Positions 1 through 64,000 of a DNA stretch of 64,000 bases are shown piece after piece. Each line of letters begins with the position of its first letter. Within the stretch, counting starts at the first letter, position 1. Both the position numbers and the translations under genes were made by a program. Under the pieces are notes generated by a model. It had not been told where the DNA came from, made no database searches, and was given only the letters and a program-made list of their open reading frames with translations. Origin of the DNA: a virus; IMG/VR virus record IMGVR_UViG_3300049846_000628, positions 62,001 to 126,000 of that record, one strand, 5' to 3'.

Positions 1-722
1 CCGACAACTTCCTTTCCATCTTTTTCTTTTGACTTACTAAGATATATGATAGTAGAAGCGGCGTACTTAAGACCGCTACCACCACCCATCTCCTTTGTAG
101 GAACATAAGCACCGATAACATCATAAGTATGGTTGGTAACAATCATAGGAATGTTTGCCTGCCCCAACTTCAAAGTGAGCATACGGAAAGCACCTTTCAC
201 AAGTTGCGATTTAGTCATATCACGAACTTGCTTGTCGTTGAGTGCGTCAGTAATTTCTTTCTCAGTTGAAAGCATACCCAAAGAATCCAACACAAACATA
301 CAAGGTTTGCGTTCACCTTCAGGTTTCTTAAGGTAAATATCCACCGCTTTGAGTGCCTTACCACGGAACTCTTCTACGGTGACAACATTAACCACGACAA
401 GACGAGATGTGTCGATGCCGCGTGACTCCAAGAGTGATTTGGTAATAGCGGCTTCAGTATCAAAGTAGAGACAATACCCATCGGGGTTATTATCAAGAAA
501 ATTCTTAACCACGGCGAGAGAGAAAAAAGTTTTTCCAGTAGAAGACTCTCCAGCAATAGCAGTAATCTTATTCCCAGATACGCCGCCAAATATGCTACCT
601 GAAACCAGTGCATTAAAAATGTATGAACCCGTATCAACATAAGTCTCAGTCTCATCAATATCAGATGCTAGTTTGGTGTACTCTCCACCAACTTCTTTTA
701 CAATTTCTTTAAGAAAATCCAT
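1..722 (-). CDS. uvsX: UvsX RecA-like recombinase (C-terminus outside window)
   Basis: UvsX is the phage strand-exchange protein; it forms filaments on ssDNA for recombination-dependent replication and repair. I translated it from the ATG at 722; the first 240 residues lie in the window and the rest runs off the left edge. The Walker A motif GESSTGKT is at residues 58-65, and further on a Walker B-like CMFVLDSLG and a K-rich RecA-fold core are visible. T4 UvsX is 391 aa, so about 60% is present. Its ATG overlaps the gp43 stop by one base (TAATG), which suggests translational coupling in one replication operon. UvsY (recombination mediator) lies at 21875-22306. Confidence 0.96.
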
Positions 723-3223
723 TAGGCAAAAAATAAATCAAGGTTTACAGTTTTTTCTACGTTCCATCCAATTGAATCAAGAATTGATTTCAATGGATCC
801 ACAAAACTCTTTTCAAATTGTAGTTCATAGTCAATGTATTTGTCAAGACCAAGTTCTTTTGGAAAATCTTGGATGAAAGAAATTACATTCTCCTGAATTA
901 TATTTGGTTTTTTCAAGAAAATGAACTTGACTTTCTCGCCATTATTAATAAGTGAATATTTATTAGTCAGTTTTTTCTCCTTTATATAATGATTAAAGAG
1001 AAGTGCTCCACGAATATGAATGGGAGTTTTGGGGGCATAAATTGTTGATGATGCTTGATACTTCCTAACATCAGAAGCAGTTCTTGGAAAAGCAATTTGT
1101 TCTGGAGGAAGTGCTTTAAATTCTTTACGACATTTTTCAATAAAGTCAATTACATCTTCTTCAGTTCCACTCATCATAAGTTTTAACCCATCCTTAATCA
1201 TTTGGCGACAAGGAGCTGGGGTTGATGATTTGACTGCCTCAATACCCATCATCTTCAGTTTGGGTTCTTCATACCGAACACCTTCACTATCCCACACGTT
1301 CAGAATGTAACGCTTTTTAGCAGTCCAGATTCCACGCTCAGCAATATTCTCACGCTTCATCTGCATCTTCTGATCGTATGCATTCACATACTCAGCCAGT
1401 TCTTGGTAGCAACTCTCAATATACTTCTCAAGTTCCACCTGACAGATCTTATCAAGGAACGAAACAACGCCTTCAGTAGTTTTCTCTCTTCCTTCGTATA
1501 CACGGTCAACCAAAGGACCCATATTGAGGTAGATAGAATCAGTATCTGAAGCAATAACATAATCAACTCCATCAGTTTTGAGAATCTTGTTTAGATAGGC
1601 ATTCATCTTGTTCTCAATCCAACGAATAGAAACCTGACCAGACAAGGTGATTGCCTCAGCATTTGCTAGTTTGTAATAACGGAAATACTGATTGCCGATA
1701 GCACCATAAGCAGAGTTAAGTTGAATCTTCCTCGCCATTTGGATGTTGTTGCACCGAGCAATCTCTTTTTCCAATTCCTTTGTCTTTTTCTTTTCATACT
1801 CTTGCTTTGCTACAAGCATTTTCTTTTTGTAGATGGTGCGATCTTCATAAATTTTTTGCATTAGTTCTGGAAGGAATCCACGAACATCCTTTCGGAACAT
1901 TGCACCATTCGCACAAACTGCCTTATCCTTATACAGTTCAAATGTAATTTCTTGATTAAGAATCTTATCAACAGTTACATTTGGATGCCTTTCCTCCAGA
2001 AGAGTTTCTGGTGAAATATTGTACTGCATAATGAGATGAGGATATAGGGAGTTAAGATCAAAAGAGACAACCCAATCATACTTCCCTGGAATCGGTTCTT
2101 TAACGTAGGCACCTGCATACTTAGAATCTTTGTCCGAACGTTCTTTTGGAGGAATCACAATATTCCTCTTTTTCAAATAATTGTAAATGATAGTATCCCA
2201 CATCCTAACCTGCGAAAACACATCAGCATAGTTTGCTTTAGCGTCGTAAGCCATTGTGATTGCAAGTTCAATCAGTTTCATCTTGTCTTCCAAACGGTCA
2301 ACAAGTTCCACGTCAACGATGTTGTACTCTACAAACTTCTGCCATCCTTTAGTATAGAAATCTTTGAATGTATCAAACTCAGAGTGATCTAGTTTCTTTT
2401 GCCCAAGTTCTACACTAGCAATGTAATCCAAACGATAAGATTCCTGCGCCTTATAAGTAAACTTCTTATAAAGATTCAGATAATCAAGCTGAGTAATCCC
2501 ACCAACATCGTAGGAAATATGCTTTCGCCCTGCAATATAAATCTCACTCTCAGTCACAAGACCCCAAGGAGACATACGCTTCATCAGTTTTTCACCCAGA
2601 ACACGATCCAGGCGACGAACCAAATACGGGATATCGTACAGTTCACTATTCCATCCAGTTACAACTTCTGGAGTATTTTCTTCAATCATCCACCAGTTGA
2701 TAAAATCATTCAGTAGATCATATTCTGTGGAAAAGGAACGGTACTCAACATTCTTTTGTTTATTTTGAAAAGGACCTTTTCCCCAAGTGCGAATCTTTTT
2801 AGAAGAATAATCTTGAATGGTAATCAAAAGAACTTCCTCTGCAGCAGATTCCACATCAGGGAATCCATTCTCAGAAGCAACCTCAATATCAAGAGTTGTA
2901 ACCTTGATCTTATTGATATCAAATCTCAGTTCTTCTTCAGGATACATCTCAGAAATATATTGATAGATGTATCCTGTATTACCATAGATTTTAAAGTTTT
3001 CTACGCCCTCATACTTTTTAATAAATTCACGACAGTCACGAACAGAACCAGGTTGAACTGATTCAACATAATCCCCACTTAGAGTCTGATATTTAGTTTT
3101 CTTATTAGAAGGAACAAAAAGAGTCGGGTTAAACTTCTCACGGGTCATAAAGTGTTTACCATCTTCATAACCACGGACTAGGAAGTGATCCCCGACCATT
3201 TGGACGTTTGTATAAAATCGCAT
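722..3223 (-). CDS. 43: DNA polymerase gp43, family B with 3'-5' exonuclease
   Basis: This is the replicative DNA polymerase, working with clamp gp45 and loader gp44/62 encoded nearby. The 833 residues show exonuclease motif I (DIE, 112-114), motif II (TGWNSELYD, about 189-197) and motif III (Y300..D304). They are followed by polymerase motif A (DLNSLYPHL, 389-397), motif B (K499..NSAYG, 503-507) and motif C (DTDSIY, 560-565). All catalytic acidic residues are intact. T4 gp43 is 898 aa; the shorter form fits cyanophages. The start overlaps the preceding stop by one base. It is transcribed with the two small genes upstream, probably from the sigma70-like promoter at 3795-3823. Confidence 0.98.
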
Positions 3224-3477
3224 TATGCAGTCAATTCAAGATACTTTTCAACAATGTCTTCTTTAGGATCAACGATAGTCAAAATACTATCGGAATGAAT
3301 CATCATTTCTCTTTGATCTGTTACATCAGGCCAAGGAGTGAGATTTCCCTCAGCATCAATTTTAAATGGATTCACAAGTTTACAATCTGGTTCTCCAAGT
3401 TCAGAACCAACTTCAATAATTTCAGTGATAATTACGTTATCAACTTTCAGTAAAAGACACTTGACTTTCTTGCCCAT
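3223..3477 (-). CDS. Small conserved protein A of the SGE/NP/PW family
   Basis: This 84-aa protein has no function I can name. It shares a skeleton with the proteins at 3440-3772 and 19971-20378: an N-terminal strand (CLLLKVDNVIIT), a central LVNPFKI, then LTPW and a closing ILTIVDP before a helical tail. The SG of the SGE motif is replaced by VD, so it is the most diverged copy. The layout suggests a small beta-barrel, possibly Sm-like, but that is inference. A strong ribosome site (GAGGAG, 8 bases upstream) fixes the start. It overlaps the upstream gene by 38 bases and its stop overlaps the gp43 ATG by one base, so it is translationally coupled to the polymerase. Confidence 0.8.
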   Translation of the reverse strand: MGKKVKCLLLKVDNVIITEIIEVGSELGEPDCKLVNPFKIDAEGNLTPWPDVTDQREMMIHSDSILTIVDPKEDIVEKYLELTA

Positions 3478-3772
3478 TTACTTTCTCCTCATACATTTCT
3501 TTAATAGTTTGGACTGGTTCCACAATAGTAACAACCCAATCTGGTGGAACTGGAATTTGAGTATCACTGGTTAAGACAATCCAGGGAGACAAAGAAACCT
3601 CAAGGTCTCCACTTGTACTCTCATTCTCCTCAACAAGAAGAACTGTTTTCCTAACCTCAACTTTATGTGGGTTTGTAAACAAGTACCCACATACTACATC
3701 ATCAGCAATGAGTTCTTTTGCATCAGAAATTACGGTTTCACCAGACTTTAATAGTGCTAATTTAATGGACAT
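3440..3772 (-). CDS. Small conserved protein B of the SGE/NP/PW family
   Basis: This 110-aa protein of unknown function is the first gene of the gp43/uvsX operon. It carries LLKSGETVIS near the N-terminus, FTNPHKV in the middle, then LSPWIVLTSD and VVTIVEP, followed by a helix. The same spacing of SGE, NP, PW and V-T-I/M-x-E occurs in the protein at 19971-20378 and, degraded, in the next gene. A loop of about 15 residues before the PW is specific to this copy. A GAGGA lies 13 bases upstream and a near-consensus early promoter just before it. Position suggests a role at replication, but nothing shows a biochemical activity. Confidence 0.82.
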   Translation of the reverse strand: MSIKLALLKSGETVISDAKELIADDVVCGYLFTNPHKVEVRKTVLLVEENESTSGDLEVSLSPWIVLTSDTQIPVPPDWVVTIVEPVQTIKEMYEEKVNGQESQVSFTES

Positions 3773-3794
3773 TTTTCCGAATATTCCTCAAGTC

Positions 3795-3823
3795 ATTATA
3801 GCAATAAAAAGGGGAGGCGTCAA
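3795..3823 (-). promoter_or_regulatory. Sigma70-like early promoter for the gp43/uvsX operon
   Basis: Read on the minus strand the site is TTGACG (3823-3818), a 17-base spacer, then TATAAT (3800-3795), which is close to the host sigma70 consensus. The -35 lies inside the 3' arm of the preceding terminator hairpin and the spacer contains its T-tract. Transcription would start near 3788, only about 16 bases before the ATG at 3772. Confidence 0.75.
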
Positions 3824-3846
3824 CTGGATTTTGCCAGTTGCCTCCC
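3806..3846 (-). terminator. Rho-independent terminator after the 53-aa gene
   Basis: On the minus strand GGGAGG+CAACTGG pairs with CCAGTTG+CCTCCC around a six-base loop (with a three-base bulge), followed by CTTTTT. It lies downstream of the stop at 3871. It overlaps the promoter of the next operon. Confidence 0.8.
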
Positions 3847-3870
3847 TGCGCCGACGATATTCAAATCTAT

Positions 3871-4032
3871 TTATTCCTCATCCCCTCCAGCACTAGAGGA
3901 AGATCTCTTAGCACAAGCCTTTCCCCCAGGAGCCATAGCATAAGGAATTACCTTATAGCATTTAACCTTTGTTTTTTGTGGTGGATTTCCAAAGTCACCC
4001 ACCTTTTCCATAAACTGCTGGAAGGTTTTCAT
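3871..4032 (-). CDS. 53-aa protein with capsid-targeting-like N-terminus
   Basis: This is a short reading frame of 53 aa beginning MKTFQQFMEKVGDFG and ending in a serine/acidic tail (SSSSAGGDEE). The middle is basic and contains two cysteines. Function unknown. The first ten residues resemble the capsid-targeting sequence of T4 internal proteins (MKTYQEFIAE-type, known from IPI-IPIII), so it may be packaged inside the head; that is inference. A late-type promoter (TCTAAATA, 4053-4046) precedes it and a terminator follows, giving a one-gene late unit inside an early region. The ATG has no strong ribosome site. Confidence 0.7.
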   Translation of the reverse strand: MKTFQQFMEKVGDFGNPPQKTKVKCYKVIPYAMAPGGKACAKRSSSSAGGDEE

Positions 4033-4045
4033 TTGTTTTTTATTT

Positions 4046-4053
4046 TATTTAGA
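4046..4053 (-). promoter_or_regulatory. Candidate late promoter before the 53-aa gene
   Basis: TCTAAATA on the minus strand differs from the T4 late box TATAAATA at one position. It ends 14 bases upstream of the ATG at 4032. It overlaps the end of hsp20. Confidence 0.45.
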
Positions 4054-4483
4054 GATAGTCCTTTCTAGCGTGATGTTCTGGAACTACTTTCCCAAGTACG
4101 ATCCGTAGAAGTCCGTCTTCAAATGTGACTTCGCGGACTTCTGTGTCGTCGGATAAAGTCCACGCTCGTTTAAAACTTCTGCTAGCCACTCCCTTGTGGA
4201 TAAACGTCCTATCCTTTTCGGAATCTGTTTTTTGTCCTTCGACAAAAAGCTTTCCATATTCTGTGAAAACATTTACATCTCCTTTCTTAAAACCTGCGAG
4301 TGCAATTTCTAAGTGTGACTCAACATTATTTACCTGAACAAGATTATAAGGTGGGTAATTTGTTGTAGTTTCGTGAAGATTGAATAAGCGATCGAAATAT
4401 TCATCCATTCCAATGCTATTACGTGTGATCCTCTCCATTAGAGATGGAAGATCTGCAGCAGTATACCTTGTGAGGTTAGTCAT
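4049..4483 (-). CDS. hsp20: Hsp20-family small heat-shock protein
   Basis: This is an alpha-crystallin-type holdase chaperone, common in T4-like cyanophages. The protein is 144 aa from the ATG at 4483, chosen because AAAGGAGC lies 7 bases upstream; an in-frame ATG at 4534 would add 17 residues without such a site. The N-terminal arm contains YFDRLFNL. The crystallin core runs from about residue 43 (NLVQVNNVESHLEIALAGF) through KLFVEGQK, FIHKGVASRSFKRAWTL and the conserved FEDGLLRIVL. The C-terminal tail is short. In phages such proteins have been suggested to protect host or head proteins during infection; which clients it serves is not shown here. Confidence 0.93.
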   Translation of the reverse strand: MTNLTRYTAADLPSLMERITRNSIGMDEYFDRLFNLHETTTNYPPYNLVQVNNVESHLEIALAGFKKGDVNVFTEYGKLFVEGQKTDSEKDRTFIHKGVASRSFKRAWTLSDDTEVREVTFEDGLLRIVLGKVVPEHHARKDYL

Positions 4484-4543
4484 TATGGTAGCTCCTTTAA
4501 AAGCGAGTTTGTGTTTTGTGGACCCTTTCGGCATCCATTATTA

Positions 4544-4549
4544 ATTATA
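4544..4549 (-). promoter_or_regulatory. Possible early -10 box upstream of hsp20
   Basis: A perfect TATAAT on the minus strand lies directly after the terminator that closes regA, 61 bases before the hsp20 ATG. No convincing -35 is found at 16-18 bases. Confidence 0.35.
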
Positions 4550-4558
4550 CAACAAACA

Positions 4559-4586
4559 TAAAAAAAGCGGGTGTTGAAACCCGCTC
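4559..4586 (-). terminator. Rho-independent terminator after regA
   Basis: On the minus strand AGCGGGT, a six-base loop and ACCCGCT form a perfect 7-bp stem followed by seven T. It lies immediately beyond the regA stop at 4591. Confidence 0.88.
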
Positions 4587-4590
4587 TTTA

Positions 4591-5031
4591 TTATTCGGCA
4601 TCCTCTACCTTTTTCTTCTTCGCACCAATGTTATACTTGGTCTCTAGAATCCAATCTCCTTTGTCCTTGTAAGCAAGAACTTTAATTTGATTCAAAGGAG
4701 CAATATCTTGAATCTTAGTAACATCTACAATCTCAATCAGACCCCAATCAGCAAGAAGTTGGGCGATACGATTGCGACGCTGAACATCATTCACAGTCAG
4801 GTTTGCGTGCTTACCGTCCAGGGCAAACAGTTCCTTAAAGTGAACGAGATAATATCTACCTTGCTTGTGCAGAATATGACAAGATTGATAGATTTTCTTT
4901 TCCTTTCTTGAAGCAACTCCGATACGAGTCAAAGTTTCACGCACTTTCAAAAAGTCATCAGGTTCATTAAGAACCACTTCCACCATTTGATCGGGTGCCC
5001 ACTTCACTTCGGGTTCTTGAACGACACTCAT
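4591..5031 (-). CDS. regA: RegA translational repressor
   Basis: RegA binds ribosome-binding regions of early phage mRNAs and represses their translation. The 146 residues align well by eye with T4 RegA (122 aa). Shared stretches include DDFLKVRETLTRIGVASRK (T4 DFLKVKETLTRMGIA), YQSCHILHKQGRYYLVHFKE and ADWGLIEIV. The cyanophage form has about 15 extra N-terminal residues and a lysine-rich acidic tail (KKKKVEDAE). The ATG overlaps the end of gp62 by four bases, so the gp44-gp62-regA order of T4 is kept. A terminator follows the gene. Confidence 0.96.
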   Translation of the reverse strand: MSVVQEPEVKWAPDQMVEVVLNEPDDFLKVRETLTRIGVASRKEKKIYQSCHILHKQGRYYLVHFKELFALDGKHANLTVNDVQRRNRIAQLLADWGLIEIVDVTKIQDIAPLNQIKVLAYKDKGDWILETKYNIGAKKKKVEDAE

Positions 5032-5408
5032 TTTGTTCCTCCAGTTTCAAATTTCGATTTAATAAAAGTAAGTTGTTCTTTAGTAAGAATCCTCAAAGCT
5101 TGTTTTGCCTTTTCATTACTATAACCATAATAACGTTTGACATAATCAAGGTCTTTGATTGTATCTTTTCGGAGCCAAGGAGAAAACCTCTTCTTGATCC
5201 TCAGACTATTTATAAAAAAGTCATACTGCAGTTTCTTTGGGAGGAAATGATATCTATTCATTTCATTGGCGTACATAATACAATCAATGTGACCAGAAAG
5301 GCACCGATTGATGATATACGGAGCGTATTCTTTTTCAAGTGAAGGGTCTTCATCAATCAGATGTTTTTTCGTCTGATTGATCGAGTTTAACCAGTCCTTT
5401 AATTCCAT
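5028..5408 (-). CDS. 62: Clamp-loader small subunit gp62
   Basis: gp62 is the non-ATPase subunit of the gp44/62 complex that loads clamp gp45. The protein is 126 aa, shorter than T4 gp62 (187 aa) but typical in cyanophages. The assignment rests mainly on position directly before regA and on the conserved MELKDWLNSIN start and the FLPKKLQYDFFINSLRIKKRFSPWLRK-type core (given here in parts: LPKKLQYDFF, RFSPWLRK). The first 56 bases overlap the 3' end of the Dam methylase. Normally gp44 and a small HTH-like gene come just before; here two DNA-modification genes intervene. Confidence 0.85.
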   Translation of the reverse strand: MELKDWLNSINQTKKHLIDEDPSLEKEYAPYIINRCLSGHIDCIMYANEMNRYHFLPKKLQYDFFINSLRIKKRFSPWLRKDTIKDLDYVKRYYGYSNEKAKQALRILTKEQLTFIKSKFETGGTK

Positions 5409-6228
5409 AATTAAAAAGCAGTAATTCTTTACGGTGTTTTTGGTCTCTCATATACTCACCAACGGAACGCATCGTATAAGTCAAATCAAACTCTGCAGCG
5501 TTCCAGTTCTTAAAACGATCCTTTACAAGTTGATCTGAGTTATAACTAATCAATTGATGCATAGGATAACGAAAATCACAATCAGCAGCAAACTTATCGT
5601 GATCAAATCTTTTATGCATTGATCCCTTGTGCCCATAGAGATTATCCTTAATATCATAAGGAGGATCGAGATACACAAAAGCACTAGTGTCTCCATCCAG
5701 AAGATAATCGTATGAGTAATTAGTTATACGCCACTTTGAAATCAACGAAGAATACGCAGGCAGTTTTTCGATCCCTCGCAGACTGAAGTTGGCGTTGGAT
5801 GCTTGTGGTGAAAATGATGAACTCTCCGTGAGACCGCTGAAACTACACTTATTAACAACATAGAAAGCCACAGCACGATCAAGATTTGATAGAGTTTGAT
5901 CATTGACGTGCTCCTTTGACTTTAGAAAAAGTTCTTTAGCAAGTTCAGGAGTATTGTATGCAAGTTTGAGGTCAACTAGTTCATTTTTTAGATCATTACC
6001 AAATATCTGGAGTTGCTGCCAGAAGTTTACAAGCGGTTCATAAAGATCATTCACCCAAATATCTAGGCTAGGGTACTTCTTTGTGATATGAATCGCAACA
6101 CTTCCACCACCAAGAAAAGGTTCACGAAACTCATTATAGTTGCGGAGATCTGGAAAGTAAGGTCCCATCTTTTCACAAGCACGGGACTTACCACCAGGAT
6201 AACGAAGAGGGGTTTTCAAAGATTTCAT
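5353..6228 (-). CDS. dam: DNA adenine methylase (Dam, D12 class)
   Basis: This 291-aa protein is an N6-adenine methyltransferase of the Dam/D12 class. It has the N-terminal PLRYPGGKSRA motif (7-17), the AdoMet-binding FLGGG (38-42) and the catalytic DPPY (188-191). GATC specificity is likely from the family but is not read from sequence. It overlaps the upstream 172-aa gene by four bases and runs 56 bases into gp62. The pair interrupts the usual small-gene to gp62 order, which suggests insertion as a unit. The upstream protein carries a PD-(D/E)XK-like signature, so the two might form a restriction-modification module; otherwise the methylase may protect phage DNA from host restriction. Confidence 0.93.
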   Translation of the reverse strand: MKSLKTPLRYPGGKSRACEKMGPYFPDLRNYNEFREPFLGGGSVAIHITKKYPSLDIWVNDLYEPLVNFWQQLQIFGNDLKNELVDLKLAYNTPELAKELFLKSKEHVNDQTLSNLDRAVAFYVVNKCSFSGLTESSSFSPQASNANFSLRGIEKLPAYSSLISKWRITNYSYDYLLDGDTSAFVYLDPPYDIKDNLYGHKGSMHKRFDHDKFAADCDFRYPMHQLISYNSDQLVKDRFKNWNAAEFDLTYTMRSVGEYMRDQKHRKELLLFNYGIKGLVKLDQSDEKTSD

Positions 6229-6743
6229 ACCGATTCCTCAATCAATTGATAAAGTTTAGCAGCAAAATCACCTTTATTCACTGGCGATACATTTTTTGCC
6301 AGAAAAGTAATATCACTATGGTTTACAGTAAATGCAACATTTGCATCTTTAAGTTTTGCATTTTTAATACAATCATCCCAAGAACAAATGCCAACACTAT
6401 AGTTTTTAGTATCCCAGAGAAGCATATAGTCAAATGTTTTTTCTGGAAGACCTAGATTTTTTCCTTGAAAATTTTTTAATGTAATTTCTTTTGTATATGG
6501 AACTTCTTTTTGGAAGATTCCATCCATACCTTTAGATTCATATGAAAGATTATCTAAAATTCCAATAAAATCCTTACCATTCTCACTATCACCAACATAT
6601 CGAAGTTGTCCACCACTATACTTAGCAATAGCGATTTCTTGAACTTCTGCCCTCAAAGGGCGTGTTTGATTTCGTTTAAGTCCATTAGTAGACTCAATAA
6701 CACCAAAAATTTCAGGAAAATTAAAAAGTTCAGGATTGATCAT
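6225..6743 (-). CDS. Uncharacterised protein with PD-(D/E)XK-like signature, possible restriction endonuclease
   Basis: This 172-aa protein is unrecognised by name. It contains GKDFIGILDNLSYESKG, which reads as D58-x10-E69-S-K71. An upstream helix holds E33 (RAEVQEIA). This is the E...D...ExK arrangement of many type II restriction nucleases. After it comes TFDYMLLWDTKNYSVGICSW, which could be the following core strand and helix. It sits directly upstream of, and four bases overlapping with, the Dam-type methylase, which is the classic arrangement of a restriction-modification pair. No homology could be tested. A structural or unrelated function remains possible, since the motif is short. Confidence 0.6.
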   Translation of the reverse strand: MINPELFNFPEIFGVIESTNGLKRNQTRPLRAEVQEIAIAKYSGGQLRYVGDSENGKDFIGILDNLSYESKGMDGIFQKEVPYTKEITLKNFQGKNLGLPEKTFDYMLLWDTKNYSVGICSWDDCIKNAKLKDANVAFTVNHSDITFLAKNVSPVNKGDFAAKLYQLIEESV

Positions 6744-6939
6744 AATCAGGTTGGTTATACTTCAAGTATTCAAAAAATGTAAGTTTCATTTCTTTCTGAG
6801 TCATACCACAATGCTTTGCAGCAGCAGGAAGAGTCATCTTTGCGCGAAACAATGCTTCATTTGCTTCCCTAACGTTCTCTGGAGTAGTCTTGACTTTATC
6901 TTCCTTTAGAGACTTATAATCAATTTTATAAGGATTCAT
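6730..6939 (-). CDS. Small conserved protein with helix-turn-helix-like core
   Basis: This 69-aa protein is of a type I associate with the gp44-gp62 interval of T4-like cyanophages. The segment LPAAAKHCGMTQKEMKLTF (about 37-55) has the A..CG(M/V)....E pattern of a helix-turn-helix. The N-terminus (NPYKIDYKSLKED) is charged. The ATG overlaps the gp44 stop by four bases and its end overlaps the next gene by 14 bases, so it belongs to the clamp-loader operon. DNA binding is inference. Function otherwise unknown. Confidence 0.75.
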   Translation of the reverse strand: MNPYKIDYKSLKEDKVKTTPENVREANEALFRAKMTLPAAAKHCGMTQKEMKLTFFEYLKYNQPDYDQS

Positions 6940-7895
6940 ACAAATTCACACTCCACCATTATTTCAGTCAGACAAGCAAGAAGATTTATTTCCTGGTCAG
7001 CAACGAAACAACACTGGTATTGGTACTTAGCAATAATAAGAACGGCAGCAGGGATAGACTGGGGTGAAAGGCAATCATAAGCGGTGTCATAAATCCTGCG
7101 AAGTAGACTAGAAGCATCGTTATCCAAGTTGGAGACCACCCACTTTCTGACTTCAGAAAAGTTTTTATCTTTGAGATTTTTAATAAGTTCATTTACACTA
7201 ACATCAGAAAAAGTTGCAAGAATTCCACTATCAATCTTTCCTCCTGCAGAGTACCTCTGAAGAGTATTGAGAAGTTGCCTTGTATCTGGAAAATAGTTTT
7301 TAATGAGTTCTGCTACAACTTTTTTATCATACCCAACTTTTTCCTCATCAAGAATATGAGACATTCTATTAAAAATAGAAAGCATCAACTCAGGTTTTTC
7401 ATTCTTTGGAATGGGGGTGTATTTAAGAACAACACACCTTGATTGAATTGGTTCAATAATCTTGTTTAGATTATTACAAGTAAAAATAAAACAAACATTA
7501 TTGTGAAGTTGTTCAATTACGCCACGAAGACAGAGCATCACATCATTAGTTGTTCCATCAAACTCGTCAAAAAATACGACCTTTTTCTTATCATTAAACA
7601 TAGAAACAGTTGTTCCAAAGTTAATGACTTGATTGCGAATAGTATCCAAATACCTCCCTTCAGATGAACCATTCAAAAACAAAACATCTTGTTTAGTAAT
7701 CTTACAGAGAGTTTTGATTGTTTGAGTTTTTCCACACCCTTGGGAACCTTGAAGAATAAGATTTTGATTTAGTTGTCCTTCATCTACTACATTAGTAAAA
7801 AACTCTTTTACGCTTTTAGTAAGAATCAAATCTTCAACAGATTCTGGTGCCCAACGCTCAACCCAGAGAAATGGTTTTTTATCAGTCAGTTCCAT
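6936..7895 (-). CDS. 44: Clamp-loader ATPase gp44
   Basis: gp44 is the AAA+ subunit of the sliding-clamp loader and hydrolyses ATP to place gp45 on primer-template DNA. It has 319 residues, the same size class as T4 gp44 (319). Visible motifs are Walker A GSQGCGKT (50-57), Walker B VVFFDE with D110/E111, sensor-region FIFTCNN (about 136-142) and the SRC arginine-finger motif (152-154). The C-terminal collar domain is helical. Upstream lies a GIY-YIG endonuclease gene inserted between gp44 and the small gene at 8489-9001. Confidence 0.97.
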   Translation of the reverse strand: MELTDKKPFLWVERWAPESVEDLILTKSVKEFFTNVVDEGQLNQNLILQGSQGCGKTQTIKTLCKITKQDVLFLNGSSEGRYLDTIRNQVINFGTTVSMFNDKKKVVFFDEFDGTTNDVMLCLRGVIEQLHNNVCFIFTCNNLNKIIEPIQSRCVVLKYTPIPKNEKPELMLSIFNRMSHILDEEKVGYDKKVVAELIKNYFPDTRQLLNTLQRYSAGGKIDSGILATFSDVSVNELIKNLKDKNFSEVRKWVVSNLDNDASSLLRRIYDTAYDCLSPQSIPAAVLIIAKYQYQCCFVADQEINLLACLTEIMVECEFV

Positions 7896-7911
7896 ATCAA
7901 AAAAATAAAAA

Positions 7912-8445
7912 TCAAATGTAATAATAATTTGGGAACGATTTACTTCTCATTCTCCAACTTGCAGTATCCCGATGGATATCAAGTATTTTAGCACACTCTT
8001 TCACAGATTCATAAATGACTCCATCAACACAACATTTTTTACCCATAGATTTTGAAAGATTTTTTCTATGCTCTTCAGTAAAAGGAACTCCTTTTCTTGG
8101 ATGAGAATTTTTAGACCAATATTCTCTTTGCGATTCACGCATTTTATCAATAGAATCTTTAGTATGTTTGGTTCCCCATAAAGAATTCAATGAAGGTTTT
8201 AACCACTCACAATATTGTTGTTCTACTGATTTAATTTCTTCATCTTCGTGAATCCACTTGACTACTTCAATAGTAAAATTATGATACCCATACTTTAAAA
8301 AATTTTCATAAAGTTTAGGACAATCCATTTTATTAGAAGCACACATAGTTATATGTTTAGCAAATCTAAGCATATAATTTTTTTCAGTAGAACCTATGTA
8401 ATTTTCTCCCGTTATTTTGTTTCGTATTTGATAAACACAGTTCAT
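7912..8445 (-). CDS. GIY-YIG homing-type endonuclease
   Basis: This 177-aa protein has an N-terminal GIY-YIG nuclease domain: VYQIRNKITGENYIGST (4-20, with VYQ for GIY), a conserved basic region (R28, H31) and TIEVVKW. A NUMOD3-like repeat follows (HPRKGVPFTEEHRKNLSKSM, about 118-137), then a NUMOD1-like DNA-binding helix (SVKECAKILDIHRDTASWR). That order is typical of phage free-standing or intron-encoded homing enzymes. It stands alone next to the essential gene gp44. Its start codon lies within an 11-bp inverted repeat next to a late-type promoter, like the gating known for T4 I-TevI. Confidence 0.9.
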   Translation of the reverse strand: MNCVYQIRNKITGENYIGSTEKNYMLRFAKHITMCASNKMDCPKLYENFLKYGYHNFTIEVVKWIHEDEEIKSVEQQYCEWLKPSLNSLWGTKHTKDSIDKMRESQREYWSKNSHPRKGVPFTEEHRKNLSKSMGKKCCVDGVIYESVKECAKILDIHRDTASWRMRSKSFPNYYYI

Positions 8446-8482
8446 TTACTAAACCTCGTAGTATAATACTATTTAGTAAATG
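8443..8482 (-). promoter_or_regulatory. Start-codon hairpin with embedded late-type promoter (GIY-YIG gene)
   Basis: On the minus strand CATTTACTAAA (8482-8472) pairs perfectly with TTTAGTAAATG (8453-8443), which includes the ATG. Inside, TAGTAT-T-ATACTA forms a second stem. The ribosome site GAGG lies between them. The 5' arm contains ACTAAATA (8477-8470), a late-promoter variant; a late transcript starting near 8464 would lose the outer 5' arm. Confidence 0.7.
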
Positions 8483-8488
8483 AGTTAT

Positions 8489-9001
8489 TTACACCCAAGA
8501 TGGTCGTCTTTCGGGCAGTCGAAGGTAGTTGTCCTTCACCCAAGGTTTTGAAGCAATGTACCTTTTATATGCAGTAAAGGTATCAATACTCTCATCAAAT
8601 TTCCATTCTTCAGGCATTGCCCTTGCGAACGGAGTTACTTCTGGAATCTTTCCTTTTGGAAACAAATAGAAAGCATCTACAAGAGTCTTGTAGCAGGAGT
8701 GAGTTTTATTATACCGCAAAGTGTACTCATCGCACAAGTTGAGACCCCACTTAATCAACCAATAGGCATTATGGATGTTTTCCATTGCCCATTTGGTGCA
8801 GGGATGATTGCGGAATGCACCTTTTTCAGTTTTGTAAGGGGTATGGTCAGTTTTGTACAAGTAACCATACCCGTACCCCCATTTTTCCGATGCAACGATA
8901 GAAAGCATTTGGCAGCATTCTAAGGGCATCTTGACGATGTGCTTATCGGGGAGACAAATAGCACTTTCTGCAGGCCAAGGGGAGGTAACGAAGATATTCA
9001 T
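8489..9001 (-). CDS. Conserved phage protein of unknown function
   Basis: This is a 170-aa protein from the ATG at 9001; a TTG nine bases upstream is in frame but unnecessary. It begins MNIFVTSPWPAESA and contains LPDKHIVKMPLECCQMLS, a motif I know from a broad family of phage and bacterial proteins with a DKHVVKM signature. NHPCTKWA, NYDWL-like NAYWLIKWG and TPFARAMPEEW follow. Histidine, cysteine and tryptophan are conserved-looking, which suggests an enzyme, but I cannot assign one. The start overlaps the stop of the HExxH gene by one base. Confidence 0.75.
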   Translation of the reverse strand: MNIFVTSPWPAESAICLPDKHIVKMPLECCQMLSIVASEKWGYGYGYLYKTDHTPYKTEKGAFRNHPCTKWAMENIHNAYWLIKWGLNLCDEYTLRYNKTHSCYKTLVDAFYLFPKGKIPEVTPFARAMPEEWKFDESIDTFTAYKRYIASKPWVKDNYLRLPERRPSWV

Positions 9002-9426
9002 CAGAGACAATACTTTTGAACAACATACTTCACTTTTTCTGGTTTATCTTCCATCCAATATGCTTCGTGCTCCATCTTAGCAGATGCAACAGATACCTTT
9101 GTAGAATTTTTAATATCTTGATATTTTGCATCTGGTATTTGCATTTGTTTTTGAGAAATACCAAAAGGTTTATATCCATTGCACATATGACCCACATGAA
9201 CTGCTTCATGATATAGAGTTTCATTTATATAAAACTGTTTATCATACCCACTGTTTTTTATGTTATTGGTGCATATTATAAACTTTTTACCAAAGTCTAC
9301 ATAACCAAATATATCTTTATTACTCCTACAAAATCCAACATTTTCTCTGACTGAATATTTTGCTTTATAAATTTGATTGAGAATGTCTTTGGCTTGAGGG
9401 GTGAGATAAAGAAGAAATTCCATCAT
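9001..9426 (-). CDS. Putative zinc metallopeptidase-like protein (HEAVH)
   Basis: This 141-aa protein contains YHEAVHVGHMCNG; H73-E-A-V-H77 fits the HExxH zinc-binding motif, with H80 and a distal EHEAYWMED as candidate third ligands. The preceding strand FIICTNNI and the INETLYHE helix fit a small metalloprotease fold. No signal peptide or membrane segment is seen, so it should act in the cytoplasm. It overlaps the gp45 stop by four bases (ATGA) and is co-expressed with the replication genes. Activity and substrate are unknown; a structural zinc site is an alternative. Confidence 0.65.
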   Translation of the reverse strand: MMEFLLYLTPQAKDILNQIYKAKYSVRENVGFCRSNKDIFGYVDFGKKFIICTNNIKNSGYDKQFYINETLYHEAVHVGHMCNGYKPFGISQKQMQIPDAKYQDIKNSTKVSVASAKMEHEAYWMEDKPEKVKYVVQKYCL

Positions 9427-10088
9427 TCAAAAGTAGAATCAGGTTCCAGAGCAATATAATACTTCAGGTTGTACTTAGTGTTCGTGAACTGAGACAAAAG
9501 TTTAGAAGACACAACTACATCATAGGCACCAGGAATAATCTTGATGTTTTCTACCTTGAAGTTGAAAGTGAATTCAGCATCAGTCTCACCAACCACGATA
9601 GCGTATTCGTTAGAAGTATCGTTCTTCTTATCACGAACCACCAGTTTGATCACACCCGCTTCACCAACAGCAGATAGGTCGGGAAGTTGATATACTGCAG
9701 CTGCCTTAACCAGTTTTTCCAAAGAAGTGCTATCTAGTTGGAAACAAACATCTTGAGAAGGGAGTTGAATTTCTTTATCGGGAGGAGAAATAATCACGTT
9801 AGGATCAGCATAGAAATACTTCACCCGACGCTTACCTTCTTTGATACTAAGATAAGATTCTTCAGTAAAGTCTAGGTCAGGATCTTGGTGCAGACTCAGA
9901 CCATTCAGAAACTGATTTAGATCGTAGATAGCAAAGTCACGAGGAAACTCTTCAGTGATGTCTGCCTCAGCAAGAATGTTCTTCGCAACAGAAATAGTAC
10001 GAAGTTGAGTACCCTTCTTTACAAGAATGGAGTTGTTGATACCCGCAAAGTTCTTGAGCAGAGCAAGGGTATTATCAGAGAGTTTCAT
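9423..10088 (-). CDS. 45: Sliding clamp gp45
   Basis: gp45 is the trimeric DNA clamp for gp43 and also the mobile activator of late transcription with gp55 and gp33 in T4. I start it at the ATG at 10088, giving MKLSDNTLALLKNFAGIN, which matches T4 MKLSKDTTALLKNFATIN. An in-frame ATG at 10109 (MKLQDKT) would add seven residues and lies three bases after the upstream stop, so it is a real alternative. FAIYDLNQFLNGLSL and the C-terminal YYIALEPDSTFE also match the family. Length 221 aa versus 228 in T4. Confidence 0.95.
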   Translation of the reverse strand: MKLSDNTLALLKNFAGINNSILVKKGTQLRTISVAKNILAEADITEEFPRDFAIYDLNQFLNGLSLHQDPDLDFTEESYLSIKEGKRRVKYFYADPNVIISPPDKEIQLPSQDVCFQLDSTSLEKLVKAAAVYQLPDLSAVGEAGVIKLVVRDKKNDTSNEYAIVVGETDAEFTFNFKVENIKIIPGAYDVVVSSKLLSQFTNTKYNLKYYIALEPDSTFE

Positions 10089-10111
10089 AGTTTTGTCTTG
10101 GAGTTTCATAA

Positions 10112-10465
10112 TCAACGGAATTCAGTCAGACCATTATCTTTGCGAGAATAGTGACCATCAAAGTGAAGCAGAAGCATAGCATAATGAATCACTTTGAGAA
10201 GATCACGCTTATTGCGACCATCTTTATCACCATAGCGACTTCCATACTTCAGGATGTTTGCTTGGCAGAATCCAGGAGCAAGATCTTTAGCAGCCATCAA
10301 GTCAATCGTTTGAATATCTTGATACTGATGATTGTGCCCACAATAGTGACTTCCGTAGGTGCTAGTCACATAGTCTTCAATATCTTTAAGAATTTTATCT
10401 TCGTTGTATTTCCAGAGATGATTAGTGTTTTCAGGCATAGTAATAGTAAAGGTTGAATCACTCAT
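10112..10465 (-). CDS. DUF3310-type protein
   Basis: This 117-aa protein ends in a DUF3310-like domain: HNHQYQDIQTIDLM, then APGFCQANILKYGSRYG and KRDLLKVIHYAMLLL. This helical family is common in phages and is sometimes loosely called nucleotide-kinase-like, without proof known to me. The N-terminal 40 residues are variable. It is the first gene of the unit leading to gp45, immediately after the hairpin at 10466-10493. No ribosome site is evident. Function unknown. Confidence 0.82.
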   Translation of the reverse strand: MSDSTFTITMPENTNHLWKYNEDKILKDIEDYVTSTYGSHYCGHNHQYQDIQTIDLMAAKDLAPGFCQANILKYGSRYGDKDGRNKRDLLKVIHYAMLLLHFDGHYSRKDNGLTEFR

Positions 10466-10494
10466 AAAAGGGAAGGCACATTTTTACCTTCCCC
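10466..10494 (-). terminator. Hairpin terminator after the CobS-like gene, in the leader of the next operon
   Basis: On the minus strand GGGAAGG (10493-10487) pairs with CCTTCCC (10476-10470) around ten bases, followed by TTTT and then the ATG at 10465. The promoter at 10496-10524 would start transcription inside the 5' arm. Confidence 0.65.
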
Positions 10495-10495
10495 A

Positions 10496-10524
10496 ATTAT
10501 ATCAGGATTGTGCTTCCTGGTCAA
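10496..10524 (-). promoter_or_regulatory. Sigma70-like early promoter for DUF3310/gp45 operon
   Basis: On the minus strand TTGACC (10524-10519), 17-base spacer, TATAAT (10501-10496). It lies across the last codons of the CobS-like gene. The expected start near 10489 falls inside the terminator hairpin. Confidence 0.72.
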
Positions 10525-11605
10525 CAGGCATTTGGAAGTCAGCATCCACTTTATCATACAGTTCAAGGAAGGACTGCTTGGTTTCGTCATCAAATCGGTT
10601 GACGCACACTTGAATTGCCTTTGCCTTGTCTTGGAAGATGCTGTAGGCACGGATAATGTGGGTCAGGCGGCGGGTGCTGATGATTTCCTCAATACCACCA
10701 TCATAGAAGGTCTTACGGATGATGTCTGCCCAGTCCACAAGACGCTTACAGAAGTCACGGTCTTCCACGCCAAGGTCCAGAGCGATGCCTTCCAGGATCT
10801 TCTGTTCAGTAGCAGGGGCAGGATAGGACTGCTCAAAGGTCACGGGGAAACGCTCAAGGAATGCTTCGTTGAGAACATTGGTGCCGATAAAGCGTCCATC
10901 ATCAGAACCCTTACCTTTGGTGTTAGCGGTGGCGACCACATTAAAACCAGCAGCAGGTTTCACGAAGCGACCGATCTTCTTGAGGAACACACCCTTACCT
11001 TCGAGAATGGATTGCAGGCACAGGATCTTATTAGATGCAAGGTCAATTTCATCCAGCAGCAGGATAGCGCCACGCTCAAGTGCTTCCACCACAGGACCGT
11101 TGTGCCAGACAGTTTCACCGTTCACAAGGCGGAAACCACCAATCAGGTCATCCTCGTCAGTCTCAATAGTGATATTCACACGAATCATTTCACGCTTGAG
11201 TTGAGCACACGCTTGCTCCACCGAGAACGTTTTACCGTTACCCGACAGACCCGTGATAAACGCAGGGTAAAAGATACGGGACTGAATAATTTTTTTAATA
11301 TCACCAAAGTTACCAAACTTGACGAAGGTATCATCTTTATCAGGAATGAGGTTTTGTTCAACAGCAGGCAGAGCAGCGGGTGCTTGATATGCCTGCTCCA
11401 TTTTACCAACAACGCTAGGGGTCACTTCCAGGTTCCAACGACCACGAGCAGTCTTATAACCTTCAAGGCGACGAGTCACGGTCTGATAGTTGAGACTACG
11501 AGAAGCACAGAAACCTTTGAGGTCGCCAGAAGTAATTTCAGAACCATAGAGTTCTTTGATGCTTTCAATGAGTTGCTGGTCGTTCACAGAAGACTTGCGA
11601 GACAT
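10502..11605 (-). CDS. cobS: CobS/MoxR-like AAA+ ATPase
   Basis: This 367-aa AAA+ ATPase belongs to the type annotated cobS in T4-like cyanophages. Walker A is GLSGNGKT (119-126), Walker B LLLDEID (D185/E186), and NVVATANTKGKG looks like sensor 1. The first 60 residues are a separate helical, HTH-like part (LNYQTVTRRLEGY). CobS normally works with the VWA protein CobT in cobaltochelatase or as a MoxR chaperone. Here the VWA partner is the gene at 11890-14034, only a 54-aa gene away. Whether it inserts cobalt or remodels proteins cannot be told from sequence; no CobN is present in the window. Confidence 0.88.
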   Translation of the reverse strand: MSRKSSVNDQQLIESIKELYGSEITSGDLKGFCASRSLNYQTVTRRLEGYKTARGRWNLEVTPSVVGKMEQAYQAPAALPAVEQNLIPDKDDTFVKFGNFGDIKKIIQSRIFYPAFITGLSGNGKTFSVEQACAQLKREMIRVNITIETDEDDLIGGFRLVNGETVWHNGPVVEALERGAILLLDEIDLASNKILCLQSILEGKGVFLKKIGRFVKPAAGFNVVATANTKGKGSDDGRFIGTNVLNEAFLERFPVTFEQSYPAPATEQKILEGIALDLGVEDRDFCKRLVDWADIIRKTFYDGGIEEIISTRRLTHIIRAYSIFQDKAKAIQVCVNRFDDETKQSFLELYDKVDADFQMPVDQEAQS

Positions 11606-11637
11606 AATGTAGTTAGGTGGTTTTGTTAACTGAAGAT

Positions 11638-11666
11638 ATTATAGCAATAAAAAAGGGGCAACCAAG
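11638..11666 (-). promoter_or_regulatory. Candidate early promoter for the CobS-like gene
   Basis: TATAAT on the minus strand (11643-11638) with a weak -35 (CTTGGT at 17 or TTGGTT at 16 bases) inside the preceding terminator. The stretch ATTGCTATAAT is identical to that at 3795-3805. Confidence 0.5.
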
Positions 11667-11674
11667 TGCCCCTT
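11648..11674 (-). terminator. Rho-independent terminator after the 54-aa gene
   Basis: On the minus strand AAGGGGCA, a six-base loop and TGCCCCTT form a perfect 8-bp stem, followed by a T-rich run. It lies 20 bases beyond the stop at 11694. Confidence 0.9.
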
Positions 11675-11676
11675 AT

Positions 11677-11693
11677 GACAGTTTGGAAAGTGG
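11677..11693 (-). repeat. 17-base intergenic repeat, copy 1
   Basis: GACAGTTTGGAAAGTGG on the plus strand, one mismatch from 14093-14109. Both copies lie between a minus-strand stop codon and the terminator hairpin. Function unknown. Confidence 0.6.
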
Positions 11694-11858
11694 TTACCTA
11701 GTTTTTTTCTTTGAAAATTTAACCGATACTGGTCTCTCAAATGGAGTGCCCTCTTGAACAATTCCATCACCATCACGATCTCTTGCGTCCTCATTATAAC
11801 CATCCAACGTTTCAAGATCTGGTGTTTTTTCTGTGTACAAGTCTGAGAATCTGCTCAT
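11694..11858 (-). CDS. 54-aa protein with DxDxDG calcium-like loop
   Basis: This small gene encodes 54 residues. It contains DARDRDGDGIVQEGTPFERP; D-R-D-G-D-G resembles an EF-hand or excalibur-type calcium loop, and the C-terminus is basic (FSKKKTR). An AGG lies 7-9 bases upstream of the ATG. A late-type box GATAAATA is 26 bases before the ATG, overlapping the stop of the VWA gene, and a strong terminator follows. It sits between the VWA protein and the CobS-like ATPase, so it could be linked to them, but a late virion role is equally possible given the promoter. Confidence 0.75.
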   Translation of the reverse strand: MSRFSDLYTEKTPDLETLDGYNEDARDRDGDGIVQEGTPFERPVSVKFSKKKTR

Positions 11859-11883
11859 TAGACCTAATAGAATTCCTTAAAAT

Positions 11884-11891
11884 TATTTATC
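11884..11891 (-). promoter_or_regulatory. Candidate late promoter before the 54-aa gene
   Basis: GATAAATA on the minus strand, one base off TATAAATA, ending 26 bases before the ATG at 11858 and overlapping the TGA stop of the VWA gene at 11890. Confidence 0.45.
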
Positions 11892-14034
11892 AGGCAACAA
11901 GTTCCACAAACTCACCAAGAATCTTCTTGTTCATCTTTTTAGATTTCAGACTCTTCACAAAAGCAGATTTGATTTGAGACTTGGTAGCATCTTCTGCAAC
12001 TTCAAACTCACTGTTCTGGGCAAGGGCATTAGCAGAGAGACCAAAGTAAGAATGATAACCAGACTTCTTGATGGTAAATGCCTTTTCTTTTTTCCAAGCA
12101 GACATCACTTTTTCATAATCAGGTCCATAAAACCCACAATAGCGGCGAATAAAACTACCAGCATCACGCGATTCAAGAACACGAATACCAATGAAGTTGA
12201 TATCGGTAAACCTATCCCGAAGATTGCGAAGCATAACATCAGTGAACTCGTGATAATCACAATCACAAGAATAGGTCATACCAGTCTTACGGTCACGGAT
12301 GAAAGCATTAGGACCGATATGTGAGGTGCCCATAAAAGCATCTTCCTCCCAGCGACGTTGAATTTCACGGTGATACTTGAGCATCGCACCCTCACCATCA
12401 GTCAGAATCACACACTGAACTTTCTGGAGTTTGTTTTCCTTCTGGAACTTAGGAAGAATCTGGTGAAGAGAAATCAGTGCCTCATTCAGGGGGGTGCCCG
12501 AAAGACTCATACCCATAGGAGGCTGATAGGAAACGTGAGAATGATAACGGAAGGAAGCAGCAAGACGGAAGATATTCTTCATCTGCTCATCCAGAGTCTT
12601 ACTGTTCACTTTACTGGTGAGAAGATTCATCATAGAGAACCATTCGCCAACCTGAACAAGACCATCCTTTTTCTTATAGGCAAGTTCGCGGATATTTGCC
12701 TTACCGTCCTCATCATACTTCACCAGAGGATAATCAGTAGTGAAAGCATAAACCTCAAATGGAATTGCAACTTTTTTACAGAACCAAACAAGGTTGAACA
12801 GTTGCTTGACCGTATCCATCATCACTTCACACATAGAACCAGACCAGTCCAGTACAAACACCAGACCGTGATTCTTACCATCAGAAAGAGTGGTGACTTT
12901 TTTGAAAAGGTCTTCGTTGTATTTGTAGGTATGAAGTTTGGTGCAGTCCAGAACACCAGTGCGAGCAGTTGTAGCACGGGCATAGGAATCTGCTGCCTTG
13001 CGGCACTCAAACTCTTTCACCAGATAGTTGACTTCCTTCTGAGCAGAACGCTTGAATTCTACAAAATCCCTATCAACTCCACCAAATACATCCTCAGATT
13101 TCCATTCACGGTCTACAAGGAAAGAATCCCAAGATTCTTTACACCTATCGTGAATCTCTGCATTGGAGACAATAATTTTATTCAGGTCAAGTTTAGGCAG
13201 TTCCAGATAGACATTCTCATACCCATCATTATTAATAAGTTCCTTGAGTGCTTCCTCAAGATTTTCCATCGTCTTGACTTCAGGTTCCTCACCAACATCA
13301 GGACTCTGAGCAGTAGGTTGCTTCTCTTGCCCAGTTTCACTAGAGGTAGGAGATTCGGAAGTTTCATCCTGAGGTTGGTCATTCTCACCTTCCTGCTGGT
13401 CTGTAAAATCAGAAGCAAGTTGTTGACTCGCACCAGAATCCTGCGATTCCAGATTATCCATCGGAGTCTTGGTTTCTTCCTCTTGCTTGTGCTTGCAATA
13501 CTTATAAAGTGCCTCTGCAGCAATCAGAACATCGGCAAAGGTCTCAGTATCAGCAATCAGATTGATAATCTCAGTCTCTTCGCCACGCTCAATCGGCACA
13601 TCAACATAGTTACCAACCTTGAACCACAGGTTTGCACGGTCGGCAAGATTGTAAGTATCCAGATTATCATCCTTGATTTGGAAGAAATCTTCATCGGCAA
13701 GTTCTTTATATCCGTTATAAAAACTTTTAGGGGAACCTGGATATTTTCTTTTACAAAGTTTTTCTACCCGCACATCCTCACAAATATTTACAAAAGTCGC
13801 TGGGACTTTACATTCTTTAGTCCAATCATAATTTGGGGTCCAAAGGGCGTGGCTAATTTCGTGCAAAACAAGCATAGTGTAAATATTATCACTTGCTTTT
13901 TCCCACATAGGTAAGGTCAATACCCTTGTATGGACATTAAAACAAGCAGTCTCTACCTTCTTGTGCTCAACCACAAGGTCTTCAGTAGCAAGCAGTTTAG
14001 CAAGTTGGGACTTGATTTCGTGGCGGACGGTCAT
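11890..14034 (-). CDS. CobT-like VWA-domain protein with HExxH peptidase-like N-terminus
   Basis: This 714-aa protein starts at the ATG at 14034; an upstream TTG lies inside a promoter-like TATAAT. The N-terminal part has a zinc motif LHEISHALWT (H58-E-I-S-H62) with NICEDVRVE as a likely third-ligand region. Residues about 185-265 form a Q/S/E-rich acidic linker like that of CobT. The C-terminal VWA domain has an intact MIDAS motif DWSGS (396-400), SLSGTPLNEAL and ILTDGEG. MoxR-type ATPase plus VWA protein is a known pairing; the ATPase is at 10502-11605. The combination of metallopeptidase and VWA in one phage protein is unusual, and its target is unknown. Confidence 0.88.
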   Translation of the reverse strand: MTVRHEIKSQLAKLLATEDLVVEHKKVETACFNVHTRVLTLPMWEKASDNIYTMLVLHEISHALWTPNYDWTKECKVPATFVNICEDVRVEKLCKRKYPGSPKSFYNGYKELADEDFFQIKDDNLDTYNLADRANLWFKVGNYVDVPIERGEETEIINLIADTETFADVLIAAEALYKYCKHKQEEETKTPMDNLESQDSGASQQLASDFTDQQEGENDQPQDETSESPTSSETGQEKQPTAQSPDVGEEPEVKTMENLEEALKELINNDGYENVYLELPKLDLNKIIVSNAEIHDRCKESWDSFLVDREWKSEDVFGGVDRDFVEFKRSAQKEVNYLVKEFECRKAADSYARATTARTGVLDCTKLHTYKYNEDLFKKVTTLSDGKNHGLVFVLDWSGSMCEVMMDTVKQLFNLVWFCKKVAIPFEVYAFTTDYPLVKYDEDGKANIRELAYKKKDGLVQVGEWFSMMNLLTSKVNSKTLDEQMKNIFRLAASFRYHSHVSYQPPMGMSLSGTPLNEALISLHQILPKFQKENKLQKVQCVILTDGEGAMLKYHREIQRRWEEDAFMGTSHIGPNAFIRDRKTGMTYSCDCDYHEFTDVMLRNLRDRFTDINFIGIRVLESRDAGSFIRRYCGFYGPDYEKVMSAWKKEKAFTIKKSGYHSYFGLSANALAQNSEFEVAEDATKSQIKSAFVKSLKSKKMNKKILGEFVELVA

Positions 14035-14055
14035 AGGTCTGATTCGTATAAGACT

Positions 14056-14061
14056 ATTATA
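14056..14061 (-). promoter_or_regulatory. Possible early -10 box of the VWA gene
   Basis: TATAAT on the minus strand directly after the T-tract of the terminator at 14063-14087 and 22 bases before the ATG at 14034. The -35 at 17 bases (GGTCTT) is poor. Confidence 0.4.
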
Positions 14062-14062
14062 C

Positions 14063-14087
14063 AAAAAAAGGAGATCCGAAGACCTCC
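14063..14087 (-). terminator. Rho-independent terminator after the 188-aa gene
   Basis: On the minus strand GGAGGTC-TTCG-GATCTCC (one G-U pair) closes on a UUCG tetraloop and is followed by seven T. Confidence 0.88.
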
Positions 14088-14092
14088 GTGTG

Positions 14093-14109
14093 GACAGTTT
14101 GGGAAGTGG
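14093..14109 (-). repeat. 17-base intergenic repeat, copy 2
   Basis: GACAGTTTGGGAAGTGG on the plus strand, 16 of 17 bases identical to 11677-11693, again directly after a minus-strand stop codon and before a terminator. Confidence 0.6.
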
Positions 14110-14111
14110 AT

Positions 14112-14678
14112 TCAGACTCCACGCATTTGCATTGCCGAGGTATTAGCTCTATCTAATGCAGCACCAGGATTCTGCTTACCTGGAGTATACTTATGGGCAG
14201 ATCCAGGTTCTCTTTTATTCATCTCACCAACTTTACCCACTAAGTATTTTTGTCTGGCAGTTAAATCTTGCTCAACAATGCTCTTCTTCCACTCTTCACT
14301 CATATTCGCCATAATAGCAAGTGCTGCTTGATTAGTATCAGCGTAACCTTCTGCGACCAGGTGCTCAAGAATAACATCAAAAAAATCAAAGGATTCTTTT
14401 TGATCTTCCTTTTTAGGCATTCTAGCGCCAGTTTTATGTCTTTCTACACCAGCAGAATCTCTATAAGTTTCTCTTTCGGGTCTTGGGGAAACATAACCTA
14501 CACCAGGAACATTTCCAGTTTTTCCTTGCTTTCTAGCTTCGTTTCTTGCTGCTGCTCTTTGTGCTGCTCTTTGACGATTTCTATCGTAAGAAGACATAGC
14601 TTCATCAAGTTGCTCTTGATTTTCATATACAGCATTAAATGCTTCCATCAAACCTGCATATTCTTTTTGAATGTCCAT
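14112..14678 (-). CDS. Basic 188-aa protein, possible head-associated protein
   Basis: Function unknown. The N-terminus MDIQKEYAGLMEAFNAVYE is followed by a strongly basic, Ala/Arg-rich stretch (RNRQRAAQRAAARNEARKQG). Then comes FDFFDVILEHLVAEGYADT and IMANMSEEWKKSI, a helical motif that I know recurs in cyanophage proteins. The upstream neighbour has a similar N-terminus and core, so they look like relatives. LME|A fits the L-x-E cleavage site of prohead protease gp21, suggesting a capsid-targeted internal protein. A perfect late promoter (14699-14706) precedes it and a terminator follows, consistent with a virion role. Confidence 0.8.
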   Translation of the reverse strand: MDIQKEYAGLMEAFNAVYENQEQLDEAMSSYDRNRQRAAQRAAARNEARKQGKTGNVPGVGYVSPRPERETYRDSAGVERHKTGARMPKKEDQKESFDFFDVILEHLVAEGYADTNQAALAIMANMSEEWKKSIVEQDLTARQKYLVGKVGEMNKREPGSAHKYTPGKQNPGAALDRANTSAMQMRGV

Positions 14679-14698
14679 TTCTGCTAATACTTTTTAGT

Positions 14699-14706
14699 TA
14701 TTTATA
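14699..14706 (-). promoter_or_regulatory. Late promoter TATAAATA before the 188-aa gene
   Basis: Perfect T4-type late box on the minus strand, ending 21 bases before the ATG at 14678. The downstream leader (ACTAAAAAGTAT) nearly repeats that at 15601. Confidence 0.75.
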
Positions 14707-14709
14707 AGA

Positions 14710-15585
14710 TCAATATACTTTGTAATTCTTTCCACTCCAACTAAATGTAGATCCCATTCCACCTTTTGCCTTTGCAGCACCATATGCTTTATCAAAGGAT
14801 TGAGCTCTTGTTAATCCCTGATCAGGATTTTTTGGACCTTGCTTTGGTTTATAATCACCTCTCTTTAAAGCACCGGAGAGAGTTGCATCTCCAGTAGGTC
14901 TAGGAGCCATTACTGAAGCAGCAACACCTGCGGGAGTAATGTTCCTTACTGCTGCAGCTGCGCCTAAAGTTTTAGCAGCTGGTTCAGCAACTTTTCTTCC
15001 CTGATCAGCAAATCTTCTTAGTTCGGGAAACTTATCCATATTTGGACCAGTAGCACGAACAGTTGCTCCAGGTCTATATGGATTTGGCTTTGAAGTTGTT
15101 GGTTTTGCAGTTGCCTTTACAGGTGGTTTAGGTGCTTTTACTTGAACTGGTTTGTTTGGGTAAAGCATTTTTTTCAAACCACGAGCAAATACTTCTGTTG
15201 GATGTGGTTTATCAAATCCAAGAAGATTTGCAATCCCTCTACCAATAACTTCTTGTGGATGCATACCTTGCTCCACAACATAAGTCATAATGTACTTAGA
15301 TTCTTCTACTGTACATCCTTCACTAACAAGATATTCAAATACCTCATCATAGATATCAAAATCCTCATCAATTAATTCACCTTCTAGTTCATAATGTGCG
15401 TTTTGTACATTTGCACTCTTAGATGGTGTTAAAGGAACAACTTTTCCCCCACCATATTTTGGATTTTTATCTATTATTTTCTGAAGAGTTGCATCAGGAT
15501 TATCGGTAGGAACACCAATCTTTTGCTCATAAACTTTTTGATATGCTTCCACCAAATCTTGATATTTTTTACCGTACATTTTCAA
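14710..15585 (-). CDS. Basic 291-aa protein, possible head-associated protein
   Basis: Function unknown. It starts MKMYGKKYQDLVEAYQKVYE, with an LVE|A site of gp21 type. Residues about 95-130 read FDIYDEVFEYLVSEG...IMTYVVEQG, the same motif as in the next gene. The middle is Pro/Lys/Thr-rich (KAPKPPVKATAKPTTSKP) and the C-terminal half is basic and Ala/Gly-rich, ending GSTFSWSGKNYKVY. Composition suits a DNA-associated internal head protein; this is inference. A perfect late promoter lies 16 bases before its ATG. Confidence 0.8.
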   Translation of the reverse strand: MKMYGKKYQDLVEAYQKVYEQKIGVPTDNPDATLQKIIDKNPKYGGGKVVPLTPSKSANVQNAHYELEGELIDEDFDIYDEVFEYLVSEGCTVEESKYIMTYVVEQGMHPQEVIGRGIANLLGFDKPHPTEVFARGLKKMLYPNKPVQVKAPKPPVKATAKPTTSKPNPYRPGATVRATGPNMDKFPELRRFADQGRKVAEPAAKTLGAAAAVRNITPAGVAASVMAPRPTGDATLSGALKRGDYKPKQGPKNPDQGLTRAQSFDKAYGAAKAKGGMGSTFSWSGKNYKVY

Positions 15586-15595
15586 AAGATACTTT

Positions 15596-15739
15596 TTAGA
15601 TATTTATAAAAAAAACACCCCTTTCGGAGTGCTTTTTCTTGAAGGCTTTGAGTCGTGCCTTTGCTTGTCGAAGTGCTTGCGGTTTCAGTTTCCGTTTCTG
15701 CTCCTTCTTGGAATGGTGCTGCCAGTTTGGGACTTTCAT
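15596..15739 (-). CDS. Very basic 47-aa protein
   Basis: This short frame lies between gp46 and the late promoter at 15601. The product begins MKVPNWQHHSKKEQKRKLKP and is about one third Lys/Arg, so nucleic-acid binding is plausible. It follows the gp46 stop by 11 bases, which suggests the same transcript. The last 12 codons overlap a terminator hairpin with an eight-T run, an odd arrangement. No ribosome site is clear. The frame may be real or a by-product of the intergenic sequence. Confidence 0.5.
   Translation of the reverse strand: MKVPNWQHHSKKEQKRKLKPQALRQAKARLKAFKKKHSERGVFFINI
15601..15608 (-). promoter_or_regulatory. Late promoter TATAAATA before the 291-aa gene
   Basis: Perfect T4-type late box on the minus strand, ending 16 bases before the ATG at 15585, and directly following the T-tract of the terminator at 15608-15632. 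Confidence 0.75.
15608..15632 (-). terminator. Rho-independent terminator of the gp47/gp46 unit
   Basis: On the minus strand GCACTCC-GAAA-GGGGTGT (two G-U pairs) forms a 7-bp stem on a GAAA loop, followed by eight T. Confidence 0.75.
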
Positions 15740-15750
15740 CGGTCTTGTGC

Positions 15751-17466
15751 TTATGGGGATATCATACGGGAGAAACCCTTGACCTTCTCAAAGCGTAGGA
15801 CACTTTCAAATTTGTCATGCAAGTCTGCCTTATGAGAAATCACGAAGATATTAGCATCCTTGATGACGTAACGAATGATTTTCAGAAACTCATCAGTTCC
15901 AAAACCATCAAGTGAAGAATCAAATACCTCATCCATAATCAGCAGATTAGTATTGACGGAGTTTTTGACTCTGGCGACTTCTCTCCAAGTAAAGAGAAGG
16001 GAAAGGTCAATTCTCATTTTTTCACCCTCACTGAAGGAGCTATAAGAAAAGTCTTCGTGAATGGGTGATTTTACCGTTTCGTTGAATTCTTCATCCAGAT
16101 GGAAATTAATATAAAAGTCCATCATCTGAAGATAACGATTCACCTGCTGATTTATGAACGGAAGATACTTCTTAATGATCTTCGTTTTTACACCATCGTC
16201 CTTGAGTAAGGAATAGGCAAAATCGTAATAAACGATTTCTTCTTTTTTCTTTGAAAGGTCTTCGAATGTTTTTTGGAGATTATCCCGAAATTCTTCTAGC
16301 TTTTCATGTTCAGTATTTCGGTTTTCAAGTTGATTGGTAATTGTTTGAATTTCAGTTTCAAGATCTCGGATTTGTCGCTGGTTAAGTGATATCCGAGTAT
16401 TGTTTTGAGAAATCTCATGGTTGAGTTTCGTAATCTCCTTGGAAAGAACGGTAAATTGACGCTCTCGTTCTTGTTCTAACTTTATAGTCTCCTCAAGTTC
16501 TTGAAAACCTTTCTGGAGTTCCTTTGCTTTATTTTGAGCGTCCGTAATTCTATTTAACCGAAATTCTTCCTCAATAGTCTGAGTACAAGTAGGGCATACC
16601 GTATTTTCAGTGAAAAACTTATGTTCTTTGGTAATAGCAGATACTTTCTGAGAAATTTTACCTTTAAGATTGTTAAGCTTTACTAACTTATCTCCAGCAC
16701 CAACAACCTCTTCTTGCTCTTTGGTGTACTTGAAAACATTTTCCCCAATCTTGGCATTCTCAGTCAGATAAATGCCAACTTCATTGTCCAAGTTGGTAAT
16801 TTTTTCTTTGTTGGCGTTTATATTGGCATTTCCACGATTCTCAAGTTCTTCAATGAAGTTTTGCTGCATCTTCATTTTTTCTTTCAGGTTCTCTTTACGC
16901 AACTCAAGAGACTTGACCTGATCTTTTTGAGTACGAATCTTATCTTTAATGAGATTATTCATTGCAGAAAAGATACGAATATCCAGAAGATCTTCAATCA
17001 CTTCACGACGATGTGCTGTCGGTAGTTGCATAAAAGGAACAAAAGTACTGCTACCCAGAATTACAATCTGAGTAAAAGACTTGTAGTTTACTTTGAGAAT
17101 ATTCTCCTCTAAAATTCTCTGATTTGCACGATCATCTGCTTCCTTGTGAAGTGATTGTCCGTTTACTTCAATATCAAATACGTTTGGTTTGATTCCGCGA
17201 CGAACAAGATAATCACGACTATTTACAGAAAACTCAATCTCAACCAAACAGTCTCTCTCATTGGTGGTATTCACCAATTGAGGTTTATTGATCTTACGAA
17301 ATGGCTTATTGAATAAAACAAATGTGAGAGCATCCAACATCGTGCTCTTACCTGCACCATTTGTTCCAATAATCAAATTTGTATGATGTTTTTCAAAGTC
17401 AATCTCTGTGAATTGATTCCCAGATGAAAGAAAGTTCTTGTATCTAATCTTGTGAAATAGCAACAT
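15751..17466 (-). CDS. 46: Recombination endonuclease subunit gp46 (Rad50/SbcC-like)
   Basis: gp46 is the ATPase partner of nuclease gp47, resecting DNA ends for recombination and degrading host DNA in T4. In its 571 residues I see Walker A GTNGAGKST (34-42), long coiled-coil arms (about 170-290 and 300-410), a zinc-hook CPTC (291-294) at the apex, the ABC signature FSEGEKMR (478-485) and Walker B LLIMDEVFD (508-516). T4 gp46 is 560 aa. It begins inside the 3' end of the DUF3110 gene (23-base overlap), so the two are coupled. Confidence 0.97.
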   Translation of the reverse strand: MLLFHKIRYKNFLSSGNQFTEIDFEKHHTNLIIGTNGAGKSTMLDALTFVLFNKPFRKINKPQLVNTTNERDCLVEIEFSVNSRDYLVRRGIKPNVFDIEVNGQSLHKEADDRANQRILEENILKVNYKSFTQIVILGSSTFVPFMQLPTAHRREVIEDLLDIRIFSAMNNLIKDKIRTQKDQVKSLELRKENLKEKMKMQQNFIEELENRGNANINANKEKITNLDNEVGIYLTENAKIGENVFKYTKEQEEVVGAGDKLVKLNNLKGKISQKVSAITKEHKFFTENTVCPTCTQTIEEEFRLNRITDAQNKAKELQKGFQELEETIKLEQERERQFTVLSKEITKLNHEISQNNTRISLNQRQIRDLETEIQTITNQLENRNTEHEKLEEFRDNLQKTFEDLSKKKEEIVYYDFAYSLLKDDGVKTKIIKKYLPFINQQVNRYLQMMDFYINFHLDEEFNETVKSPIHEDFSYSSFSEGEKMRIDLSLLFTWREVARVKNSVNTNLLIMDEVFDSSLDGFGTDEFLKIIRYVIKDANIFVISHKADLHDKFESVLRFEKVKGFSRMISP

Positions 17467-17719
17467 TTTTAGGAGGAATTACGATATCGTCAGGAGTGAT
17501 CACAGCATACTTGTAATTATACAGCTTACAAGTCTTTATAGCAAGGTCGTCGTCAACTTCAACAACATCCATTTCTTGATCTTCTTGATCTTCTAACATC
17601 AAAGCATAACGGGTGGCGTCATCCTCATCCTCAAACAGAAATAAAACTTTATGCCCATATTGATCTTGAACGGCATATGCACCATCGTCTTTTCTATCTT
17701 TGAGAGTAAGGAGAAACAT
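17444..17719 (-). CDS. DUF3110-type protein between gp47 and gp46
   Basis: This 91-aa protein matches the DUF3110 pattern I know from cyanobacteria and cyanophages. It has a short strand FLLTLKDRKDDGAYAVQD, then KVLFLFEDEDDATRYALMLE, and an acidic VVEVDDDLAIKTCKLYNYKY segment. The ED(D)ATRYALMLE helix is the hallmark. Function is unknown, although the fold suggests binding. It lies one base from gp47 and overlaps gp46 by 23 bases, so all three proteins are made together. A host origin for the gene is likely. Confidence 0.85.
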   Translation of the reverse strand: MFLLTLKDRKDDGAYAVQDQYGHKVLFLFEDEDDATRYALMLEDQEDQEMDVVEVDDDLAIKTCKLYNYKYAVITPDDIVIPPKNVAISQD

Positions 17720-17720
17720 T

Positions 17721-18755
17721 TTATTCTACCTCGCAAGCTTGTCGATAAAGATCTTGAAAAATGCCTTTGATAATATTTTTATCAAATTCAAATTCTGCTT
17801 CGTCAATGTAACGATTTAGAATAGACATTGTATTTTCTTCTTCATCAACCTCAAAATCTTCGTTCTCTTGAATATCAAAGTTCTCTACGATTTTGAGATC
17901 TTGGATTCCTGCCGTATAAAGTTTATCAATAAACTTTTCAAAATCTTTTGGTTTAGACTTTTTACGGACAATGACTTTCACAATCTTGTTTTCATACTCC
18001 GTCGTATCAAACAATTGATAGGGAGTATCCTCATAGTAAACGTTATAGAATAATTTATAAGGATTATTGATTGGAGTGTGCTCTAATGTTTCGGTATCAA
18101 AAATATGAAATCCCCGAGTATCATTTACATCAGTCCAATACATCTCATAAGGATTGCCTAGATAGAAGACTTTTCCGTTGTTCGATCGAGTGTGATAGTG
18201 TCCCGAGTAGACTCGTTCGAACTTCTCAAATAGTTTGCTTTCCAAACCGTGCTCCATAATGAGTTGTCGATTAACTCTAAATCCTTGGAGTTCAAGGTGC
18301 CCCATCGCACACTTGCTAGTAGTCTTTTCAATAAGTTTGAGAGTTTTTGCTTCATTTTCTTGATTAATCCAAGGTAAAAATAAAATTTTCAATCCACCAA
18401 TATTAACTTCTGTCGGATCACTATAAGTGCTTATATTAGAATAAGTTTGAAGAATAAGTTCTGGTGAGTTTACACTATTGGTATTCTTGTAATAAGTATC
18501 GTGATTTCCAATAATCATATGGACATCATACTTTTTGAGTGGATCAAATACAACTCTTTTTGACCACTCAAGACTTTGATAATCAATTGACTTGCGACTA
18601 TCAAAAGCATCACCCATATGAATGACTGCCTCTACATTGTTCTCTTCAAGGGCAGGAAAAAATACATTCTTGTAAAAGAGTTCAAAATAATCGTGAAGAT
18701 GCTTAGAACCTTTTTTCGCGCCAAAATGGGTGTCCGTGATTAAGCCGATACGCAT
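17721..18755 (-). CDS. 47: Recombination endonuclease subunit gp47 (Mre11/SbcD-like)
   Basis: gp47 is the nuclease of the gp46/47 complex. The calcineurin-like phosphoesterase motifs are all visible: ITDTHFGAKKGS (D8, H10), HMGDAFDSRK, GNHDTYY, GHLELQG and SGHYHTRS. The C-terminal third is acidic and helical (FEVDEEENTMSILNRYIDEA). Length 344 aa versus 339 in T4. The order gp55, HNH insertion, gp47, DUF3110, gp46 keeps the T4 pair together. Confidence 0.97.
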   Translation of the reverse strand: MRIGLITDTHFGAKKGSKHLHDYFELFYKNVFFPALEENNVEAVIHMGDAFDSRKSIDYQSLEWSKRVVFDPLKKYDVHMIIGNHDTYYKNTNSVNSPELILQTYSNISTYSDPTEVNIGGLKILFLPWINQENEAKTLKLIEKTTSKCAMGHLELQGFRVNRQLIMEHGLESKLFEKFERVYSGHYHTRSNNGKVFYLGNPYEMYWTDVNDTRGFHIFDTETLEHTPINNPYKLFYNVYYEDTPYQLFDTTEYENKIVKVIVRKKSKPKDFEKFIDKLYTAGIQDLKIVENFDIQENEDFEVDEEENTMSILNRYIDEAEFEFDKNIIKGIFQDLYRQACEVE

Positions 18756-18763
18756 AATAAGTC

Positions 18764-19345
18764 TTAACTAGATTTCAAGTATAGCACGGCAGACTCAAGA
18801 AAGTCAATGTTATCAAAAAACATTCCCAAACCAATATTACAATTTTTACACAATAATCCTCTAACTTTTCCAGTTTCGTGGTTATGGTCTACTGCTAGAC
18901 TTTTTCCAGTAGAGCATTCACTATTACATATTTTACATTTTTTATTTTGGTCTTCTAATAAAAAATTATAATCTTCTAAAGTGATACCATAATTTGTTTG
19001 TAGATAAGTATCTTTTACATTTTCCTTATTGTTATGATAGTATTCTTTACATTTTTGTCTGGCAATATCATTTTTATATTGGTTTTGATATTTTTCAGGA
19101 TTTTCTTCTCTCCATATATCCAATCTTTTTTTGGATTTCTCTTTTGTCCTATAAGGTTTCATCAACTCTTCATTATTGAGTTTTTCTAGACCTTTCTTTT
19201 TTAAACAGGGGGCACAACTGGAAATAGAAACATACTTTTCATAACTACCACAATGTTTACAAGCAGTAGAACCAATATAAGTTTTTTTACCCTCTTCTAT
19301 TGCTTTTAATCTATTTTCCCTACCCTTACTATATTGGTTAGGCAT
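18764..19345 (-). CDS. Endonuclease VII-like HNH enzyme, likely homing endonuclease
   Basis: This 193-aa protein has the recombination-endonuclease-VII fold signature near the C-terminus: KKCKICNSEC, LAVDHNHETGKVRGLLC and CKNCNIGLGMF, giving two zinc CxxC pairs around a His-Asn-His core (about 133-180). A second pair, CKHCGSYE and CAPC, sits near the N-terminus. It stands between gp55 and gp47, where T4 has no such gene, so it is probably a free-standing homing enzyme rather than the Holliday-junction resolvase gp49. A perfect late promoter and start-site hairpins lie directly upstream. Confidence 0.85.
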   Translation of the reverse strand: MPNQYSKGRENRLKAIEEGKKTYIGSTACKHCGSYEKYVSISSCAPCLKKKGLEKLNNEELMKPYRTKEKSKKRLDIWREENPEKYQNQYKNDIARQKCKEYYHNNKENVKDTYLQTNYGITLEDYNFLLEDQNKKCKICNSECSTGKSLAVDHNHETGKVRGLLCKNCNIGLGMFFDNIDFLESAVLYLKSS

Positions 19346-19390
19346 AGTGCTCCGTAATGTTATAATTATTTATACACTATGGAGCATTAC
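19343..19390 (-). promoter_or_regulatory. Late promoter and start-site hairpins of the HNH gene
   Basis: TATAAATA (19374-19367, minus strand) lies 22 bases before the ATG. Upstream TGCTCC (19386-19381) can pair with GGAGCA (19353-19348), which holds the ribosome site. CATAGTG (19381-19375) can pair with CACTATG (19349-19343), which holds the ATG. A late transcript starting near 19361 would lack both 5' arms. Confidence 0.72.
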
Positions 19391-19860
19391 TTATTACGAT
19401 ACTGAATAGCGTCTTTGATACTATTATACTCCGAACTGTGCCCAGAAAGCAAGCTATCGTCAACCATCATCACCTCATCAAATCCAGTGCGTTCGATAAT
19501 CTTTGTCTTAATATCCAATTGTTTCTTTTCCTTTTGGATTCTCCTCAGAAATGCGTAGTGAATAATCTGAGTAAAATAAGCAAAAGGATTCTTGGATTTC
19601 TCTGGATCAAAGTTATGAATATATTGAACACAATTTTCAATTCCGTCAGAGATCATATCCTCACGGAACATATAGTTCACAAAGTTTGGTTTATATGATA
19701 AATGAGTCGCAATCTTTAGAAAACACTCACCCAAGTAATTTGTAATACGGGGTTTAGGAAGACCTGCCTCTTTAGCAGCAGCAACCTTAGTTCTGTATAC
19801 TATAAGTGCTTCTAATAATTCTTTGTTGTTTACATAATGTTCTGTTTTCTTCTTGGGCAT
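19387..19860 (-). CDS. 55: Late transcription sigma factor gp55
   Basis: gp55 is the phage sigma factor that directs host RNA polymerase to TATAAATA late promoters, many of which occur in this window. The protein is 157 aa (T4: 185). The region LGECFLKIATHLSYKPNFVNY, then REDMISDGIENCVQYI and the conserved FDPEKSKNPFAYFTQII (shown as parts) correspond to sigma region 2. The C-terminus is short and hydrophilic. It follows a near-consensus host-type promoter, so it is probably expressed early. Confidence 0.95.
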   Translation of the reverse strand: MPKKKTEHYVNNKELLEALIVYRTKVAAAKEAGLPKPRITNYLGECFLKIATHLSYKPNFVNYMFREDMISDGIENCVQYIHNFDPEKSKNPFAYFTQIIHYAFLRRIQKEKKQLDIKTKIIERTGFDEVMMVDDSLLSGHSSEYNSIKDAIQYRNK

Positions 19861-19892
19861 AACATTGGACTCATTTAATATAACGTATGGTT

Positions 19893-19921
19893 ATTATACC
19901 ATACTATAGGGGGCTTGACAA
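19893..19921 (-). promoter_or_regulatory. Sigma70-like early promoter for gp55
   Basis: On the minus strand TTGTCA (19921-19916), 17-base spacer, perfect TATAAT (19898-19893). The start near 19886 would leave a leader of about 26 bases before the ATG at 19860. Confidence 0.78.
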
Positions 19922-19970
19922 GATATAAAAATGTGTGTAGACTAGGTTTGTCTCCATTGAAGATGAGAAT

Positions 19971-20378
19971 CTATCTTTCTTTAAGACCTTTAAAGATCCT
20001 TTCAAGTTTCTTGCGAGCATCTTCCACAGAAGAGATGTAACCCATCTTTTGAGATAGTTTAATCTTACCAGAAGAATTGTAAACATCAATTCCATCATCT
20101 TCTGAGATGTAATCATCATAGATTTGAATTAACTTCTTATCTTTAGTTTCAGTCATAGTGATTACTTTATCAAGACGAATCATAAAGAAATCATCAGAAG
20201 ACATTTCTATCCAAGGTTTAACCTTAATATGCATTCCTTGTTGATTATGAAAAGCTTTCATAGTTACAGGATTTTGGAGAACAATGATTGGATCTCCATC
20301 ATTCTCATCAATCATTACAAGAGAGAGTATTTCTTCTCCTGATATAAGTTTTATAATAGCGTAAAACTCTTCTCCCAT
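19971..20378 (-). CDS. Small conserved protein C of the SGE/NP/PW family
   Basis: This 135-aa protein has the clearest form of the family shared with 3440-3772 and 3223-3477: IKLISGEEILSLV, IVLQNPVTM, VKPWIEMSSDDFFMI and DKVITMTE. A helical tail follows (KLIQIYDDYI...VEDARKKLERIFKGLKER). Alternating hydrophobic strands suggest a small beta-barrel, perhaps Sm-like, but I cannot confirm it. Its ATG overlaps the UvsW stop by one base (TAATG), so it is coupled to UvsW and lies before gp55. Function unknown. Confidence 0.82.
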   Translation of the reverse strand: MGEEFYAIIKLISGEEILSLVMIDENDGDPIIVLQNPVTMKAFHNQQGMHIKVKPWIEMSSDDFFMIRLDKVITMTETKDKKLIQIYDDYISEDDGIDVYNSSGKIKLSQKMGYISSVEDARKKLERIFKGLKER

Positions 20379-21841
20379 TAGTTTTTAAAAGGTATATTTA
20401 CAATATCATAATTAAAGTTTTCTTCGTTATAAACTTTGATTCTTTCGATTAAGTGATTAAGTGTATAATTTTTTCTTGACTTATAACTGATATCATCGGC
20501 AATATCATATAAAGTTGCTTTAGTTTTATTATCTCCTTTTCTCAGAACTCTTCCGATTGATTGTAGATTTCGGATTCTTGATTTACTAGGAGAAGCAAAG
20601 ATAACATTGTGTAAGTTTTTAATATTGATTCCAGTAGAAAAAGTTCCGTAAGAAGCAACGATGATTGCGTTATTTTCTTTTTCAGTAATTTCTCTGACTT
20701 TTTCTCTATCTTCTGTATCGATACCACCGTGAACAAAGAAGATGTGACGATCTTCATTGGTACTCTTATTTATGAGATCATACAAAGGTTGACCGTGACC
20801 TTCTACTCTAGAAAATAGAATTAGAGTATTACCTTTAAGATCTAAGGCAAGGTTCTTAATGAACTTGTTTCTTTTTTCGTGATTGATAATATATTGAACT
20901 TCATCTTCAAAAGTCTCAAACTTATTCGGTGGGTGTTTCAATAGAAGTATATTGATGTCCAGTTTAGCTACGTGACCTTTTTTCATCAATTCTTCAGTTT
21001 TAATAATCTTATAAGAAGGACCAAATAAACCTTCTAGAACCCACTTATGTGTTTGTGTACCGTCTAATGTTCCTGTAAAACCGTAACGATATTTTGCATC
21101 AGAAAGTTTAGTCATTATAGATACTAATGACTTTGATTTAAACTGGTGTGCTTCATCTCCAACGACCACATTAAATCTTGAAAAGTATTGACGGGGAAGT
21201 TTGTAGATGGACTGCCAGGTTGTAATGATCACCTGAGAGTCTGTTTCTCTTTCTTTACCTGCGTATATCTTGTGGCAATATGAACCCACATCCCACCCAT
21301 AATCTGCAAAGTCTTTATACATCTGCTCTACAAGGGATGTCGTCGGAACGACTATCAGAGTATTTTGTCCTTTCTCAACGTAATATCTCACAATCGAATA
21401 TATCATCAACGACTTTCCAGAAGCAGTTGGAGATATCAACAACTTTCGATTATGTCGTAAAGCGTCGTATACTCCCTCAACTTGGTACTCGCGGGGAGCA
21501 TACTTGCAAATAGAAGTCATATAATCTTTGACTCCCTCTTTTGAAATCATTTCGTTGATTTCAAAGGGAAGACCATAGAATTTATTATTTGTAAACTCAT
21601 AAGTATACTCGTGATTTTCACAGAAACGAGTAATCTTATCTAACAAACCAACGTAGATCTCACCAGTTTGTGTATTAAATAGACGAATTTTTCCGTCCCA
21701 GTGTCTGTTGCGAAACTGGGGCATAAATTTTGCGCCAGGAACGTCAAATGTGAACTGATCCGCAAGTTCATAATAGACGTGAGGCTCTGCCTTTACCTGC
21801 AAATATACTTCATTCTTTTTTGATATCACCAGATGAGACAT
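20378..21841 (-). CDS. uvsW: UvsW helicase
   Basis: UvsW is the late T4 SF2 helicase that unwinds R-loops and branched DNA, shifting replication from origins to recombination. It has 487 residues (T4: 587). The N-terminal FDVPGAKFMPQFRNRHWDG domain matches T4 FEADGYRFNPRFRYGNWDG. Motifs are SPTASGKS (Walker A), GDEAHQF (DEAH box), GFTGTLDG, SRVEGHGQPL and QSIGRVLRKGDN (motif VI). Its start lies directly behind a 9-bp hairpin next to a late-type promoter. Confidence 0.96.
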   Translation of the reverse strand: MSHLVISKKNEVYLQVKAEPHVYYELADQFTFDVPGAKFMPQFRNRHWDGKIRLFNTQTGEIYVGLLDKITRFCENHEYTYEFTNNKFYGLPFEINEMISKEGVKDYMTSICKYAPREYQVEGVYDALRHNRKLLISPTASGKSLMIYSIVRYYVEKGQNTLIVVPTTSLVEQMYKDFADYGWDVGSYCHKIYAGKERETDSQVIITTWQSIYKLPRQYFSRFNVVVGDEAHQFKSKSLVSIMTKLSDAKYRYGFTGTLDGTQTHKWVLEGLFGPSYKIIKTEELMKKGHVAKLDINILLLKHPPNKFETFEDEVQYIINHEKRNKFIKNLALDLKGNTLILFSRVEGHGQPLYDLINKSTNEDRHIFFVHGGIDTEDREKVREITEKENNAIIVASYGTFSTGINIKNLHNVIFASPSKSRIRNLQSIGRVLRKGDNKTKATLYDIADDISYKSRKNYTLNHLIERIKVYNEENFNYDIVNIPFKN

Positions 21842-21871
21842 ATACCCATAATGTATCTATGGGTATTTATT
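21842..21871 (-). promoter_or_regulatory. Late-type promoter with start-blocking hairpin (uvsW)
   Basis: On the minus strand AATAAATA (21871-21864) overlaps the 5' arm of ATACCCATA-GATACAT-TATGGGTAT (21866-21842), a perfect 9-bp stem that abuts the ATG at 21841. A late transcript starting near 21858 would lose almost the whole 5' arm. Confidence 0.68.
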
Positions 21872-21874
21872 CTC

Positions 21875-22306
21875 TTAATTAAATCCTGCCTGGAAACGAT
21901 GCCACTCAATAGCATTCTTGATTTGGTAGGTTCTATTGGAGATAGTCTTAATAACTTCTTCAAGGAACTTAAGCATAATGTCGTAGTAGCGAATCTTGAG
22001 ATCAAGTTTATTCAACCTCTCATCAGCGTCCATATGCCTCTGTAACGCTTCTTTGTCTCTAACTTTATACGGAAATGGTTCTTCTTCGTAGACCTCTATT
22101 GGTGCCTTTCCTGTGTAGTAGTTGTGGCGCTCTAATTTTGTTTTGTTGTATGCTTCTCTAGCCTTTTCTCTCAGTAGCGTAATAGTATTGTAGATTGTAT
22201 AATACTTTGCGTGAAGTTGAGGAATTTTTAAAGATTCATCGTGTAAATTATCAGGATCTATAACAGAATCTCTCTGCCACATCTCCTGGATTTCATCAAG
22301 ATTCAT
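21875..22306 (-). CDS. uvsY: Recombination mediator UvsY
   Basis: UvsY loads UvsX onto gp32-covered ssDNA. The 143 residues resemble T4 UvsY (137 aa): MNLDEIQEMWQRDSVIDPD at the start, a central HNYYTGKAP (T4 LDYYSGRG), ADERLNKLDLKIRYYDIML, and the C-terminal IKNAIEWHRFQAG (T4 IKHIQDMRAFEAG). The protein is charged and helical, as expected of the hexamer. The ATG overlaps the end of the preceding gene by four bases, and uvsW follows. Confidence 0.93.
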   Translation of the reverse strand: MNLDEIQEMWQRDSVIDPDNLHDESLKIPQLHAKYYTIYNTITLLREKAREAYNKTKLERHNYYTGKAPIEVYEEEPFPYKVRDKEALQRHMDADERLNKLDLKIRYYDIMLKFLEEVIKTISNRTYQIKNAIEWHRFQAGFN

Positions 22307-22848
22307 AAGGGTTTGTTGTTCGTGTCTAAGACATTATAGACAGTATACTTGAAAGCAACGTCTGCTGTAAAGTATTGAACGTCAGTTTGTGTGGAATCAA
22401 ATTCCAATGACGACAGTGATACTGGAAATAAGTCTTTAAATTTTACAATCGCACTGGTATTGTAACTGCTGTTGAGAACATATAGACTTCCATCACTAAA
22501 TGCTTCTTTCGGATCAAGAATACCATCCCTGTCTGTGATCAGATCTTTATATTGCTGTGTTGTTTCTGGAAACCCAAGACCAGTCAACCAATTATGAATC
22601 GCCATATAATTTTCCATATTCTCATCAACAATGAATCTGAGAATTAAATCCCCATATTGCAACTTACCACCAGGAACATCAAGATCCTTGAGATAGGTTG
22701 GTTGTTGCAAAATGGAAAGAGTAATTTCTGGGATTCTTGCTGAATTACAAAAAAATGGAACAGTTGGTTCTTTTGCTAAGGTAAACTTAAATCCAACTGG
22801 AGATAAAAAATTTCTATTCGTAATTTGATTTGGAAAATTACAAGCCAT
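22303..22848 (-). CDS. Tail protein at the gp3 position (tail completion candidate)
   Basis: This 181-aa protein follows gp23 and precedes uvsY, where cyanophages usually carry the gene annotated as gp3 (tail completion and sheath stabiliser). The sequence itself looks tail-tube-like: NFLSPVGFKFTLAKEPTVPF, then LDVPGGKLQYGDLILRFIVDE and YMAIHNWLTGLGFP, features shared with gp19-type tube proteins. It may therefore be a tube-end protein. Late-type boxes TCTAAATA and TACAAATA lie just upstream but leave a very short leader. The identity as gp3 rests on position. Confidence 0.7.
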   Translation of the reverse strand: MACNFPNQITNRNFLSPVGFKFTLAKEPTVPFFCNSARIPEITLSILQQPTYLKDLDVPGGKLQYGDLILRFIVDENMENYMAIHNWLTGLGFPETTQQYKDLITDRDGILDPKEAFSDGSLYVLNSSYNTSAIVKFKDLFPVSLSSLEFDSTQTDVQYFTADVAFKYTVYNVLDTNNKPL

Positions 22849-22858
22849 TTTTTATTTG

Positions 22859-22866
22859 TATTTAGA
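22859..22866 (-). promoter_or_regulatory. Possible late promoter before the gp3-position gene
   Basis: TCTAAATA on the minus strand, one base from the late box, only 11 bases before the ATG and directly after the gp23 terminator. The very short leader makes it doubtful. Confidence 0.3.
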
Positions 22867-22867
22867 T

Positions 22868-22894
22868 AAAAAAAGAGGGTCCGAAGACCCTCTT
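22868..22894 (-). terminator. Strong terminator after major capsid gene
   Basis: On the minus strand AAGAGGGTC-TTCG-GACCCTCTT forms a perfect 9-bp stem on a UUCG tetraloop followed by a T-run. It lies 20 bases beyond the gp23 stop. Confidence 0.93.
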
Positions 22895-22913
22895 GAAGAA
22901 GTTGTGAATTAAA

Positions 22914-24317
22914 TCACATCAGGTTAGCAACCTTAACTCTTCTGTAGTAGTTGTTTGCGTTGGTGGTCAGAGCACCAGCGCCAACATCAAGACCCTGTGC
23001 GAATGGGTTTGCAACCATTCCATAACGGGTCTTAAAGCCGATCTTAGGCTGGAAGGTATTCTCGCCAACGGCACGTACCATCTGCAGAGGTACATATGGG
23101 CAATAGAACAGACCAGCATCATATGGGCTAGAACCCTTATAACCGACAACGTAGAACTGGTTAGCAGATACGTTTGCCGAATATGGGTCAATGTATACGC
23201 GATACTTACCTTGGAGAACACCAGCGAAGGTGTTGCCGGTATCATCAACGTTCAGGTTAGCATTGAGTGCAGGGGTGTAATCGAGAACACCAGCCATTGC
23301 AAGTGCCGAAGCAACGTCAGCAGAGCAAAGGATAGTGTTACCCTTTCCTCTACGAGTTTGCTGAGCGATTGCGTTTGCATCACGCTCGATCTGGAAGATC
23401 AGACCCTTGAACTTCTCAACCGACCAACGACCGTTGGAGTCAACGTCGAGGTCAAAAGTACCAGCGGTAGCGGTGTTAACTTGAGCACCAGGCTTAGCAA
23501 CCTTGTAGATGGTGCGGATAACTTCGCGGTTGATTTCAGCAAGAATCTCAGTGCTGAGGATGTTAGCAAGCTCAGCTTCTGCATTCAGACCGTGAATTGC
23601 CTTCAGGTCTTGTGCGAGTTCTAAGCTGTACTCAGCCTTGAGTGCGCGTGACTTAGCAGTTACGGTGACCTTCTCGATCGAGAAAGCCATCTGGTTGAAC
23701 TGCTCCGATTCGCCAAGTGATTCAGCTTCATCGGTTCTCATTCCCTGACCAACGTTGTACTGGTTAACACCAGGAGCAGCGTTGTTTGCTTGGTTAGAAC
23801 CATCAAGGATTGCTGGGTTGAGTCCCTGTTGGGAGGTAGTACCCATACCAACGTTACCACCGGTCCAACCGTTGGTATTGTTGAATCCGCTGTCCTGACC
23901 AGAGAATGCAGAATCTGCTTCGTTGTAGAAGGCTTCGTTTCCAGCCTGGCTGGTGTAGCGTGAACGCATTGCGAAGATCAGTCCAGTAGGACCGTTCATT
24001 GGCTGAACGCCACAGAGATCGTAAGCGATCAGGTTAGGCATCGAACGACGGATCAGTGAGATCAGTACGGGATCGAAACCTTGCATAGCGCCAGTGCTTG
24101 CAGCACTGAAACCAGTACCAGTACCAGTGCTGGTGCCGGTGCTATTGGTTGGAGATTCGTAAAGGAACTCACGCTCTTCACGAATGGTTCTTTCTTGGTT
24201 TTCGAGCAGGATTGCGGTTACAGCTCTACGATGTGAATCTTTGATTGGATCAAGACCTTCGTAGTCGAGGAGCGGTGCCCACTTCTCCTGCAATTGCTCG
24301 GTATTGAACATTTGCAT
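22914..24317 (-). CDS. 23: Major capsid protein gp23
   Basis: gp23 is the HK97-fold shell protein. It has 467 residues (T4: 521). The N-terminal part (1-54) is a charged delta-like segment ending REFLYE54|S55, which fits the L-x-E cleavage rule of gp21. Conserved stretches include LIRRSMPNLIAYDLCGVQPM, FSIEKVTVTAKSRALKAEYS, LAQDLKAIHGLNAEAELANI and YRVYIDPYS. A ribosome site AGAGG lies 9 bases before the ATG at 24317. Codons are GC-richer than in neighbours, as expected of a very highly expressed gene, and a strong terminator follows. Confidence 0.98.
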   Translation of the reverse strand: MQMFNTEQLQEKWAPLLDYEGLDPIKDSHRRAVTAILLENQERTIREEREFLYESPTNSTGTSTGTGTGFSAASTGAMQGFDPVLISLIRRSMPNLIAYDLCGVQPMNGPTGLIFAMRSRYTSQAGNEAFYNEADSAFSGQDSGFNNTNGWTGGNVGMGTTSQQGLNPAILDGSNQANNAAPGVNQYNVGQGMRTDEAESLGESEQFNQMAFSIEKVTVTAKSRALKAEYSLELAQDLKAIHGLNAEAELANILSTEILAEINREVIRTIYKVAKPGAQVNTATAGTFDLDVDSNGRWSVEKFKGLIFQIERDANAIAQQTRRGKGNTILCSADVASALAMAGVLDYTPALNANLNVDDTGNTFAGVLQGKYRVYIDPYSANVSANQFYVVGYKGSSPYDAGLFYCPYVPLQMVRAVGENTFQPKIGFKTRYGMVANPFAQGLDVGAGALTTNANNYYRRVKVANLM

Positions 24318-24373
24318 TTGATTTTTACCTCTTTACTTTAGAAGTGTAAGTTTGATGTTTTATGATTTAAAAA

Positions 24374-25534
24374 TCACTTTTTAGAAACTCTTTGGAGAGT
24401 CTGAAGATAGGCACCCATTGTGCCTCCAACTTCCTGAGCATTGCTCAGATCGGTTGACTCAGACAGATTTTCACTAGCGTTTCTTTGAGTACCAGCAGTT
24501 CTAGTTGAGAAATAAGATTCTCTTAGAGTTACCAGTTTCTCACGATAGCTCTCTTCACTATCAAACTCAACATTTTCGGCAAGAGAAGCGAGTTTGTCCT
24601 TCTGAGAAAGTGCGAGACCCTCAGCGACTTCTGCAAAGATTACATCAGCAACCGACTCTGCTAATCTTCTATTCAGAGCAACATTTCTTTGAATTTGCTC
24701 GTTGAGTTTTTCTTCCATTTCATCAAGTTTATCTACCATACTCTCGATAACATCATATCTATCTTCAGGGATTGTTACATAATGATCTTCAAAAAGACTC
24801 TTCATTCCTTGGAGGAATGATTCGGTCATTTCAGTCTTAAGACCGTGCTCAACTGCAAGTGCATTCTCTTGAATCCACTCGTCAGCAACATACTCAAGGT
24901 ATGCATCAACACGATCGGTAAGATTTTCTTTAATTGCTTCGATCTCTTCTACGAGAGCAGCAGCATACGACTCTTCGAGTTGCTCTTTAATTTCACCAAC
25001 TCTAGACTTGATTGCTGCTTCGAAGATAGTGCGTGCTTTCTCTTGGAATTCCTCAGAAAGCTCTTCACCAGCGAGAAGAGCATTAACATCTTCATCGATG
25101 TTGAACTCTTCTTCCATTTTCTTCTTACCTTTTTTCTTACCACCCTCTTCCTCTTCCTCTTCAGCAGCCTCAGCGACTACTTCCTCATCTTCATCAAGTT
25201 CTTCCTCATCGACAAGATCCTCATCCTCTTCAGTCTCTTCCTTAACACCTTGTCCAGGAAGTGAAACTGGAGTTGCTGATGAGTGTGGTGCTTCTGCAGC
25301 AGCTGCTTTAGCATTAACCACGTTTCTTACTTGAGCAAGAGTAGCTCCAGGAGTTTTGAGAGCAGCCGAATCGTCGTCTGGACGATAGTTTTCTGGAGTA
25401 GGACCACCTAAATCTTCCCAACCACCGGTTTGACCTGGAGTAATAGCTCCAGTACCAGAATGCATTGGTTCGGCAGGTGCTGCCCCTTTGGTTACTACGT
25501 TTTCCATTTCTTGTAAATTTCTACCAACGGACAT
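24374..25534 (-). CDS. 22: Prohead core scaffold gp22
   Basis: gp22 forms the prohead core and is destroyed by gp21 during maturation. The protein has 386 residues (T4: 269), with a Gly/Pro-rich N-terminus, a very acidic stretch around 95-135 (DEEELDEDEEVV and a run of E), a lysine patch, then a long helical, coiled-coil region (for example LVEEIEAIKENLTDRVDAYL). The order portal, core protein, gp21, gp22, gp23 is that of T4. A perfect late promoter lies 31 bases upstream. Confidence 0.93.
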   Translation of the reverse strand: MSVGRNLQEMENVVTKGAAPAEPMHSGTGAITPGQTGGWEDLGGPTPENYRPDDDSAALKTPGATLAQVRNVVNAKAAAAEAPHSSATPVSLPGQGVKEETEEDEDLVDEEELDEDEEVVAEAAEEEEEEGGKKKGKKKMEEEFNIDEDVNALLAGEELSEEFQEKARTIFEAAIKSRVGEIKEQLEESYAAALVEEIEAIKENLTDRVDAYLEYVADEWIQENALAVEHGLKTEMTESFLQGMKSLFEDHYVTIPEDRYDVIESMVDKLDEMEEKLNEQIQRNVALNRRLAESVADVIFAEVAEGLALSQKDKLASLAENVEFDSEESYREKLVTLRESYFSTRTAGTQRNASENLSESTDLSNAQEVGGTMGAYLQTLQRVSKK

Positions 25535-25564
25535 TTGTTTAGATCTTTGTTTATAATCTATATT

Positions 25565-25572
25565 TATTTATA
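25565..25572 (-). promoter_or_regulatory. Late promoter TATAAATA before gp22
   Basis: Perfect late box on the minus strand, 31 bases before the gp22 ATG. It is framed by an 8-bp inverted repeat (AATCTATA 25583-25576 / TATAGATT 25562-25555). Confidence 0.78.
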
Positions 25573-25574
25573 AA

Positions 25575-26225
25575 TTATAGATTTGAAAGAAACTCTTGGA
25601 ACAATTGAATTTTATGTTCCTGAAGTCTTTTTTCATCTACTAGAGTGTTAATTCTACGTTTTGCAGATTCTGCAAGTTTCTCACGAAGGATTCCACCTTC
25701 CCAAACCCACTCTTTTCCTTCCATAATTCCCTGAACAAAAGCGTCAGGAGCAGAAGGATCGGCAACGATATCTGCAGCAGTTGCTAGCATAAAATCTTCG
25801 CCAACAATTTTATGACCTTCATTGGTCATTTTGAGTGAACCAACACCACGAGAAGAAACACCAAGACAAACACCTTCACCAATAAGTGATTTTGCAATCT
25901 TACCCATTGGAGTTTCTAGAAGTTGTGCCTTACCTCTAAAATTTGTTCCATCTTGCTCAAGAGAAACAATTTTATGAGAAACACGGTCAAGGTTTACGGT
26001 TGGACCATCTGGGTGCCCAAGTTCTCCAAGAGCACGACCTTTGCAAACAAAAGTTTCGTTATATCTTTTTACTTCGCGTGAAAGAGTTTCCATTGGATAC
26101 ATTCTTCCATTGCGATTGCAAATATCACCCTGAAGGAATACTCCTTCAATGTACATTTTCCTTTGAGGTCCTTTTCCTTCGGTAACAAATTCTACCTTTT
26201 GAATTTCTTCTGTGATGAGTTTCAT
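25575..26225 (-). CDS. 21: Prohead protease gp21
   Basis: gp21 is the serine protease that matures the prohead by cutting at (I/L)-x-E sites. It has 216 residues (T4: 212). The catalytic set typical of the family is visible: His71 in GELGHPDGP, Ser in GVSSRGVGS (124-125), and Asp152 in AADIVADPS. Spacings agree with T4 H85, S140 and D166. The N-terminus (MKLITEEIQKVEFVTEG) and helical C-terminus are likely removed. Substrates in this window would be gp22, gp23 and candidate internal proteins. Confidence 0.96.
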   Translation of the reverse strand: MKLITEEIQKVEFVTEGKGPQRKMYIEGVFLQGDICNRNGRMYPMETLSREVKRYNETFVCKGRALGELGHPDGPTVNLDRVSHKIVSLEQDGTNFRGKAQLLETPMGKIAKSLIGEGVCLGVSSRGVGSLKMTNEGHKIVGEDFMLATAADIVADPSAPDAFVQGIMEGKEWVWEGGILREKLAESAKRRINTLVDEKRLQEHKIQLFQEFLSNL

Positions 26226-26229
26226 TTTT

Positions 26230-26760
26230 TTATTCGGAAACTAGTTGAACTACTTCTGTAACACTAACTCCAAGATTAGTATCTGGTGTATATGCAGAAA
26301 CTTTTACGCTTCTAACTAAATCAGCACCAGTTATATTTGGTGAAACAATTGAAGAACTATTGAAATTAATTGTAACTGATGAATCAGTTAACGACACAAT
26401 TGACTTATGTGTAGTATTAATTCCAGCAGTTGGAGCTCCTTCAATAGAAACATAATCAGTGCTTAAAAATGGATTACCTGCATTATTCTCAAAAATGAGA
26501 GTTGTAGTTGTTCCTGTAGTAATACCAGCTATTTTTTGCCTAGCAAGCCTTTCCTTTAAAACTTCAGCGGTGTATGTACCAACATGAAAATCATTTGTTG
26601 TCGCTACTGGATCATTTCCAACGACAACATAACAACCTACTCCAGAAGATGCAATAGAAACTCTAAGATAACCGCTTTTTAATGCAATAGGATTGCTAGT
26701 AGCAGCAACTCCAGGATTTGCAGATATTTTGTTTACATTTTGGATAATTTTTACAGCCAT
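26230..26760 (-). CDS. Unrecognised virion-type protein between core protein and gp21
   Basis: This 176-aa protein begins MAVKIIQNVNKISANPG. It is rich in Thr, Ser, Gly and Val with regular beta alternation (for example LRVSIASSGVGCYVVVGND and TTTTLIFENN), so a beta-sandwich is likely. It lies inside the head operon between the small core protein and gp21, and its ends are within five bases of both neighbours. Related genes occur at this place in cyanophages, by my memory, without known role. A head decoration or portal-associated role is inference. Confidence 0.75.
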   Translation of the reverse strand: MAVKIIQNVNKISANPGVAATSNPIALKSGYLRVSIASSGVGCYVVVGNDPVATTNDFHVGTYTAEVLKERLARQKIAGITTGTTTTLIFENNAGNPFLSTDYVSIEGAPTAGINTTHKSIVSLTDSSVTINFNSSSIVSPNITGADLVRSVKVSAYTPDTNLGVSVTEVVQLVSE

Positions 26761-26942
26761 TATTCTTCATCTCCGGGGGTTTCAGCATCACCAAACATTA
26801 ATGCTGCAATCTCTGGACGAGCAGAATCTACTCTCTCAGCAGCTTTAGCATATAGTAATTCTTTAATTCTGTCGGAAACGTCCGAAGGAGCTCCGTCAGT
26901 TGCAATCAAATCGATAAGTTCTTCCATAAAATTGGTTTGCAT
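26760..26942 (-). CDS. Small prohead core protein, gp67/68-like candidate
   Basis: This 60-aa protein lies directly after gp20, where T4 has the small core genes 67 and 68. It holds a helix (EELIDLIATDG...VSDRIKELLYAKAAERVD), then IAALMFGDAE and an acidic end (GDEE), the composition of T4 gp67. The ATG at 26942 would leave only about four leader bases from the late promoter at 26952, so the in-frame ATG at 26927 (MEELIDLI) is a possible true start. Neither has a clear ribosome site. Assignment is by position and composition. Confidence 0.65.
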   Translation of the reverse strand: MQTNFMEELIDLIATDGAPSDVSDRIKELLYAKAAERVDSARPEIAALMFGDAETPGDEE

Positions 26943-26951
26943 TTATAAGAT

Positions 26952-26959
26952 TATTTATA
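26952..26959 (-). promoter_or_regulatory. Late promoter TATAAATA sharing the gp20 stop codon
   Basis: Perfect late box on the minus strand upstream of the small core gene. Its TAA is the stop codon of gp20 (26957-26955). Confidence 0.68.
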
Positions 26960-28649
26960 TCTTCCCACCTTTGGGTTCTTTTATTTCCATTTCTGGAGCA
27001 CTAACTGTGGGTTCAATTGGAACTTCTCCACCTGCACCTTGTTCTATTGCTTGACCTGCAGTTTCACCACCTGGGGGTAATGGATTGCCCATTTCATCAA
27101 CGGGTGCATTAGGATCTGGAAGAATTCCTTTTTCAATTTCATCTTCAATTTGTTCATCAATCTCAATGATCTCCGAGTCAGTCTGTCGTAGTATTTTTCT
27201 ACGGACATACTCGGTCGAGTAATACTTCCCAATGTATGGCTCTACTGTGGTCAGTAGTGTTAGACGATTAGTGAGAAGTTCTGCTTCTTTTAACTCTGAG
27301 AAATGATTATCATACAGGAAGTCATATTGAATATGATCCTCCATTCTTTCCCAATCTTCTGGAGAAACAACGTTCTTAAGAAGAAGTTGAGTGCGGAGAA
27401 TATCATTAAATAACTGAGCAAAACGCTTTCTCAGACGACCAACAAACTTAGAAAACTGAAGTTCATCACGAAGAATTTCTGATGAACGACCTAAATTGAA
27501 TCCATCGCCAGATCCGGTAATTCTTGATTCAGGAACTCCAAGTGCTCTATAAAGTTTTCTTTGGAAATACTTAATATCTTCAATCTCTCCTAAGTTCTGC
27601 CCACCAGGTAGAGTTGTGATTTCTGTACCTCTACCACCTTCTCTTCTAGGAAGCCAGAAGTCCTCAAGCATACTCATAAACTTACGATCATCTCTGATCT
27701 CACCAGTATTAGCGTCATAAACCAGTTTATTACGATAGCGAGACATAACTTCTTTAAGGTATTGCTCTGCTTTTACCTTAGGTAAGTTACCTACATCAAT
27801 ATAGAAAATACGACGCTCTGGTGCTCTTGATAATCTATAGATAACAAGAGAATCCTCAATCATTCGAAGTTGATTGAGAGCTTTGATTGCTTTATGAAGA
27901 TATGAAAGAACAGTTCCTTTATTTCTATCTACAAGACCAGACGTGCAATAAGTAATTGAATCTTTTGCAATCTTAACTGATCCCTTAGAAGCACCGCTCA
28001 ATGATCCCATTGGATAATTGGGCATTGGGCTATAGATGAAATACTCTTCAATATCAGAATATGATGCTTCAGAATCAGTTGATAAGGCGTTTGATGTTAG
28101 TCTGCTAACCAATGGTTCATTTTTAACGCCCGTCATTTTCTTTTCTTGACGAACGTGCTTCATTTTCATTGGGTCGATATACCTCAGCTCTTTAATTCCT
28201 TCGTGAGGTTTTTTAATATCGATAACTTTTAGATAATAAAGTCTTCCATCAACGTACCAATTTCTAAAAATTTCGTGAGATTTTCTATCAAAGTCCATCA
28301 TTTCCTTGATAGACTTGAATTCTTCTCTGATAACCTTTTTTAATTTATCGCTAGCATTTAAATTAGAAAGCTCAATCTCAACTGGGGAGTCATAGAGATC
28401 ACTTACGATTGCTTCATTTACAATATCTTCAATCGCGCTATCACACTCAGGATGCAAAGCCATCTCACGATAGCGACGCATCAAGTCAAATTCTGTTCTA
28501 TAGACTCCTTCAATATCTACATATTGACCATAAAATCCAGATTGAATATAATAATCAACCCCGTCCTCATCGGTAGGAGGGACGGGGGATACTATAGATT
28601 TAGATTTTTCTTCGTTATCCTCAATCGAAAAACCAAAAAGTTTCGCCAT
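26955..28649 (-). CDS. 20: Portal protein gp20
   Basis: gp20 forms the dodecameric portal through which DNA enters and leaves the head. It has 564 residues (T4: 524). Typical features are FYGQYVDIEGVYRTEFDLMR, REMALHPECDSAIEDIVNEA, LDYLHKAIK-like LSYLHKAIKALNQLRMIED, RAPERRIFYIDVGNLPK and LPGGQNLGEIEDIKYF. This is the region used for cyanomyovirus marker PCR. The C-terminal 60 residues are Pro/Gly/Glu-rich and low in complexity. A late-type box precedes the gene. Confidence 0.98.
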   Translation of the reverse strand: MAKLFGFSIEDNEEKSKSIVSPVPPTDEDGVDYYIQSGFYGQYVDIEGVYRTEFDLMRRYREMALHPECDSAIEDIVNEAIVSDLYDSPVEIELSNLNASDKLKKVIREEFKSIKEMMDFDRKSHEIFRNWYVDGRLYYLKVIDIKKPHEGIKELRYIDPMKMKHVRQEKKMTGVKNEPLVSRLTSNALSTDSEASYSDIEEYFIYSPMPNYPMGSLSGASKGSVKIAKDSITYCTSGLVDRNKGTVLSYLHKAIKALNQLRMIEDSLVIYRLSRAPERRIFYIDVGNLPKVKAEQYLKEVMSRYRNKLVYDANTGEIRDDRKFMSMLEDFWLPRREGGRGTEITTLPGGQNLGEIEDIKYFQRKLYRALGVPESRITGSGDGFNLGRSSEILRDELQFSKFVGRLRKRFAQLFNDILRTQLLLKNVVSPEDWERMEDHIQYDFLYDNHFSELKEAELLTNRLTLLTTVEPYIGKYYSTEYVRRKILRQTDSEIIEIDEQIEDEIEKGILPDPNAPVDEMGNPLPPGGETAGQAIEQGAGGEVPIEPTVSAPEMEIKEPKGGKI

Positions 28650-28676
28650 TTTATAAACTTAGATCCTTGTATGTAC

Positions 28677-28684
28677 TATTTAGT
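28677..28684 (-). promoter_or_regulatory. Candidate late promoter before gp20
   Basis: ACTAAATA on the minus strand (two bases from TATAAATA), 27 bases before the gp20 ATG. Its TAA is the gp19 stop codon (28682-28680). Confidence 0.48.
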
Positions 28685-29270
28685 TGATATCAGAACCGCC
28701 TGCTGAAGAGGAGGTTCCTTTGATTGCTTCCCACCAGTGGACTTGCATTTCAACAGTGAACTCTTGAATAGAGTCTGTTCCATAATCAAGAGGCATTGAA
28801 CTGATGCTTGTTGGGAATAGATCATACATATGATAAGATCTTAAGATAGATCCATCACGGTTTAACTGGTGAACATAAGCATCTGCCTGATAAAGTGCTG
28901 GGTTTGTTTGTCCAGTGTTATCAGATAGTCTGTTGATATAGTTCATCCACTTTTCAAATGCCGATCTGATTGCGAAATCAGTGTCGTTGATAACGGTGAT
29001 AGTCCAAGATTCGAATGAACGGTCTCCTGCTACCTTTAAAGTTCTTCCTCTGAAAGATACTTCAAGAGAAGTAACGTTAGATGATGGGATAGCAGCTGCT
29101 TTTACAAGAAATCTTGATTTATCAAGAATTGCATTATCAACGCTAACTGCTGAAGGGAATGCTAATTCAACCTCAAAAAGGTTACTTCTAGCACCACCAC
29201 CGGTTAACTTGCTCTTGAAGTCAGTAATCTTCCTTAAAGGAATGTTGTTGATTTGTTCTCTGGTTGCCAT
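28680..29270 (-). CDS. 19: Tail tube protein gp19
   Basis: gp19 polymerises into the inner tail tube. The protein has 196 residues (T4: 163). It starts MATREQINNIPLRKITDFKS and shows the tube fold pattern SNLFEVELAFPS, FLVKAAAIPSSNVTSLEVSF, RGRTLKVAGDRSFESWTIT and a C-terminal EFTVEMQVHWWE. It follows the sheath gene as in T4. The Ser/Gly-rich tail (GTSSSAGGSD) is extra. Confidence 0.96.
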   Translation of the reverse strand: MATREQINNIPLRKITDFKSKLTGGGARSNLFEVELAFPSAVSVDNAILDKSRFLVKAAAIPSSNVTSLEVSFRGRTLKVAGDRSFESWTITVINDTDFAIRSAFEKWMNYINRLSDNTGQTNPALYQADAYVHQLNRDGSILRSYHMYDLFPTSISSMPLDYGTDSIQEFTVEMQVHWWEAIKGTSSSAGGSDIN

Positions 29271-29292
29271 AGTTTCTAAACCTCTAGGTTAA

Positions 29293-31446
29293 TTAGAATG
29301 TTCCGATTACTTCTTCAAAATCTACACCAGTTTTGGTGGCTATGAAGGTTAGACCGATGAAGTTAATCGATCTGGAGGGTTTAATGTAGATATCAGCAAC
29401 AAACTCATTATTATCTATAATAGCGGCAGTGTTATTTGTTTCATCACAAATAACGACGTAATCAAAGATTCCTCTCTTTGCCTGAACGTCACGGAGGAAT
29501 GGTTCAATAGTGTTCACGAAGTTTGTTCTAGTAATCTCATCATTGAATTCAAAGAGTTGATCTTTTGCTGCTTGTGAGATAGCATCTTCAAGATAAACAA
29601 AGAGACGACGAACGTTGATTCTATCAAAAGCAGAAGCCTTTGCTAGTCCAGTCTTATCACCAAACAGAATGATTCCAGCTCCAGGTGAGAAGATAACTGG
29701 GTTGATTCTGCCGCTGTAAAGACGATCTCTTTGTGATTTTGAAGGATTGTATGCTAGTTTTACTGCATTTAAGATTGCTCCTCTAGCAGTACCTGCTGGG
29801 GAATACCAAGGGAAATTGTTGATATCATTGCGGGCACATAGTCCAGCAATATCTCCATTTAGAGGTACATACCTGAAAGTATTGGAGAATCTATCGTACA
29901 TATACTTGTATCCGCTATCAAAGATCGCATAAGATGAAGATGAGATTGGCGAATAGAAGGATAGAACGTTTCTTGTGATATCTTCTGCCGAGTAGATAGT
30001 TTCTGCAGTTTGTACAGAAGTATCAGTGATTGCTGCCCCTCTGTATGGTGAAATGAATGCAATCGCATCCTTTCTAAGTTCTGCAACTGAAATAATTTTG
30101 TTTGCTAATGCTTGAGCAGTTTCTTTAACATAACCAGCAGATCCCATTAAGAGGAAATCGACTTTAAAATTCTCTGTATTTTCGAAAAGATCATAACCAT
30201 CAGACAGACTTGCTAAAGTGACGGTTAAGGATCCGGCAGTTGATAGGTCTGATGCTCCACCGTAATCTCTACCACCAGTTAATGTGTTGGTTGATGCTCC
30301 AGATGCAGCGAAGATAACTCCTTCTGCAGGTTGATCCCAAGCAACATCAGAGGCAAGATTGAAACCTGAACTGAAACCAGTGGTTACAATTCCTGTAGGT
30401 GCTCCGCCAGCAAAAATATACTGCGAATTAGGTGCAATATATTTTCTCCAATAGGATGGAGATCCTGCAGAGAATTCGGCATCAGATGCCTTAGAAAGAC
30501 TCAGGTGCTTCTCAAGAATAGTTCCAGCGTTTCCAGTTACTTCTCCTAAAGAGTCAATAACTACAACGTGAACTTCGTCAAATCTTGAGTTTCTAGCTGC
30601 AGCAAATGCAGTTGTTGATGGTCTTGGAGCAACACTATTCCAATTGATTGTTGATGTGGTTGTTAAACCGATAGTTTGCTGATCAAACCAGTCAAGTTCT
30701 GAAGTGTATGATGTTGTTGCAAATGATGTTGATTGTCCGTTAGTGTGAATTGCGACAGATCCAGATCCAGAGAATGCATAAACACCATCTGGTTGATAAT
30801 CTACAGCAGTTTCTGTTCCTGAAGCAACATAAGAAAGAACTTTAACACCAATTGTGCCTGCACCAATTTCTGTAACAACACCTTTTAAGTGACCATTAAG
30901 CACTGATGTTGTTCCAGCGCCAGGAAGAATGGAATTAATTGCCTGAGTAACACCATATCCTACAGATATTGCTGCAGTGGTAATTCCACTCAGAATTTGG
31001 TCTGCTTTTGCATCAATAATAGCAACTTTAAGACCATTTGCCCAAGATCCTGGGTTCTTAGCAGCAACTATAACACCGCTAATGGTATTTTCATCATAAT
31101 TTAGTTGCTCATAGTGGTCTAAGCTCTTGATTTTTACACTAGAAGCAGTTCCAACAAAAGCATTTTTTATATCAGCATCATCAGCTCTTACAACTCTGAG
31201 AGATCCACCATACGCCAGATAAGAAGAAGCACTTAACCAATGTTCGTAATGCTTATCTACACTATATGGTTCTCCAAATGTATTCAATAAATCATTTTCA
31301 TTTTGTACTAAAGTTGGAGAATCTACAGGTCCTTTCGCAAAAGGTGCTACAATTGCACCGATTTTGTCTGACGAAGGAGTAGCTCTTCCAATGGTTAAAT
31401 CAACTTCCCTTACTACAATCCCAGGAGATGCTAAATTTAGCGGCAT
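29293..31446 (-). CDS. 18: Tail sheath protein gp18
   Basis: gp18 is the contractile sheath subunit. It has 717 residues (T4: 659). The start MPLNLASPGIVVREVDLT and GAIVAPFAKGPVDSPTLVQN are classical; the C-terminal conserved core holds RDRLYSGRINPVIFSPGAGI, KASAFDRINVRRLFVYLEDA and FVADIYIKPSRSINFIGLTF. The middle is a variable, Ser/Thr-rich surface domain. A ribosome site TAGGAGA precedes the ATG, and a perfect late promoter lies 37 bases upstream. Confidence 0.98.
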   Translation of the reverse strand: MPLNLASPGIVVREVDLTIGRATPSSDKIGAIVAPFAKGPVDSPTLVQNENDLLNTFGEPYSVDKHYEHWLSASSYLAYGGSLRVVRADDADIKNAFVGTASSVKIKSLDHYEQLNYDENTISGVIVAAKNPGSWANGLKVAIIDAKADQILSGITTAAISVGYGVTQAINSILPGAGTTSVLNGHLKGVVTEIGAGTIGVKVLSYVASGTETAVDYQPDGVYAFSGSGSVAIHTNGQSTSFATTSYTSELDWFDQQTIGLTTTSTINWNSVAPRPSTTAFAAARNSRFDEVHVVVIDSLGEVTGNAGTILEKHLSLSKASDAEFSAGSPSYWRKYIAPNSQYIFAGGAPTGIVTTGFSSGFNLASDVAWDQPAEGVIFAASGASTNTLTGGRDYGGASDLSTAGSLTVTLASLSDGYDLFENTENFKVDFLLMGSAGYVKETAQALANKIISVAELRKDAIAFISPYRGAAITDTSVQTAETIYSAEDITRNVLSFYSPISSSSYAIFDSGYKYMYDRFSNTFRYVPLNGDIAGLCARNDINNFPWYSPAGTARGAILNAVKLAYNPSKSQRDRLYSGRINPVIFSPGAGIILFGDKTGLAKASAFDRINVRRLFVYLEDAISQAAKDQLFEFNDEITRTNFVNTIEPFLRDVQAKRGIFDYVVICDETNNTAAIIDNNEFVADIYIKPSRSINFIGLTFIATKTGVDFEEVIGTF

Positions 31447-31482
31447 CTTTATTCTCCTACAAGTCCAGAATTATTCTAAAAG

Positions 31483-31490
31483 TATTTATA
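31483..31490 (-). promoter_or_regulatory. Late promoter TATAAATA before gp18
   Basis: Perfect late box on the minus strand in the gap between gp17 and gp18, 37 bases before the gp18 ATG. Confidence 0.82.
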
Positions 31491-31506
31491 AATTCCTACC
31501 CTTTAA

Positions 31507-33204
31507 TTACCTGTAATCCCACATATACGACCTATCACCGTATTCGTCTAAATTCCAAACTTCCATTGGTTTGTTTTCTGATGTAGCAGTTGCAAACATC
31601 CAACGATCTCCAGTACCATCCTCTATCAACATATCCATATCATCTAACCCATCAGAAATAAATCCAAATGGAGACATATCTTGTTCTATTTGATTTTTTT
31701 GCTCTTCATAAATTCTCTTACGGACATCATTATCCGTCATTTCTTTGAAATAATCCTGAGCAACTAACCAGGAGAAGATTACAAGACACATTGCTAGGTC
31801 ATCATTACAACCTTCTTCTGCCTCAAATGAATTATGTTTTTGTGCAAACGTTGTTAACTCTGAGATGATATCGTAATCAACAGTCAACAACTTATCATCC
31901 TCCAACAAAGTTTTAAGGTTAGAGCATCCTAACTTTTTAACAGCGGCGGTCATACGAACACCAAGCTGCGACTTTTTACCACTAAATCCAGATCCAACAA
32001 TCTGTCCAGCACGACCACGCATCGCACACATTAAAACATTATCATATTCAAGATCAAAATGTAGAATATTAGCAACCTGATCTCCAATATCATTAACTTC
32101 AACTAATAACCAAGCATCATTATATCCTTTTGCTACTTCGTGAATAATGCTTGGGAATAGCATTGGTTTGATTTCGTTGTTACGATATTTTGCTACTACT
32201 TTGTATGGAAAGTTAGTTATATCAAAAACAATAAATGCAGAGTAGTCATTTCCTAATCCACGAGCAACGTCAACGGTCATCAAATAGTTGTGCTCTTCTT
32301 TTGGATTTTCATAAACATCTAATCCGGCATTTCTCTTGATCGGATCTTCATATACAAGATTCCTCAGTTTTGATGGGTTGATGAGTGTATTAACCGATCC
32401 TAAAAATTCACATTCAAACTCAACTTTGAATTGTTGTTCGGAGGTGTTCGCAATCGTTTGTTCCTTCCACGCAGCGTCCCTTCCGGGCACTTCAGACCAA
32501 TGAACGTCTGTAGGTACATATTCGTTCTTGCCCCGTTCAGCGTCATGCCACATACGGTAGAAGTGATTCATACCGCGTGGTGTGGATACGATAATTACCT
32601 TCGTGCTCTGTCCAGAAGAAATAGTAGGATAAACAGAGGCAAAGAAGTCATCAGCAATGTGATTTGGGATGAAAGCGAACTCGTCAAGAAAGATGACATT
32701 ATAGGATCCGCCTCGGACAGCAGATGACGAAGTAGAGTTAGATGAAATTTTGGAGCCATTTTCTAGTTCTAGAGATCCTTTATTCCAAGATATAATACCC
32801 TGCTGCATCCATTTTGGTAAGTTTTCATAAGCAAGTTGTAATCTTCCAAGAAGATCTCTTGCCGTAGATGCTTTGTTTGCAAGAATAGCAATATTCACAT
32901 TATCATTGAATACTGCATAATGTAATAGATATGAAACACAAGTCGTAGACTTACCCGTCTGACGGGGCATCTTGCAAATATTAAATCTATTCTTATGGAA
33001 ATTATGAATCAGTTTCTCTTGAAACGGATACATCTCAAAAGGAACTAGACCGTGATCAAGAGACACGATCTTAATGTAGTTTCTTGCAAAATATACAGGA
33101 TCCTCTTTACACTTTAAGAACTCAATAATTTGCTCTTCAGTAAACTCTATAGGGGTATTTGCCTTTTTAAGTAAAGGATTGCCCAAATATACATCATTAG
33201 ACAT
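31507..33204 (-). CDS. 17: Large terminase gp17
   Basis: gp17 is the ATP-driven packaging motor and headful nuclease. It has 565 residues (T4: 610). Walker A is RQTGKST (81-87), Walker B VIFLDE with D174/E175, and the coupling motif VSTPRGMN follows. The RNase-H-like nuclease domain begins with MTVDVARGLGNDYSAFIVFD and includes the acidic EEGCNDDLAMCLVIF. All key residues are present, so the protein should be active. Small subunit gp16 is at 36422-36844, with three other genes between. Confidence 0.98.
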   Translation of the reverse strand: MSNDVYLGNPLLKKANTPIEFTEEQIIEFLKCKEDPVYFARNYIKIVSLDHGLVPFEMYPFQEKLIHNFHKNRFNICKMPRQTGKSTTCVSYLLHYAVFNDNVNIAILANKASTARDLLGRLQLAYENLPKWMQQGIISWNKGSLELENGSKISSNSTSSSAVRGGSYNVIFLDEFAFIPNHIADDFFASVYPTISSGQSTKVIIVSTPRGMNHFYRMWHDAERGKNEYVPTDVHWSEVPGRDAAWKEQTIANTSEQQFKVEFECEFLGSVNTLINPSKLRNLVYEDPIKRNAGLDVYENPKEEHNYLMTVDVARGLGNDYSAFIVFDITNFPYKVVAKYRNNEIKPMLFPSIIHEVAKGYNDAWLLVEVNDIGDQVANILHFDLEYDNVLMCAMRGRAGQIVGSGFSGKKSQLGVRMTAAVKKLGCSNLKTLLEDDKLLTVDYDIISELTTFAQKHNSFEAEEGCNDDLAMCLVIFSWLVAQDYFKEMTDNDVRKRIYEEQKNQIEQDMSPFGFISDGLDDMDMLIEDGTGDRWMFATATSENKPMEVWNLDEYGDRSYMWDYR

Positions 33205-33210
33205 AATAAT

Positions 33211-34485
33211 TTACCTCTGTTCCAACCAGTTCATAATTGCAAGTGCTGCTTTGTTAGCGTTAGGTGAGGCACATACAAGAGTGTAAATATCACTAATTGT
33301 TCCAATACCACTTCTACCAACTTGTAGTTGTGCTTTATCGTCAATGACTACCTGACTTCCACCACCACCAACAACAAATCCACTTAAAAGAACTCTTCCA
33401 CCAGTGAAAGAAGTTGCAGTGGTATCATATTGAGTAATTGCATCTGAGTTTGCGTGATCAGTAAATGCTGCACCGACTAGAGTTGGATTTTCAATCAATC
33501 TCCAGAATACATTGGTGTTATCATTAGTAGATACTTGTAGTGATCTTGGTAGAACAACGCCAGATAATGAATTTGATTTAAGACGAATACTGAGAACTGG
33601 ATAATAAGTATTTGCAACAGTCATCGTAGTTCCACTAAGAGCATTACCTTGACTGACGAGAGTTCCAAGTTTTTCTGGTTCTCCTTCCTGAATAAGAGAA
33701 TTGGAACCCTGATATAAGTAATGAGTTCCTGCAACACCAGTTACATTTTCAATTTCACAACGAATTGGTAGGAACGGAGTAGAACACCAAACATATGGAT
33801 TGGTATTTGCATTATCAAAAGTATGACTATGAATAGTCTCATTCTTCATCAACCAATTGAACTGAACAATTCCAGCACCATACCATTCATAGTTAATTGA
33901 AATCATTTGTTGTTTTGTTGGATCTGCAACAACTCCTGTATATCCATCACCACCAAACTTTTCACCATTCCAATTATCTCTGGTTACTCTAGTTTCTGTA
34001 GTAATTCCAGATGTGCTACTGCGAATTACATATGAATATGTTCCACCATCGTCCTCAAAGTAAGCACCATTATACTCATCAAATATTCCAAATCTTCTGC
34101 AAATACCTACTTTTGGTGCTTCAAGACGAATTGCAAATGCAAGAGTTGCACCTCTACCAGGAATATATCTCATTACAGTCCTAGTTTGACGAATGACTTT
34201 ACTTCCTGCAGTAGAACCAACTTGCATCACAACATTACTAGATGCTGGATCGTGGGTTGCAGTTCCTACTCCAACTACTCTCTCATCCCATACATCAGTC
34301 TCTTTTCCATACTGGAAAGTGTTGAAGAATACTGTTTGGAATGGAGCAACTTTGAGTCTGTTGTTATTAGAAAACTGAGGTCTCCAGTCCGTCTGGTTTC
34401 CCCAGTGATCTGCAATATTATAAACTTCAAATAAAGTTCTTTCTTGATTTAAATAATCTTGTTCATTCTTATTCCACTGTGCCAT
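33211..34485 (-). CDS. Conserved virion-type protein upstream of gp17
   Basis: This 424-aa protein begins MAQWNKNEQDYLNQERTLFE. It has a beta-rich body with Gly/Thr/Val patterns (for example RGATLAFAIRLEAPKVGI, FGIFDEYNGAYFEDD) and ends ANKAALAIMNWLEQR. I know homologues at this place (gp16-gp17 interval) in T4-like cyanophages, annotated only as structural. The FDEYNGAYFEDDGG part resembles lectin-like or fibre-like receptor domains, but that is inference. It is six bases from gp17 and three from the upstream gene. Confidence 0.78.
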   Translation of the reverse strand: MAQWNKNEQDYLNQERTLFEVYNIADHWGNQTDWRPQFSNNNRLKVAPFQTVFFNTFQYGKETDVWDERVVGVGTATHDPASSNVVMQVGSTAGSKVIRQTRTVMRYIPGRGATLAFAIRLEAPKVGICRRFGIFDEYNGAYFEDDGGTYSYVIRSSTSGITTETRVTRDNWNGEKFGGDGYTGVVADPTKQQMISINYEWYGAGIVQFNWLMKNETIHSHTFDNANTNPYVWCSTPFLPIRCEIENVTGVAGTHYLYQGSNSLIQEGEPEKLGTLVSQGNALSGTTMTVANTYYPVLSIRLKSNSLSGVVLPRSLQVSTNDNTNVFWRLIENPTLVGAAFTDHANSDAITQYDTTATSFTGGRVLLSGFVVGGGGSQVVIDDKAQLQVGRSGIGTISDIYTLVCASPNANKAALAIMNWLEQR

Positions 34486-34488
34486 AAA

Positions 34489-34803
34489 TCAATCACTCCA
34501 AGTTAGGCTTTCTGGTCTGTATCTTTGTGCGTTTTTAATTTTGATAGAATCTGATGATAATGGATAAACATTATGAACAATTGCTCCAGGATATTCACCC
34601 TGAAGTTGTTCGGCAAGTGCATTTTTATCAATCATTTTACCTTCAACTTCCAATCGATATAGTTTTCCTTGCCAAACTACATCAGCAAGAAAAGATTCAC
34701 CGACTGGTTGCGATTGTGGTTCAGATCCATTGATATAAAGATTTCCGTTAAAGTCGCCAGCAATGTTGACGCTTTCTGATAGGAATTGTTTGAATGATTT
34801 CAT
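34489..34803 (-). CDS. 104-aa protein with capsid-targeting-like N-terminus
   Basis: Function unknown. The N-terminus MKSFKQFLSESVNIAG resembles the T4 capsid-targeting sequence (MKTYQEFIAE-type). LSE|S fits the gp21 cleavage rule, so the protein could be carried in the head. The remainder has strands NGNLYINGS, ADVVWQGKLYRLEVEGK and a helix (KNALAEQLQGEYPG). It is packed tightly between the 534-aa and 424-aa genes in the late operon. Confidence 0.75.
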   Translation of the reverse strand: MKSFKQFLSESVNIAGDFNGNLYINGSEPQSQPVGESFLADVVWQGKLYRLEVEGKMIDKNALAEQLQGEYPGAIVHNVYPLSSDSIKIKNAQRYRPESLTWSD

Positions 34804-34804
34804 T

Positions 34805-36409
34805 TTAGTTACAGTTCCAACGACGAAGGGCTTTGTTGATTCTGGAATCAGGGTCTCTTGCAGTTTCTGTAGATGTAAGTCTCTTTTTCATTCCAGACAT
34901 ACGTGAGCAAAATGATTTACGTCTTGATGCTCTTTTACCCGTTGGATTTTTTTCAGTCACTGCTGTTTGAAGTTTTGAACCAGGATTCTCGCGGCGATAA
35001 GCATTAACTGCTTTTTGACTCAAACCATCGGTCTTATCTTGACGATTGACCTTCTGCCAATCTTCATTCAAACCCATTTCTGCTCGCCAATTAGAAAATC
35101 CTTCCTTCTTAACGCAATTTGGAACCATTCTTTTTCCTTTCTTTTTCATTCCAATCTGCTCATATCCATCCCAGCAGTCCTCACTTACTTTCATTTCTCC
35201 ACTATCAACATAATCTGCTGCAGAATCTAAATAATCTGCTGCTTTAGTAATTTTGGATTGAACCCACGCCTCAATATTACCCTCACCTTTCATTTTTTTC
35301 TTTAATCTCTTCGCAGCAGCAATAATGGTTGAAATCTCAGAACGAGCCATTGAGTGTTCGTGATCATATGACTCTGGGAAATTTCCAGGATGCACAGTGG
35401 CGATATTATACTTTAGTTGATTTGTAGTTAGTGCAGGAGGCATTGAGAACATATCCCAATACTTTGCTCCATATTTGCACTCATCTCTCGTCTCGTCTTT
35501 TTTGCACTTTGGACAATATCTGATCATTTGAGTCTCCTCTGACTTAGTTCCCCAATTATCAGCACCAACCTTACGACACTTGACCAGTGCTCCAGATGCA
35601 TATGCACTTGGCCAAACGTCATATCTTGATTTTACTTTATTATAGCAGGCATCTTTTTTACCACTACCTTTGCCTGGTTTATCTTTTTGTGCCTCGTTAA
35701 TTTCCATTGCTTCCTTGATTCCTGGTTCTGCCTTTACATAATTAGGATCTTCTTTACCTTTAGCAAAAGTGGAAACCATTGTTGGTTTGGATCCACCCGT
35801 TTTTGCTTGTTGACCTGGATCTTTTTCTCTTTTCCTACGAACTGCTGATCTAATTAAAGATTCACCTTTTTTACCCTTTGCCTTTAGAGATGCTAATCTT
35901 GCACTACTAAAACATTTTGGTGTTTTAGTTTCTCCTGGTTCATTTGCACAAGGAGATCCATCTGCTTGAACCCATCCAGGTTTGCCTTCTTTAGAACGAG
36001 AACCCTTAAACCAATGATGGAGAGTTCCTTCACTTACATCTTTGAATTTTTTATGATGCTTTTTAGCATCCGCTTCCATTTTTTTCAAACGAGTGTAATA
36101 ATCTGGAATTTCATCAAGATGTTGTAACGCAATATCAGTTGCAAGATCTTTATCTTTAGTGTGTTCACGTTCAATGGGAATACCCATCTCAAGTTGTCTT
36201 TTTATGAAAGAAACTTCAAGACGATGCTTCTTTGCAATTTGTTCAACTGTTTTATGAGGTTTGACTTCGTGCATTTCTCTAAATGGAGACTTTGATTTAG
36301 TCTCTTCACCCCCTTGTCTTTTTTTACGAGCAGCACAATGAGCTTTCTGTGAGAATCCACTTGGACTATCACAGTTTATTGATCTTTTATACTTATCAGA
36401 CCAACTCAT
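34805..36409 (-). CDS. Mosaic basic protein of several small phage modules
   Basis: This is a 534-aa Lys-rich protein. By eye it is a string of modules: a helical region 50-118 (HTKDKDLATDIALQHLDEIP, DUF5661-like); 145-175 (GWVQADGSPCANEPGETKTP, DUF5872-like); 253-286 (KDACYNKVKSRYDVWPSAYA); a CPKC-containing patch at 299; a helical 354-402 (IIAAAKRLKKKMKGEGN); a CWDGYE unit at 412-432; and a basic C-terminus 448-534. Such units are found separately in other phages and in giant viruses, by my memory. INE|A (238-241) fits gp21 cleavage, so processing into peptides is possible. Function unknown. Confidence 0.8.
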   Translation of the reverse strand: MSWSDKYKRSINCDSPSGFSQKAHCAARKKRQGGEETKSKSPFREMHEVKPHKTVEQIAKKHRLEVSFIKRQLEMGIPIEREHTKDKDLATDIALQHLDEIPDYYTRLKKMEADAKKHHKKFKDVSEGTLHHWFKGSRSKEGKPGWVQADGSPCANEPGETKTPKCFSSARLASLKAKGKKGESLIRSAVRRKREKDPGQQAKTGGSKPTMVSTFAKGKEDPNYVKAEPGIKEAMEINEAQKDKPGKGSGKKDACYNKVKSRYDVWPSAYASGALVKCRKVGADNWGTKSEETQMIRYCPKCKKDETRDECKYGAKYWDMFSMPPALTTNQLKYNIATVHPGNFPESYDHEHSMARSEISTIIAAAKRLKKKMKGEGNIEAWVQSKITKAADYLDSAADYVDSGEMKVSEDCWDGYEQIGMKKKGKRMVPNCVKKEGFSNWRAEMGLNEDWQKVNRQDKTDGLSQKAVNAYRRENPGSKLQTAVTEKNPTGKRASRRKSFCSRMSGMKKRLTSTETARDPDSRINKALRRWNCN

Positions 36410-36421
36410 TGAAAAATTAAA

Positions 36422-36844
36422 TTACTCTTTATTATTTAGAAAACCTTGTTTGAGTAGTTTTGAAAGTTCTGAAGTAGATCCAACAAATACTGCATTATTA
36501 GTAACATTATTGGTGGTTTTGACCGTATCTTCTTCAACGTCTTTAAGTTTCTTTTGAAGATCAATTAACTTATCCGTAACATCACCAACACTTTTAATGA
36601 GTTGTCCCGCTACTTCATATGCTCTTGGAGATCCACCCTCTCCTGCAAGCTCCATAATTCCATTAATTGCTTCTTGCCCTTTCTCTATTAAAGAATATAG
36701 ATTTGCTCTAGTATATTCATAATCTTTCTTTATATCATCATTCTGTATTGGAACAATGTCCAATTTATCAGCAGGTTTTTCTACCTCAACAATACTACTT
36801 TCAATATTGAAAGTATCATCTAATCCTTCATAATTTTTAGTCAT
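36422..36844 (-). CDS. 16: Small terminase gp16
   Basis: gp16 recognises DNA and stimulates gp17. The protein has 140 residues (T4: 164). The central helical part fits the coiled-coil oligomerisation core of gp16: DYEYTRANLYSLIEKGQEAI, then SPRAYEVAGQLIKSVGDVTD and KLIDLQKKLKDVEED. The C-terminus (NNAVFVGSTSELSKLLKQG) matches cyanophage gp16. It follows gp15 as in T4, though separated from gp17 by three extra genes. Confidence 0.92.
   Translation of the reverse strand: MTKNYEGLDDTFNIESSIVEVEKPADKLDIVPIQNDDIKKDYEYTRANLYSLIEKGQEAINGIMELAGEGGSPRAYEVAGQLIKSVGDVTDKLIDLQKKLKDVEEDTVKTTNNVTNNAVFVGSTSELSKLLKQGFLNNKE
36433..36440 (-). promoter_or_regulatory. Possible late promoter before the mosaic 534-aa gene
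   Basis: TCTAAATA on the minus strand, one base from the late box, 24 bases before the ATG at 36409 and inside the end of gp16. Confidence 0.35.
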
Positions 36845-36858
36845 AATTTTAAAGTTAA

Positions 36859-37656
36859 TTAAATATCAGTTTGTTGAGTTGGGCTATAAGTTCTTGAATC
36901 TCCAAAAGACATCCAATCTTCATCATATGTATAATTATCACCTGGATCTGCATCATATGGATTCGGTTGAACTGTATATCTCATTTCACGTTTAGCAGTT
37001 TGTCTATTTGTATCTGCATAAAGATCAACTTGAACCTTACGAATAAGACCTTCAGTTGTCTCTGCAATAGGACCAAACAGATAAGTCTTAGCAGTAAAGT
37101 TAAAAGTATATATCAAAATTCTTCTAGTGGAAAAATCTCCCTCATAATCATCAGTAAATGATACATTATCTAAAACAACAGGAACGTCTCTCTTTTCACC
37201 TATTGAATCAATAAGATCAATACTTATATTGAATGATGGTTGGAAATATGGTAAGATCTGTTCAACAACCTGTAATGCATCATCTTGAAGTTTAGACATT
37301 AAACTCAATTGAAATCCAATATTGTACGGAACTGGAAGAAAAACTTTTTTCAAATTAGAACCATCACATGCTCTAAAAGTTTGAGTAATATTTGCTTTTC
37401 TTGTTGGATCATATTGAATTGAATTCATTTCAAATGATAATCTAGGTAAAGTCATAGCAATTGGTTTATTTAACTCCGGTTGCTGCTCAATTCTAGCCAG
37501 AAATTTTTGAATAGGACCGTATGCTAGGGGAACTTTCATTTCACTAATACTATCACCAGAAGAATCTTTATGTCTGATGTAAATATCATTAAATAAAGTT
37601 CCAAAGGCAATAGTGGTCCTTCGGATAATTTCGTGATAGTGATAAGTTCCTAGCAT
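36859..37656 (-). CDS. 15: Tail sheath stabiliser gp15
   Basis: gp15 caps the tail so that sheath and tube stay together and the tail can join the head. It has 265 residues (T4: 272). Conserved parts are MLGTYHYHEIIRRTTIAFGT, VPLAYGPIQKFLARIEQQPE, TLPRLSFEMNSIQYDPTRK and PVPYNIGFQLSLMSK. The start overlaps the gp14 stop by one base, giving the T4 order 13-14-15-16. Confidence 0.97.
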   Translation of the reverse strand: MLGTYHYHEIIRRTTIAFGTLFNDIYIRHKDSSGDSISEMKVPLAYGPIQKFLARIEQQPELNKPIAMTLPRLSFEMNSIQYDPTRKANITQTFRACDGSNLKKVFLPVPYNIGFQLSLMSKLQDDALQVVEQILPYFQPSFNISIDLIDSIGEKRDVPVVLDNVSFTDDYEGDFSTRRILIYTFNFTAKTYLFGPIAETTEGLIRKVQVDLYADTNRQTAKREMRYTVQPNPYDADPGDNYTYDEDWMSFGDSRTYSPTQQTDI

Positions 37657-39047
37657 TAAAATATACCGAATGGATTGGACTCTGAGAAATCGATGATGCC
37701 GTCTGCTTCATTTTCGATTTCTATGTTTTCACTGTATTTATCATATTGGTCCCACTTATCATAAGATTGAACAGAATATGTTGCACTCGATGCAGTTCCA
37801 ACAATAAGTTCTCCAGGATAGAATCCGCGTCTAGCAACATCATCTACTAGAGAAACCTTAAGGACTTTAGTATCTTTATCCCAGGATTTAACACGACCTC
37901 TAATTCCTGAAGATGATCCAACAACTTCTTCATTAAATTTATATGTGCCTATACCACTAATGGTAGGTGGTGCCGCAATCGTAATTGTTGGTGCAACAGT
38001 ATATCCAGCGCCTGGATTTGTAATTCTAATCGAGCTAATTGTTTGTCCAGATCCAACAATAGCGATTCCAGTTGCAGTTTGACCTGTTCCAACAGATCCT
38101 ACAATACTTACAATTGGTGAATTAACATATCCAGATCCTCCTCCCGTTACATTAAATCTCACAATACCATTCAGTGCTGTTTCTATTGAACAAGTTGCAA
38201 TCGCACCCGTTCCACCACCACCAACTATTGAAATCGTAGGTACAACTGTGTATCCAACTCCTGCATTTGTTAAAAGGATAGATTGAATTGAATATACACC
38301 AGATTTAGATGTTGTAATAGCTACAGCAGAGGCATTTTGACCGCCTACAGGAGCTGAAGAAATTGCTACGGTGGGTGTTGATTTATAACCAGATCCATCG
38401 TTAGTTAAAAATATTTGACGGATGTATCCACTGCCTATGACCGCATTTGCTGTAGATGTTGATCCAGTCCCAATAAGTTGTAAAGTTGTTATATAACCCT
38501 GATCTTCAATTTGAGTATCAATTTCATCAATTGTCGTATCAATAACTTCATCTTCATATTCAAAAAGTTCGCATCTCAATTCATAAACATATAACTTACC
38601 CAATTGATAAAAATTAACTTCATGTTCAACAAATTTAACTTCAAAAAGTCTTTGTCCAAGTGGGAAATAAACTAAATCACCCTCTCTAGGTCTTGATGAC
38701 AGAACAATCTCATTATCATCATCATTTTCCAAAAAGGGAGATATAAAATCTTCAAATCTCTCTTTTGATAAAATGATACTAAGTTCATCTTTTAAACTAA
38801 CACCAAACTTAGTAAGAAGATCGCCTTGTCCAGTATAACCATCAAAATTATTAACGTATGCTTCAATAGCAAAGTTGTCGTCAAATTTTGATGACTGTAT
38901 TTCTTTAATTATAGTTTGTTTTCTTACAAATTTTCTTGGGATATAAATTACCTCAACTCCATAAATACGAAGTTGTTCATTTATCAACTCTTGAATGAGT
39001 CTCTGTTCATTAGGTGATCCTTGTAAGAAGAAGGGATTGAGAGCCAT
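37656..39047 (-). CDS. 14: Neck protein gp14 with inserted beta-repeats
   Basis: gp14 joins the head to the tail with gp13. It has 463 residues against 256 in T4. The N-terminal 190 residues (NPFFLQGSPNEQRLIQELIN, EGDLVYFPLGQRLFEVKFVE) and the C-terminus from about 365 (RGRVKSWDKDTKVLKVS to FSESNPFGIF) match the family. Between them about 170 residues form repeats of the type G-x-G-Y-x-x-x-P-T-V-x-I (GSGYKSTPTVAI, GVGYTVVPTISI, GSGYVNSPIVSI, GAGYTVAPTITI). The same repeat occurs in gp8 and in the two giant proteins. Confidence 0.95.
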   Translation of the reverse strand: MALNPFFLQGSPNEQRLIQELINEQLRIYGVEVIYIPRKFVRKQTIIKEIQSSKFDDNFAIEAYVNNFDGYTGQGDLLTKFGVSLKDELSIILSKERFEDFISPFLENDDDNEIVLSSRPREGDLVYFPLGQRLFEVKFVEHEVNFYQLGKLYVYELRCELFEYEDEVIDTTIDEIDTQIEDQGYITTLQLIGTGSTSTANAVIGSGYIRQIFLTNDGSGYKSTPTVAISSAPVGGQNASAVAITTSKSGVYSIQSILLTNAGVGYTVVPTISIVGGGGTGAIATCSIETALNGIVRFNVTGGGSGYVNSPIVSIVGSVGTGQTATGIAIVGSGQTISSIRITNPGAGYTVAPTITIAAPPTISGIGTYKFNEEVVGSSSGIRGRVKSWDKDTKVLKVSLVDDVARRGFYPGELIVGTASSATYSVQSYDKWDQYDKYSENIEIENEADGIIDFSESNPFGIF

Positions 39048-39889
39048 TATCCAATAAAATCGTAAGGTGGAAGTTCATAATCCATAGACATTCTTTGTCT
39101 AATGTTTTCTAATTCTCTTTCAGCATCCTCATAAATTTCTCTACCATTCAATTCAATACCGCCTGGTAGTTTAACGCCTCTAAATTTAATTAGATTTTGA
39201 CCCCATTGCCTCTTCATTAAGGCAGTCAAATATCTCTTAACAAAACTATCATTATAAACTTTTGTAAAATCATTTGGATCTAAAATCCTATAGCAATCTA
39301 TTACTAAAAATGTATCTTTTGCTTTTGATTGCCAGTCAATATCTAAGTATAGTCTATTCTGTCTTTTATTAAATCTAATTTGCTTATCTGTTGAGAGTAA
39401 AAAATCAATATCTTCAAGATATGTTTTTACCATTGAATATTGCAAAAGTTCTACAGAATTAAAATAATACAGATCATTTAAAAATAACTGATATTTAATA
39501 CTAAACATACCAGCAGATATAGAACTGGTGTCGAACTTAAATACTTTTTCTACACCAATAATTGAGTCTGGAACTTGAATGAAATTAGAGTTCTCATAAA
39601 AATTAAAAGACGTAGATCCAACACCACTGATATTAGTGGTTCCGGTCGTTGTTACAATTCCAACTCCATTAGTTCCTTTAGCACTTGCTCTGTTTAAATC
39701 AGATTCTGTAATTTTATATTTCAAATACATTCTTTCTACACCATCATAATGCCTCTCTTGAAAGAATTGTAGTGCATCATCAACTAGATCATCAATTTGG
39801 TCATCCGCCAAGTTAATTTCTAAAACTGGAGCACCTAGTCTTCTTAGACAATAATCTATCAATTCTTGTCTACTTGCTGGTTTAGACAT
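39047..39889 (-). CDS. 13: Neck protein gp13
   Basis: gp13 forms the neck with gp14. From the ATG at 39889 it has 280 residues (T4: 309), starting MSKPASRQELIDYCLRRLGA, the standard cyanophage start; an upstream in-frame start at 39922 would add an implausible Arg-rich extension. LADDQIDDLVDDALQFFQER and the C-terminal ALMKRQWGQNLIKFRGV plus LPGGIELNGREI match the family. The ATG overlaps the previous stop by one base (TGATG). Confidence 0.95.
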   Translation of the reverse strand: MSKPASRQELIDYCLRRLGAPVLEINLADDQIDDLVDDALQFFQERHYDGVERMYLKYKITESDLNRASAKGTNGVGIVTTTGTTNISGVGSTSFNFYENSNFIQVPDSIIGVEKVFKFDTSSISAGMFSIKYQLFLNDLYYFNSVELLQYSMVKTYLEDIDFLLSTDKQIRFNKRQNRLYLDIDWQSKAKDTFLVIDCYRILDPNDFTKVYNDSFVKRYLTALMKRQWGQNLIKFRGVKLPGGIELNGREIYEDAERELENIRQRMSMDYELPPYDFIG

Positions 39890-40257
39890 CAGTAAAATCC
39901 TCCGTCGATGGCGTCTGACCAAGTTGGAACGCCTGAACTATTTGTTGAAATTATATAGTTAGTTTCTGATATAGATACTGCAGTAGTTCCAGTTGAAACT
40001 AGTTGATCATTTGAATCAAAATATGCAACACCATAAGATTGTGCAGATGGAATATATAATCCACCATCAATGTAAATATTACTTTTGAAAGTACTTACAC
40101 CTACAAAAGTAGATATTCCACTTACATTAAGTTGAGTTACTGATGCTATACCGCCTATTACATTTGTGGCATTTGCGGCAAATGCTGATCCACCTGAAAT
40201 TGCTGAAATTACCTTAACAGAATTCTGTTGCCCAACTCTTACTTTAATGTCGGACAT
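39889..40257 (-). CDS. Small virion-type protein with fibre-like repeats
   Basis: This 122-aa protein starts MSDIKVRVGQQNSVKVISA and contains GIASVTQLNVSGISTFVGVS, a pattern of cyanophage tail-fibre proteins (V-S-G-x-S-T-F repeats), then a C-terminal SGVPTWSDAIDGGFY. The L/V-N-V-S-G-I-S-T-F string is typical of proteins that decorate neck or fibres. It overlaps gp13 and the preceding gene by one base each. Exact function unknown; a whisker or fibre-attachment role at this position (T4 wac lies before 13) is inference. Confidence 0.75.
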   Translation of the reverse strand: MSDIKVRVGQQNSVKVISAISGGSAFAANATNVIGGIASVTQLNVSGISTFVGVSTFKSNIYIDGGLYIPSAQSYGVAYFDSNDQLVSTGTTAVSISETNYIISTNSSGVPTWSDAIDGGFY

Positions 40258-40598
40258 TATCGGGTGACCCCTTCTCTTACAAGAACCATTCCTTCGATTA
40301 CTCTTGTTTTTTCACCACCCAAGTCAATGACTATATCATATACATATCTTCCTGGTTTTAAATTAGATGTTTGTGATGAAGACAATGATATAGTAATTTT
40401 TCCTAATGTTTCTGGAGGTATGATGTTAGAAGTAAAAGTAGTTCCAGTAGAACTTCCTGCATATTTTCTCATCTGAGCAGAAACTGTATATCCAGTTAAA
40501 TCAAGGGCTGAATTACTATCACTAGATTCTAAGTTAAAAGTTTGTGCAAAGTTTGCTCCAGCATTAATTACAATGTTATTAACATATACAGCTGCCAT
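40257..40598 (-). CDS. Small beta-rich virion-type protein
   Basis: This 113-aa protein starts MAAVYVNNIVINAGANFAQT and includes LDLTGYTVSAQMRKYAGSS, LGKITISLSSSQTSNLKPGR and YVYDIVIDLGGEKTRVIEG. This is an immunoglobulin-like pattern close to the N-terminal domain of baseplate upper proteins in other phages (the 'DLTGYTVRAQMRK...PGRYVYDI' type). It likely is a connector between baseplate or neck and a fibre. A perfect late promoter lies 23 bases upstream. Confidence 0.78.
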   Translation of the reverse strand: MAAVYVNNIVINAGANFAQTFNLESSDSNSALDLTGYTVSAQMRKYAGSSTGTTFTSNIIPPETLGKITISLSSSQTSNLKPGRYVYDIVIDLGGEKTRVIEGMVLVREGVTR

Positions 40599-40620
40599 TT
40601 ATTTTATGAGATCTACTTCT

Positions 40621-40628
40621 TATTTATA
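40621..40628 (-). promoter_or_regulatory. Late promoter TATAAATA sharing the stop of the 58-aa gene
   Basis: Perfect late box on the minus strand, 23 bases before the ATG at 40598. Its TAA is the stop codon of the 58-aa gene (40626-40624). Confidence 0.72.
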
Positions 40629-40800
40629 TTTCAATTGAACCTAGAGAATTAATAACCTCTTGCTGCTTTAAATATAATTTACAATATAATTTTGAAAACT
40701 CTTTGAGTTCATCATGACTTAGTTCATCAATAACCCTTGAATGTTTTTCAAATTCAAACATTTTATCAATAGACTCAAGTTCAATTTCATTTGGATTCAT
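40624..40800 (-). CDS. Acidic helical 58-aa protein
   Basis: This short reading frame of 58 aa starts MNPNEIELESIDKMFEFEKH and ends EVINSLGSIEI. It is acidic and predicted helical through SHDELKEFSKLYCKLYLKQQ. The ATG overlaps the end of the 66-aa gene by 14 bases, and its stop codon forms part of a late promoter. The good packing supports a real gene. Function unknown; position suggests a small tail assembly factor. Confidence 0.65.
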   Translation of the reverse strand: MNPNEIELESIDKMFEFEKHSRVIDELSHDELKEFSKLYCKLYLKQQEVINSLGSIEI

Positions 40801-40987
40801 TAATTAACTCCCTAAGTAAAAATTTAATTTCATCAATATCTTTTTTCATTTGATCTAATTCTCTTTTTTGAGAATCTCTATGATGTAAACTATTTACATA
40901 TTGATTATAAGAGTGAACATCGCAATTTACAATTGCACCTGTAGTTTCATCCCGATATAAATTGGGGTGTCCTTTAACTGGAATCAT
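40787..40987 (-). CDS. 66-aa protein with C-terminal coiled coil
   Basis: This small protein starts MIPVKGHPNLYRDETTGAIV, a motif I know from T4-like marine phages, and continues as a heptad-like helix (RELDQMKKDIDEIKFLLREL). Its ATG overlaps the stop of the 2398-aa gene by four bases (ATGA). Function unknown. The HPNLYRD...TGAIVN part may bind a virion protein while the coil trimerises, but this is inference. Confidence 0.75.
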   Translation of the reverse strand: MIPVKGHPNLYRDETTGAIVNCDVHSYNQYVNSLHHRDSQKRELDQMKKDIDEIKFLLRELINESK

Positions 40988-43900
40988 CTGATAGCAATAC
41001 TCCTTAAATCTTTGAATCTTGGTGCGTATGCTTGATTAGTTCCAGACATTACGATTTTGATCGTGTATCCAGTAAACTCTCCAAGATTATTAGCAGTAAA
41101 GTCATACTCTAAGAATTGATTTTCCAAACTTGCAGGTACGAATGTATCTGGTAATCCACTATTATTAGCAGGATTGATCACATCAGGGTAACCATCTTGA
41201 TTTGCATCAATGGTGAGATTGTTATAACCAGGGAATAGTTCAAATGCTTGCTCAACTTCACTAGAGTCTGGTCTAATGAGACTGTAAAGAACTCTAAAGT
41301 CTGCTGATGCGTGTCTGTATGCACCTATGATCACTTTAAGAGTGGTTGCAGGTTGAGACAGTCTCACAGTGTTAGAGACGTATACTGCAGCGTGTGGATC
41401 GTCAATAAGTGAGTTAACTCTGTTATCTAAAATGTAATTTGAAACAGGGCTATTTAGTCTGCTGCTAAGAAGTTGTGCTGAACAATTCTTCCAGAAAATC
41501 ATTGGAGACAGATTGTTATCTGTCGTTGATAGATTTATCTTTGCAGTGAATGATTTATTTCTAAGCAGACCTCCAAGATAAGTTTGCTCATTAATGTTTG
41601 AACAAATAATTCTAGTTGAAGAAAGTTTATTTTCAACTCCAATCTCAACATCTTCATATCCTTGATCTTGGAAAGATACTTCCGAACCATCTACACTTGT
41701 TCCACTTACTGAGCGAATTTGTGCAGAAATTTCAGTCGCTGCTCCAGGGACTAGGGAAAGAATTTCTGGAATAATGTTATCATATTGAATATTTTCAGTA
41801 GATTGAACATTATTTCCACCACCAGCATATTCTGCATTAAATGATAGTTGTGGAGATGAAGCAAGACTTCCATCTGAACTTCTATTTATTGAATTTGAAT
41901 CAAAGTTTGATCTATCAAATTCAATATAGTAACTATCAATATCATTACCAGTATCACTAATATCGTGAGTCTTATTGATTCTTCTTAGAGAAACGCCACT
42001 TAATTCGTACTTATAAACAGTAGAACCTGATGGATGATCTAAGATGAGAGTAGAATCAACTCCTCTTGTAATTGTTGTTAACTGACCAACTCCAATGCTC
42101 TCATACTTTATGATTTCATTTTCAATCTTAATATAACCAGGATTAGAAGCACTAACTGCTACACCCTCAAAAGTTGTAAAGTTTGAAGTTGAAGCTACGC
42201 TAACTGAAGTTCCTGATGGTGAAAGTAATGCAGATAATGATGTTGGTGGAACATTAGATTCTACATCATATAAGGTTACCTTATTATTCGCGGCATACAT
42301 TCCGTGATCAAAATGATTTACCTTCATAAAGTTTCCATCATAAATTCCACCCACAGCAGTTGAGGACAGGATAGAAGTGCCTGCAACAGATATTGCAGTA
42401 CCATTATCATAATAAACTAATGTAGAAACTCCTACTGTAGTGAATGATGCTGCTTGAACATTTGAAAGATATAAAGTATCTACGCCGGTAATTCCTGTAA
42501 TGGTTATTCTAGCGTCATTTCCAGATGCTGGTGAAATATCAGATGTCTTAATTCCAACAACATCACCTACTGCATATCCATTACCACGAATGGTTGGTGT
42601 TACAGCAGTTATCACTCCATTGGTTGCAGTTACATTAAGTTTCAGTCCAGAACCACTACCAGAGATAGCATAAGTTCCTACATTTGAAGTTGTAGTGTAG
42701 TTTGTTCCACCAGTTGTAATCCCAACAGTAGCAACTGAACTTCCAGTTCCAACAATGTAACCATAATTATATGGTTTGATGACTTCTCCAACTTTTCTTC
42801 CAGTTGTGAGAATCCCAATCATATTACTATCAGTTGTAGTTGTTATACCAACAGCAAATCTTCTAGGTAATGTTGTGATTGGATTATTTGGAAGAGTTGG
42901 AACATATCCATTGCTCTGATTAAGAGTTGGATTGTGGAAAAGAACGCTTCCAGATGATGCTGTGAAGTCTGCTTTATACAGTTTGAATTTGAGATCTTGA
43001 TACTGATTTGCTGTCCAGATAGAACCGTTTTGTGACTTGAATAGACTTCCTATAGCAAATTGTCTTGTATAACGAACACTTTCGGCATCAGGTAGTGTTG
43101 CAGTATTTACAGTTCTTTCACCCATTTCTGCAATCCAAACTTCATATTTGTCGGATTGTGGTGCTAGAAGCACAATAGCATATTCTAATCCTGGAGCAAG
43201 ATAGATTGGATAATCAAATGTTACTTTAGTTGCTACAGTTGCATCTCTAGAAGTTTGAATTTGCTCTGGTTTTAAAGTAACTGGATTTCCAATAACAGTT
43301 CTAGTTGGAGTGCCTAGTTCAACAGTTCTAACTTCAACCGTTAATGGTGCATTGTTTGGATCCTTGCTAGCAAAATAGATATCAACAGCAGTCAAATATG
43401 CACCATTGGAATCATCATTTGGTGAATTTCCATTTGTATCTTCCAGACTACCACCCACTGAGAATGATTGTGCTAAAGGATCAACAAAGTAAATGTTAGT
43501 TGATGATGTAACTATTCTTTGTCTGGTTTCCCACCTTCCTTCTGCCTTATAAACTGTTTCTGCAGATGAAATTAAATTACTACCTGGTAGAGGAATTTGA
43601 TTAGTTGCACTTGAAGTTAGTTTATAAACTTTAGAACCAGTTGCAATTCTTACTGGAGGTGCTGGATTTGTATTAGGATCTCTTAAGAAGAATGCACCCT
43701 GAAGATCACCATAATTATCAGAAATCAATCTTACATCTTTTACATAAGCAATAGCTCCACTTGTGGAACCAACTAACTTCATACCAGTAACAACGTATCC
43801 AGAGTATAGACCTTGTGCTTCCTCACACAATGAATCAATATCAACGTTTAAAACCTTGGAGGTTGCACTATATGATGCTGGAATACTTTCACTCTTAACA

Positions 43901-46900
43901 TATGGGTTGATGTTATATGTTGATGATGGAGCACTAAATGGACCTTGCTTGTGATTTGGTGCAGCAACTCTGAACTGTATAAGTGGGGTGAATAAACCAG
44001 ACGCTGATGAAATCCATCCAGTAACTGTTTCACCTACAGAGAATGCTTTTGATGCTCCATAATTCTGTAGAGATGAATCGGTAGCAATTTCAATTAATTT
44101 TGGAACGAAATCAACTTGACTATTTCCATCCAAGAATTGATATATTCTTGTGAGTGGTTTTAAGTTAACTGCATTAAATGCGGTATTACGAGATCTCATA
44201 AAGAGTTCTGTGCCGCTAGCTAACAGTCTATCTTCAACACTAGTTCTGGTTTCAGATCCAACAATTGCCCAACGTCCAGTTGCTCTTAACCATACCCAGT
44301 TGGTTTGGTTGATATTTACATCATTAAGTCTGATGGTTCTTACCCAACTATCACTTGCTGGATTGAGTTTAACAGTTCCACTATAAGAAACAACGTGGAA
44401 TGGGTTAACATTTTCTACTTTGGTTGCTAGTGGTTGTTCAATCCATCCAATTGAATCATATTTTAATGTGATTACATCATTTGTTTTTTGTACATTAGGG
44501 TCATACAGTGCAAAGTTAGTGCTTAAATCTAATGTCTCATTTGTAAATGCTTGTGCAGATACAGGTAACAAATTAATACTATTTCTACTAATCTGAGGTC
44601 TTAATTCTGAATTTTCAGTATCTACCTCTACAGAAGAAGCTAAAACATTAATCAGATCAGTATTTTTAAAGTCATCAACGAAAAATCCTGTCTTAAATCT
44701 ATTAAATCCTTGAGCGTCTTGAACTTGAAGAGTTTGTGTATTAAGTTCAAGAAGAGATAGTGAAGTAACTCTTTCTAGATTTTCTACTCTATCTTCAATT
44801 AATCCAATATCACGCATCGTGTATCTTCTGTTATCTGCAAGAGAAACAGAAGCATCTTTTGGATTGTAAAGATATGGTGGAAGAGTGATAGTAGCAATCT
44901 CCATCACATCATCTGGTTTTGATGGTGCTTTTGGATCTATTGATGGAGTTCCTTGTAAAACTATAAAGTTACCTAACTTGTTAAGATATAGTTTATCAAT
45001 TCTTCCTAGATAATAACTATATCCGACCAGAGCACCTTCATTTGGTGAAAGAATTAGTTTTGGTTCTGTTCCAAAAGTTCTTGATGCAAAATCAAATGGT
45101 GAAGAAGTTGTTGATGTAAATGGTGCTACTCTTGGTCTGAAATCTAATGTGTCTGATGCTCTTTGATTATTTGCACCGATATTTGGAATATCCGACCCGT
45201 ATCTTTCAGCAGAATAACTATTAACGGTGAAGACATCTCCAGTATCACCAGAAGGTACTTCATAGTAATCAAATACTACCAACATTCTTCTTGTTGGTGC
45301 AGATTCTCCTGCGTTTCTTACAAGTCTTGAGTAATCGTAATATTGGTCCTTCTGACCCTTCTCAAGTCTAAACTTGCTTGTGATATTTTGATAGCTACCT
45401 GCGGTTATTGACTGTAACTGTGTAGTAATGTTAGATTCTTCAAATTTAATATTTTCTCCAGCAGTAAATCTGTTAGTGTTAAGATATACTATACCTAAAG
45501 TATTTGCTGATGGTTTTGATACAACTCTAGCAATCGCTTTGCTGGTTTCACCTAAAATATTCTCACCAATAATTGCGTTCGTATCAACATTAGAGATAGA
45601 ACTAAAAGTTAGAGTATCTAAAGATGGATTTGAGGTACTTAAAGATTCATAAACTGCTATGACGTTAGCAACGTCTGGATAGTTTAGAGAAATTTCTTCA
45701 TCTTGAACTCTCAGTCCGTAGAATTGATTATAGGATAATCCGTCATTAATTGACGTGCTTATTCCAGTTCCAGACTCTGGATATTTTGAATATACTACAC
45801 TAACAGTCTTGCTGCGGTTATATTGCTTTAGTTTGCTTTGAACATCACTCTTAACGAATGTTGCATTAATTGCTGCAATATTTTTATTTTGAATGTTTGA
45901 GAATATTACTTGATTATTTGAGATAGTTACTTTATCAGAAGTTAAATTCTCAGTAGTTCCATCAAAGTAATGGATAGAATATCTCTCTTCATCAAAAGGT
46001 TGGAATCTAGCTAAGGATGAAGTTATTCCAAGATCAAAGTTTCCTGTATTGACTGTAAGTGTGTTACTAGATGGAGTTAATACAGAATTAGACTGTGCGG
46101 TAAATGTTAATAAGGAATCGCTTAAATCTGTTGTAGAGATATTTGAATTTGGTAGTTGAGCATAAAGATATCCTTTATCCTCATTCCTAATCTTTGGTAC
46201 ACCAATTGAGAATGTAGTTGTTGTTTGTGATGTTGGAAGACCACCATGACATATTCCAGTTACGGAACTTACTCCAACAAGAGTCATTCTTGTTCCATCA
46301 GCAGATACTGATGCAACTCTGTTGTAGGTTTCCGTATTAAATCCTACTCTCTGGTATCTAATAATTGTATCTGAAGAAATACCTGAGAATGCTTTACCAG
46401 ATGCAGAAACTGAACCATTAGATTCAATTGTTATTATATCAGTTGGTGAAAATCCAAAGGCAGTTGCTTTATCTAATTGAGTATCTGCAACAAAAGCTGT
46501 TGAGAATCCAGAAACTGAGGTTGGTTGAAAAACAGACTTAATATCACTAGATGAGTATGTTCTAATTGACTTAATGGATCTTGGATATAGTTCCAAACCA
46601 TTAATTAAAATTTGCTCACCAACAATAAAAGTTCCAGAAGTTTGACGGATAGAAATAGTATCCGATCCAGAACCTGCAGAAGTTACATATCCACTTGCAC
46701 CGGTGCTTTTTCCTTTTACAAGGGAAGTTGCTGGAAGTTGTGCTGCAGAAACTCCTTGATTTAAAACTAATTCTGTGTATGTCTGGATATCATAAAGGTA
46801 TAAATCCCAGTTTGTAGATCCTCCAGTATACGCTGCATCAGTTACATTGAAAGAATATACTCTTGCATCTCCAATTTTTGTACCAGTTGTTGAGGTTGCA

Positions 46901-48180
46901 GATGCTTTTCTCTGATTGTAGAATTCAACAGATGCTTTTAATTTTGGTGCGCCAGAAATGTTGTTAATTCTAACCAGATTACCCATCTCAAATGGGATAT
47001 TTACATCAGATACAGATTGTGTAGTTCTTGGCTTGGGAACATCTACAATTTCTATACCTGTCTTTTCAATATCATAACCTCTAACATAAGCTTTTCCTGG
47101 TGAAAACTTAATGCACATTAAGTCATCTGATGGTGTATTTCCCTGCTCTGTTTTTTCATTGCTAAAATAAACACCATCATTTCCAAGTCTATTATTCAGA
47201 GAATTATTTAAAGAGAACTCAAATGGATCTACTACATAATCTCCAGACTCATCATAAGTTCTCTGAGCCAGATAATCTCTTATAACGGAATATTGTGACT
47301 TGTTTTCAACTTTCTTTATGCTTCCATCTTGAACTCTTAAAAGTTCTATGAAATTAGTATCAGTGGCGATATCAGTTAAAAGTTTTTTCTCTAAAACTAG
47401 AGAAATTTTAAATCTATCAGCACCAGGTGCAGCATAGTTTGTAAATCCTTTTGCATTATCATACAGTGATGGATCATCTTTCGCTGTAATAATTTGCTCA
47501 TCAACTCTCAAACCAACTCTGTATGATGGAGTATTGGTATAATAGTCTAATACGATTGTTTGCTTTGGAACTCTTACAAAGGTTCCTCTTACAAAATATA
47601 CTCCTTCCCCAATTGATGCAGCAGATCCTGTTGCTGTTGCACCATTTGTAATAGCCGTTGCAAAAGTAGTTCCTGCAGTTATAACATTTCCATTGTACTC
47701 TACGTTTTCACTAGCACTCAGTGCTTCTCCATCTTGGAACTCACTAAAAGTAAAGTCATTGTTAGAGTCTTGATACTTTACATATATTGTTGTATACTCT
47801 ACGTCCGAATTTGGGAGTTGAACTAATTGGATAGTGGCGGTTACCCCAGAAATGCTCCCTGTAATTTTTTTACCAACAAAATTATTAATATAATCAGAAA
47901 TATTAACACCAAATGCCGTTGGGTTTAACTTAACTGCATAAAATTGACCATCATAAACAATATTTCCGGGGATCACCATTGACCCCTCTTTGAATATATG
48001 ACTACCGAAGGATTCAACTTGATCCTGGAGTATTGACTGTAAAGTGTTTAGTTCCCTTGCTTGTACAGGTCTTCCAGGATTGAATAATACTTTATAATAG
48101 TTTTTATCTTTTGCGCCAATACCAGGCTCATTAAAATCATCATAATAAGGACTTACATTAAGATTAGTTTTCTGAGCCAT
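40984..48180 (-). CDS. Giant DUF4815-type baseplate/tail protein (2398 aa)
   Basis: This 2398-aa protein lies where T4 has baseplate and fibre genes 9-12. Its N-terminus (NVSPYYDDFNEPGIGAKDKN, KVLFNPGRPVQARELNTLQS, LQDQVESFGSHIFKEGSMVI) matches what I know as DUF4815, found in marine T4-like phages. The long middle is beta-rich with V-S-S/T-G repeats and one stretch of G-x-G-Y repeats (GGTNYTTTSN, GNGYAVGDVVG, about 65% along). A segment near the end has a calcium-like loop (DANQDGYPD). The C-terminus PRFKDLRSIAIR is conserved. It probably forms part of the baseplate periphery or fibre base. Confidence 0.85.
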   Translation of the reverse strand: MAQKTNLNVSPYYDDFNEPGIGAKDKNYYKVLFNPGRPVQARELNTLQSILQDQVESFGSHIFKEGSMVIPGNIVYDGQFYAVKLNPTAFGVNISDYINNFVGKKITGSISGVTATIQLVQLPNSDVEYTTIYVKYQDSNNDFTFSEFQDGEALSASENVEYNGNVITAGTTFATAITNGATATGSAASIGEGVYFVRGTFVRVPKQTIVLDYYTNTPSYRVGLRVDEQIITAKDDPSLYDNAKGFTNYAAPGADRFKISLVLEKKLLTDIATDTNFIELLRVQDGSIKKVENKSQYSVIRDYLAQRTYDESGDYVVDPFEFSLNNSLNNRLGNDGVYFSNEKTEQGNTPSDDLMCIKFSPGKAYVRGYDIEKTGIEIVDVPKPRTTQSVSDVNIPFEMGNLVRINNISGAPKLKASVEFYNQRKASATSTTGTKIGDARVYSFNVTDAAYTGGSTNWDLYLYDIQTYTELVLNQGVSAAQLPATSLVKGKSTGASGYVTSAGSGSDTISIRQTSGTFIVGEQILINGLELYPRSIKSIRTYSSSDIKSVFQPTSVSGFSTAFVADTQLDKATAFGFSPTDIITIESNGSVSASGKAFSGISSDTIIRYQRVGFNTETYNRVASVSADGTRMTLVGVSSVTGICHGGLPTSQTTTTFSIGVPKIRNEDKGYLYAQLPNSNISTTDLSDSLLTFTAQSNSVLTPSSNTLTVNTGNFDLGITSSLARFQPFDEERYSIHYFDGTTENLTSDKVTISNNQVIFSNIQNKNIAAINATFVKSDVQSKLKQYNRSKTVSVVYSKYPESGTGISTSINDGLSYNQFYGLRVQDEEISLNYPDVANVIAVYESLSTSNPSLDTLTFSSISNVDTNAIIGENILGETSKAIARVVSKPSANTLGIVYLNTNRFTAGENIKFEESNITTQLQSITAGSYQNITSKFRLEKGQKDQYYDYSRLVRNAGESAPTRRMLVVFDYYEVPSGDTGDVFTVNSYSAERYGSDIPNIGANNQRASDTLDFRPRVAPFTSTTSSPFDFASRTFGTEPKLILSPNEGALVGYSYYLGRIDKLYLNKLGNFIVLQGTPSIDPKAPSKPDDVMEIATITLPPYLYNPKDASVSLADNRRYTMRDIGLIEDRVENLERVTSLSLLELNTQTLQVQDAQGFNRFKTGFFVDDFKNTDLINVLASSVEVDTENSELRPQISRNSINLLPVSAQAFTNETLDLSTNFALYDPNVQKTNDVITLKYDSIGWIEQPLATKVENVNPFHVVSYSGTVKLNPASDSWVRTIRLNDVNINQTNWVWLRATGRWAIVGSETRTSVEDRLLASGTELFMRSRNTAFNAVNLKPLTRIYQFLDGNSQVDFVPKLIEIATDSSLQNYGASKAFSVGETVTGWISSASGLFTPLIQFRVAAPNHKQGPFSAPSSTYNINPYVKSESIPASYSATSKVLNVDIDSLCEEAQGLYSGYVVTGMKLVGSTSGAIAYVKDVRLISDNYGDLQGAFFLRDPNTNPAPPVRIATGSKVYKLTSSATNQIPLPGSNLISSAETVYKAEGRWETRQRIVTSSTNIYFVDPLAQSFSVGGSLEDTNGNSPNDDSNGAYLTAVDIYFASKDPNNAPLTVEVRTVELGTPTRTVIGNPVTLKPEQIQTSRDATVATKVTFDYPIYLAPGLEYAIVLLAPQSDKYEVWIAEMGERTVNTATLPDAESVRYTRQFAIGSLFKSQNGSIWTANQYQDLKFKLYKADFTASSGSVLFHNPTLNQSNGYVPTLPNNPITTLPRRFAVGITTTTDSNMIGILTTGRKVGEVIKPYNYGYIVGTGSSVATVGITTGGTNYTTTSNVGTYAISGSGSGLKLNVTATNGVITAVTPTIRGNGYAVGDVVGIKTSDISPASGNDARITITGITGVDTLYLSNVQAASFTTVGVSTLVYYDNGTAISVAGTSILSSTAVGGIYDGNFMKVNHFDHGMYAANNKVTLYDVESNVPPTSLSALLSPSGTSVSVASTSNFTTFEGVAVSASNPGYIKIENEIIKYESIGVGQLTTITRGVDSTLILDHPSGSTVYKYELSGVSLRRINKTHDISDTGNDIDSYYIEFDRSNFDSNSINRSSDGSLASSPQLSFNAEYAGGGNNVQSTENIQYDNIIPEILSLVPGAATEISAQIRSVSGTSVDGSEVSFQDQGYEDVEIGVENKLSSTRIICSNINEQTYLGGLLRNKSFTAKINLSTTDNNLSPMIFWKNCSAQLLSSRLNSPVSNYILDNRVNSLIDDPHAAVYVSNTVRLSQPATTLKVIIGAYRHASADFRVLYSLIRPDSSEVEQAFELFPGYNNLTIDANQDGYPDVINPANNSGLPDTFVPASLENQFLEYDFTANNLGEFTGYTIKIVMSGTNQAYAPRFKDLRSIAIR

Positions 48181-48183
48181 TTT

Positions 48184-49743
48184 TTAAAATTCCAGGATAA
48201 TTTTAACGTCTTCTTTTTGTCTAGAACTTCTTGTTACCGTGGGTCTATTATCAATATAAATTATATCCCCTGACTTATTATTTATCTCAGGATTGGAAAG
48301 TCCATTTGTAAATTCAACTCCAAGGTTTATAATTTTATTTGAAATTGTTGTAGTAATTCCTGAGAAAGAACTATCAACGGATGCATTGAATCCACCACCA
48401 ACTTTAACAATCTGATTTACATTATTAAAATCTAAAACCTTTCCTGTGGTCGTCAAACCAATGTAGTCTGTTTGATCGTATGAGTTTGGATTAAAATATA
48501 ATGATCTGTCTCTATAATATTTCAGAACTTTTGTTTCAGAATCATATGATGCTACATATCCAACTGCTATTCCAGTAGGTAATGTTTGTTGAATTTTGTC
48601 CCCTACAGAAATTGTTCCTGAAGGAGTTCCACTAAGTTTTAATGCATAAGTCGCTGAGAATTCACTAGATGTAAAGTTTGTTGTGTTTATTCCAGTGGAG
48701 TCAAAAACTTTTGGATTCTTTAAAATTCCAACTTGAGCAAACTTACTATCAATTGGGAAATCCTTAGTTGAATCATCAAACCTAGCATAAATTAAAATTT
48801 TATCAGCGCCTAATTCTTTGTAAATATCAAATCCGTGACCCTTTGATGGGGGAATAATTGGGATAAGTTTTGCATACTGTCCAGGAGTCGTTGTGGTTCC
48901 TAGATCAACCATAGCATAAGTATAATTTTTTCCACCAGAAGTGACTGTAGCATCAGTAATACTACCTGAGGAATTAACTTCAATAGAAACGGTAGCGTCA
49001 GAACCATCCCCAATAATATTGCAAGATTGTCCAGACTGTAGAGTATATCCAGAACCTCTGGACTGAATATAAACTTTCTTTATCTGGTTATCATTTAAGG
49101 TAGAGTCTCCATTTTCCCTAACTGCTACAATTTGGGAATCCGCAGATGTACTCCAATTATTAGGAACTGTAATATATTCAATAGAATCAAATTTTATAAT
49201 ATCGCTTGGGGAAATGGTGTATAAGTATTTCCAGATATATCCATCTCCACTCTCTCCAGCAGGTGCTGGTTCTAAATCAGTAAAAGTTGGCTCATCTTGC
49301 GATGCATTTCCAGTTGTATTGATTCCAGACGATCCATTATCAATACAAATATAGACTCTATAGTCTGAGTTTACAACATAATAATTTGCATCATATAGTC
49401 TCATAGAACCAGTTATAGGCGATGGATTTACCACGCTATAATCTGGTCTATACATTTCATATTTTGTTCCTTTAACCCAGTCAATTCTTTTAACTACTCT
49501 TCTAATATTTGCACTTGTAATTTTTTTACCAAAAAGAACCGTGGATTCGTAGTGATTCAAATAATCAATGTTATCGGTTGGATTTGGTGGAGTAATATTC
49601 CAATTAGAATCTCTACCGAATCCAACAGCGGTTGGGTTTGATAATCCAACAAAAACATAATATGAATTTGAAGAATCCTGAACAGAGTCTACAAAATTAG
49701 ACGCATTTAAAATTCTAAACTGATCTGTTACAAGTGCAGACAT
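48184..49743 (-). CDS. 8: Baseplate wedge protein gp8
   Basis: gp8 is a wedge component. It has 519 residues (T4: 334). The family N-terminus is clear: SALVTDQFRILNASNFVDSV, SYYVFVGLSNPTAVGFGRDS, VLFGKKITSANIRRVVKRID and SGDGYIWKYLYTISPSDIIK. After about residue 225 come repeat units (RGSGYTLQSG, SDATVSIEVNSSGS) of the same type as in gp14, which explain the extra length, and then a conserved C-terminus. A late promoter lies 20 bases before the ATG. Confidence 0.93.
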   Translation of the reverse strand: MSALVTDQFRILNASNFVDSVQDSSNSYYVFVGLSNPTAVGFGRDSNWNITPPNPTDNIDYLNHYESTVLFGKKITSANIRRVVKRIDWVKGTKYEMYRPDYSVVNPSPITGSMRLYDANYYVVNSDYRVYICIDNGSSGINTTGNASQDEPTFTDLEPAPAGESGDGYIWKYLYTISPSDIIKFDSIEYITVPNNWSTSADSQIVAVRENGDSTLNDNQIKKVYIQSRGSGYTLQSGQSCNIIGDGSDATVSIEVNSSGSITDATVTSGGKNYTYAMVDLGTTTTPGQYAKLIPIIPPSKGHGFDIYKELGADKILIYARFDDSTKDFPIDSKFAQVGILKNPKVFDSTGINTTNFTSSEFSATYALKLSGTPSGTISVGDKIQQTLPTGIAVGYVASYDSETKVLKYYRDRSLYFNPNSYDQTDYIGLTTTGKVLDFNNVNQIVKVGGGFNASVDSSFSGITTTISNKIINLGVEFTNGLSNPEINNKSGDIIYIDNRPTVTRSSRQKEDVKIILEF

Positions 49744-49762
49744 TTGAATATAGTTTTTTCTA

Positions 49763-49770
49763 TATTTATA
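49763..49770 (-). promoter_or_regulatory. Late promoter TATAAATA before gp8
   Basis: Perfect late box on the minus strand, 20 bases before the gp8 ATG. It overlaps an AATATAG/CTATATT hairpin (49747-49766) that reaches to four bases before the ATG. Confidence 0.72.
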
Positions 49771-49775
49771 TTAGG

Positions 49776-52700
49776 TCACAAAGTCTTTTTAATCGGTCCA
49801 ATATCTCTCAATCCATATCCTCTTCTCTGTACCGTTGGGAACGTTGATAGTCCAGCGTCAACGTTGTAAGCAGACACTGCTATGGATATTGGGGAGGATG
49901 ATCTAGAGAATCCAGATAATTTACCCCAAGAGAATTTACCAACAGATGAACCTGTTGTGGCGATTCCGACTATGGATGTTGTAGATTGTACATTACAAGT
50001 AATAATACCAACCGATGCGTTAAATGCATTAATATAGTAAATGTTATCTAAGAATGTTGTTCCTACACCCACCTTAGCGGAATCTGTATTAACAATTGAA
50101 GTAACTCCATTTCCAACAAATGTATCAAAAACATAAATTGGTTGATTGACCGAAAGATTTGTAAATGGTGATAGAGATGGATCTAGAGTGAATTTAATAG
50201 CCAGATTAGTTCCGATTCCAACCGTAGTTGCAATTCCAACAACGTTTCCAGAGAATCCTTGTACAGTAGTTACATTAGAAATGTTTTCGTATGTTGGATC
50301 TGGTAATGGAACTAAAACTTGTGGTACTATACCTGCAGTGTATCCAAAACCAGGATTTGTAATTGATACTGTTGATAGTGATCCATTTACGATACTTATG
50401 GTTGCAGTTGCCGTTGTCCCAATTCCAACACCAATTGATGGTGGTGCTGAAATACTTACGGTTACGGCAGATCCTATATATCCACTACCAGGATTATTAA
50501 TTGTTAGTGATGAAATTGTTCCAGCAACAGAAACTGTTGCAGTTACAGCGGCAGATACTGGATCTGGTGCTCCAGATATTATAATCGCATTGAAATTAAT
50601 GCTTCCTGGGGATACATTTTCATAGTTAAAGAATTCTGCATTATCAACATAAATTGAACTATCTGAAGAAGTAATATTACCAATAATTTTTGCAGTGGGA
50701 TAGATCTGTGGTTCTATAGAATCTCTTGCTTTGGAAACTATTCCACCGTCAATTATCTTATCAACTTTTTGCTTAGTCCAACTTAATGGTTTTTCATTTA
50801 CAGTATCAATTCCTTGTAATATATAAAGATTTGTTTGAATCTTATCAGACGAAGGAATGTTACTAATTACTCTTGAATTTTGAGTAGTTGTAGATTGTAA
50901 GAGAGCGTTATTGCTATAGACCTGAACATCATCTCCAATCTTTAAAGTCTCATTTACATCTCTAAAAGAACTATCTAAAGAACTTCCTCTATAGAAGAAG
51001 ATTGCAACATCATCTTCTGGTTTTGGAGCTTCAGTAAATGTAAATGATGTTCCACCAGTGAACTGGTAGGCAACTTTTGGTTCTTGGATGACTCCATTGA
51101 CGAAAATGATCAGTAGAGCATCAAAATCAATTAATTGTGAATCTGGATCTGATGAATTTTTCTCAAAACTGAGAAGTTGAGAATTGTAGAATAGTGGGAA
51201 TCTTGTTCTAGAACCATCTTGATAGTCCTTAACAGAGTCAATATAGTCTAATTCCCCAAACTGCCATGCAGCAAATGAATCTGTAAATGTATCTAAAACT
51301 GTTAACTGGAATTGTGATACTGGAGATGGTAATCCAAAATCAGTAACGAGTCCAACTGGAGTGATTACATCACCTTTCTTAAATCCATATCCAGACCTTG
51401 TTACACTGAATCCAGTGACTTCAAATAATGTAGATCCAACACCAACTGTAGAACTTGCACCAACTTCAACATTGAGGAGTAAACCAACACCAGTATCAGT
51501 TGTTGCACCAACACCCAGTCTTGAAACTCCAATTACAGGAAGATTTTCATAATTTGGAGAAGAAATATTGATAGTTGGATTTACATATCCAGAACCACCG
51601 CCAACAATATTAAATGCTAGGGTTCCGCCAGCACCAACTATAGCACTAATAGTAGCTGCTGTTCCAGTGTGACCAGATTCAGTAATGGCGATTGAAACTG
51701 GATTTCTATATCCAGATCCATAATTTCCAGTAGAACCTATACCAATGGAAACAATACTTCCACCAGCACCAACAATTGCAGTAACTGACGCTCCAACTAG
51801 GGGAGCATATCCAACACCTGTGGTAGAACCTAGGGATATAATAACTCCACCTCTTGGGAGTTGGTTCATATTTACATCAGATTGTGAAATAATTACAGAT
51901 CCATTAGTAGATGTAATTCCTGAGAAAACAATACTACTGATTCCCAAATTAGTATTTTCAACAATACTATAATTGTTACTTAGATTGTTCTGTGTAGTTG
52001 GAGTTTGGAATACTCCATTTATAAACACTATACCGTTTCCACCAGTTGTTCCAAATCCAACAGTGCTTATGCCCTGAGAGGATAATGTATATGTTTGACC
52101 TATACCTGTAAATCTTTCGGAAATATCGTCAAATATTTGATTAGTAGTATAGTCTTTTCTTAGGAAAACTCTTCCGTTGAAAGATGATCTTGCTTCAGAA
52201 AGATTGTCAACATCAGGACCCAATTGATCTTCAATAATCCCCTGTGGTGGATTTGTAAAGAATATTTGATTCCCTGCAATGTTGAAAGAACCACGGTAAA
52301 CATTTACCGCCGATGCATCTGTGTGAGAAGTTGCAGATGATCCTACAAAACCTCTCTGTACTTGAACAAGAGGAACTGATCCACTGAATGAAATTGGTCC
52401 TAATGTGGTTGTTCCCAATCCAACATTATTTACTTTCATATACTCATTATCAATTTTAATAAGATCATTAACATTAATTGAACTTATTCCACTTAAAGCA
52501 AAGATAGTAGTTGCTGCTCCGATAGGAGCTTTATTATTCAATGTTGTGTTAATTAATGAATATGAGATTGGATATTGAACAACATTATCAAGTGTGATTA
52601 TTGATTTTTCATTTTTCTTAACCATCTCCAGTTGATGTGCATTACCTTCACCTAGGCTAGTGAAAGTTACGCATATTCCAGCAGTAGCATATTCTTTTCT

Positions 52701-55700
52701 AGTGGATAACTTGAATACATCATTATTAACTTTATATGCAAAAACTGTAGTTGGTAGTCTATCAGTAACAACACCAACCGAATTCAAGGTGGATCCAATT
52801 CCAACAGAAGTTGCACCAACACCTAAGAATGTAGATGTTGGTCTATAGATTAATTCCTCCCCAGTATTAAAGAAGTGATTTTCAATAGAGAACTCACCAG
52901 TTGCTGGATTTAGGACAGTAGAGTCTGTTGGATCAAACTCTTTCATAAAAATTGGATACCCTTGATATCTCAAATCAAAATTAAGTCTGTTTAGATTATC
53001 ACTATTCAAACCATAGTAATTTGCAGTGTGAACTGAATTTATTATGCTTGCATACTCTAAATCATTAGGTTGATTGATTTCATCGGTAACTGTATAGAAT
53101 TTTTCATTGAAGGAAAGAATTTCAAAAGATCCAGAAATATTTGTGTCTGGATAGAATATTAAACTTGCGGTTGAACCAGAAATACTTCCACCAAATGATC
53201 CAATTCCTGATGTGCTTCCAATGGATAAGAAAGGATATTGTACAGTATAAGTGTCTATATCATCGACAATCATCATTACCTGATGTAAAGCACTTGTTTG
53301 TCCAATACTCACTCTTACAACAGATTTCACTGATGCAAATAAAGTTGTATCTAATGAAACTACAGTTGACGCTGAAGATACTGTTGAGAAGTTGGATAAG
53401 TAATTAACAGTTCCCTCAAATCCATCAATTTGTCCAGTTTTCTTAAATCTATAAGTTCCTATTCCAGATCCTGTAGTGTTAAATCCAATATTCTTACTTC
53501 TAACAATAATATCATTAGAGGATGTATTGGTATAATTCAGAGTTAGTATTCCTCCGGAGATTGAAGCTCCGAAAGAACCTATAAAGGTTCCACTATATTC
53601 ACTATTAGAATCAAAATAAAATTCACTTATGTTAGTGTCTGTTCCATTATGGTCAACATACAACTCAACATAATTCATTTCATTGGTTGTGTTATTTAAA
53701 ATATGAACCTGAGAATGTAATGTTTCAAACTTCGAAACACTTTTTGAAATCAATGATGTTGTTATTCCTGGAGAAACAATCGCATTAGATCCAATAAGAT
53801 CAACAAATCCTACAGAGTAAGTTCCAATTCCAGAGAAGAAAGTTGAGAAATTATCAGATAATATTTTAATTTTATAATCTGTGTTATATGGATCATAAGG
53901 AGTAAATTTCAGATTAAATTCGCCATAGGAATCAACGTAACCTTCAACATCTCCTATCTTAGTATCTAAGTTACTTATGCTTCCTTTTTCTAACGTATAA
54001 ACATCATCCTCATCATTAATAACTACCAATTCAGTCAATTGAATCTGACTATAATCAGAACTGGTAATTTGTACAATAAAGAGGTTATATCTATCTGATT
54101 TGTCTATAGATAAAACATTAGCAAATGTTTCAACATTTCCTTCAGAACTAGAAAACTCAGCACTAATATCATCAATAGCAAGAACACGATTTGTTCTACA
54201 CTCAATATAATCTGCTAGTTTTTTATTTTTAAGTTTTAAGAACCGTGATGTTGATCCAACAGTATCAATATCAACAACTAAATCAAAATTGTTAATAGTA
54301 TCTACTCTATTTTCATCTATAATATCATATAAAATTGTAGTAGACTCTGAAGCAGCAGTAGATCCAACACCAACACTTTGGGTAATTGTTGTGTCTGCAA
54401 AATTCTTAAGTCCAATTGGGTGTAAAATGCTGTTAACTGGGCTAACAATATCAACCCACTCTTGATTGCTTCTTACAGAGTAAGAAAGGTTTTGATAATA
54501 ATCATTGTCTGGAATTACTTGACTATCCTCATCCAGTTTTCCTATATCATCTGACCAACCAATATCTTGTCTTGATCCATAATCAATTCCAAAGTTACCA
54601 GTATTTGTTTGTACACTGTTAATAGTAGCAATGTTTCCAGATTGAACTCCACGAACAACTTGTCCTGCAGAAATCTTATAATCTCCAGAAACTTTAATAT
54701 AATTCTCATTATCTTGTACTACTTTGAGATCTTGGATCTCAAATCCAGTTTCATTTCTAACCGATAACGTTTCTCCAACAATGAAAGGAGAGTATGTTTG
54801 AGTAACTTCAAATTGAGGATAATCTTTATAGTTAACTATGAAGCTGGAAGCGTCTTGAACTGTTTTAGCAATACCAATGTTTGTGGAAAGACCAGAAAGA
54901 CTGTACTCTAGTTTTCTTGGAAGCAGAGTTCCTCCGTTCTCATAAGTAATAACAGTAAAGAATCTATATCCATAGTTGTCGGAATTAAATCCATCACCAT
55001 CATTACTATACTTCTGAACACCCTCTACATAAATTCTGTCTCCAACTGAAAATGGTTCTGTTCCGAATCCACTTAGAGGAGTTACAAGATAGCAAGTAAC
55101 TATTCCAGAAGATGAAGATGTTATGGTATTAATACCAACCCCATTTGTATTATTGATAGCTCTAATTGTAACTGGAGTTGATGGGAGACCTTTTGGTTCC
55201 TGATCAATATCTACCGAAATGATAGAAGTTCCAGAAAGATTTGCAACTAGTAAACCAGAATCAATTCTGGATCCAGTCTCACTATCTACAACAATTAAAT
55301 TAGGAGCACTAACATAATTTTTTCCATTATTAGTTACTTCAATTTCTGAAATAGTATTAGAATTCTTTATAGTAAGTAGAGATGCTATTGAAGCAGCTGG
55401 TCTCAAAGTTTTATCTGATGGATACTCAAATCCCTCATTTACGATTCTTATTTGATTTATTTTTCCAATAGATTCTGACTTCGCAACTACATAAGCGCCT
55501 CTTCCATTGATGGAATCTGTTCCCACAAATGATGGAATTTTTTTGAAATTCACACCAGGTGATATAGTCCTGATCTTAGAAATTCCTCCAGAAGCAGTGC
55601 GAGAGGTAGTCTTATATTTGAGAATATCACAATCTGAGTAATTATAAGTTAAGTTCTCTGGTAATTGTTGTAGAGAAATTACAAATGTGGTTGTTCCTAC

Positions 55701-58700
55701 TCCTGAAATGTTATAAGATCCATTATAAACACTGTTCACAAATGAAATTTGCGAGTAGTTTGTAACTTCAGTATCGGCAGTGCTAATATATCCAGATTTT
55801 TCTAAATTATAGAATAACTTAGATGGGAATCCAGAACTATAATTTATAGTCAATGATGCTGTAGTAGATACACCTACAGTTCCTACTCCAGAAACTGAGA
55901 AAGTATTTGTAGATCCAGTAGAAACAAATTCATCCTTAAAGGTGTTATCATAGAATATTTTAAAGTTGTATCCAGATAGAGAAGAATCTGATAAATCAAA
56001 TACTACATTATTATTAGCAACTACATTTAGTGATGGGTTGATAGGAGATATCTGATGTGTAGCAGATGGAGCACTTGTTATACCAACAACAAGTGGTGGA
56101 GTGCTAGTAGAATCAATTAAAGTATCACATAATTTAATGTTATCATTATCAACCTTATAGATGTAGTAGAAACCTGTCGTTAATCCAGATGCAGGTACAG
56201 TGCTTGAATATAAAATCTTATCACCAGTAGTAAAGGTGTGATTTTGTATTGTAATCTGATTCGTTACCGTATTGATTCCAGATGAGTCGAATGATACGGG
56301 ATTAATGATTAATCTTTCTCTGATAGAATCATACTTAACTTTAATCGCTAATGATGTTCCAATACCAACAGATAGATTTGGTTTTACCTCTAAATCAACT
56401 TTATCTCCAGATAGAAGTCCGTGAGATGTTGAAATTGAAACGGTAGATTTAATACTATCAACATCACCCTTTATCTGTGGGTAATTTGATTGAATTGAAT
56501 ACTGATAACTATCTGTACCATTATTTCTAAAGAACAGTCCACTAGTGGAGGTAGTTAATCCAATTTGAGTAACAATTCCAATATGATCAACAGATTTCTT
56601 AATTACATATACTATCTGCTGATCCCCAGAGAATGGTAAATCAAATGCAGTGCTTGTAGATGTATCAGATACTGAAATAGGTGAAGAAGATGGTAACTTT
56701 CTAAGAACTACTTGCTGATTGGTTGTAAAAGGATGATTTGGTAAGTAAATGGACCGTGTTGGAATTGATGTTGGGATATTACGAGTTCCAATTACAAAAG
56801 TGGTTGAAACTCCAACTCCAGAGGTAGTACCAACACCAACAGACTGTTTAGGATTGAAGTAATAGGTATCGTTTACCTTTGAATCAAAATAAGAAACCGA
56901 CTTATCAATCGTAAAAGTATTGGGGATGTAATTTACTACAGTTGTTGCAGTATGAGCAGCTCCAGTAGTTTCTCTTACAACTCTAAGAACACTATCTTCA
57001 TTAAAGATATTGATGACTGATAGGGTTTCTTGTTCAATTTTTATAGAACTTCCTATAGAAATGTTGTCTGGAATTCTATTTACATAGATGTCTGTAACTA
57101 CACCAGCAACAGAGTATGCTGGAATATCTTTTGATAGTGAAGAAGTGTAAGATGTAACTCCAATCTGACTAAATCCATTAAGTGGAGATAGTTCTGTAGA
57201 GAATCCAGAAATTGTTACATAATCTAAGTTGTTTAGAGTGTGATATGGATCAATAGTTACTTTTACCTGATCGCCACCATTCCAAGTGAATACTACATCA
57301 TCATAAGAAGTTACATTAGTATTAATATTATCAATTTGCTTGCCTGTTACTTCAGAAATTTGAGCGGAAAGACCAGATCCACCAGTGTTACTTTGATCAA
57401 ATTGAACTGAGTCGCCAATTTTATATCCATCACCTTCATCAATTATTTCATAAGAAACAACAGGTCCAGAAGTTACAGAATCTACTACGGTTATTTGATT
57501 GATAATATCATTAGACTCAATGATAAAATCATTCCCAGCAAATTCTTCGTTTACCTTGTATGGTAGTGTGTTTCTGATTAGATTAGATTCGTTAAAATCA
57601 AAAGTTTGATCTAAACTACTATTTTCAGAAATAAACTTAGATCTATACTTATTACCGATAAAGTATGGGAACTGTCCTATAACATTTCCAAAAATGTCTT
57701 GGGTTGATGTTGCAAAGTATGCATATACACCATTAGGAAATTCTGGTGTTACACAATATCTTCCATTATACTCATCAAGATCTCCAGTATTAGTAAATTT
57801 ATAGTCATCTACAAAGAATCCAGGATCAAATCCAGATGGTCTATTTTGGATATTTGAGGTGTTTAAAGTATAACCAGAAACTAGACTCTTGATATCTGAG
57901 TTTTCGTCATCTGGATCAGAGTATCCATATGATCCATAAATTGGATTTCCATCATACGCCCATCCAATAATTGGGGAGTGTTGAGTTCCATCATCAGAGA
58001 ATTGATCTTGAATATCTTGAGAATATCCAGATATTGTATATTGTAAATTATTAAGAGATGAAATAAGAATATCATCAGCAGTTTCTCTTATAGAGTTTTC
58101 TTTTCCATATAAGAGATTTTTATTAATAGTTAAAGCTCTTACTTGAGGATTGAAAATTTGATTCTTACCAGATGCTTCAACAACGATCGTTGTAGTAGAA
58201 GCAGTATATCCTACACCTGGATTTATTACAACTGCATCTGTAAGTTTATTATTTACAATAACGGGCTTGATAAGAGCACCAGTTCCACTACCATAAACTT
58301 TGATCTCAGGTGTTGAATAATATTCAGAACCACTGTATTGGACAGTAACGTCTTCAATACGTCCATTTATAATTACTGGTTTTAGTTGAGCATTCTTACC
58401 ATTCTTAACAAGGATCTTTGGTTTCTTATGTAAGTTTAGGATGTTTGATCCATAATCAGATCCCTTTTCATAGACATATACATCAACAATACTACCTCTC
58501 ACAATTGGTGTAGTTTCAATTTGACCAACAGGTTGAGTGCTTCCAACACCTGCGATACTATACTGTACTGATAATGAAATATCTGGATAACTGAAAACTT
58601 GATATCCTGAACCAGTGCTTCCAAACTTTACATAATTTTTTCTCAAATAATTTGAAGTATTTGTTCCTGCTACTCCAGCATTTGTAATTCTGAAGGTATC

Positions 58701-61691
58701 ATTATCTACTTTAAGAACGTAGTATTGATTTGATGTTGAAACTCCAGAGATAGAAACTGGGACTGTTGTACCAACACCAACTGCAGTAGAATAAGTAATT
58801 AAATCACCATCAGAAAATCCGTGGTTTTTAAATTCTACTGTGCTGTTAACAGTTGAAATACCTAATGGATTTACTCTGAGTTTTCTGTTCTCATATCCAC
58901 TTCCGGGATTAATAACTTTAATCTGAGTCAAAGTCTTTTTAAGGTCTGTTTCAAATTTATGAATACCAGAATTACCTATTGTAGTAAATCCTACAGTATT
59001 AATTCCAGATCTATAATCTGATAAAGTCTGATAAATTTGAATTGTATTATTACTAATATATTTGGTAAAATATGTTGCACCCTTTCTAAGAGTCAGACCA
59101 CTATCAACGTCAAGTCCACCAAATGTTCCTATACCAATCAATGAATTATTTTCAGGATTGTATGTAATTTCCTGACCATCAATTAGTCCGTGAGGATTTA
59201 AAAATGTAATAGTTTCATTAGTAATGTCTAGACCACCACCAAATCCAATTTGTCTAGCATCAAATTCAATTCCTCTTTTTCTTGTCTCAATTACGGGTTC
59301 AAATGTTGCTCCTTTTCCATTTCCTCCAGTAACTGCAATAGACACGATTGCATTAATATCAAAGTCTTGTGGATTTACATAAATCTTTTCAAATGATCCT
59401 CTAACAACTGGCTGAAGAAGCGCCCCACCCGAGGACGGGGTGAGTAAAGGTGGATTTATTACATCAAATCCTGTTCCACCATTTAAAACTTGAACTGATT
59501 CAAGTGGACCATAATAAACTTTTTCATTTGTTTTATATCCACTAATTTCAACACCATTAACCAGCATTCCAACAAATGATACTGGCGTTAAATCTGAATC
59601 ACCATCAGCAATATTAACATTTAGTGGAAACTTTCTTAGAATCTTTTGTGGTGAGATGATAGATTCTTTTTGACTATTCAGGGTAAAATTATGAGTTCCT
59701 GAAGTTAAACTTCCAAATTGAACGTAACTATCAGATCCTATGAAAGATCTTGAACGATATAGTCTAATTTGACGCTCATCATTAATTACTTCAACGTAGT
59801 ATACCCCTTCAGATAACCCAAACATTGCGGTTCCTGATGGTTTGTAGTATACTTCAGATCCAGTATAGAATGAAACTTTATCAATGAAGTTTATGATGGA
59901 GTAGTAACCAGTGGTTACATCTTGACCTGAAACTGATGAAGCATTATAACTAAAGATTTCTGTAGAAATTTCATAGGAAGGCAATGAGTTTGATGCAACA
60001 TACATATACTCATTGTTCTCATTATATACATTTTGAACATCACCAGTTATGTTTGAATACTCAAGTGGTATTTGAGAAGATGTAGCAACTAGTAATTTTC
60101 TTCTGATATCATATTCAAAAGACTGATTAAGGGTAAAAGTTCCATCAGTTGTAACCTGTCTATCATTAATTTGGGTTACTGTTAGGTCGGAAGCTATTAC
60201 AACTTCACTATCCCTACTTAAAATTTCAATAATATCTCCAACTTTTAGACTTGATTTATCAATATTACTCTTTAAAGTGACCTGAGATATTGTTCCAGAT
60301 GCAAAAGTATCAATCTGGTATCTTGAACTGGTGTTATATGTCCAACTATTTGCAAAAATTTCTTTGTATGTTGAATCTTCTACTGGGTTTTCAATGATTT
60401 CACCCAGATTTTTAACAGAAATTTCTTCACCAACATCAATTGAAGATGATTGTGTGATTGAATTGAATCCAGATAAGACACCGGTGATTCTTAGTTCAAC
60501 AAGTTTATTTGGATCTCCGTTTTCAAATCCATAATAAGTTTCATCTGATCTTACATTATCAGTAGGATTTATCTCTTCATCAATACCTGAGCATCCAAAG
60601 AATTGATTTATACTCTTACTGGTATATGTGATTACATTATTACCTGAATATAATGTACCAGACTCTGGGAATCCAATAGTAGAATCTACAGTAATAACCT
60701 CACCTTCTACGGGAACAGTTTCAATTACCTTTGTGCTAGCAGTAATTCCAAATGTTCCAGTAATTGTTGGGGAAGCATCGTCATACCCAACAAATAAAAA
60801 TAGTTTGTAATAGACTTTCTGCCCTCTTCTAATAATTTCTACTTCAGATACAGATGCAGTTGTAGAATCATCTGTAGTCTTTTTAATTGTTTGTCCAGAT
60901 AGTAGCAGAGGATTTCCAGAAATTCTTTCAGCAACGATAACCAATCTTCTTACATAATTTGCAGAAGATGGCTTAAGGAGTGAATTTTCTAAGTTAATAA
61001 CCTTTGGAGTTTCTCCAAACAGGACATTAAAAAGGATTCTAAAAGATTCTTCAGTTCCTTTTGCTTGATATAAAGTTCTTGATTCTTTTATGAAGTTTCC
61101 TACGTTTAGATCAGGAACAAAATTTAGATTTTCTAGACCAGGTGTAAAGGAATACTTTAATTTTTTATAGAATTCTTTTAAGAATAGGGAACTTAAATTG
61201 GTTACAGTGTTATTTGCACTGTGTGCCGAAGCCTGTGAAGTTTTAAAGATTAAATCACCAACATAATTTGTTGTGTTGGTGGTTGTAATTCCTGCATTAT
61301 ATGTGGTAATTCCGCTGAATCCACGAACACATCCAGTAAATGTGTTTGTTGTGATTCCGGTGTAAGTGATTATCTCATCATCAATCTTAAATAGACCATA
61401 GGATTGTGGGAATCCCTTGGTGCTAGACACTTGAATTGTGCTAGCAGTTGAAGAAATACCAGTAGTAAGTTTTGTAGATCCAACTACGACTTCTGGTATT
61501 AAGTTATCAATTTTTAAATATTGATCAAGGTTATCCGAAATATCAATCGGACCACCTTGATACTCTTGAGAAATATAGTATTGTTTTAAGAACTCTGACG
61601 CCTTTGGGTTTTCATCTAATATAAATTCTGGAAGTTGGCTATCAATAATTTGCTGTATCTTAACCCTAGATTCAAAACCAGTTTGTATCAT
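49776..61691 (-). CDS. Giant baseplate wedge protein at the gp7 position (3971 aa)
   Basis: This is a 3971-aa reading frame between gp6 and gp8, the place of T4 gp7 (1032 aa, baseplate wedge initiator). The N-terminus (RVKIQQIIDSQLPEFILDEN, FLKQYYISQEYQGGPIDISD, FIKESRTLYQAKGTEESFRI) is the conserved cyanophage gp7-like part. Most of the rest is repeats: G-x-G-Y units, I-D-x-E-x-I-x-Y/V...RG units, and N-H-x-F-x-x-G-D...YYV-x-K-V-D-N-D units. About one third along is a YHYH-like stretch (YDGNPIYGSYGYSDP; LDEYNGRYCVTPEFPNGVYA). The assignment to gp7 rests on position and the N-terminus. Confidence 0.85.
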   Translation of the reverse strand: MIQTGFESRVKIQQIIDSQLPEFILDENPKASEFLKQYYISQEYQGGPIDISDNLDQYLKIDNLIPEVVVGSTKLTTGISSTASTIQVSSTKGFPQSYGLFKIDDEIITYTGITTNTFTGCVRGFSGITTYNAGITTTNTTNYVGDLIFKTSQASAHSANNTVTNLSSLFLKEFYKKLKYSFTPGLENLNFVPDLNVGNFIKESRTLYQAKGTEESFRILFNVLFGETPKVINLENSLLKPSSANYVRRLVIVAERISGNPLLLSGQTIKKTTDDSTTASVSEVEIIRRGQKVYYKLFLFVGYDDASPTITGTFGITASTKVIETVPVEGEVITVDSTIGFPESGTLYSGNNVITYTSKSINQFFGCSGIDEEINPTDNVRSDETYYGFENGDPNKLVELRITGVLSGFNSITQSSSIDVGEEISVKNLGEIIENPVEDSTYKEIFANSWTYNTSSRYQIDTFASGTISQVTLKSNIDKSSLKVGDIIEILSRDSEVVIASDLTVTQINDRQVTTDGTFTLNQSFEYDIRRKLLVATSSQIPLEYSNITGDVQNVYNENNEYMYVASNSLPSYEISTEIFSYNASSVSGQDVTTGYYSIINFIDKVSFYTGSEVYYKPSGTAMFGLSEGVYYVEVINDERQIRLYRSRSFIGSDSYVQFGSLTSGTHNFTLNSQKESIISPQKILRKFPLNVNIADGDSDLTPVSFVGMLVNGVEISGYKTNEKVYYGPLESVQVLNGGTGFDVINPPLLTPSSGGALLQPVVRGSFEKIYVNPQDFDINAIVSIAVTGGNGKGATFEPVIETRKRGIEFDARQIGFGGGLDITNETITFLNPHGLIDGQEITYNPENNSLIGIGTFGGLDVDSGLTLRKGATYFTKYISNNTIQIYQTLSDYRSGINTVGFTTIGNSGIHKFETDLKKTLTQIKVINPGSGYENRKLRVNPLGISTVNSTVEFKNHGFSDGDLITYSTAVGVGTTVPVSISGVSTSNQYYVLKVDNDTFRITNAGVAGTNTSNYLRKNYVKFGSTGSGYQVFSYPDISLSVQYSIAGVGSTQPVGQIETTPIVRGSIVDVYVYEKGSDYGSNILNLHKKPKILVKNGKNAQLKPVIINGRIEDVTVQYSGSEYYSTPEIKVYGSGTGALIKPVIVNNKLTDAVVINPGVGYTASTTTIVVEASGKNQIFNPQVRALTINKNLLYGKENSIRETADDILISSLNNLQYTISGYSQDIQDQFSDDGTQHSPIIGWAYDGNPIYGSYGYSDPDDENSDIKSLVSGYTLNTSNIQNRPSGFDPGFFVDDYKFTNTGDLDEYNGRYCVTPEFPNGVYAYFATSTQDIFGNVIGQFPYFIGNKYRSKFISENSSLDQTFDFNESNLIRNTLPYKVNEEFAGNDFIIESNDIINQITVVDSVTSGPVVSYEIIDEGDGYKIGDSVQFDQSNTGGSGLSAQISEVTGKQIDNINTNVTSYDDVVFTWNGGDQVKVTIDPYHTLNNLDYVTISGFSTELSPLNGFSQIGVTSYTSSLSKDIPAYSVAGVVTDIYVNRIPDNISIGSSIKIEQETLSVINIFNEDSVLRVVRETTGAAHTATTVVNYIPNTFTIDKSVSYFDSKVNDTYYFNPKQSVGVGTTSGVGVSTTFVIGTRNIPTSIPTRSIYLPNHPFTTNQQVVLRKLPSSSPISVSDTSTSTAFDLPFSGDQQIVYVIKKSVDHIGIVTQIGLTTSTSGLFFRNNGTDSYQYSIQSNYPQIKGDVDSIKSTVSISTSHGLLSGDKVDLEVKPNLSVGIGTSLAIKVKYDSIRERLIINPVSFDSSGINTVTNQITIQNHTFTTGDKILYSSTVPASGLTTGFYYIYKVDNDNIKLCDTLIDSTSTPPLVVGITSAPSATHQISPINPSLNVVANNNVVFDLSDSSLSGYNFKIFYDNTFKDEFVSTGSTNTFSVSGVGTVGVSTTASLTINYSSGFPSKLFYNLEKSGYISTADTEVTNYSQISFVNSVYNGSYNISGVGTTTFVISLQQLPENLTYNYSDCDILKYKTTSRTASGGISKIRTISPGVNFKKIPSFVGTDSINGRGAYVVAKSESIGKINQIRIVNEGFEYPSDKTLRPAASIASLLTIKNSNTISEIEVTNNGKNYVSAPNLIVVDSETGSRIDSGLLVANLSGTSIISVDIDQEPKGLPSTPVTIRAINNTNGVGINTITSSSSGIVTCYLVTPLSGFGTEPFSVGDRIYVEGVQKYSNDGDGFNSDNYGYRFFTVITYENGGTLLPRKLEYSLSGLSTNIGIAKTVQDASSFIVNYKDYPQFEVTQTYSPFIVGETLSVRNETGFEIQDLKVVQDNENYIKVSGDYKISAGQVVRGVQSGNIATINSVQTNTGNFGIDYGSRQDIGWSDDIGKLDEDSQVIPDNDYYQNLSYSVRSNQEWVDIVSPVNSILHPIGLKNFADTTITQSVGVGSTAASESTTILYDIIDENRVDTINNFDLVVDIDTVGSTSRFLKLKNKKLADYIECRTNRVLAIDDISAEFSSSEGNVETFANVLSIDKSDRYNLFIVQITSSDYSQIQLTELVVINDEDDVYTLEKGSISNLDTKIGDVEGYVDSYGEFNLKFTPYDPYNTDYKIKILSDNFSTFFSGIGTYSVGFVDLIGSNAIVSPGITTSLISKSVSKFETLHSQVHILNNTTNEMNYVELYVDHNGTDTNISEFYFDSNSEYSGTFIGSFGASISGGILTLNYTNTSSNDIIVRSKNIGFNTTGSGIGTYRFKKTGQIDGFEGTVNYLSNFSTVSSASTVVSLDTTLFASVKSVVRVSIGQTSALHQVMMIVDDIDTYTVQYPFLSIGSTSGIGSFGGSISGSTASLIFYPDTNISGSFEILSFNEKFYTVTDEINQPNDLEYASIINSVHTANYYGLNSDNLNRLNFDLRYQGYPIFMKEFDPTDSTVLNPATGEFSIENHFFNTGEELIYRPTSTFLGVGATSVGIGSTLNSVGVVTDRLPTTVFAYKVNNDVFKLSTRKEYATAGICVTFTSLGEGNAHQLEMVKKNEKSIITLDNVVQYPISYSLINTTLNNKAPIGAATTIFALSGISSINVNDLIKIDNEYMKVNNVGLGTTTLGPISFSGSVPLVQVQRGFVGSSATSHTDASAVNVYRGSFNIAGNQIFFTNPPQGIIEDQLGPDVDNLSEARSSFNGRVFLRKDYTTNQIFDDISERFTGIGQTYTLSSQGISTVGFGTTGGNGIVFINGVFQTPTTQNNLSNNYSIVENTNLGISSIVFSGITSTNGSVIISQSDVNMNQLPRGGVIISLGSTTGVGYAPLVGASVTAIVGAGGSIVSIGIGSTGNYGSGYRNPVSIAITESGHTGTAATISAIVGAGGTLAFNIVGGGSGYVNPTINISSPNYENLPVIGVSRLGVGATTDTGVGLLLNVEVGASSTVGVGSTLFEVTGFSVTRSGYGFKKGDVITPVGLVTDFGLPSPVSQFQLTVLDTFTDSFAAWQFGELDYIDSVKDYQDGSRTRFPLFYNSQLLSFEKNSSDPDSQLIDFDALLIIFVNGVIQEPKVAYQFTGGTSFTFTEAPKPEDDVAIFFYRGSSLDSSFRDVNETLKIGDDVQVYSNNALLQSTTTQNSRVISNIPSSDKIQTNLYILQGIDTVNEKPLSWTKQKVDKIIDGGIVSKARDSIEPQIYPTAKIIGNITSSDSSIYVDNAEFFNYENVSPGSINFNAIIISGAPDPVSAAVTATVSVAGTISSLTINNPGSGYIGSAVTVSISAPPSIGVGIGTTATATISIVNGSLSTVSITNPGFGYTAGIVPQVLVPLPDPTYENISNVTTVQGFSGNVVGIATTVGIGTNLAIKFTLDPSLSPFTNLSVNQPIYVFDTFVGNGVTSIVNTDSAKVGVGTTFLDNIYYINAFNASVGIITCNVQSTTSIVGIATTGSSVGKFSWGKLSGFSRSSSPISIAVSAYNVDAGLSTFPTVQRRGYGLRDIGPIKKTL

Positions 61692-61692
61692 A

Positions 61693-63615
61693 TTACGACC
61701 TCGTTAGTTCTCCGTTTGAATAGCTTGATCTATAAGAATCTTTAGTAAATACAACTCCAGATATATCATCACCAGAAGCAATTACGTCTTTAACCATATT
61801 TATTGTGCTTTTTGAAACATCAAATGAGACATAAAGATTCTTAAGTCCAATCACATCATTTGATTCTGGATATGCTTGAATTTCAATAATATCCCCAGAA
61901 AGGTCCGTTGATGTTATGTTAATTGATCCGATAAGGATCTCACCAGTCTCATAGTTAACAGTTCCTGCAGATTGAACAACTACTGATGTTTTTATCACAG
62001 ATGTTGTTCCATCTTCTGCAGTAACAGAGTATGGTTTTACGATTGAAATGATACCAGTCTTGAGATCTGAGTTGGGAGTATCTGTGAAGAAAACGGTATC
62101 TGATACTCCAAACAGATTAAATCCAGTTGATTTGATGTTATATCCAGATTCCTTTACGTGGAACTGATTACCAAAGCAAATTTCATATTGGGTTAGTCTA
62201 TTAATTTGTGCCTTTAAGTCTCTTCTGATTCTAACCTTTGTGATATTAGATGTGATTGCAGAATCAGTGTTATCAATAACTTGAAGTACTTTACTATACT
62301 TGAATCTACCACCAAACGCATTCAAGTTAGGTGATGCTGCATAAGTATTCAGAGAGTTGATTACTCTATTTCTGAGATCATCGACGGTTGATACTTGTGA
62401 GTAGTTATAGTAGATTGAAGAATCTACTTCCACATATAGCGTCTGTAGGTCAACAATTTGAGGTTCTATACCAGCGATTGTGTACTGTCTTAACTTATTT
62501 TGAATTTGCTGTTTATTAAACTCAGATACGTATGAACCATTTTTTGGTTTGATGCTGATTATAACTTTACCAAATTGAGGTGGATCTAATTCTTCTCCAC
62601 CAACAACGGAAACAGATTCAGTATCTGGATATATTTTTGTCTTTATAATCGCCTCATAATCTCTTCCAGTAACAGCTCTGTACTGAGAAGAATATATTCT
62701 TGGTGCAAAGTATCTAATCGAATCAATGTTCTCAATGTTAGATCCATTTTGAGATCTTTGATTTGTAGAAACTACAATAGTATTTGTTGGAATAATTGTA
62801 TTTCCTGAGGAAGCTTTCAGAGTTCCTGCGAAGGAGAATGAATTGACTCCATTACCATCCTCACCATCAGTCACAATGTATGTGACTGTGATTACAGATC
62901 CATTTTCTAATTTCTTACCAAACTTTCCATCACCAAATAAAATTTGATATTTTTCATCCTTGATTTCTTGAATCAGATAGATTTCAGAAGTACCGTCTAT
63001 ATCAAAAATATTATCAGCAACTGAATATTCTCTACCTAATCCAGTATCACTTAATCCTTTTACATATACAACAATTGTTGAAGTATCAATAAAAGAGTTA
63101 TCTAAGATAAATTTCTGATCTAATGATCCATCAACTACAAATTGTTTTCTTAAAAACGTTCCTTGCTTGATTCTAACGTTATTAAATGCTGCGATCCCGT
63201 TTACAACACTTGCAGAAACATTCTCTGGAGAAGAGAACACATAAGATGTATTTTCTGTGTTACCAGTGCATACTAGACCCGCCTGTAAGGTCAGTGTAGA
63301 AGTACTTACTGTAGTACTCACGTCAAATGAAACAACCGCCTCAGAGGCAATCCTGGAGCGTGGTACGTACCCAATATTTCTTGCTAGAGAAACAACATTC
63401 TCTCTCAGAGTTGCAGAATCTAAGAAAGATTCGTTTACAACTAAGTTAGAGTTAAATGCTGTAATATAAGTGTTATATGCTAGAGTGTCGATTAAAACTG
63501 AGAAGTTAGATCCTTCAAAATCAAAGTCGGTGAATGTAGAATTCGCACGTAAATAATCTTTAATTGAAGCTTTAATCTGATCAAAGTCTAGATTGGAAAA
63601 CTTAGTAAAAGGCAT
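61693..63615 (-). CDS. 6: Baseplate wedge protein gp6
   Basis: gp6 builds the ring that links the wedges, and carries the Baseplate_J-like domain. It has 640 residues (T4: 660). The start MPFTKFSNLDFDQIKASIKD, then FEGSNFSVLIDTLAYNTYIT and RENVVSLARNIGYVPRSR are strongly conserved in T4-like phages. RAVTGRDYEAIIKTKIYPDT and GKVIISIKPKNGSYVSEFNK belong to the central domain. It is one base from gp25 and one from the giant gene, forming a wedge operon. Confidence 0.96.
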   Translation of the reverse strand: MPFTKFSNLDFDQIKASIKDYLRANSTFTDFDFEGSNFSVLIDTLAYNTYITAFNSNLVVNESFLDSATLRENVVSLARNIGYVPRSRIASEAVVSFDVSTTVSTSTLTLQAGLVCTGNTENTSYVFSSPENVSASVVNGIAAFNNVRIKQGTFLRKQFVVDGSLDQKFILDNSFIDTSTIVVYVKGLSDTGLGREYSVADNIFDIDGTSEIYLIQEIKDEKYQILFGDGKFGKKLENGSVITVTYIVTDGEDGNGVNSFSFAGTLKASSGNTIIPTNTIVVSTNQRSQNGSNIENIDSIRYFAPRIYSSQYRAVTGRDYEAIIKTKIYPDTESVSVVGGEELDPPQFGKVIISIKPKNGSYVSEFNKQQIQNKLRQYTIAGIEPQIVDLQTLYVEVDSSIYYNYSQVSTVDDLRNRVINSLNTYAASPNLNAFGGRFKYSKVLQVIDNTDSAITSNITKVRIRRDLKAQINRLTQYEICFGNQFHVKESGYNIKSTGFNLFGVSDTVFFTDTPNSDLKTGIISIVKPYSVTAEDGTTSVIKTSVVVQSAGTVNYETGEILIGSINITSTDLSGDIIEIQAYPESNDVIGLKNLYVSFDVSKSTINMVKDVIASGDDISGVVFTKDSYRSSYSNGELTRS

Positions 63616-63616
63616 T

Positions 63617-64000
63617 TTATCTTGTTGCCTCTAGAATGAATGAATATTGCTGTGATGGAATTTCTTGTCCGATGATGTTATAGAATATTGTAACTTCAAA
63701 CGCATTTTCATCAGGATTTGGATCAACATTCACTCGAACACTATTCACTCTTGGTTCAAAATTTTGAATAGTATTGATAATTTGATCTCTTATGACGCCA
63801 GCAGTACCATAATCAACAAAATCAAATAAACTTGAACGAACTTTTGACCCAAGAACAGAGTTAAAAAACCTTTCTGTAGGAATAGTTTCTACTAAATTGC
63901 GTATTGAACGCATAATAGCACGTTCATTATTCAAAACAGGCAGATCCTTTGTAACGGGATGTGGTTCAAAGGATAAACTAATATCTTTAAATGATCTAGA
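63617..64000 (-). CDS. 25: Baseplate wedge protein gp25 (start outside window)
   Basis: gp25 is the lysozyme-like wedge protein at the inner baseplate, needed to start sheath assembly. The frame is open to the window edge, giving 127 residues; T4 gp25 has 132, so only a few N-terminal residues are missing. It reads SRSFKDISLSFEPHPVTKDL near the cut end, then NNERAIMRSIRNLVETIPTE and FFNSVLGSKVRSSLFDFVD. The EIPR-like motif of the family corresponds to FEPRVNSVRVNVDPN. It precedes gp6 as expected. Confidence 0.96.
   Translation of the reverse strand, partial: SRSFKDISLSFEPHPVTKDLPVLNNERAIMRSIRNLVETIPTERFFNSVLGSKVRSSLFDFVDYGTAGVIRDQIINTIQNFEPRVNSVRVNVDPNPDENAFEVTIFYNIIGQEIPSQQYSFILEATR

What the first reader, a model, noticed from the sequence alone, without database searches (positions are those of the whole stretch)
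8443..8482. GIY-YIG endonuclease start codon locked in a hairpin that a late promoter would open
An 11-bp perfect inverted repeat contains the ATG in its 3' arm and a late-type box ACTAAATA in its 5' arm, with a second 6-bp stem and the GAGG ribosome site inside. Read-through early RNA would fold and hide the start; RNA begun at the late promoter would lack the outer 5' arm. This is the logic known for T4 I-TevI (same nuclease class), here in a free-standing cyanophage gene beside gp44.
Basis: partly seen in the sequence, partly recalled or inferred. Interest (0 to 1): 0.74.

Follow-up and report, generated by a model that had tools for sequence, protein, structure and literature searches.

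The report
Timed start-codon lock on homing endonuclease
A selfish DNA-cutting gene in a virus of cyanobacteria carries its own late promoter inside an RNA hairpin that hides its start codon, so that only late transcripts should be translated; the trick is known from phage T4, but here it recurs, with strong evolutionary evidence, in several other genes of cyanobacterial viruses.

Summary
The inverted repeat is real. It is 12 bp and perfect (8442-8453 / 8472-8483), and the gene lies on the minus strand (8445-7912). The gene is a free-standing GIY-YIG endonuclease inserted exactly between the denV-like stop and the gene 44 start. The leader belongs to the mobile cassette: 40 of 41 metagenomic relatives keep it even where the upstream gene differs. 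ACTAAATA is a genuine late-type box of this genome, found de novo, at the usual distance from the ATG. The arm upstream of the box is not needed by a promoter, yet it is about six times more conserved than four-fold sites. A lock on read-through RNA, released by late initiation, is therefore the best explanation. No timing data exist, and this leader itself shows no covariation. The mechanism is already known in T4 (I-TevI/II/III, e, soc, 49) and in free-standing segB and Aeh1 mobE. Beyond the finding: the same nested design occurs in other genes of this genome and of two of three cyanophage isolates, with strong compensatory covariation in a NUMOD3 endonuclease family, an endonuclease VII family and UvsW. 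Late boxes precede 10 of 11 endonuclease genes here, against 18% of other genes. My lock score recovers e, I-TevII and segB as the top three in T4.

The parts
7912..8445 (-). GIY-YIG free-standing homing-type endonuclease, 177 aa, with an I-TevI-type DNA-binding tail
   Evidence: Pfam GIY-YIG 1.5e-9; I-TevI_DNA-bd 1.5e-5, just under its cut-off; PHROG homing endonuclease 4e-20; aligns weakly to I-TevI catalytic domain 1MK0/1LN0 with Tyr, Tyr, Arg of the active site kept
8472..8483 (-). 5' arm of the outer hairpin (15 bp, to 8486, in most relatives)
   Evidence: pi 0.038 vs 0.242 at four-fold sites
8442..8453 (-). 3' arm of the outer hairpin, containing the ATG (8445-8443)
8470..8477 (-). late-type promoter box ACTAAATA, 24 nt before the ATG
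   Evidence: (A/C)TAAATA is the strongest 7-mer class upstream of genes in the 211-kb genome; distance 24 nt in all 20 distinct relatives
8464..8464 (-). predicted late transcription start (6 nt past the box, by analogy with T4 late promoters)
   Evidence: inference; no mapping data
8459..8471 (-). inner stem TAGTA/TACTA with TTA loop
   Evidence: G-C to A-U double change in L031
8454..8458 (-). CGAGG Shine-Dalgarno, in a bulge between the two stems, 8 nt before the ATG
8489..9010 (-). denV-like pyrimidine dimer glycosylase; stop codon 8491-8489 is 5 nt upstream of the hairpin
   Evidence: Pfam Pyr_excise 5.2e-17
6936..7895 (-). gene 44 clamp loader, downstream flank in every printed relative
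   Evidence: Pfam Gp44_lid
19346..19388 (-). second lock in the window: leader of endonuclease VII gene 18764-19345; arms 19388-19375 / 19359-19346, box TATAAATA 19374-19367
   Evidence: lock score 9.8 kcal; family covariation 0/500 shuffles
21842..21871 (-). third lock in the window: leader of UvsW helicase gene 20378-21841; arms 21866-21857 / 21851-21842, box AATAAATA 21871-21864
   Evidence: lock score 9.8 kcal; arm-swap z = -10.8 over 59 relatives

Best explanation
A self-contained timing switch carried by a mobile endonuclease gene. The cassette sits inside the replication gene cluster (gp45 - hypothetical - denV-like - endonuclease - gp44), which is early/middle in T4-like phages, and brings its own leader. 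RNA reading through from upstream contains both arms, folds, and hides the AUG (and crowds the SD in a bulge), so little endonuclease is made. Late RNA polymerase starts at about 8464, inside the loop, so that RNA lacks the outer 5' arm and half of the inner stem, leaving SD and AUG open. Shown by sequence: arms, box, insertion point, leader conservation, recurrence of the design. Inferred: folding in vivo, late start at 8464, repression and release of translation.
For: Box: ATAAATA occurs 51 times upstream of genes against 4.9 expected, CTAAATA 16 against 1.7; distance to ATG 24 nt, typical of late genes here. Leader is cassette-borne: kept where the upstream gene differs and absent from the empty allele L142 (denV TAA-ATT-ATG gp44). 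Selection on the arm outside the promoter: pi 0.038 vs 0.242 at four-fold sites, P = 0.0009. Energetics: 11.0 vs 3.3 kcal/mol. Same design with covariation in sister systems: NUMOD3 endonuclease family, 8 pairs with double changes, 0/500 shuffles, arm-swap z = -7.2; endonuclease VII family, 5 pairs with double changes, 20 cells, 0/500 shuffles reach the cell count, z = -3.9; UvsW z = -10.8. Genome-wide: 8 of 52 late leaders have a lock of at least 6 kcal, 1.26 expected; replicated in isolates S-SRM01 (8 vs 1.7, p = 0.0002) and S-SKS1 (5 vs 1.6, p = 0.017). Positive control: the score ranks T4 e, I-TevII and segB first, all described as hairpin-controlled (PMC2988022, PMC3014915).
Against: No expression data. 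In this family own arms pair no better than swapped arms, one compensatory pair only, and 4 of 19 leaders carry C.A in mid-stem. G.U versus A.C counts do not separate RNA hairpin from DNA palindrome. Across four genomes locks are not more common where the upstream genes lack late boxes. In S-SRM01 endonucleases are no more locked than other late genes, and in MA01 there is no excess of locks. Ribosomes ending on denV, 5 nt upstream, could open the hairpin.
Confidence: 0.78

Rival explanations
1. DNA-level palindrome: the repeat is an operator around the late promoter, bound by the endonuclease (autorepression as in I-TevI) or by a phage factor; RNA folding is incidental.
For: Arms straddle the promoter; wobble pairs are not in excess of A.C mismatches; I-TevI is known to repress its late promoter at a homing-site-like operator (PMC2988022).
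Against: The leader does not resemble the gp44 or denV-gp44 junction above shuffles (p 0.065 to 0.93). In three other gene families with unrelated arm sequences the 3' arm always abuts or includes the start codon.
Confidence: 0.1
2. Only the promoter and the start region are selected; the repeat persists as a remnant of recent common ancestry of the cassette.
For: Low diversity of the family (84-100% aa identity); no covariation in it.
Against: The arm segment outside the box is far more conserved than four-fold sites (P = 0.0009); independent families keep pairing by compensatory change.
Confidence: 0.08
3. Intrinsic terminator or RNA-stability hairpin.
For: Two other late boxes in this genome do lie in terminator-like loops.
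Against: No U-run on either side of this hairpin; the scan finds no terminator here.
Confidence: 0.03

Closest known systems
T4 I-TevI, I-TevII, I-TevIII leaders
   Same: GIY-YIG or HNH endonuclease; late or middle promoter inside or next to an RNA structure that hides the RBS in read-through RNA (PMC2988022)
   Different: Those genes are intron-encoded; here free-standing, in a Kyanoviridae-type phage; the start codon rather than the SD is paired; no homing-site-like operator detected
T4 segB
   Same: Free-standing GIY-YIG endonuclease with late promoter and hairpin (PMC2988022, PMC3014915)
   Different: Lies between tRNA genes, not beside gene 44; leader sequence unrelated
Aeromonas phage Aeh1 mobE
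   Same: Free-standing endonuclease whose RBS is shown to be sequestered by a hairpin (PMC3014915)
   Different: HNH class, inserted in nrdA
T4 gene e, soc and 49 leaders
   Same: Late gene on early read-through RNA, locked by a hairpin whose 5' arm is lost when transcription starts at the late promoter (PMC3014915)
   Different: Ordinary phage genes. Gene 49 is endonuclease VII, so the lock at window 19346-19388 is its closest parallel
Cyanophage late promoter NATAAATA (S-PM2, Syn9)
   Same: Box class (PMC2984593)
   Different: CTAAATA form used here
F-CphI, free-standing homing endonuclease of S-PM2
   Same: Cyanophage free-standing homing endonuclease (PMC5931967)
   Different: Next to psbA; an antisense RNA, CfrI, rather than a start-codon hairpin is reported (PMC2984593)

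Membership tests
GIY-YIG endonuclease (I-TevI-like) | GIY-YIG catalytic domain with active-site residues | tested here: met
   Pfam E = 1.5e-9 over cut-off; Tyr, YIG and Arg positions align with 1MK0; first motif reads CVYQ instead of GIYQ
Homing endonuclease | Gene inserted at a defined site with empty alleles in relatives | tested here: met
   Empty alleles L142 and S-SRM01; always just 5' of gene 44
Homing endonuclease | Cleaves the empty allele and spreads | not testable with these tools
   needs biochemistry or crosses
Late-promoter-nested translational hairpin (I-TevI/segB/e class) | Late promoter box positioned so that late RNA lacks the 5' arm | tested here: met
   Box 8477-8470, predicted start 8464, outer arm 8483-8472
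Late-promoter-nested translational hairpin (I-TevI/segB/e class) | Hairpin hides SD and/or start codon in read-through RNA | tested here: met
   Predicted fold only: opening cost 11.0 vs 3.3 kcal/mol
Late-promoter-nested translational hairpin (I-TevI/segB/e class) | Base pairing kept by selection | tested here: inconclusive
   Conserved but no covariation in this family; strong covariation in three sister systems
Late-promoter-nested translational hairpin (I-TevI/segB/e class) | Early and middle transcripts are not translated, late ones are | not testable with these tools
   no expression data
I-TevI-type autorepressor | Operator resembling the homing site overlaps the promoter | tested here: not met
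   no similarity above shuffles to the gp44 or denV-gp44 junction; the true cut site is unknown

The most novel reading that the evidence does not exclude
Cyanophages use the nested late-promoter/hairpin lock as a general second layer of timing, recurring in unrelated DNA-cutting and DNA-remodelling genes (GIY-YIG and HNH-type homing endonucleases, endonuclease VII, UvsW), with locks that mobile genes bring along as part of their cassette.
Probability: 0.6. Interest if true: 0.66.

Novelty: new member of a known kind. Interest (0 to 1): 0.52.

Why it matters
It explains how a DNA-cutting parasite can live inside the replication gene cluster of a virus without being made too early, and shows that the timing device is inherited with the parasite. 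The wider pattern, with covariation in UvsW and endonuclease genes and replication in two isolates, suggests that a regulatory logic thought of as a handful of T4 cases is shared by cyanophages. It can be tested directly with transcription-start and ribosome-profiling data from cultured phages such as S-SRM01 and S-SKS1.

Tried and rejected
I-TevI-style operator: leader compared with gp44 and the denV-gp44 junction, nothing above shuffles. Terminator: none at this hairpin. Rfam: no family matches in the window. Leader as an element shared by different genes: a pattern scan of IMG/VR returned only contigs of this endonuclease or contig ends. Wobble test for RNA versus DNA palindrome: undecided. 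Prediction that locks concentrate behind non-late operons: not supported, 10/50 vs 14/94, p = 0.29. Covariation in the HNH family at G000 184406: not significant (z = -1.0), although its own hairpin is 13 bp. Primary papers on mobE and segB are not held, so those rest on two reviews.

Full report
WHAT IS THERE. The gene lies on the minus strand, 8445-7912. It encodes 177 aa with a GIY-YIG domain and an I-TevI-type DNA-binding tail. It sits between a denV-like glycosylase (8489-9010) and gene 44 (6936-7895), with gp45 further upstream; all read on the minus strand. Read on that strand the leader is TAA-ATAACTCATTTACTAAATAGTATTATACTACGAGGTTTAGTAA-ATG. TCATTTACTAAA and TTTAGTAAATGA are a 12-bp perfect inverted repeat. 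Between them are the last two bases of the box, a 5-bp inner stem and the CGAGG Shine-Dalgarno, which falls in a bulge. The fold is far better than shuffles (z = -3.9).

THE BOX IS A REAL PROMOTER CLASS. I took the rest of the 211-kb virus record, called genes, and asked which 7-mers are enriched upstream of starts. ATAAATA (51 vs 4.9 expected) and CTAAATA (16 vs 1.7) stand out. This matches the cyanophage late promoter NATAAATA reported for S-PM2 (PMC2984593). In the late leaders the box typically ends 20-25 nt before the ATG; here it is 24. Between G000 positions 59,200 and 73,600, the replication-gene region, this is the only gene with such a box within 100 nt of its start.

THE LEADER IS PART OF THE MOBILE CASSETTE. 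IMG/VR holds 41 loci with relatives of 84-100% aa identity. All printed copies are immediately upstream of gene 44, in two divergent gene-44 clades. Forty of 41 keep the leader; L008 lacks it. The sequence from ATAACTCATT onward is nearly the same even where the upstream sequence is different (L009, L010, L028, L040). The empty allele L142 has denV TAA-ATT-ATG gene 44 and no box. A DNA-pattern scan for the leader found only this gene or contig ends.

SELECTION ON THE LEADER. Mean pairwise difference is 0.242 at four-fold sites of the gene, 0.038 in the 9 nt of the 5' arm upstream of the box (P = 0.0009), 0.030 in the box and 0.038 in the 3' arm. A T4-type late promoter needs only the box (established knowledge), so conservation of the extra arm calls for another role. 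In most relatives the stem is 15 bp. However, the family is too uniform for covariation: 94.7% of cells pair, with one compensatory pair and no excess over shuffles, and own arms pair no better than swapped arms. Four of 19 distinct leaders have C.A at one mid-stem pair.

THE SAME DESIGN ELSEWHERE. I scored every late leader for the extra cost of opening -14..+6 when the RNA includes the 50 nt upstream of the late start. In this genome 8 of 52 score at least 6 kcal/mol, against 1.26 when upstream arms are swapped among late leaders (no permutation in 5000 reached 8). Among the top ten are the finding's gene (7.5), an endonuclease VII gene (window 18764-19345, 9.8), UvsW (window 20378-21841, 9.8), an HNH-type gene (G000 184406, 9.6) and two further endonuclease genes (12049, 47828). 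Ten of 11 intact endonuclease-like genes have a late box within 45 nt of the ATG, against 48 of 270 other genes (Fisher p = 7e-7). Endonuclease genes here score higher than other late genes (p = 0.007; 0.009).

COVARIATION IN THE SISTER SYSTEMS. Relatives were fetched for four of these genes and the leaders read. NUMOD3 endonuclease family (G000 47828): 8 of 16 pairs change on both sides, 29 cells, 0 of 500 shuffles, arm-swap z = -7.2. Endonuclease VII family: 5 of 14 pairs, 20 cells, 0 of 500 shuffles for cells and score, z = -3.9. UvsW: a short hairpin starting at the box itself, arm-swap z = -10.8 over 59 distinct leaders, and a late box in all 75 leaders. HNH family at 184406: not significant. 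In the three covarying families the promoter lies in the 5' arm or loop and the 3' arm abuts or nearly abuts the start codon.

REPLICATION AND CONTROL. Late boxes precede endonuclease genes in the isolates S-SRM01 (11 of 13, p = 3e-7) and S-SKS1 (5 of 5, p = 6e-5), weakly in MA01 (3 of 5, p = 0.065). Excess of locked late leaders: S-SRM01 8 vs 1.7, S-SKS1 5 vs 1.6, MA01 3 vs 2.6 (none). UvsW is locked in S-SRM01 and S-SKS1 as well (S-SRM01 gene identity; the S-SKS1 gene is identified by its length and its MSHL start). As a positive control the same score on T4 ranks e, I-TevII and segB first, second and third; all three are described as hairpin-controlled (PMC2988022, PMC3014915). The T4 excess as a whole is only marginal (5 vs 2.4, p = 0.058).

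WHAT DOES NOT FIT. Locks are not significantly commoner where the upstream genes lack late boxes (10/50 vs 14/94, p = 0.29), which the simple read-through model would predict. In S-SRM01 endonuclease genes are not more locked than other late genes (p = 0.41). Wobble counts cannot exclude a DNA palindrome. A ribosome finishing denV stops 5 nt from the hairpin and may melt its base. Two of the eight locked leaders in this genome (10350, 11169) are terminator-like with the late box in the loop, a different use of the same geometry.

COMPARISON WITH THE KNOWN. The mechanism is that of I-TevI, I-TevII, I-TevIII, segB, Aeh1 mobE and T4 e, soc and 49 (PMC2988022, PMC3014915). segB and mobE are free-standing, so 'free-standing' is no novelty. 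I found no report of it for cyanophage endonucleases or UvsW in the held library; most subscription papers are not held. I therefore file the finding as a new member of a known kind, and the recurrence in cyanophages as the part worth following.

Noticed in passing
L163:10836-10885 (-) and L163:11334-11380 (-); S-SRM01 record position about 206,930-206,970: Late box (CTAAATA) in the loop of an intrinsic-terminator-like hairpin followed by a T-run: upstream RNA would stop there while late RNA starts inside the loop and escapes. Present twice in this genome and, before a gene of similar size, in S-SRM01.
   Followed up: partly
L126:1855-1935: A different GIY-YIG gene (30% identical) lies between gp45 and the denV-like gene, with an 18-bp predicted helix and TATAAATA inside it, directly before the ATG.
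   Followed up: partly
window 21842-21871 and homologues L360-L439: UvsW leader hairpin overlapping the late box is conserved with strong covariation in many cyanophage contigs.
   Followed up: yes
window 7896-7911: Gene 44 downstream of the endonuclease has no Shine-Dalgarno (TTTTTATTTTTTTGAT-ATG); in many empty alleles it starts a few bases from, or overlapping, the denV stop, so the insertion may uncouple or change its translation, and it adds a late promoter upstream of gene 44.
   Followed up: no
G000:C1:145842-146186 (-): Endonuclease VII-like remnant with six in-frame stops, perhaps a decayed copy of a mobile endonuclease.
   Followed up: no
window 2938-2976: Another 12-bp perfect inverted repeat (CAGGATACATCT/AGATGTATCCTG) inside an 833-codon reading frame.
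   Followed up: no
S-SKS1 HQ633071.1 about 58,149-58,195: Very strong lock (17 kcal) with GATAAATA nested between GATGGGAGCA and TGCTCCCATC before a hypothetical gene; the deposited start lies 15 nt upstream of the ATG used here.
   Followed up: partly
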